IMG/VR virus record: IMGVR_UViG_3300042485_000202
Coordinates: 1-20,224 of that record
Origin: a virus
DNA: 20,224 bases
Direction: 5' to 3' (one strand)
In this document: piece after piece, positions 1-20,224 of the stretch
Layout of the letters: each line of letters opens with the position of its first letter
Numbering within the stretch: position 1 is the first letter of the stretch
The notes under the pieces: generated by a model
Databases searched by the model: none
Told to the model about the DNA's origin: nothing
What the model saw: the letters and a program-made list of their open reading frames with translations, nothing else
Translations under genes and position numbers: made by a program

Positions 1-1
1 G

Positions 2-91
2 ATGACTGATAGTGAGGATATTGAAGAGGAGGTATCTCTAGAGGATATGGAATTCATTAAGAAGGAATCTAAGAAACATATACTTCATTAA
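2..91 (+). CDS. 3' end of an upstream reading frame, or 29-aa acidic ORF
   Basis: This frame is open from the left edge of the window and ends at TAA 89-91. It contains an ATG at position 2, so it could be a complete 29-residue ORF, but it is more likely the C-terminal end of a gene that starts outside the window. The visible peptide is highly acidic (SEDIEEEVSLEDMEF) and then basic (KKESKKH). No family can be recognised from this fragment. It is followed by a 125-base gap that holds the promoter of the gp55 gene. Confidence 0.45.
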   Translation: MTDSEDIEEEVSLEDMEFIKKESKKHILH

Positions 92-161
92 TATCATCAT
101 ACTCAACACCACCATTCTATACTTGTCAAGAGCCTATTTGAGGCAATGATGTATAATATGC

Positions 162-190
162 TTGACATATGCCAAAAAAAGGTATATTAT
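162..190 (+). promoter_or_regulatory. sigma70-type promoter upstream of gp55 gene
   Basis: TTGACA (162-167) and TATTAT (185-190) are separated by exactly 17 bases. This is a near-consensus host sigma70 promoter placed 27 bases ahead of the gp55 start. The -35 hexamer also lies in the right arm of an inverted repeat (TGTCAAG 124-130 with CTTGACA 161-167). Confidence 0.65.
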
Positions 191-216
191 TATAACATGT
201 TAATAAGAGTGAGACC

Positions 217-783
217 ATGGCAACAAGAAACCCAAAACACTATGTAAATAATCCAGACTTCCTTAATTCATTGGTAGATTACCATGAACGATGCAAAAAA
301 GCAAAGGAAGAAGGAAAAGAAGACCCACCAATACCAGAATATGTTGGTGAATGCTTCCTCAAGATTGCAGAAAACTTATCCCATAAACATAACTTTATTT
401 CATACTCTTTCCGAGATGAAATGATTTGTGATGGGATCGAGAATTGCATCATGTACTTCAGAAACTTTGATCCTACTAAATCAAACAATCCATTTGCCTA
501 CTTTACACAGATCATTTACTTTGCCTTTCTTCGTAGAATTGCCAGGGAAAAGAAACAACTCTATGTCAAATACAAAGCCACACAACAGTTTGGTGTATTG
601 GATGAAGGTGAAATGTATGAAGACGAAAACGGCAACATGAAACAGTTTGAAATGTATGATAACATTTCCGAATTTATCTTCAATTTCGAAGAGACAAAAA
701 AGGCAAAGAAAAAAAGTAAGGCTAAAGGCCTTGACAACTTCATTGAACCTGATGTAGAATCTGATATTCCAAAAGAGGAATAA
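217..783 (+). CDS. 55: Late-transcription sigma factor, gp55-like
   Basis: This 188-residue protein matches T4 gp55 (about 185 residues) in size, in composition and in its place directly before gp47/gp46. gp55 is a minimal sigma factor that binds host RNA polymerase and directs it to the TATAAATA -10 boxes of late genes, with the sliding clamp gp45 as activator. Residues about 60-120 resemble a reduced sigma region 2: an acidic/aromatic stretch (FRDEMICDGIENCIMYF), then NPFAYFTQIIYFAFLRRIARE, rich in aromatic and basic residues as expected for core-polymerase and -10 contacts. The C-terminal third is charged, with KAKKKSKAK followed by LDNFIEPDVE. LDNFI may be the clamp-binding motif, though in T4 that motif lies at the extreme C-terminus; this is inference. 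A sigma70-type promoter lies upstream, and gp47 begins 1 base after the stop codon. Confidence 0.9.
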   Translation: MATRNPKHYVNNPDFLNSLVDYHERCKKAKEEGKEDPPIPEYVGECFLKIAENLSHKHNFISYSFRDEMICDGIENCIMYFRNFDPTKSNNPFAYFTQIIYFAFLRRIAREKKQLYVKYKATQQFGVLDEGEMYEDENGNMKQFEMYDNISEFIFNFEETKKAKKKSKAKGLDNFIEPDVESDIPKEE

Positions 784-784
784 T

Positions 785-1852
785 ATGCAGATTGCAATAC
801 TTGGAGACACACATTTTGGTATGCGTGGAGACTCTCTGGAGTTTCATGCTCACTATAAAAAATTCTACGATAATGTTTTCTTTCCGTTTTTATTAGAAAA
901 CAATATCAAGGTTGTTTACCAATTAGGTGATTTATTTGATCGCCGAAAGTTTATTAATTTTAATTCGTTATATCTTTCCCGCCAATATTTCTTTAATAAA
1001 CTTAAAAAACATGAAATTGAATTCCATACTTTGCTTGGTAACCATGATGTAACTTATAAAAATACTCTTGAAGTTAATTCTTCACAATTACTATTGAACG
1101 AATATGGCAATATTACCGTACATGATCAACCGGTAACTTTAACCGTTGACGGTGTTGATATTGACATTGTTCCATGGATTTGTGCGGACAATGAAACTAA
1201 TATTTCTGAGTTTATTAAAAATTCAAAATCTGAAATTTGTTTTGGTCATTTCGAGATTGCTGGTTTTGAGATGGATAGAGGCAATGTATGTCATGAGGGG
1301 CTTGACAAAAGTATGTTAAAGCGTTATGATGTTGTGTTGAGTGGTCACTTCCACCACAAATCATCAGACGGCCAAATAACTTATGTTGGCACACCTGGCG
1401 AAATGACTTGGGCGGATTATAATGATTCAAGAGGATTTCATACCTTTGATACTAGTACTCGTAAACTAGAATTCGTGGAGAATCCTTATCGGATGTTCCA
1501 TAAGATTAATTATGATGATTCGGTCCAAGATTTCGAGCATTGGAAATCATATAATTATGAGCAACACCAAAGTTCTTATGTAAAGATTGTTGTGTTGAAC
1601 AAACAGAATCCTTATCTGTTTGACAATGTGCTTGATAACCTTTATAAAGCATCACCTTCTGATATATCTGTTGTTGAAGATTTTAGTGATGTTCTGATTG
1701 AAAATGATCCTGATATTATAGATCAAGCGGAAGACACCATGACAATACTATCAAAATATATTGATGGATTGACCATGAATGTGGATGGAGACAAACTTAA
1801 AACTGTTATGCGTGAACTATATGTTGAGGCATTAAATGTGGAAAACGAATAA
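785..1852 (+). CDS. 47: Recombination nuclease subunit gp47 (Mre11/SbcD-like)
   Basis: A 355-residue metallophosphoesterase of the Mre11/SbcD type, close to the T4 gp47 length of about 339. With gp46 it forms the nuclease complex that resects DNA ends for recombination-dependent replication and helps degrade host DNA. Visible metal-binding motifs, in order, are GDTH (7-10), GDLFDRR (48-54), GNHD (85-88), GHFE (154-157) and SGHFHH (186-191). This is the full set expected for a two-metal active site, so the enzyme should be active. The C-terminal part (about 250-355) is more divergent and acidic, and probably contacts gp46. Its stop codon overlaps the gp46 start in a TAATG arrangement, which suggests translational coupling of the two subunits. 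Synteny with gp55 on the left and gp46 on the right supports the call. Confidence 0.95.
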   Translation: MQIAILGDTHFGMRGDSLEFHAHYKKFYDNVFFPFLLENNIKVVYQLGDLFDRRKFINFNSLYLSRQYFFNKLKKHEIEFHTLLGNHDVTYKNTLEVNSSQLLLNEYGNITVHDQPVTLTVDGVDIDIVPWICADNETNISEFIKNSKSEICFGHFEIAGFEMDRGNVCHEGLDKSMLKRYDVVLSGHFHHKSSDGQITYVGTPGEMTWADYNDSRGFHTFDTSTRKLEFVENPYRMFHKINYDDSVQDFEHWKSYNYEQHQSSYVKIVVLNKQNPYLFDNVLDNLYKASPSDISVVEDFSDVLIENDPDIIDQAEDTMTILSKYIDGLTMNVDGDKLKTVMRELYVEALNVENE

Positions 1853-3564
1853 TGTTATTGTTTAGAAAAATTCGATGGAAGAATTTTCTCAGTACTGGTA
1901 ATTATTGGACAGAAATCCAATTAGATAAAGAACAGAATACTCTAGTTGTTGGCACCAATGGTGCCGGCAAGAGTACGATGCTTGATGCTATTTGTTTCGT
2001 GTTGTTCAACAAACCGTTCCGTAATATTAATAAACCACAATTAATCAATTCAATCAACGGTAAAGACTCAATGGTTGAAATTGAATTTTTAACTGGTAAT
2101 AAATCTTATCGTGTGGTTCGAGGAATTAAACCAACGGTATTTGAGATTTATTGTAATGGTGAACTTGTCAATCAAGATGCCGCTGTGCGTGATTACCAAG
2201 AATACCTTGAAAAGTTTATCCTTAAGTTAAATTTTAAATCATTCACACAGATTGTTATTCTTGGGTCAGCTTCATTTGTGCCTTTCATGCAATTGAAACC
2301 TGGTGACCGTCGAGCAATCATTGAAGACTTATTGGACATTCAAATTTTCTCTGCAATGAATACCATTGTTAAGGATCGTTTGACGAATAATAAAGAGGTT
2401 ACAGCAGAAACCAAATCGAAGATTGAACTGGTATCAAAGACCTACAGTTTGCAAGCTAAACATATTGCTCAATTAAAACAGAACAATGAGGAAAAGATTG
2501 CAGAATATGAGTTGGAAATATCAAATAACAATACACAGATTGAAACCATAGATGTTCAATTGAGCGGATTGCAGACTCAAATAGAATATCTTCAAACCTC
2601 CGTTTCAGATAAACTTACCGTTGAAGCTAAGATTAAAAAGATTACACAATTAGAATCTCAGATTGAAACTAATGTTACCAGATTAAAAAAGGAAATGAAA
2701 TTCTTTCGAGAAAATGATGATTGTCCGACTTGCAGGCAATCAATTGCCTTAGATTTCAAGGAAGAACAAGTACAGAATTTACAGGTCAAAGTGGCAGAAT
2801 GTGATCATGGTTTGAAACAACTGGAAGAAAAGTTTAAATCTGAACAAGATCGCCTCACTTCTATTCAAGATGTGTTAAAATCTATACAAGAAAGGCAGGT
2901 TACAGTCGCAACACTCAATACAACTGTTACCGAGATTAACAAGTATATTGCTAAACTCCAGAAACAGATTTCAGATTTGACAGACACAAAAGAAAATCTG
3001 AAAGAAGAGGTTGTTAAACTTAAGGCGTTGAAAGAAGAACATCAGGCACTTGAGGCTAAACACCAAGAGTTGATTGATGAAAAAACTTACTATGATGCAG
3101 CTGCCTTGTTGTTGAAAGATACTGGCATTAAAACCAAGATCATCAAACAATATTTGCCTGTTATCAACAAGTTGGTTAATAAACACCTTGCGACACTTGA
3201 TTTCTTTGTCAACTTTAACCTTGATGAATCGTTTAATGAAACAATAAAATCAAGGCATCGTGATGAATTTAGTTATGCTAGTTTTAGTGAAGGTGAGAAA
3301 CAACGCATCGATATGGCTTTAATGTTAACATGGCGAGCTGTTGCTAAGTTGAAGAATTCCGCTAATACTAATCTACTAATACTAGATGAGGTATTTGATA
3401 GTAGTCTTGATACAAATGGAACTGAATATTTGATGAATATTTTGCAACTGTTGGATGATGTTAACCTGTTTGTTATTTCACACAAGGGTGATATACTTCA
3501 GGATAAATTCAGATCGGTTATTCGGTTTGATAAAATTAAAAATTTTTCGAGGATTGTTAAATGA
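1852..3564 (+). CDS. 46: Recombination nuclease subunit gp46 (Rad50/SbcC-like ATPase)
   Basis: A 570-residue SMC-like ATPase, matching T4 gp46 (about 560 residues). It partners gp47 in DNA end resection. The N-terminal lobe has a Walker A motif GTNGAGKST (34-42). The middle, about 180-415, is heptad-rich coiled coil, interrupted by the zinc-hook motif CPTC (291-294) that dimerises Rad50-type proteins. The C-terminal lobe carries the ABC signature FSEGEKQR (478-485), Walker B LLILDE (508-513) with the catalytic glutamate, and the H-loop histidine in FVISHK (about 544). All catalytic elements are intact. The stop codon overlaps the peptide deformylase start (ATGA), so the nuclease and the downstream genes are likely translated from one early transcript. 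Confidence 0.96.
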   Translation: MLLFRKIRWKNFLSTGNYWTEIQLDKEQNTLVVGTNGAGKSTMLDAICFVLFNKPFRNINKPQLINSINGKDSMVEIEFLTGNKSYRVVRGIKPTVFEIYCNGELVNQDAAVRDYQEYLEKFILKLNFKSFTQIVILGSASFVPFMQLKPGDRRAIIEDLLDIQIFSAMNTIVKDRLTNNKEVTAETKSKIELVSKTYSLQAKHIAQLKQNNEEKIAEYELEISNNNTQIETIDVQLSGLQTQIEYLQTSVSDKLTVEAKIKKITQLESQIETNVTRLKKEMKFFRENDDCPTCRQSIALDFKEEQVQNLQVKVAECDHGLKQLEEKFKSEQDRLTSIQDVLKSIQERQVTVATLNTTVTEINKYIAKLQKQISDLTDTKENLKEEVVKLKALKEEHQALEAKHQELIDEKTYYDAAALLLKDTGIKTKIIKQYLPVINKLVNKHLATLDFFVNFNLDESFNETIKSRHRDEFSYASFSEGEKQRIDMALMLTWRAVAKLKNSANTNLLILDEVFDSSLDTNGTEYLMNILQLLDDVNLFVISHKGDILQDKFRSVIRFDKIKNFSRIVK

Positions 3565-4130
3565 ATGAAATTGTTATTGACACCGGAGCAGGTGTCAAAC
3601 CGGCATTACAAATTACTCCACTACCCTTGTTTGGTGATGACCATCCATTGATGCATACTGAAATGCCTGAATATGATGTTGGTACATTACCAAACCATGA
3701 AATGTCGATTTTAACACAACGATTGAAAATGACAATGAAGTTGTACAGTGGTATTGGTTTGTCAGCTAATCAATGTGGTGAAAGAAAGAGGGTGTTTGTT
3801 ATTGGTACGGACCAATTTCAAATCGTGTGTATCAATCCTAAAATTGTAGGCAGTACAAGTAACATTGTGAAACAGAAAGAAGGATGCCTATCTTATCCCG
3901 GATTATTCCTCAAAATACCTAGATATGATTCAGTTCAAGTAGAATTCTATGATGAGAATGGTAACAAACAAACAGTTTATCTTGATGGTATAACTGCACA
4001 ATGTTTCCAACACGAATTAGATCATATGAACGGTATCGATTTTACTGAACATGCTGGGCCAGTTCAATTACAGTTGGCAAAACAGAAACAAAGTAAGTTG
4101 GTTAAGAAAATTAAAAGAGCTAAACAATAA
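3561..4130 (+). CDS. def: Peptide deformylase
   Basis: A 189-residue polypeptide deformylase, which removes the N-formyl group from new proteins using a bound metal. The three family motifs are present: GIGLSANQ (64-71; consensus GxGLAAxQ), EGCLS (107-111, metal ligand Cys109) and QHELDH (150-155, metal ligands His151 and His155, catalytic Glu152). About 25 extra residues precede the usual start of the fold, and the basic tail ends in KKIKRAK. Phage-encoded deformylases are known in T4-like phages of marine bacteria, where they are thought to support fast maturation of particular proteins late in infection; which substrates apply here is unknown. The start overlaps the gp46 stop by ATGA, and the stop overlaps the next start by TAATG. 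Confidence 0.93.
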   Translation: MNEIVIDTGAGVKPALQITPLPLFGDDHPLMHTEMPEYDVGTLPNHEMSILTQRLKMTMKLYSGIGLSANQCGERKRVFVIGTDQFQIVCINPKIVGSTSNIVKQKEGCLSYPGLFLKIPRYDSVQVEFYDENGNKQTVYLDGITAQCFQHELDHMNGIDFTEHAGPVQLQLAKQKQSKLVKKIKRAKQ

Positions 4131-5461
4131 TGAGTAAAGTGCCAGACATTGAGGTTCAATGGCAACAATGGCAGGATGAAAATCCTGCTTCTTCTTTCTA
4201 TCAGATTGAAGAGAATGAGTTGCGTGAAAAGATCATCAAAGACTTATCTTATGTGTCACAGATGGATGTTAAAGAATATACTTTATACCAAAAATGGTGT
4301 GAAGTACATGAGAAGTATCCTACTGTAACCAATCGCACCGTATTTGGTGATGATGAACATTTTTTGGTGGATCCATCGCAACAAGTATTGATTGATTCGG
4401 TCAAGTCAAATATTTGGGTCCCGAACACATATGATGATTATAAGGATTTGGAACCAGTTTTGGAATATACCGATGATTCTGGTTCCACAACTTCAACAAC
4501 ATATGATGGTTCGGAGATTGTTGTTGATAAGAAAAGAACCAAAGATAAACCTGAAATGTGGAATACTGCACGGACATTTATCTCCACGATGAAGAACAAT
4601 AGTAACATTGGTCGCAACCTGAATTTTATGGTAAAAGATAACAAATCAGGATCATATCTTGGTGTCATTTGTATCTCATCCGATTTTCTTGACTTAACTC
4701 CAAGAGATGAAGTCATTGGTTGGCCTAGAGAACTGAAGACACAAGGTGGCATGATTAATCATACTGCAATCGGTTCAACGATTGTTCCTTTTCAACCACT
4801 TGGTTATAATTATGTTGGTGGCAAATTACTTGCTTTGTTATGTTTGTCTGATGAAGTGCAGAGATTGTGGAAAAAACAATACGGTGATGTTTTAGTTGGT
4901 ATTACCACCACTTCACTGTATGGTAAAACAAAACTGAATGGCCTCTCCCAATACGACAACCTAGATCATTGGCAGAAGATGGGATTCACTTCAGGTTCTG
5001 TTGCATTTGAACCGTCGAGGAATACTCGTTACTTGGTCCGTGAGTGGTTGAAAATTAACCATACAAGAAAATACTTTGAGTGGTATGCTGCAAAGAAATC
5101 TTCAGGGCAACCATACAAACGTGATCATAAGAATCGTTCTTTAAATTTTACTTATTCAAAACTTAGTATACCTAAAGAGATGATTCGTACCGAACATGCA
5201 AGAGGAATTTATTTTAGTTCATTGTATAACAACACATATGAATTTCTCCGTGGTGAAATTAAAGAAGACCAGTTGGTTAAGACCTTCGATAGTTCATATG
5301 ATGCACTTGTTAAACTTTGGAAAGAAAAGCATGCTATTGGTCGAATCAAACAGCTTGTTAAGAAAGATAAAGTTTCCTATGAATCTCTTTTCTATGACGA
5401 TCTTGTGTTCATGGATTGGGAAGAAACCAAAGGCAAATATCTAGGTCAAGTTGGGCGATAA
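4130..5461 (+). CDS. DUF4338 (DruA-like) protein
   Basis: A 443-residue protein whose C-terminal two thirds match my recollection of the DUF4338 family, the domain found in DruA of the Druantia anti-phage system. The characteristic block runs from GSYLGVICISSDF (174-186) through LTPRDEVIGWPRE, NHTAIGSTIVPFQPLGYNYV and GGKLLALLCLSDEVQRLW, then GDVLVGITTTSLYG (252-265). The first 140 residues are acidic and tryptophan-rich and look like a separate N-terminal part with no family I recognise. A serine/threonine-rich stretch (SGSTTSTTYDGS, 117-128) may be a linker. The biochemical function of DUF4338 is not established. The gene is TAATG-coupled to the deformylase and nuclease genes, not placed in a defence cluster, which suggests a role in phage DNA metabolism or counter-defence. 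That role is inference. Confidence 0.75.
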   Translation: MSKVPDIEVQWQQWQDENPASSFYQIEENELREKIIKDLSYVSQMDVKEYTLYQKWCEVHEKYPTVTNRTVFGDDEHFLVDPSQQVLIDSVKSNIWVPNTYDDYKDLEPVLEYTDDSGSTTSTTYDGSEIVVDKKRTKDKPEMWNTARTFISTMKNNSNIGRNLNFMVKDNKSGSYLGVICISSDFLDLTPRDEVIGWPRELKTQGGMINHTAIGSTIVPFQPLGYNYVGGKLLALLCLSDEVQRLWKKQYGDVLVGITTTSLYGKTKLNGLSQYDNLDHWQKMGFTSGSVAFEPSRNTRYLVREWLKINHTRKYFEWYAAKKSSGQPYKRDHKNRSLNFTYSKLSIPKEMIRTEHARGIYFSSLYNNTYEFLRGEIKEDQLVKTFDSSYDALVKLWKEKHAIGRIKQLVKKDKVSYESLFYDDLVFMDWEETKGKYLGQVGR

Positions 5462-5491
5462 TGAAAATAAGCGCTTGATTTTTGACCTAGA
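5440..5491 (+). repeat. 11-bp inverted repeat spanning DruA-like stop codon and promoter
   Basis: TCTAGGTCAA (5440-5449) and TTGACCTAGA (5482-5491) are exact inverted copies, extended inward by one G-T pair (5450/5481). The left arm is the 3' end of the DruA-like gene. The right arm lies inside the promoter spacer, and the -35 box sits just inside the loop. A smaller palindrome, AAGCGCTT (5469-5476), is in the loop. No T tract follows, so this is not a standard terminator. Confidence 0.7.
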
Positions 5492-5504
5492 GAGCATATA
5501 TAAT
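5475..5504 (+). promoter_or_regulatory. sigma70-type promoter for the tRNA-like RNA
   Basis: TTGATT (5475-5480) and TATAAT (5499-5504) are separated by 18 bases. Transcription would start near 5511, about 12 bases before the acceptor stem of the tRNA-Gly-like RNA. Confidence 0.6.
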
Positions 5505-5522
5505 TGTATGAAGTAAAAAAAT

Positions 5523-5588
5523 GCGGGGTGTCTGAGACAGTTTTTCTCCCAAGAAGAATAGACGGTTTAATTCCCTAACCCCGCTCCA
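5523..5588 (+). tRNA. tRNA-Gly(CCC)-like RNA with shortened D arm
   Basis: The 5' arm GCGGGGT (5523-5529) pairs perfectly with ACCCCGC (5578-5584) to make a 7-bp acceptor stem, followed by T as discriminator and an encoded CCA (5586-5588). The loop CTCCCAA (5546-5552) has the canonical T33 and A37 around anticodon CCC (5548-5550), on a weak 5-bp stem, TTTTT/GAAGA, with two G-U pairs. GGTTTAATTCC near the 3' end mimics the T loop. G1-C72 and U73 are typical of bacterial tRNA-Gly, and the 3' half resembles E. coli tRNA-Gly(CCC). Departures from a normal tRNA are clear: only 11 bases lie between acceptor and anticodon stems, enough for a 3-bp mini-hairpin (CTG-AGA-CAG) but not for a normal D arm, and two of five T-stem pairs are mismatched. 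It may be a functional minimal tRNA, a decaying tRNA, or a tRNA mimic. Confidence 0.6.
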
Positions 5589-5595
5589 AATTCCT

Positions 5596-5628
5596 GAGGG
5601 TGTTGTTTAAAAGCAACACTCTTTTTTT
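5596..5628 (+). terminator. Rho-independent terminator after the tRNA-like RNA
   Basis: GTGTTG pairs with CAACAC around the loop TTTAAAAG. Outer G-U, G-C and A-U pairs lengthen the stem, and a run of seven T residues (5622-5628) follows. It lies immediately downstream of the tRNA-like RNA and 6 bases before the next -35 box. Confidence 0.85.
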
Positions 5629-5634
5629 ATTGCC

Positions 5635-5662
5635 TTGACTTGTAGGCCAGTTGTGTTATACT
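5635..5662 (+). promoter_or_regulatory. Promoter of the 67-aa ORF, with extended -10
   Basis: TTGACT (5635-5640) and TATACT (5657-5662) lie 16 bases apart, with the extended -10 element TGT just before TATACT. The 15-base core TTGTGTTATACTGGT (5651-5665) is repeated exactly at 5892-5906 in the next promoter. Confidence 0.7.
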
Positions 5663-5685
5663 GGTTTCATTGATAGGAGATAAAC

Positions 5686-5889
5686 ATGGATACAATTCAG
5701 TTCGCCCCCACAGAAGATTATTCCCACACATTGTTGGAACAACAGGAAATGCACTATATTTCTTGTGTCCATGATGTTCTGGATGCATTTCAGAATCACG
5801 GTATTAAAGATATCCTTAGTGAAGTCTGTAAGAATCCTCAATTAAATCAACAGCTTACCGAGTATATAAAGAGCTTGCAATCTAAGTAG
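5686..5889 (+). CDS. Small protein of unknown function
   Basis: This 67-residue protein is not recognised. It starts at an ATG with a strong ribosome-binding site (AGGAGAT) and has its own promoter, so it is very likely expressed. The sequence is predicted to be mostly helical: an acidic N-terminus (MDTIQFAPTEDY), a central stretch CVHDVLDAFQNHGIKDILSEV and a glutamine-rich tail. It has two cysteines but no paired-cysteine motif, no signal peptide and no membrane segment. The gene lies between two nearly identical promoters, just before the CobT-like gene. Small, separately promoted early genes in T4-like phages are often host-takeover factors, but nothing in this sequence tests that. Confidence 0.7.
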   Translation: MDTIQFAPTEDYSHTLLEQQEMHYISCVHDVLDAFQNHGIKDILSEVCKNPQLNQQLTEYIKSLQSK

Positions 5890-5903
5890 GATTGTGTTAT
5901 ACT
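5875..5903 (+). promoter_or_regulatory. Promoter of the CobT-like gene
   Basis: TTGCAA (5875-5880) and TATACT (5898-5903) are separated by 17 bases and preceded by the extended -10 TGT. The -35 box overlaps the end of the 67-aa ORF. The 15-base core matches the promoter at 5635-5662. Confidence 0.7.
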
Positions 5904-5931
5904 GGTATTTCCTTATGAGAAAAAGCGTGCT

Positions 5932-8229
5932 ATGACATTTACTGTTGAATCAAAATCTCAATTGGCAAAATTACTTGCCACCGAAAACCTAACTATCGAA
6001 CACCAAAAGATTCAAACGGCTAAGTTTGATCCTAAAAATCGTGTATTGTATTGTCCTATCTGGAAAGATATGTCAGGTGCTTTGTATGATTTGCTTATGG
6101 GTCACGAAGTTGGCCATGCATTGTATACTCCGGCTGAAGGTTGGCATGATGCTGTTTCCAATCGTGGTCATAATTTCAAAGGCTTCTTGAATGTTGTTGA
6201 AGATGCCCGTATCGAAAAGAAAATCAAACGCAAATATCCAGGTATTCGCCAATCTTTCATCAAAGGTTACCAAAGCCTTTTAGATCGTGATTTCTTTGGT
6301 ATCAAATTCCGTGATGTTAACAAATTATCTTTCATTGACCGTCTAAACATTTACACCAAATCTGGTGGCACAATGCCTATTGATTTCACCGATGAAGAAC
6401 AAGATTTGGTGAATCAAGTTGAATTGTGTGAATCATGGGAAGATGTTCTGCGAGTTACACAAACCGTATTCAATTATTCCAAAGATGAACAATTTGAAAC
6501 ACAAAAACAAATGTTCATGCCAAGTGAAGACGGTGAATATGAATTAGGTGATGAAGAAATGGAATCTGATGATATGGATTCCAATGGAGAACCTGAAGAT
6601 GCTGATTCTGATGAAGAAATGGAATCTGATGATACTGATTCAGATGATGGCTCAGAATCGGATGAACAAGAAGATGATTCTTCAGAGAACCAAAAATCAT
6701 CAAATTCGGATGATGGTGATAATGAAGAAGGTTTTGATTATGATGCTCGTGATGATTTTGAACCTACTTGTGAAACGGATGATTCTTTCCGGAACAAAGA
6801 AACGGAACTCTTGAATGAGAATTGTAAACCTTTTGTTTACGCTAAAATTCCTAAAGTTAATTTGGATAATTTAATTACACCAGCTAAAATTGTTCATCGC
6901 TCTTTGACTGAGTATTATGTCAATGAACGCCCTTTAGGTCTTGATTCATTGAATGAAGATGTTAAAAAATTCAAAACAAAGAATGACCGTTATATCAGTT
7001 TACTTGCCAAAGAATTTGAAATGAAGAAAGCGGCTCGTTCTTATTCCAAAGCTAAAGTGGCCACTACTGGTGATATTGATATCAGTAAGATTTACAAGTA
7101 CAAGGTCGATGATAATATCTTCCGTAAAATGACACGCTTACCAAAAGGTAAATCACACGGACTGGTTTTATTGCTTGATTGTTCTGGTTCGATGCGATAC
7201 AACATGGGTGGTTCAATTGAACAGATTTTGGTTCTAACTATGTTCTGTCGCAAAGTGAATATTCCTTTTGTAGTTTATGGTTTCAGTGATGCTGACAATT
7301 CACGCAGGTTTGATTTTCTGGATCAACCAATTAAACCCGGTTTTGTACAAGAAGAAAATGCTCTGCGTTTGCAACAAGTATTTTTGCGTGAGTATATGAA
7401 TTCGAAAATGAGCAGTGCTGAATTTAATACATGCATTAGGAATATGGTTGCTTTGCGTAACTCATATGAGCGCCACACACGAACACCAATGTCGGAGTCA
7501 ATGGGTAATACTCCTCTGATTCAAGCTATGATTGCTCTCGAACCAATCACTAAAGAATTCCGCAAAATTAACAACCTTGATTTGGTTAATTTGGTTATTG
7601 TACATGACGGTGATGCTGATACATCGGATTATGTTTGTGAAAAATTTGATTCGAAAGATGAACAAGATGACAAATTCTACTCTAAGAGATTTTCAGCTAA
7701 GAGTGAAAATGTTTATCTCCGTGACCGCAACAATTCTAAATTGCAAATCAAAGTTGATTCTTATATCAATGATAGTCATTATAATATTGACGAAAGTTTG
7801 CGTGTAGCTATTTTCAAATGGTTTAGTCAAGTGACTGGTGCTAAAATATTCGGTTTCTTTATCACGGAATCTGGCCGTAATGTTGCTAAATCGATTGCCA
7901 ACAAATACTATGATGAGAAGGGTCGCATCGTTAAACAAATTTGTAATGATGATTACAAATTTCCACATTGGCAATATTACAGATCCGAATTTGTATCGTC
8001 TATGTGTAAAAAATTGAAGAATGATAAATTCATTCAATCATACAATCCTGGTTATGAAGCATTCTTTATTATGCCCGGCGGTTCAGATTTGAGTATTGGT
8101 GATGAAGAAATGGAAATTACAGGTAATGTTACCTCTAATAAACTCAAAACGGCATTCTTAAAGATGAACAAAAAACGGCAAGTGAATCGTATCATGGTTT
8201 CCCGATTCATTGATGGTATTGCCGCATAG
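5932..8229 (+). CDS. CobT-like protein: HExxH metallopeptidase-like region plus VWA domain
   Basis: A 765-residue, three-part protein. Residues 1-170 contain MGHEVGHALYTPAEGWHD, with an HExxH motif (58-62), followed by NVVEDARIE (87-95). Its Glu90 could be the third zinc ligand of a gluzincin-type site. Residues about 199-280 form a very acidic Asp/Glu/Ser linker with an internal repeat (DEEMESDD twice). From about 405 the protein has a von Willebrand A fold with the MIDAS motif DCSGS (416-420) and a later HDGD motif. This layout resembles the CobT subunit of cobaltochelatase, and the next gene encodes a CobS-like AAA+ ATPase. No cobalamin-synthesis gene is nearby, so a MoxR/VWA-type remodelling or proteolysis role is at least as likely as metal chelation. 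The start ATG 5932 has only a weak ribosome-binding site. Confidence 0.8.
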   Translation: MTFTVESKSQLAKLLATENLTIEHQKIQTAKFDPKNRVLYCPIWKDMSGALYDLLMGHEVGHALYTPAEGWHDAVSNRGHNFKGFLNVVEDARIEKKIKRKYPGIRQSFIKGYQSLLDRDFFGIKFRDVNKLSFIDRLNIYTKSGGTMPIDFTDEEQDLVNQVELCESWEDVLRVTQTVFNYSKDEQFETQKQMFMPSEDGEYELGDEEMESDDMDSNGEPEDADSDEEMESDDTDSDDGSESDEQEDDSSENQKSSNSDDGDNEEGFDYDARDDFEPTCETDDSFRNKETELLNENCKPFVYAKIPKVNLDNLITPAKIVHRSLTEYYVNERPLGLDSLNEDVKKFKTKNDRYISLLAKEFEMKKAARSYSKAKVATTGDIDISKIYKYKVDDNIFRKMTRLPKGKSHGLVLLLDCSGSMRYNMGGSIEQILVLTMFCRKVNIPFVVYGFSDADNSRRFDFLDQPIKPGFVQEENALRLQQVFLREYMNSKMSSAEFNTCIRNMVALRNSYERHTRTPMSESMGNTPLIQAMIALEPITKEFRKINNLDLVNLVIVHDGDADTSDYVCEKFDSKDEQDDKFYSKRFSAKSENVYLRDRNNSKLQIKVDSYINDSHYNIDESLRVAIFKWFSQVTGAKIFGFFITESGRNVAKSIANKYYDEKGRIVKQICNDDYKFPHWQYYRSEFVSSMCKKLKNDKFIQSYNPGYEAFFIMPGGSDLSIGDEEMEITGNVTSNKLKTAFLKMNKKRQVNRIMVSRFIDGIAA
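6549..6634 (+). repeat. 26-base direct repeat inside the acidic linker
   Basis: The same 26 bases, beginning TGATGAAGAAATGG, occur at 6549-6574 and 6609-6634, exactly 60 bases apart and in frame. They encode DEEMESDD twice, which points to an in-frame duplication of a 20-residue unit in the acidic linker of the CobT-like protein. Confidence 0.9.
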
Positions 8230-8230
8230 A

Positions 8231-8250
8231 CTGTTGTATTTTTGCAACAG
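8231..8250 (+). repeat. Stem-loop immediately upstream of the CobS-like promoter
   Basis: CTGTTG (8231-8236) pairs with CAACAG (8245-8250) around an 8-base loop. It begins 1 base after the stop codon of the CobT-like gene and ends 3 bases before the -35 box. No T tract follows, so terminator activity is uncertain. Confidence 0.5.
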
Positions 8251-8253
8251 GGC

Positions 8254-8282
8254 TTGACAAGTGATGTTTTTTATTATATAAT
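8254..8282 (+). promoter_or_regulatory. Perfect consensus sigma70 promoter of the CobS-like gene
   Basis: TTGACA (8254-8259), a 17-base spacer and TATAAT (8277-8282) match the sigma70 consensus at every position. This predicts strong, separately controlled early expression of the CobS-like ATPase in a host using a standard housekeeping sigma factor. Confidence 0.85.
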
Positions 8283-8311
8283 GGTTGTTCTAGTGAAATT
8301 TGGAGTTTTAA

Positions 8312-9517
8312 ATGCGTACCAGTAAAGTTGAAGTTCGTGAGAAGTTTATTGCTTTGCTTTCGAATCTCGGTAAAGATACTGTAACCAAATCTGAGATTAA
8401 AGAAATTTGTGGCCAAATGGGAATTTATGGTGTTCCTTGGTTTACAAAAGATGAATCTAACCGAGTAGGCCGTGGTCTTTATAGAGTTCCAAATTCCACG
8501 ATTACTCCTGCCGCAGCTACGATTGATATGACAGCACAGGTTCTTAAAATGCCTAAACAAACTGAAAGCCAACCAGTAGTTGGCAACCGGATTACAAATG
8601 TTGTAACCGACCTTGAAACGGAAAATCTGGTTCCAAAAGTATATAAAAATTATGTACCATTTGGTAACTATGATGATTTGCTAAAAATCGTGGCGTCAAA
8701 GCAATTCTATCCAGTTTTTATTACTGGTCATTCAGGTAACGGTAAAACAATGTCGGTTGAACAAGCTTGTGCCAAACTTGGCCGCAAATTTGTTTGTGTT
8801 TCAATGACACCTGAAACCGATGAGAGTGATTTACTTGGTAACTTTGTACTGATTAACGGTCAAATGGAATGGCGTGATGGTCCGGTTACTGTTGCTGCTC
8901 GTCAAGGTGCTGTATTGTGTATTGATGAGATTGATTATGGTGCTCAAAACCTTTCTTGTCTACAACGTGTACTTGAAGGCAAACCATTTTTGTTGAAGAA
9001 GAAGAATGAGAATGTGGTTCCCGCCGAAGGTTTCACTATCGTAGCTACTGCAAACACAAAAGGCAAAGGTTCGGAAGATGGTCGATATATGTTCACCAAT
9101 GTTCTGAACGAAGCTTTCCTTGAACGATTCTTAAACACCTACGAACAAGATTGGCCTCCAGTTGCCGTTGAGCGTAAGATTATCAGGAAAGAATTGGTTG
9201 CTTTCGGTAAAGCGGATGATGAATTCGCCGAGAAACTTGTTACTTGGGCTGATGTAATTCGCAAAACATTTGTGGAAGGCGGAGTTGACGAAGTGATTTC
9301 CACTCGCCGTTTGGTTCATATTTCCAAAACATACGGTGTATTTGGCAATCGAATGAAAGCCATTGAATTGTGCCTCAATCGTTTTGATGTTGATACTAAA
9401 ATGTCATTCCTCGACTTGTATACCAAAGTTGATGCTGGTGCAAATCCGGAAACAATTCCTAATACAAATGTTGCCGAAGAAGTTAAACCAACACCAAATG
9501 AAGAAATTCCTTTCTAA
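8312..9517 (+). CDS. CobS/MoxR-like AAA+ ATPase
   Basis: A 401-residue AAA+ protein resembling the CobS subunit of cobaltochelatase and the genes annotated cobS in T4-like cyanophages. Walker A is GHSGNGKT (139-146), Walker B is VLCIDEID (201-208), a sensor-1-like asparagine follows in ATANTK, and STRRLVHI lies in the C-terminal sensor-2 region. The first 60 residues (KFIALLSNLGKD, then KSEIKEICGQMGIYGVPWF, then GRGLYRVP) look like a small winged-helix or substrate-binding domain added to the AAA+ core. It follows the CobT-like VWA gene, as AAA+ and VWA partners usually do. It probably forms a hexameric ring that acts with the VWA protein. The target in the phage is unknown. The start has a GGAG ribosome-binding site and a perfect promoter. 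Confidence 0.87.
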   Translation: MRTSKVEVREKFIALLSNLGKDTVTKSEIKEICGQMGIYGVPWFTKDESNRVGRGLYRVPNSTITPAAATIDMTAQVLKMPKQTESQPVVGNRITNVVTDLETENLVPKVYKNYVPFGNYDDLLKIVASKQFYPVFITGHSGNGKTMSVEQACAKLGRKFVCVSMTPETDESDLLGNFVLINGQMEWRDGPVTVAARQGAVLCIDEIDYGAQNLSCLQRVLEGKPFLLKKKNENVVPAEGFTIVATANTKGKGSEDGRYMFTNVLNEAFLERFLNTYEQDWPPVAVERKIIRKELVAFGKADDEFAEKLVTWADVIRKTFVEGGVDEVISTRRLVHISKTYGVFGNRMKAIELCLNRFDVDTKMSFLDLYTKVDAGANPETIPNTNVAEEVKPTPNEEIPF

Positions 9518-9524
9518 GGCAATG

Positions 9525-9551
9525 ATGACCATGTTTGCCGCACATGGTCAT
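9525..9551 (+). repeat. 9-bp perfect stem-loop upstream of the winged-helix gene
   Basis: ATGACCATG (9525-9533) and CATGGTCAT (9543-9551) are perfect inverted copies with a 9-base loop. It lies 8 bases after the CobS-like stop and overlaps the place where a -35 element would be for the extended -10 at 9558-9566. No T tract follows. It may be a weak terminator or an operator. Confidence 0.65.
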
Positions 9552-9557
9552 GTATTA

Positions 9558-9566
9558 TGTTATACT
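9558..9566 (+). promoter_or_regulatory. Extended -10 promoter of the winged-helix gene
   Basis: TGTTATACT contains the TGn extended -10 and the hexamer TATACT (9561-9566), the same core found at 5654-5662 and 5895-5903. There is no -35 box at proper spacing; TTGCCG (9535-9540) is 20 bases away. Confidence 0.5.
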
Positions 9567-9583
9567 TTTATATCTGAGAGTTG

Positions 9584-9615
9584 AACCACCTCTCGATAAT
9601 TGAAAATGAGTGGTT
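9584..9615 (+). repeat. Leader stem-loop in the 5' UTR of the winged-helix gene
   Basis: AACCAC (9584-9589) pairs with GTGGTT (9610-9615), and the stem can continue by TC/GA across one bulged C. It would form in the mRNA leader about 18 bases before the GGAG ribosome-binding site of the gene at 9644. Confidence 0.5.
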
Positions 9616-9643
9616 CATATTTTATAAATTATGGAGTTTTACT

Positions 9644-9916
9644 ATGTCTGCAAAATCAAAAGTCCTCGCTTACCTGTCAAAAGACGGTTCATACAACACA
9701 CTGACTGCTAACAAAATGCAATCACAGTTTGGTGTAAAAAACCCAGCTGCAATGATTGATCATTTGCGTAAAGAAGGTAATGCAATTTACCTGAACACAC
9801 GCACCACAACCAGTGGCGATAAAGTTTCGTACTATCGTTTGGGCACTCCTACTAAGCGCATCGTTGCTGCTGGTATCCTTGCTCTACGCCAACACGGTGT
9901 AAGCACATTCGCCTAA
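9644..9916 (+). CDS. Small winged-helix-like DNA-binding protein (hypothetical)
   Basis: A 90-residue protein resembling small proteins conserved in aquatic T4-like phages. I chose ATG 9644 over an upstream in-frame codon at 9581 because ATGGAG stands 6 bases before it and the protein then begins MSAKSKVLAYLSKDG. The pattern KSKVLAYLSKDGSYNTLTANKM-then-FGVKNPAAMIDHLRKEG is typical of a winged helix-turn-helix, with two helices, a recognition helix and then the wing YLNTRTTTSGDKVSYYRLG. A C-terminal helix ending LRQHGVSTFA may serve for dimerisation. It could be a transcriptional regulator, but its target is not evident. It has its own promoter and is followed by a strong terminator, so it is a single-gene unit. 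Confidence 0.8.
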   Translation: MSAKSKVLAYLSKDGSYNTLTANKMQSQFGVKNPAAMIDHLRKEGNAIYLNTRTTTSGDKVSYYRLGTPTKRIVAAGILALRQHGVSTFA

Positions 9917-9937
9917 TTTAAGGTCGAATAACCTGAA

Positions 9938-9973
9938 AGAGGGAGATATATAATAGTATCTCTCTCTTTTTTT
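9938..9973 (+). terminator. Rho-independent terminator after the winged-helix gene
   Basis: AGAGGGAGATA (9938-9948) pairs with TATCTCTCTCT (9957-9967) over 11 bp with one G-U pair, followed by T6. The 8-base loop TATAATAG contains a perfect -10 hexamer, but no -35 box lies at usable spacing. Confidence 0.9.
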
Positions 9974-9989
9974 ATTTTATGGATACATT

Positions 9990-10805
9990 ATGGAAATTAA
10001 AATTTCGGTTGACGATTTGAAGAAAAATAAACTATTTGTTGCAACACCTATGTACGGTGGCATGGCACATGGTTTATACATCAAATCATGTTTAGATTTA
10101 CAAGGCCTGATGAGCCGATACGGAGTTGAAGTGAAGTTTTCCTTCCTATTCAACGAATCATTAATTACAAGAGCACGAAACTATCTCGTAGATGAATTTT
10201 TGCGATCCGATTGTACACACTTATTGTTTATTGATTCCGACATTCATTACAATCCACAAGATGTAGTAGCTTTGATGGCACTGGATAAAGATGTGGTAGG
10301 TGGTCCTTATCCTAAAAAATCAATTAATTGGGGTAGCGTTGCACATGCTGCTCGTAAAAACCCTGACATGAATCCAGGTGAACTGGAATCTTTGGTCGGT
10401 GAATATGTTTTCAATGTGGTAAAAGGTACACAACAATTTTCTGTTACAGAACCACTTGAAGTATTGGAAATTGGTACAGGTTTCATGATGGTTAAGCGTG
10501 AAGTCTTCTCGAAGATGGAAGAAGCTTATCCTACCATTCGTTACAAACCAGATCATGTTGGTCAAGCTAACTTTGATGGTTCACGTTACATTCATGCTTT
10601 CTTTGATACAGTAATTGATACTAAAGATTCTATCACTGGTGGTGGTTCAGATCGTTACTTGTCGGAAGATTATATGTTCTGTCAAATGTGGCGTAAGATC
10701 GGTGGTGAAATTTATCTTTGTCCATGGATGAAAACACAACACATCGGAACATATGCATTCACTGGTAACATGCCAGCAATTGCACAGTATACCGGGAAAT
10801 TGTAA
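9990..10805 (+). CDS. Glycosyltransferase-like protein with DxD motif
   Basis: A 271-residue protein resembling GT-A-fold glycosyltransferases (family 2/Anp1-like) seen in T4-like phages. It begins with a beta strand (KLFVATPMYGG, 14-24). It has the conserved ESLITRARN segment (56-64) of a nucleotide-sugar site and the metal-binding DxD in HLLFIDSDI (77-85), then GGPYPKK and GTGFMMVKREVF. The C-terminal part contains an acidic, aromatic SEDYMFCQMWRKIGGEIYLCPWM, typical of the acceptor side. There is no membrane segment. Candidate acceptors are phage DNA bases, virion proteins or host surface sugars; the sequence does not decide between them. The stop overlaps the dNMP kinase start (TAATG), which may hint at a link to nucleotide or DNA modification, though this is weak. 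Confidence 0.75.
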   Translation: MEIKISVDDLKKNKLFVATPMYGGMAHGLYIKSCLDLQGLMSRYGVEVKFSFLFNESLITRARNYLVDEFLRSDCTHLLFIDSDIHYNPQDVVALMALDKDVVGGPYPKKSINWGSVAHAARKNPDMNPGELESLVGEYVFNVVKGTQQFSVTEPLEVLEIGTGFMMVKREVFSKMEEAYPTIRYKPDHVGQANFDGSRYIHAFFDTVIDTKDSITGGGSDRYLSEDYMFCQMWRKIGGEIYLCPWMKTQHIGTYAFTGNMPAIAQYTGKL

Positions 10806-11413
10806 TGTTAATTGGAGTCGTTGGTTTTATTGGCAGCGGTAAAGGTACTGTTGGTGATATTTTGACCGAACATGGATTCCACAAAGATAGTTTTGCTAAA
10901 CCACTCAAAGATGCTGTTGCAATAATCTTTGGGTGGCCTAGAGAATTACTTGAGGGTGATACAGATAGGTCTAGAGCATGGCGTGAAGAAGTTGATCCAT
11001 ACTGGAGTGAAAAATTCGGTCGTCCATTTACTCCAAGAGAAGCTCTTCAACTAATGGGTACCGAAGCGGGACGTGATGTGTTTCATAGGGATATTTGGGT
11101 CATCTCTCTATTGAATCGTGCAAAAGGTAAAAATGTGGTTGTTACCGATGTTAGATTTCAAAATGAAATTCGGTATATCCAAGATAACGGTGGCATAGTT
11201 ATTCGTGTCAAGCGAGGCATGGATCCGGTTTGGTTTCCTCTGCTTGAGAAGATAACTTCGGATGCGGAAAGAACCAAATTTATGCAATTTGAACACATCC
11301 ATAAATCTGAATGGGATTGGGTAGGATGTGATTTTGATTTCACCATCCACAATGAAGGCACTATTAACGAATTAAGGCAATCTGTGAAAAGCGCCTTGCA
11401 ATTCGTTGAATAG
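10805..11413 (+). CDS. 1: Deoxynucleoside monophosphate kinase (T4 gp1-like)
   Basis: A 202-residue P-loop kinase of the T4 gene 1 family. It would phosphorylate dNMPs to dNDPs and so feed precursors to the replisome encoded just downstream. The N-terminal P-loop is GFIGSGKGT (7-15). The segments HKDSFAKPLKDAV, FGRPFTPREALQLMGTE, GRDVFHRDIW and NVVVTDVRFQNE follow the family pattern of base-binding and catalytic regions. It is shorter than T4 gp1 (241 residues) but looks complete. The last 45 bases form the left arm and loop of a long stem-loop (11364-11409) that contains the -35 box of the clamp promoter, so the 3' end of this gene doubles as regulatory DNA. Confidence 0.88.
   Translation: MLIGVVGFIGSGKGTVGDILTEHGFHKDSFAKPLKDAVAIIFGWPRELLEGDTDRSRAWREEVDPYWSEKFGRPFTPREALQLMGTEAGRDVFHRDIWVISLLNRAKGKNVVVTDVRFQNEIRYIQDNGGIVIRVKRGMDPVWFPLLEKITSDAERTKFMQFEHIHKSEWDWVGCDFDFTIHNEGTINELRQSVKSALQFVE
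11364..11409 (+). repeat. Long stem-loop at the end of the dNMP kinase gene
   Basis: AACGAATTAAGGC (11366-11378) pairs with GCCTT (11393-11397) and AATTCGTT (11400-11407), giving 13 bp with a 2-base bulge (GC, 11398-11399). One G-U and one A-U pair extend it outward. The right arm contains the -35 box TTGCAA of the clamp promoter. No T tract follows. Confidence 0.8.
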
Positions 11414-11424
11414 TGTAGTATAAT
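11396..11424 (+). promoter_or_regulatory. sigma70-type promoter of the sliding clamp gene
   Basis: TTGCAA (11396-11401), a 17-base spacer and TATAAT (11419-11424) lie 30 bases before the clamp start. The promoter would drive the clamp, clamp loader and regA genes. Confidence 0.8.
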
Positions 11425-11453
11425 AGTATTTGAACTTAACAACGGAGTATATT

Positions 11454-12131
11454 ATGAAATTATCAGCTGACACTTTGTCAATTCTTAAAAACTTTGCCTC
11501 TATCAATACCGGTCTGGTATTCCGCAAAGGCACAACAATCAAAACCATTTCAAGTAACAAAAACATTCTTGCAGAAGCAACCATTACAGAAGATATGCCG
11601 AACGATTTCGGTATCTATGATCTGAATAAATTCCTGACTGTTCTCTCCCTTCATAAAGAAGAACCTGAACTCGACATTACAGAAAAAACTGCTGTGATCT
11701 CCGGTCTAGGTGGTCGTAGTAAGATTGATTATCGTTTCTGTGATCCATCAATGATCAATTCACCCTCAAAACCTGTTAAAATGCCTGAGTCTGAAATCAG
11801 TTTTGAACTAACTGATTCGGATTTGGAATGGGTTCTGCGTACTGCTGCTGTTCTCGGTTCACCAAACGTTGCTGTAACATCGGATGGTTCATCAGTAAAC
11901 CTGTTGACTTATGATGCGAGTAATGATGCTGAGTCGACCAATACTATTCAAGTCGGTGAAGGTAATGGTAACACCTATAAGATGATTTTCAAAACTGAAG
12001 CATTGAAAATGATTCCTGGTTCCTATTCTGTTGAAATTTCTTCTTCAGGTGTATCACACTTCAAACACCGAAACAAACCTGTTCAATATTGGATTGCGAC
12101 AGAAACTGGTTCCACTTTCGCAAAGGCCTGA
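11454..12131 (+). CDS. 45: DNA polymerase sliding clamp, gp45-like
   Basis: A 225-residue protein equal in length to T4 gp45 (228 residues), placed directly before the clamp loader genes as in T4. It forms a trimeric ring that tethers the gp43 polymerase to DNA and, with gp55, activates late promoters. The start is ATG 11454, with CGGAG 8 bases upstream; an in-frame TTG at 11430 is rejected because it would precede this ribosome-binding site. The N-terminus MKLSADTLSILKNFASINTGLVFRKG, the central GIYDLNKFLTVLSL and the C-terminal block VSHFKHRNKPVQYWIA are typical of T4-type clamps. The protein is acidic, as expected for an outer ring surface. It has its own strong promoter. Confidence 0.92.
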   Translation: MKLSADTLSILKNFASINTGLVFRKGTTIKTISSNKNILAEATITEDMPNDFGIYDLNKFLTVLSLHKEEPELDITEKTAVISGLGGRSKIDYRFCDPSMINSPSKPVKMPESEISFELTDSDLEWVLRTAAVLGSPNVAVTSDGSSVNLLTYDASNDAESTNTIQVGEGNGNTYKMIFKTEALKMIPGSYSVEISSSGVSHFKHRNKPVQYWIATETGSTFAKA

Positions 12132-12132
12132 T

Positions 12133-12324
12133 ATGCTAGTTTATTTCACTAATAGTTTTAAGGGTAATGCTTCGGATTCAATTGCAATTAATCCTGCTCA
12201 TGTGGTTAGTGTTTTTGAAATTGAGAGTGAAGAAGGTGTGAAGTTGACGGCAATTTATGGAGTTAATAACACCACATGGATGGTAGAAGACGCTTATCTT
12301 GATGTTGTTGCACGTTTGAATTAA
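12133..12324 (+). CDS. Small protein of unknown function between clamp and clamp loader genes
   Basis: A 63-residue protein starting at ATG 12133, 1 base after the clamp stop codon. A longer in-frame extension back to 12031 would overlap the clamp gene and is rejected. The sequence (MLVYFTNSFKGNASDSIAINPAHVV, then SVFEIESEEGVKLTAIYGVNNTTWMVEDAYLDVVARLN) suggests a small all-beta fold with a final helix. I do not recognise a family. The close spacing to the clamp gene suggests co-translation and perhaps a replication-linked role, but only by position. Confidence 0.75.
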   Translation: MLVYFTNSFKGNASDSIAINPAHVVSVFEIESEEGVKLTAIYGVNNTTWMVEDAYLDVVARLN

Positions 12325-12361
12325 ATTCTGTGTGTTGTTATTTTATATTATGGAGTTGTGA

Positions 12362-13294
12362 ATGAGAGAACTTTTGTGGGTTGAAGCATATCGCCCCAAG
12401 ACTATTGCAGATTGTATTCTTCCTGAACGGTTGAAGAAACCGTTTCAGGAATATGTCAATCAAGGTAATATTCCTAATCTTCTATTGGCTGGTGGTGCAG
12501 GTGTCGGTAAGACAACTGTAGCAAAAGCTATGTGTGAAGAAGTTGGTTGTGATTATATGGTTATTAACGGATCGGATGAATCCGGCATCGATGTGTTCCG
12601 TAATAAAATTAAGACATATGCTTCTTCAATGTCTATTGCTGGTGGTCGTAAGGTTATCATCATCGATGAAGCTGATTATCTTAATCCTAATTCCACTCAA
12701 CCTGCGTTGCGTAATGCGATTGAAGAATTCTCCGGCAACTGTTCATTCATCTTTACTTGTAACTTCAAAAATCGAATCATTGATCCACTTCACAGTCGTT
12801 GTGCTGTGATCGATTTTGGTATGAAGCAAGCTGAGAAGGCCTCAATGGCCGGTCAGTTCTTTAAACGAATTCAAATGATTCTTAATACTGAAGGAGTTGA
12901 ATTCGATGATAAGGTTATTGCTGAAGTAATCAAGAAACACTTTCCAGACTTTCGCCGTGTTATTAATGAGTTGCAGAGATATTCCAAATTTGGAAAGATT
13001 GATGCAACCATTCTTTCACAGATTGGTGATGTGTCTATTAATGAAGTGATTAAATTTCTCAAAGAGAAAGACTTTGGTTCTTTACGCAAGTGGGTAGCAA
13101 CAAATGATATTGATGCTGCAACCTTGTATCGTAAAATCTATGACGGAATGTATGATGCGTTAATGCCTCAGAGTATTCCTCAAGCTGTCATCATTCTTGC
13201 AGACTATCAGTATAAACAGGCATTTGTTGCTGATCCTGAAATCAATACGGTTGCTTGTTTAACTGAATTGATGGTTGGGTGTGAATTCAAATGA
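12362..13294 (+). CDS. 44: Clamp loader large subunit, gp44-like AAA+ ATPase
   Basis: A 310-residue RFC-type AAA+ protein, close to T4 gp44 (319 residues). Four copies with one gp62 load the gp45 clamp at primer ends. After the N-terminal WVEAYRPKTIADCILP (RFC box), it has Walker A GGAGVGKTT (44-52), Walker B VIIIDEAD (98-105), sensor 1 FTCN (131-134) and the SRC arginine-finger motif (145-147). The C-terminal region from about 215 forms the collar helices. ATP binding and hydrolysis residues are all present. The start has a TATGGAG ribosome-binding site; a promoter is not obvious in the short gap upstream, so it is probably read from the clamp promoter. The stop codon overlaps the next start (ATGA). 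Confidence 0.95.
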   Translation: MRELLWVEAYRPKTIADCILPERLKKPFQEYVNQGNIPNLLLAGGAGVGKTTVAKAMCEEVGCDYMVINGSDESGIDVFRNKIKTYASSMSIAGGRKVIIIDEADYLNPNSTQPALRNAIEEFSGNCSFIFTCNFKNRIIDPLHSRCAVIDFGMKQAEKASMAGQFFKRIQMILNTEGVEFDDKVIAEVIKKHFPDFRRVINELQRYSKFGKIDATILSQIGDVSINEVIKFLKEKDFGSLRKWVATNDIDAATLYRKIYDGMYDALMPQSIPQAVIILADYQYKQAFVADPEINTVACLTELMVGCEFK

Positions 13295-13563
13295 ACTGGT
13301 TAACTTGGATCAAAAATGATTTCAAATCTCACCCACTTAGGTTTTGTGTGGAGTGTGTTGCTTGGATTTTTAGTATATCTTGCTCAATCATCTTAGCAAT
13401 CACTGTCAAAGATCCCGCATTTTATATCCTATATCCTTTATGGATAGCTGGTTGTATTATGTACGCTTGGGCTGCATACACTCGCAAGTCTTTTGGTATG
13501 TTGGCTAACTACTTCCTGTTAGCCTCTATTGATATTTTTGGATTTATTAGGTTTGTATCATGA
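13291..13563 (+). CDS. Small membrane protein, about three transmembrane segments
   Basis: A 90-residue, strongly hydrophobic protein inserted between the two clamp loader genes, overlapping both by ATGA. Hydrophobic segments are at about residues 20-40 (VECVAWIFSISCSIILAI), 43-61 (FYILYPLWIAGCIMYAWAA) and 69-88 (GMLANYFLLASIDIFGFI). Basic residues lie before the first and between the second and third (RKS), suggesting a definite topology. Similar small membrane proteins occur near the replication genes of T4-like aquatic phages. The function is unknown. The overlap with gp44 and gp62 suggests fixed stoichiometry with the clamp loader, or simply dense packing. A membrane anchor for replication is a speculation that the sequence does not test. 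Confidence 0.75.
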   Translation: MNWLTWIKNDFKSHPLRFCVECVAWIFSISCSIILAITVKDPAFYILYPLWIAGCIMYAWAAYTRKSFGMLANYFLLASIDIFGFIRFVS

Positions 13564-13937
13564 GCAACCCATTTGAGTATGTTAACCAAATCTTGCAAGG
13601 AAAAAAGAACTTAATTACGGATGATATTACTGAAAAAGCCTATGTTCCATTTCTAGTTAATAAGTCACTTTCCTATCAAAAGGACTGTGTATTGTTTGCA
13701 AATGAGATGAACCGTAGACATTTTATAGATAATAAATTACAATTTGATTACCTTATAAATACCGTCAGGTCTAAGAAAAGACCTTTCTCTAAGTGGGCTA
13801 AATCTGAAAAAAGTGAAGATATAGAATGTATCCAATCCTTTTATGGGTTTTCCCAGGCGAAGGCTCGTGAGGCGCTGCGTGTACTTAGTGATGAAGATAT
13901 CCAAAAAATAAAAGAAAAAACCGATATCGGTGGTTGA
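13560..13937 (+). CDS. 62: Clamp loader small subunit, gp62-like
   Basis: A 125-residue protein identified as gp62 by its position between gp44 and RegA and by its content: MSNPFEYVNQILQGKKNLI, then a helical region with FANEMNRRHFIDNKLQFDYLINTVRSKKRPFSKWAK. gp62 is the single non-ATPase subunit of the T4 clamp loader and binds gp44 and DNA. It is much shorter than T4 gp62 (187 residues), which fits a compact form seen in distant T4 relatives. The C-terminal part AREALRVLSDEDIQKIKEKTDIGG is probably the collar-contact helix. The stop codon TGA 13935-13937 lies 10 bases before the regA start. A TATAAATA sequence inside the gene (13754-13761) is most likely coincidental. Confidence 0.82.
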   Translation: MSNPFEYVNQILQGKKNLITDDITEKAYVPFLVNKSLSYQKDCVLFANEMNRRHFIDNKLQFDYLINTVRSKKRPFSKWAKSEKSEDIECIQSFYGFSQAKAREALRVLSDEDIQKIKEKTDIGG

Positions 13938-13947
13938 AGGATTCAAA

Positions 13948-14352
13948 ATGTATGATTTGTCTAAATTTATCGAAGTGGCTTTGGTAGAGCAAGACGATTT
14001 TCTCAAAGTGAGGGAAACACTTACCCGTATTGGAGTTTCTTCTCGCAAAGAAAAAATCTTGTATCAATCATGCCATATTCTACATAAGAAAGGTAATTAC
14101 TATTTGGTACACTTTAAGGAGATGTTTGCATTAGATGGTAAACCATCGAATATCTCTGAAAATGATTTGCAAAGGCGTAATGCAATAGCTAAATTGCTTG
14201 AAGAGTGGGGTCTAATTACCATTCTTAATCCACAATTGATGGTGGATAATATTGCACCAATTCATCAAATTAAGATTATTTCCTATCGTGAAAAAGATGA
14301 TTGGGAACTTGTTAGTAAATATAACATGGGTAAAAAGAAAGTTGACTATTAA
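13948..14352 (+). CDS. regA: RegA translational repressor
   Basis: This protein matches T4 RegA closely: the block FLKVRETLTRIGV, then KEKILYQSCHILHKKGNYYLVHFKEMFALDGK, then RRNAIAKLLEEWGLI is nearly collinear with T4. RegA binds the translation-initiation regions of many early mRNAs, including replication genes, and represses them. From ATG 13948 it has 134 residues, compared with 122 in T4. I chose this start because GAAGG lies 8 bases upstream; a GTG at 13930 is in frame but overlaps gp62. The extra N-terminal residues MYDLSKFIEV include a short hydrophobic lead into the first strand. The gene order gp44-gp62-regA is that of T4, but gp43, which follows directly in T4, is here displaced by about 3.6 kb of accessory genes. 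Confidence 0.95.
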   Translation: MYDLSKFIEVALVEQDDFLKVRETLTRIGVSSRKEKILYQSCHILHKKGNYYLVHFKEMFALDGKPSNISENDLQRRNAIAKLLEEWGLITILNPQLMVDNIAPIHQIKIISYREKDDWELVSKYNMGKKKVDY

Positions 14353-14366
14353 AATGGTATTTCATT

Positions 14367-14537
14367 ATGAAAACTGTAAAACTGAAAAACATCTATACAG
14401 GAGAAATTGTTTACTGTAAAGATATGAACGAAACCAGTGAAGGTGGAGGATTGACATTCATAAAGGTCTTTAAAGAAGATAATGTGCAAAGAACCTTTTT
14501 AGTCAATCGAGAAGCTTTCAATATCCTGGATAAATAG
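14367..14537 (+). CDS. 56-aa protein of unknown function
   Basis: An ATG-initiated ORF of 57 codons, 14 bases after regA, ending at TAG 14535-14537. The peptide begins MKTVKLKNIYTGEIVYCKD, with a glycine-rich turn (SEGGG) and then LTFIKVFKED and RTFLVNREAFNIL, suggesting a small beta-rich protein with a C-terminal helix. The reading frame, codon choice and placement in the operon favour a real gene. There is no strong ribosome-binding site before it, so translation may depend on coupling to regA. I do not recognise a family. Confidence 0.6.
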   Translation: MKTVKLKNIYTGEIVYCKDMNETSEGGGLTFIKVFKEDNVQRTFLVNREAFNILDK

Positions 14538-14548
14538 AAAATATTTGA

Positions 14549-14639
14549 ATCCTGCCTTAGGATCTGTTCGTAGCTACAGTCAAAGGCGTCCGTGCGATTG
14601 CACTGCCACACGTAGTTGGCGCTGGATAAAGTAACCAGC
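14549..14639 (+). ncRNA. Candidate structured RNA upstream of hsp20
   Basis: This stretch can form several hairpins in succession: ATCCT/AGGAT (14549-14553 with 14559-14563); a long compound stem (14571-14577 with 14612-14618, seven pairs including G-U) enclosing GGC/GCC (14585-14587 with 14605-14607) and GTGC-GATT-GCAC (14592-14603); and GCTGG/CCAGC (14621-14625 with 14635-14639). It is visibly richer in G+C than its surroundings and has no good ORF. A terminator-like hairpin follows at once. It could be a cis-regulatory leader (riboswitch, attenuator or thermosensor) for hsp20, or a separate small RNA. I do not recognise an RNA family. Confidence 0.5.
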
Positions 14640-14642
14640 AAA

Positions 14643-14671
14643 TGTTATGCCTTAGGGGTAACATATTTTTT
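14643..14671 (+). terminator. Terminator-like hairpin between the structured RNA and hsp20
   Basis: TGTTAT (14643-14648) pairs with GTAACA (14658-14663, with one T-G pair), and CC/GG pairs inside around the loop TTA. TATTTTTT follows. The loop side contains GCCTTAGG (14649-14656), an exact copy of 14554-14561 in the first hairpin. It lies 24 bases before the hsp20 ribosome-binding site AGGAG. Confidence 0.6.
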
Positions 14672-14698
14672 AACTCGCTTAATTTTAGGAGATTTAAC

Positions 14699-15112
14699 AT
14701 GACTTTTATCAAAACACATCCGTTCGAAGATTTAATTAATACCTTCAATCTGGCAAACGGAAAACCAACATTTCCACACCACAATATTATTCGGACAAAA
14801 ACAGGTTTCGTCCTTCAAATGGCCTTAGCTGGATTTTCTGAAGAAGACCTTGACATTGAAATTTCCAATGGTGTTCTGAACATCGTAGGTAAAATTCAAG
14901 AACGGGAGTTGTGTGATTATGTTCATCACGGAATTGCAAGACGTTCTTTCCATAAGACAGTTCAACTAGGTTCATTTATTGAGGTTTCTGGAGCCAATTT
15001 ACAAAATGGTATTTTATCCATTGAATTGGATAAAATCATTCCAGAAGAAATGAAACCTACAAAAGTTCTTATTGGCAAAGTTGCCCAACGGAAAGAATTC
15101 TTGGCAGAGTGA
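14699..15112 (+). CDS. hsp20: Small heat shock protein Hsp20
   Basis: A 137-residue alpha-crystallin-domain chaperone. I chose ATG 14699 because AGGAG is ideally spaced before it; an upstream in-frame ATG at 14642 would lie inside the terminator-like hairpin. The crystallin domain spans about residues 28-128: it opens with NIIRTKTGFVLQMALAGFSEEDLDIEISNGVLNIVG, followed by RRSFHKTVQLGSFIEVSGANLQNGILSIELDK with the conserved A-x-x-x-NG(I/V)L pattern. Such proteins hold unfolding proteins in an ATP-independent way. Hsp20 is common in T4-like phages of aquatic bacteria and may protect phage proteins during assembly. The final IxI motif is not obvious. The structured leader suggests regulation at the RNA level. 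Confidence 0.92.
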   Translation: MTFIKTHPFEDLINTFNLANGKPTFPHHNIIRTKTGFVLQMALAGFSEEDLDIEISNGVLNIVGKIQERELCDYVHHGIARRSFHKTVQLGSFIEVSGANLQNGILSIELDKIIPEEMKPTKVLIGKVAQRKEFLAE

Positions 15113-15118
15113 TGTGAG

Positions 15119-15148
15119 AGGCGGCACCTTTGCCGCCTTTTCTATTTT
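15119..15148 (+). terminator. Rho-independent terminator after hsp20
   Basis: AGGCGGCA (15119-15126) and TGCCGCCT (15131-15138) form a perfect 8-bp stem with the 4-base loop CCTT, followed by TTTCTATTTT. It ends the hsp20 transcript just before the next promoter. Confidence 0.95.
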
Positions 15149-15152
15149 ATTA

Positions 15153-15161
15153 TGATATAAT
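15153..15161 (+). promoter_or_regulatory. Extended -10 promoter for the metallophosphoesterase operon
   Basis: TGATATAAT combines a TGn extension with a perfect TATAAT (15156-15161). The -35 position falls inside the preceding terminator and has no match, so this would be a -35-independent promoter. Confidence 0.6.
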
Positions 15162-15183
15162 GGTTGTATTGTGAGGATATATT

Positions 15184-16023
15184 ATGAAAATTGCAGTTTG
15201 TTCTGATTTACACCTTGAATTCGGTAGTTTAACTCTCAAGAATACTGATAACGCTGAAGTCCTGATTTTATCGGGAGATATTTGCATTTCTAAAGATTTG
15301 ATGGAACCGGGAGATATATCACCTCAATCTGAGGAGTTGCATACATTCTTTAAAAATTGTTCCAATGAATTCAAATCTGTTGTTTATGTATCTGGTAATC
15401 ATGAACACTATCACGGTGATTTTGAAGGCACATTAAACAATTTGAAAACACGCCTAAGTTATCTTCCAAATTTATATATTTTAGATAAAGAAAAAGTCAC
15501 ACTTGATGATGTAACTTTTGTTGGTGGAACTTTGTGGACGGATATGAACGATGAAGATCCAATGACATTGCACGCTATCGGTAGCATGATGAATGATTTT
15601 CGCTGTGTTAAAAACAGCAATAAGAAAGTTTCATTCCGTGATGCTGATGGTAAGTTTCATGAGCGTGTGGCTAAGTTTTCACCTGAAGATGCTGTAGTAG
15701 ACCATAAAAAAACTATGGACTATATTCAACATGTTGTTCAAGGTAAAGAAGATCAAAAGTTTGTTGTAGTCGGTCATCACGCACCATCAAAACTCTCTAC
15801 ACATCCAAGATATCAAAACGAAACATTGATGAATGGTGGATATAGTTCCGATCTATCACAATTCATTTTGGATAATCCACAGATCAAATTGTGGACTCAT
15901 GGTCATACACATGAAACATTCGATTATAAGATTGGTGAAACTCGTGTGTTGTGCAACCCACGTGGTTACATTAACTACGAAGAAAGAGCTGAGAACTTCC
16001 AATTAAAAACAATTGAAATATGA
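15184..16023 (+). CDS. Metallophosphoesterase (calcineurin-like)
   Basis: A 279-residue two-metal phosphoesterase. The motif series is complete: SDLH (7-10), SGDI (30-33), SGNHEHY (70-76), GHHAP (197-201) and THGHTH (238-243), followed by CNPRGY (257-262), which is common in this branch. The substrate cannot be read from the sequence; relatives act on nucleotides, phosphoproteins, nucleic acids or cyclic nucleotides. It differs from gp47, the other metallophosphoesterase here, in lacking the Mre11 C-terminal region and an ATPase partner. It is first in an operon with a dCMP deaminase, an AbrB-like protein, an SGNH hydrolase and a MazG-like enzyme, so a nucleotide-related substrate is reasonable. 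The stop overlaps the deaminase start (ATGA). Confidence 0.88.
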   Translation: MKIAVCSDLHLEFGSLTLKNTDNAEVLILSGDICISKDLMEPGDISPQSEELHTFFKNCSNEFKSVVYVSGNHEHYHGDFEGTLNNLKTRLSYLPNLYILDKEKVTLDDVTFVGGTLWTDMNDEDPMTLHAIGSMMNDFRCVKNSNKKVSFRDADGKFHERVAKFSPEDAVVDHKKTMDYIQHVVQGKEDQKFVVVGHHAPSKLSTHPRYQNETLMNGGYSSDLSQFILDNPQIKLWTHGHTHETFDYKIGETRVLCNPRGYINYEERAENFQLKTIEI

Positions 16024-16436
16024 AATTGAAATATATTGATGCACACATGAAGGCGGCTGAGGTTTATTCTCAGTTGTCCTCAGCTAAACGTCTCCAAGTT
16101 GGTTGTGTTGTTGTAAAAGATAACACAATCATTGGTATTGGTTACAATGGTATGCCAGCAGGTTGGACAAATGACTGTGAAATTGAATTAGACAATGGCG
16201 AAACAAAAACCAAACCAGAAGTGATGCACGCTGAGACAAACGCAATCGCAAAGATTGCTCGTAGCACAAACTCAAGTGAAGGTGCTGCATTGTTTGTAAC
16301 TCATGCACCATGCTTAGATTGTGCAAAGATTATACATCAAGCCGGAATTAATTCCGTTTATTATCGAAACACCTATCGCTCAACTGATGGTGTTGATTTC
16401 TTAGGAAAATGTGGTGTCCATGTCGAAAAAGTTTGA
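16020..16436 (+). CDS. cd: dCMP deaminase
   Basis: A 138-residue zinc deaminase of the deoxycytidylate type. It converts dCMP to dUMP and so supplies thymidylate synthesis. Zinc ligands and catalytic Glu are in HAE (70-72) and PCLDC (97-101). The N-terminal RLQVGCVVVKDNTIIGIGYNGMPAG (24-48) is the substrate-side signature of dCMP deaminases; the NG(M/T)P motif distinguishes them from cytidine deaminases. It is shorter than T4 Cd (193 residues) and lacks its extra zinc-binding insertion. The enzyme fits the nucleotide-metabolism theme of this operon. It overlaps the metallophosphoesterase gene on the left, and the AbrB-like gene starts inside its 3' end. Confidence 0.92.
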   Translation: MKLKYIDAHMKAAEVYSQLSSAKRLQVGCVVVKDNTIIGIGYNGMPAGWTNDCEIELDNGETKTKPEVMHAETNAIAKIARSTNSSEGAALFVTHAPCLDCAKIIHQAGINSVYYRNTYRSTDGVDFLGKCGVHVEKV

Positions 16437-16602
16437 GTCTAAAGTTTTAGAAATTTGTGATAATGGTGATGCTATTCTGGAATTGCCAGAAGAACTAATG
16501 GAAGAACTTGGTTGGAAATTGGGTGATGAATTGGACTATCAAATGGTAAATGGTTCAGTTCATGTTACGAATTTGTCATTGAAGGATAGAAAGTCATGTT
16601 AG
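16420..16602 (+). CDS. AbrB/MazE-like (SpoVT-AbrB) small protein
   Basis: A 60-residue protein with the swapped-hairpin AbrB pattern: KFESKVLEICDNGDAILELPEELMEELGWKLGDELDYQMVNGSVHVTNL. The elements G-DAI-LP-E-L---LGW--GD-L are those of the SpoVT-AbrB/MazE DNA-binding fold. I prefer ATG 16420; two in-frame GTG codons (16411, 16414) are alternatives, and GTG 16411 sits close to AGGA. The gene begins within the end of the dCMP deaminase gene and its stop overlaps the next start. Such proteins bind DNA as dimers or act as antitoxins; no MazF-like toxin is adjacent. Similar proteins are widespread in T4-like aquatic phages with unknown function. Confidence 0.75.
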   Translation: MSKKFESKVLEICDNGDAILELPEELMEELGWKLGDELDYQMVNGSVHVTNLSLKDRKSC

Positions 16603-17015
16603 AATGTATGGTTATAGGTGATAGTATTGCTGTTGGCACACACCAGTTTTACCAAGAATGTAAACTTGTGGGTAAAGGTGGTATCAATACATGGCAATTT
16701 AATAAGATGTATAATCAATCTTATTATGCTGAAACTGTAATTATTAGTCTTGGGTCAAATGACCATAAGTACATCAAAACTTATGATGAGTTATTTGAGA
16801 TGCGCCAGAGAGTTGGTGCTAAAAAGGTTTTTTGGATTTTACCAGCAGGTAATCTAAAAGCAAGTGAAGTGCCTATTGAAAAAGTTCAAAAGATTGTCAA
16901 AGAATTGGCTGAATATTATGGTGATACGGTACTTCCAATTAATGGACTACAAAAAGATGGTATTCATCCATCGTGGTCTGGTTATAAAGATATTGTTGAA
17001 AAGGTTAAACAATGA
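16596..17015 (+). CDS. Small SGNH-hydrolase-like protein
   Basis: A 139-residue protein with the marks of the SGNH/GDSL hydrolase fold: block I GDSIAVG (8-14, nucleophile Ser10), a glycine near 28-29 (GKGGINT), block III SLGSND (51-56, oxyanion Asn55) and block V DGIHPSWSGY (121-130, catalytic Asp121 and His124). All four catalytic or oxyanion positions are present. These enzymes hydrolyse esters or acetyl groups from lipids, sugars or proteins. It is shorter than most family members (about 180-250 residues). There is no signal peptide, so it would act in the cytoplasm or in the virion. The start overlaps the AbrB-like gene, and the stop overlaps the next start (ATGA). Confidence 0.82.
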   Translation: MLECMVIGDSIAVGTHQFYQECKLVGKGGINTWQFNKMYNQSYYAETVIISLGSNDHKYIKTYDELFEMRQRVGAKKVFWILPAGNLKASEVPIEKVQKIVKELAEYYGDTVLPINGLQKDGIHPSWSGYKDIVEKVKQ

Positions 17016-17368
17016 GTATGAATAGTGATGTTGTTAAATTTATTGAAGCTTGCGACCAGCAACCATCAATTGATAGTGTCAATCTTTACGCTAGATTAAT
17101 TGAAGAAGAATATACCGAATTCGTTTTAGCAAGGCACCAAGAAGATGAAGTTGAGCAACTTGATGCCTGTATGGATATGATTTGGGTTATTCTGGGTTAT
17201 TGTTATGCAAAAGGATATAATGTTGAAGGTGCATGGGAAGAAGTTGCTAAATCAAACCTATGTAAAATTGACCAATCGACAGGTAAAGTTAAGAAGCGCC
17301 ATGACGGCAAAGTATTGAAGCCTGATGGTTGGCAAGAACCAAATTTAACCCCGTTTATAGTAACATAA
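17012..17368 (+). CDS. MazG/HisE-like nucleotide pyrophosphohydrolase
   Basis: A 118-residue all-alpha NTP pyrophosphohydrolase resembling the phosphoribosyl-ATP pyrophosphohydrolase (HisE)-like proteins of T4-like phages. The metal-binding acidic helix is RLIEEEYTEF (29-38), and the second is EQLDACMDMIWVI (48-60). VAKSNLCKID and KRHDGKVLKPDGWQEP (95-110) are typical of the family's phosphate-binding C-terminus. It probably hydrolyses a nucleoside triphosphate to a monophosphate and pyrophosphate, cleaning or adjusting the dNTP pool; the exact nucleotide is unknown. It is last in the operon that begins at the metallophosphoesterase and is followed by a promoter with a stem-loop. Confidence 0.85.
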   Translation: MSMNSDVVKFIEACDQQPSIDSVNLYARLIEEEYTEFVLARHQEDEVEQLDACMDMIWVILGYCYAKGYNVEGAWEEVAKSNLCKIDQSTGKVKKRHDGKVLKPDGWQEPNLTPFIVT

Positions 17369-17396
17369 TCCTTGCACTTTAACAATGGTTATGTTA
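17361..17396 (+). repeat. 10-bp stem-loop enclosing a promoter
   Basis: TAACATAA (17361-17368) pairs with TTATGTTA (17389-17396), and CC (17370-17371) pairs with GG (17387-17388) across a single bulged T. The -35 box lies in the loop and the start of the -10 box in the right arm. The left arm overlaps the stop codon of the MazG-like gene. Confidence 0.7.
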
Positions 17397-17400
17397 TAAT
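17372..17400 (+). promoter_or_regulatory. sigma70-type promoter ahead of the DNA polymerase genes
   Basis: TTGCAC (17372-17377), a 17-base spacer and TATAAT (17395-17400), with an extended TGT before the -10. It would drive the two small genes and the DNA polymerase downstream. Confidence 0.8.
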
Positions 17401-17429
17401 GATTTTTCTATGTTAACTTATGAGGCAGT

Positions 17430-17654
17430 ATGAACACACAAAAACTTGCTAGACAAATTTCCGAATCTCTCGGTCTAACCAAATCATATTCGTATGATTT
17501 GTTCCTTCGTGAATATGACAATATGGTTGAAGTTGTTGGTTTGGTTGATGACCCAACATACAACATCAAAGACTTTCAGGGTCGTGAAATGTTGTTCCCT
17601 AAAAAATGGGTTACACTTGAAGTTCTTGACGTTTCTTATGAGGTAAAAGTATGA
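17430..17654 (+). CDS. 74-aa protein of unknown function
   Basis: This 74-residue protein follows a strong promoter and has a GAGG ribosome-binding site. Its N-terminus MNTQKLARQISESLGLTKSYSYDLFL is helical; the rest, EYDNMVEVVGLVDDPTYNIKDFQGREMLFPKKWVTLEVLDVSYEVKV, looks beta-rich. I do not recognise a family. It overlaps the next gene by ATGA, so the two are probably made together. Its position directly before the polymerase unit suggests an early function, but nothing more can be said. Confidence 0.75.
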   Translation: MNTQKLARQISESLGLTKSYSYDLFLREYDNMVEVVGLVDDPTYNIKDFQGREMLFPKKWVTLEVLDVSYEVKV

Positions 17655-17956
17655 GTATTAAATTAATTACACTAAAAACAAATCACACCATCATGGGTGA
17701 TGTTTCCGAGGGTGATGGTTTCATCACCATCAAAAAGACAGTACAAGTTGTTACTGTTCCACCTAGTCAACACAATCCACAAGGTGGTGTTGCTTTCACG
17801 CCATTTGTTGAGTTTGCACAAGAATTCCGCACAGGATTCAAAATCTACACTCAAGATATCCTCTTTGTTTCTACACCTGTAGTAGAATTGGAGAATCAGT
17901 ACAATGAAATTTTCGGATCTGGTATTCAAATCGCATCAACTATTCCTAAGGTATAA
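17651..17956 (+). CDS. 101-aa beta-rich protein conserved upstream of DNA polymerase
   Basis: A 101-residue protein with a beta-rich pattern: KLITLKTNHTIMGDVSEGDGFITIKKTVQVVTVPP, then PFVEFAQEFRTGFKIYTQDILFVSTPVVELENQYNEIFGSGIQI. The opening strand-turn-strand (LKTNHTIMGDV) and the later pair of strands recall an Sm/LSm-like small barrel, but this is a weak visual resemblance. Similar proteins occur in T4-like aquatic phages without known function. The TAA stop is immediately followed by the polymerase ATG, so the two are translationally coupled and perhaps functionally linked. The tail FGSGIQIASTIPKV may be a short interaction segment. Confidence 0.75.
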   Translation: MSIKLITLKTNHTIMGDVSEGDGFITIKKTVQVVTVPPSQHNPQGGVAFTPFVEFAQEFRTGFKIYTQDILFVSTPVVELENQYNEIFGSGIQIASTIPKV

Positions 17957-20224
17957 ATGTCATCGTCTTTTTACACAAGTGTAATATGTGTTGGTAGTAA
18001 TATTCTGTATCGAGGTGTTAGGAATGATCGTAGGATCAAACTTAAGATTGCATACAAACCAACATTGTATATTCCTTCCAAAAAGGAAACCAAATTTAAA
18101 ACTCTACAGGGTGAATCACTTGAACCAAAAAGATTTGAAACGATCCGGGAAGCTCGGGATTTTGTTAAACGGTACGATGAAGTCGGTAATTTTAAAATCT
18201 TCGGTAACAACAAGTACGAATATGCCTTTATTGCTGATCAGCAAAAAGGAATGGTCGAATATGACCAAGACAAAATAAGTATTGCTGTAATCGATATTGA
18301 GGTTGGATCAGAAAATGGATTCCCAGATCCATACAAAGCCAATGAACCAATCACTGCTATTTGCTTACGATATCTGAACGGTGAAACCTTGGTCTATGGT
18401 TGCGGAGAATATGAAACTCAAGGCAACGAAAAGTATATCAAGTGTAAAGATGAATGGTCTTTGTGTAAGAAGTTCTTGGCTGACTGGCAAGAAAACTATC
18501 CAGATATTATCTCTGGTTGGAACACAAAGTTCTTTGATATACCTTATTTGTTCAATCGATTCAATAGATTGTTGGGTGAAGAAGAGACTAAGAAACTTTC
18601 TCCTTGGGGTCTAATCAATCAACGTAAAGTGATTGTGATGAACAAAGAGAACATTGCATATGAAATTCTCGGCGTTGCTTCATGGGACTATATCGAACTG
18701 TATCGATGGTATGCTCCTAGCGGTAAGTCACAAGAGTCTTACCGTTTGGATGCAATTGCAAATGTGGAGATTGGTGAGAGTAAGTTATCTTATGATGAGT
18801 ATGATAACCTTCATGCTTTGTATCGCCTGAATTACCAAAAGTTTATTGAGTATAACATCAAAGACGTTGATTTGATCTTCCGTTTGGAAGAAAAACTGAA
18901 GCTCATTGAACTTGGTCTAACTCTGGCGTATGATACTAAGTGTAACTATGAAGACATTTTTGCACAAACTCGTATGTGGGATTCTCTAATCAATAATAAA
19001 TTGCTTGAGAGTAACATCATTGTTCCACCTAAAACTATCAGTCATAAAGACGGTATGTTTGAAGGTGCTTATGTGAAAGACCCACAGGTTGGCATGCACC
19101 ATTGGGTTGCATCATTCGACTTAGATTCACTGTATCCACATTTGATGATGCAATACAATATTTCACCTGAAACACTCATTGAACCATCAGACTATACAGA
19201 GGCTATGCGTGAAGTGATTTCTTCGGGGGTTTCCGTTGAGAAAATGTTGTATAAACAAGTTGATACTTCAAAACTAGATAATGTTACATTGACGCCAAAC
19301 GGCCAATTCTTCCGTACAGACTTTCAAGGTTTCTTGCCAAAGATGCTTGAGGAGATGTATGAAGACCGTAAGAAGTTTAAGAAGTTGATGCTGGTTGCAA
19401 AACAGGAATATGAAGTTGAGGCTGATGATTCTAAGAAGTATGAGATTGAAAAACGAATCGCTCGTTATAACAACCTTCAACTTGCTAAGAAGGTCGGTCT
19501 AAACTCAGCTTATGGTGCTATGGGTTCACAGTACTTCCGTTTCTATGATTTGCGTCAGGCATTGGCAGTTACTTCTTCTGGACAATTATCGATTCGTTGG
19601 ATTGAAAACAAGATTAACCAGTATATGAATTCTCTGTTGAAGACTGATAAAGATTATGTTATTGCTTCAGATACAGATTCGATTTATCTGCGTCTTGGTG
19701 AATTGGTTGATAAGTTTGTTGGTAATGAAAAAAATCCAACCAAAGTTATTGCAATCATGGACAAAATCTGTGAAGATAAAATTCAACCGTATATCGATGA
19801 GAGTTACACCGAGTTGGCTGAGTATGTTCATGCTTATCAACAGAAGATGCGGATGAAACGTGAAGGTCTATCTGACAAGGGTGTTTGGACTGCTAAGAAA
19901 CGATACATTCTTAATGTCTATAATAATGAAGGTGTTCAGTATGCTGAACCACACCTGAAAGTTATGGGTCTTGAGATGGTCAAATCTTCAACTCCATCCG
20001 TAATTCGTGGTAAGATGTATGATACCATCAAATTGTTGATTAATGGCACTGAATTGGATGTGCAAACCTTTATTGCAGATTTCAAATCAACATTCAAAAC
20101 CTTGCCACCAGAAGAAGTATCCTTTCCTCGAGGATGTAATGGACTGCGTGAGTATGCTGATTCATCTTCATTATACAAGAAAGGAACACCAATACATGTT
20201 AAGGGTGCAATTCTGTATAACCAC
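17957..20224 (+). CDS. 43: DNA polymerase gp43 (family B), 3' end outside the window
   Basis: The reading frame is open for 756 codons from ATG 17957 to the right edge; T4 gp43 has 898 residues, so the last part is missing. Exonuclease motifs are DIEV (Asp113, Glu115), WNTKFFDIPYLFNR (Exo II) and YNIKDVDL (Exo III). Polymerase motifs are FDLDSLYPHLM (motif A, Asp388), KKVGLNSAYG (motif B, 511-520) and SDTDSIY (motif C, DTDS 572-575). Both proofreading and synthesis centres are therefore intact. The gene directly abuts the preceding stop codon, with AAGG serving as ribosome-binding site. It would copy the phage genome together with the clamp and clamp loader encoded upstream. No frameshift or intron interrupts the visible part. 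Confidence 0.97.
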   Translation, partial: MSSSFYTSVICVGSNILYRGVRNDRRIKLKIAYKPTLYIPSKKETKFKTLQGESLEPKRFETIREARDFVKRYDEVGNFKIFGNNKYEYAFIADQQKGMVEYDQDKISIAVIDIEVGSENGFPDPYKANEPITAICLRYLNGETLVYGCGEYETQGNEKYIKCKDEWSLCKKFLADWQENYPDIISGWNTKFFDIPYLFNRFNRLLGEEETKKLSPWGLINQRKVIVMNKENIAYEILGVASWDYIELYRWYAPSGKSQESYRLDAIANVEIGESKLSYDEYDNLHALYRLNYQKFIEYNIKDVDLIFRLEEKLKLIELGLTLAYDTKCNYEDIFAQTRMWDSLINNKLLESNIIVPPKTISHKDGMFEGAYVKDPQVGMHHWVASFDLDSLYPHLMMQYNISPETLIEPSDYTEAMREVISSGVSVEKMLYKQVDTSKLDNVTLTPNGQFFRTDFQGFLPKMLEEMYEDRKKFKKLMLVAKQEYEVEADDSKKYEIEKRIARYNNLQLAKKVGLNSAYGAMGSQYFRFYDLRQALAVTSSGQLSIRWIENKINQYMNSLLKTDKDYVIASDTDSIYLRLGELVDKFVGNEKNPTKVIAIMDKICEDKIQPYIDESYTELAEYVHAYQQKMRMKREGLSDKGVWTAKKRYILNVYNNEGVQYAEPHLKVMGLEMVKSSTPSVIRGKMYDTIKLLINGTELDVQTFIADFKSTFKTLPPEEVSFPRGCNGLREYADSSSLYKKGTPIHVKGAILYNH

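Follow-up and report, generated by a model that had tools for sequence, protein, structure and literature searches.

The question raised by this locus is why a phage would keep a 66-nt RNA that has the ends of a tRNA-Gly and lies just downstream of a gene for a 443-aa protein. The stretch analysed here, referred to as the window, is a whole IMG/VR viral record of 20,224 bp from a T4-like phage. The sequence-only reading of this DNA had proposed a stand-alone tRNA-Gly-like RNA selected for a non-decoding role, such as a decoy for tRNA-targeting defences, with a recently decayed tRNA as the simple alternative. The explanation favoured here, with slightly more belief than doubt, is that the RNA may act outside the ribosome, as a glycyl-tRNA reserved for the GNAT-like DruA-family enzyme encoded upstream, possibly for DNA modification. 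The features concerned are as follows.

4130-5461, plus strand: druA-like gene, 443 aa, presumed enzyme partner (Pfam DruA/DUF4338, GNAT-like core)
5475-5504, plus strand: sigma70-type promoter, TTGATT-18-TATAAT
5523-5588, plus strand: mini tRNA-Gly-like RNA of 66 nt, encoded CCA included
5523-5529, plus strand: 5' strand of the acceptor stem, GCGGGGU, forming 7 bp with 5578-5584
5530-5538, plus strand: micro D hairpin GUC-UGA-GAC, 3 bp (5530-5532/5536-5538) with a 3-nt loop, GG absent
5541-5558, plus strand: anticodon arm with anticodon CCC, either a 7-bp stem (5541-5547/5552-5558) closing CCCA or a 5-bp stem with the 7-nt loop CUCCCAA
5561-5577, plus strand: T-like arm GACGG-UUUAAUU-CCCUA, UUC motif absent
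5578-5588, plus strand: 3' strand of the acceptor stem (5578-5584), U73 (5585) and CCA (5586-5588)
5596-5628, plus strand: intrinsic terminator of the RNA, 12 pairs and a T-run

Every element of the RNA was found at 5523-5588, where the sequence-only reading had placed it, including the perfect 7-bp acceptor stem, U73 and the encoded CCA, the anticodon loop CTCCCAA at 5546-5552, the T-loop-like stretch GGTTTAATTCC at 5564-5574 and the 11 nt separating the acceptor and anticodon strands. The two T-stem mismatches it described were located at 49-65 (G.A) and 51-63 (C.C), with three of five T-arm pairs present in the window clade compared with five of five in most relatives. Two of its claims held in part. 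The normal D arm is indeed gone, yet an arm is not absent, being reduced to the 3-bp hairpin supported by covariation. Similarly, a 7-nt anticodon loop with U33 is possible in the window RNA, whereas it is impossible in the even-length arms of relatives, and the stem can also lengthen to 7 bp closing CCCA, as relatives do. With a 3-nt D loop (UGA) and the T loop UUUAAUU, the RNA has no G18G19/T54 T55 C56 elbow. Glycyl-tRNA synthetase (GlyRS) recognises its tRNA through the identity set G1-C72, C2-G71, G3-C70, U73, C35 and C36, and this set is complete in the window RNA.

Standard tools do not detect this RNA. ARAGORN found no tRNA in the window, the mini RNA included, Rfam at gathering thresholds gave no match, RF00005 had none on the local stretch even at E<=10, and Rfam with relaxed thresholds returned chance matches only. 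Used as nucleotide queries against named phages, the RNA region and the entire window matched nothing or only unrelated sequence. Two covariance models built from relatives only, with the window excluded, both matched 5523-5588 (R1, 47.8 bits, E 1.5e-10; R2, 24.1 bits, E 4.2e-5), so that the RNA is far beyond a chance match. The minimum free energy fold of the window RNA alone is not a cloverleaf (-20.3 kcal/mol vs -17.6 for the comparative structure), so its structure rests on comparison, not on folding.

Relatives were gathered via the proteins of the 443-aa gene upstream and a 765-aa gene downstream. In 87 of 98 distinct related loci, a homologous RNA lies in the gap between these genes; 84 were found by pattern, two are truncated and one has base 2 changed. 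The sequence CCGCTCCA occurs in all 84 pattern-found, gene-selected relatives, plus one more with altered base 2, and ARAGORN recognised none of the gap RNAs of relatives. Family members are 63-70 nt long, often unrelated in sequence apart from their ends, and fall into structural types by T loop (UUUAACU, UGCGAAU, AGCAAAG and UGAAACU). The 118 distinct short forms parsed, a few of them spurious, share one layout. The acceptor stem has 6-7 bp and is followed by a 3-bp micro D hairpin, whose loop is mostly 3-5 nt; the anticodon arm then spans 5-8 bp, 0-3 nt of variable region lead to a 5-bp T arm, and the 3' end reads UCCA. Loci with false matches to the mini pattern (L187, L231, L243, L272, L339 and similar) were excluded from the feature counts, which cover 115 RNAs. 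Tandem pairs of mini RNAs were observed beside a single druA at L150, L152, L153, L154, L156, L157, L162 and L190, some with two T-loop types, and in L038 and L039 an extra perfect hairpin, GCGGTGATTA..TAATCACCGC, lies directly 5' of the RNA and repeats its GCGGTG end.

As MAFFT puts arms in the wrong place when every RNA type is aligned jointly, covariation was examined in separate ungapped sets (A3 and A5). Among 63-mers, 11 pairs changed on both sides compared with 5.9 in shuffles, the cells numbered 50 compared with 14.7, and no shuffle reached either value; among 67-mers, 10 pairs were double-sided vs 4.9 in shuffles. Among 57 aligned members, each of the three pairs in the D hairpin shows changes on both sides, in an alignment fitted to the model and therefore leaning towards it, with the variants GTC/GAC, GTT/AAC, GTG/CAC, GTA/TAC and AGT/ACT seen in relatives. 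The 7-bp stems of the anticodon arm covary as well, and a check of the acceptor stem showed that positions 5-6 covary while positions 1-4 (GCGG/CCGC) are constant. Judged by this comparison, the window RNA is a member of a diverse, strongly covarying family of short tRNA-Gly-like RNAs. A full-length tRNA-Gly in relatives, with random decay in the window, was looked for; what the relatives carry are equally short, covarying forms, which supports the proposal of a stand-alone RNA selected for a non-decoding role.

The flanking signals differ in how well they hold up. The hexamers of the proposed promoter are by themselves no better than chance in the window (7 found, 7.4 expected), yet 55 of 148 relatives have a TTGA/T..TATNNT pair ahead of the RNA, compared with 2.3 in shuffles. 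The strong terminator at 5596-5628 was confirmed. Further downstream, a conserved 67-aa ORF (window 5686-5889) has its own promoter-like site and is retained where druA and the RNA are lost.

The 443-aa protein matches PF14236 with an E of 7e-19 and 68.5 bits (cut-off 27), and PADLOC assigns it to DruA. It thereby resembles DruA of Druantia type I (DUF4338); unlike in Druantia, the window gene belongs to the phage core region and has an RNA as its partner, and druBCDE were not recognised among its neighbours in the window. An AlphaFold2 model (pLDDT 86.8) has GNAT acetyltransferases as its top Foldseek matches in the PDB, with probabilities of at most 0.93 and weak E-values (best 0.08, about 0.1), and these weak matches include TacT with acetyl-glycyl-tRNA-Gly. 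Folds related to GNAT include the aminoacyl-tRNA-using Fem transferases; a Fem-family match was found in none of the six window proteins scanned. DUF4338 has independently been described as a GNAT domain (PMC10853773). A profile search found no close homologues of the protein in bacterial genomes, and a sequence search of the PDB found none.

The linkage between RNA and enzyme was assessed without bias by an RNA-only pattern scan using the RNA's own 3' half, which found 106 short-form loci, four of them cut too close upstream. In 100 of the other 102, druA lies on the same strand at most 1.2 kb upstream, and in one more at 1.35 kb; the 102nd, L339, is not a true member and was set aside in the adjacency count. 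RNAs of the UGC type are often not adjacent to druA, and druA was found elsewhere in all six tested contigs above 15 kb with true mini RNAs; in G004, a 17.5-kb fragment with a mini RNA, it was not found. The contigs of 50 kb or longer that had been picked through their flanking genes have a mini RNA or aberrant tRNA-Gly in 14 of 14 with druA vs none of three without it, counted with kinship ignored; in several druA-positive fragments below 50 kb no such RNA was found. Part of the linkage could be shared synteny.

Enzyme and RNA are also lost together. Two loci, L091 and L086, match the window at 87-88% identity in the region downstream of 5600-5627 but have neither druA nor the RNA; L091, whose alignment to the window starts at 5600, retains a remnant of the terminator hairpin. 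Between the deformylase gene and the small gene, genes for a 147-aa GNAT and a 523-aa protein with a DNA-methylase (N6_N4_Mtase) domain occupy the slot instead, and in L143 the slot is likewise replaced by GNAT and N6_N4_Mtase genes. As druA and the RNA are jointly absent and the slot is refilled in relatives, the two come and go as one cassette. The GNAT and N6_N4_Mtase-like pair (L091:657-2668 and L143:716-2880) may itself be another DNA modification system. On the druA tree, RNA types swap at least 15 times, and such an interchange of structurally different RNAs beside similar enzymes is expected if only the charged end matters.

Outside the short forms, the picture is more varied. Two complete druA-positive pelagiphages without the mini form carry an aberrant tRNA-Gly(ACC) 4-7 kb downstream of druA on the same strand: in HTVC008M (KC465899.1, 91140-91213, plus strand) it has the T loop AGCGUUA and is the sole tRNA found, and in Mosig EXVC030M (MT647606.1, 7779-7852, minus strand) it has the T loop GGCAGUA, lies outside the annotated tRNAs at 91.6-92.0 kb and is missed by RF00005 even at E<=1. 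Both are absent from the annotated features seen, and A34 is rare for bacterial tRNA-Gly. Among cyanophages with distant druA homologues, S-SSM7 and S-T4 showed no mini RNA, and S-SCSM2R only an ordinary tRNA-Gly. Some druA-positive phages without the mini RNA share a small GC-rich hairpin, TGCG-N5/6-CGCA, in the same intergenic slot (L410:7139-7165 and L411:7687-7712), and this hairpin is seen just after druA in L042, L045, L049 and L059 as well. An exception to the pattern is a tRNA-Gly(ACC) with the T loop TTTAAAT and a D loop without GG (G046:C1:11555-11629), in a 211-kb phage with 74 tRNA matches and no druA match. A strict link between GTGC T-loops in normal-sized tRNA-Gly and DruA was tested and rejected, as it does not hold generally (5 of 35 records, for the most part fragments).

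Comparing which tRNA features are kept and which are lost gives an indication of function. The acceptor GCGG/CCGC, U73 and CCA are constant in the family. Among RNAs selected by neighbour genes only, all 34 odd-length arms have NCC at the centre of the anticodon arm (18 UCC, 12 ACC and 4 CCC), and all 22 even-length arms have CCCA or CCCC; position 34 is never G in the family. These kept features are what bacterial GlyRS reads. Lost, in turn, are the TTC T-loop (0 of 115 RNAs), U33 (present in only 28 of 62 odd-length arms, often replaced by G) and the symmetric 7-nt anticodon loop, which even-length arms rule out in 53 of 115. Members selected by RNA were picked partly by T-loop, and the gene-selected set shows the same loss of features. 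Selection thus seems to retain the part that would be charged with glycine and to release the part that would work on the ribosome. A published study describes the discriminator base as also governing how the DTD deacylase treats glycyl-tRNAs (PMC6097841).

From these features, it could be proposed that the host GlyRS charges the mini RNA via the GCGG/CCGC acceptor, U73 and C35C36, and charging with glycine is likely. The charged RNA would then escape EF-Tu and the ribosome, its use in translation being poor for lack of a normal anticodon loop and of the elbow formed by D loop and T loop, and would serve as a dedicated glycyl donor for the DruA-family enzyme encoded just upstream. Donation of glycine to DruA has, in our judgement, a little better than an even chance of being correct.

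A precedent for diverting glycine in this way exists in staphylococci, where non-proteinogenic tRNA-Gly species have G18G19 replaced and carry the weak EF-Tu pairs A49-U65 and A51-U63, so that glycine is diverted to FemXAB for the bridges of peptidoglycan (PMC4052509). Like these cell-wall tRNAs, nearly all members of the phage family lack GG in the D loop. A51-U63 is the commonest 51-63 pair in the family (61 of 115), with A49-U65 in 38 of 115; the window RNA has mismatches at both positions. The staphylococcal T-loop GUGC may resemble the phage TGCGAAT type. In contrast to the staphylococcal tRNAs, the RNAs are phage-encoded, 63-70 rather than about 75 nt long, have a micro D arm and a 7-bp or tetraloop anticodon arm, and are linked to druA, not to Fem ligases. 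The simplest reading may be a phage version of the staphylococcal glycine diversion.

The likeliest acceptor would be phage DNA, in a Mom-like base modification against restriction, although another macromolecule is possible. DNA is suggested by the methylase-like nature of the alternative cassette and by Mom of phage Mu, a GNAT-superfamily enzyme that modifies adenine, acylating it at N6 with glycyl-CoA as the proposed donor (PMC7824862). The 443-aa protein has no detectable sequence similarity to Mom (PF25680), and hhalign of DruA with Mu Mom gives a probability of 0.2 on a 0-100 scale, the two falling into different Pfam families (PF14236 and PF25680). With no sequence link between DruA and Mom, the step to a DNA target is put forward tentatively, and that DruA moves glycine from a ribosome-excluded mini tRNA onto DNA bases is a speculation we hold to be rather doubtful. 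One cyanophage record labels its DruA homologue 'methylcarbamoylase mom'. We know of no dedicated RNA for Mom, and in the freely accessible literature covered no report was found on Mom or DruA with glycyl-tRNA, nor on DruA, Mom and tRNA together.

Other explanations have to be weighed against a glycyl donor. The RNA may be a decoy or mimic that sequesters a tRNA-targeting nuclease or toxin of the host, or its GlyRS; or DruA may modify host glycyl-tRNA, as TacT-type GNAT toxins do, with the mini RNA regulating or evading it. The tRNA-like ends and own promoter fit such roles, as do the weak Foldseek matches that include TacT, but a decoy for anticodon nucleases should retain the normal anticodon loop that the family loses, and a decoy needs neither the tie to druA nor the joint loss with it. 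The GlyRS-marking features kept, together with the tie to a GNAT-like DruA, favour an aminoacyl donor over a decoy, so that the decoy proposed earlier gains no specific support and is unlikely, if worth keeping in view. Alternatively, DruA could use the RNA uncharged, as a structural cofactor or for targeting, with the tRNA shape an ancestral scaffold only. While this would agree with the tight linkage and the structurally reduced body, it leaves unexplained why the glycine identity set and CCA are kept as the rest varies, and why RNA types are interchangeable, making it distinctly unlikely.

It is more improbable that the RNA is an unusual working elongator tRNA-Gly supplementing GGN decoding. 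tRNAs are frequent in phages, the NCC anticodon is always retained, and reduced mitochondrial tRNAs (D-armless or short D-loop tRNA-Ser) share the small D region and extended anticodon stem; yet these decode with adapted factors, whereas the anticodon loops of the phage RNAs are broken and the RNAs are linked to an enzyme. Even-length arms with CCCA or CCCC loops, a frequent G at position 33, the absent elbow contacts and the lack of G34 also speak against decoding. Moreover, ordinary tRNA-Gly occurs elsewhere in the same genomes or directly beside the mini RNA: G037 and G038 have 23 and 28 ordinary tRNAs in ARAGORN clusters far from it, including tRNA-Gly(UCC) in both and tRNA-Gly(GCC) in G038, and at ten loci an ordinary tRNA-Gly is no more than a few hundred bases from the mini RNA. 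The mini RNA is thus predicted to be unnecessary for decoding. Ordinary phage tRNA-Gly, some genes of which adjoin mini RNAs, is probably their ancestor; it differs in having TTC T-loops and GG D-loops and in being detected by ARAGORN. A recently decayed tRNA-Gly, for which the two T-stem mismatches of the window clade would speak, is rejected as highly improbable: the distinct short forms number over 100 and covary, CCA and the anticodon core stay the same among them, promoter and acceptor stem are retained, and the druA partner is nearly constant.

The glycyl-donor reading would have several consequences. It comes with a widespread RNA family, the 118 short forms, which escapes both ARAGORN and the Rfam tRNA model, and it provides the DruA/DUF4338 family with a concrete biochemical hypothesis, that of an aminoacyl-tRNA-using GNAT. 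A direct prediction follows for the isolated phages HTVC008M and Mosig, whose DNA is suited to mass spectrometry. If DNA is the target, tRNA biology would be joined to phage DNA modification, with a suggested source for a glycine-derived base; to our knowledge, no earlier case of aminoacyl-tRNA-dependent DNA modification has been described, and this would be the first if true. Transfer of glycine to DNA, if true, would also hint at the role of DruA in Druantia.
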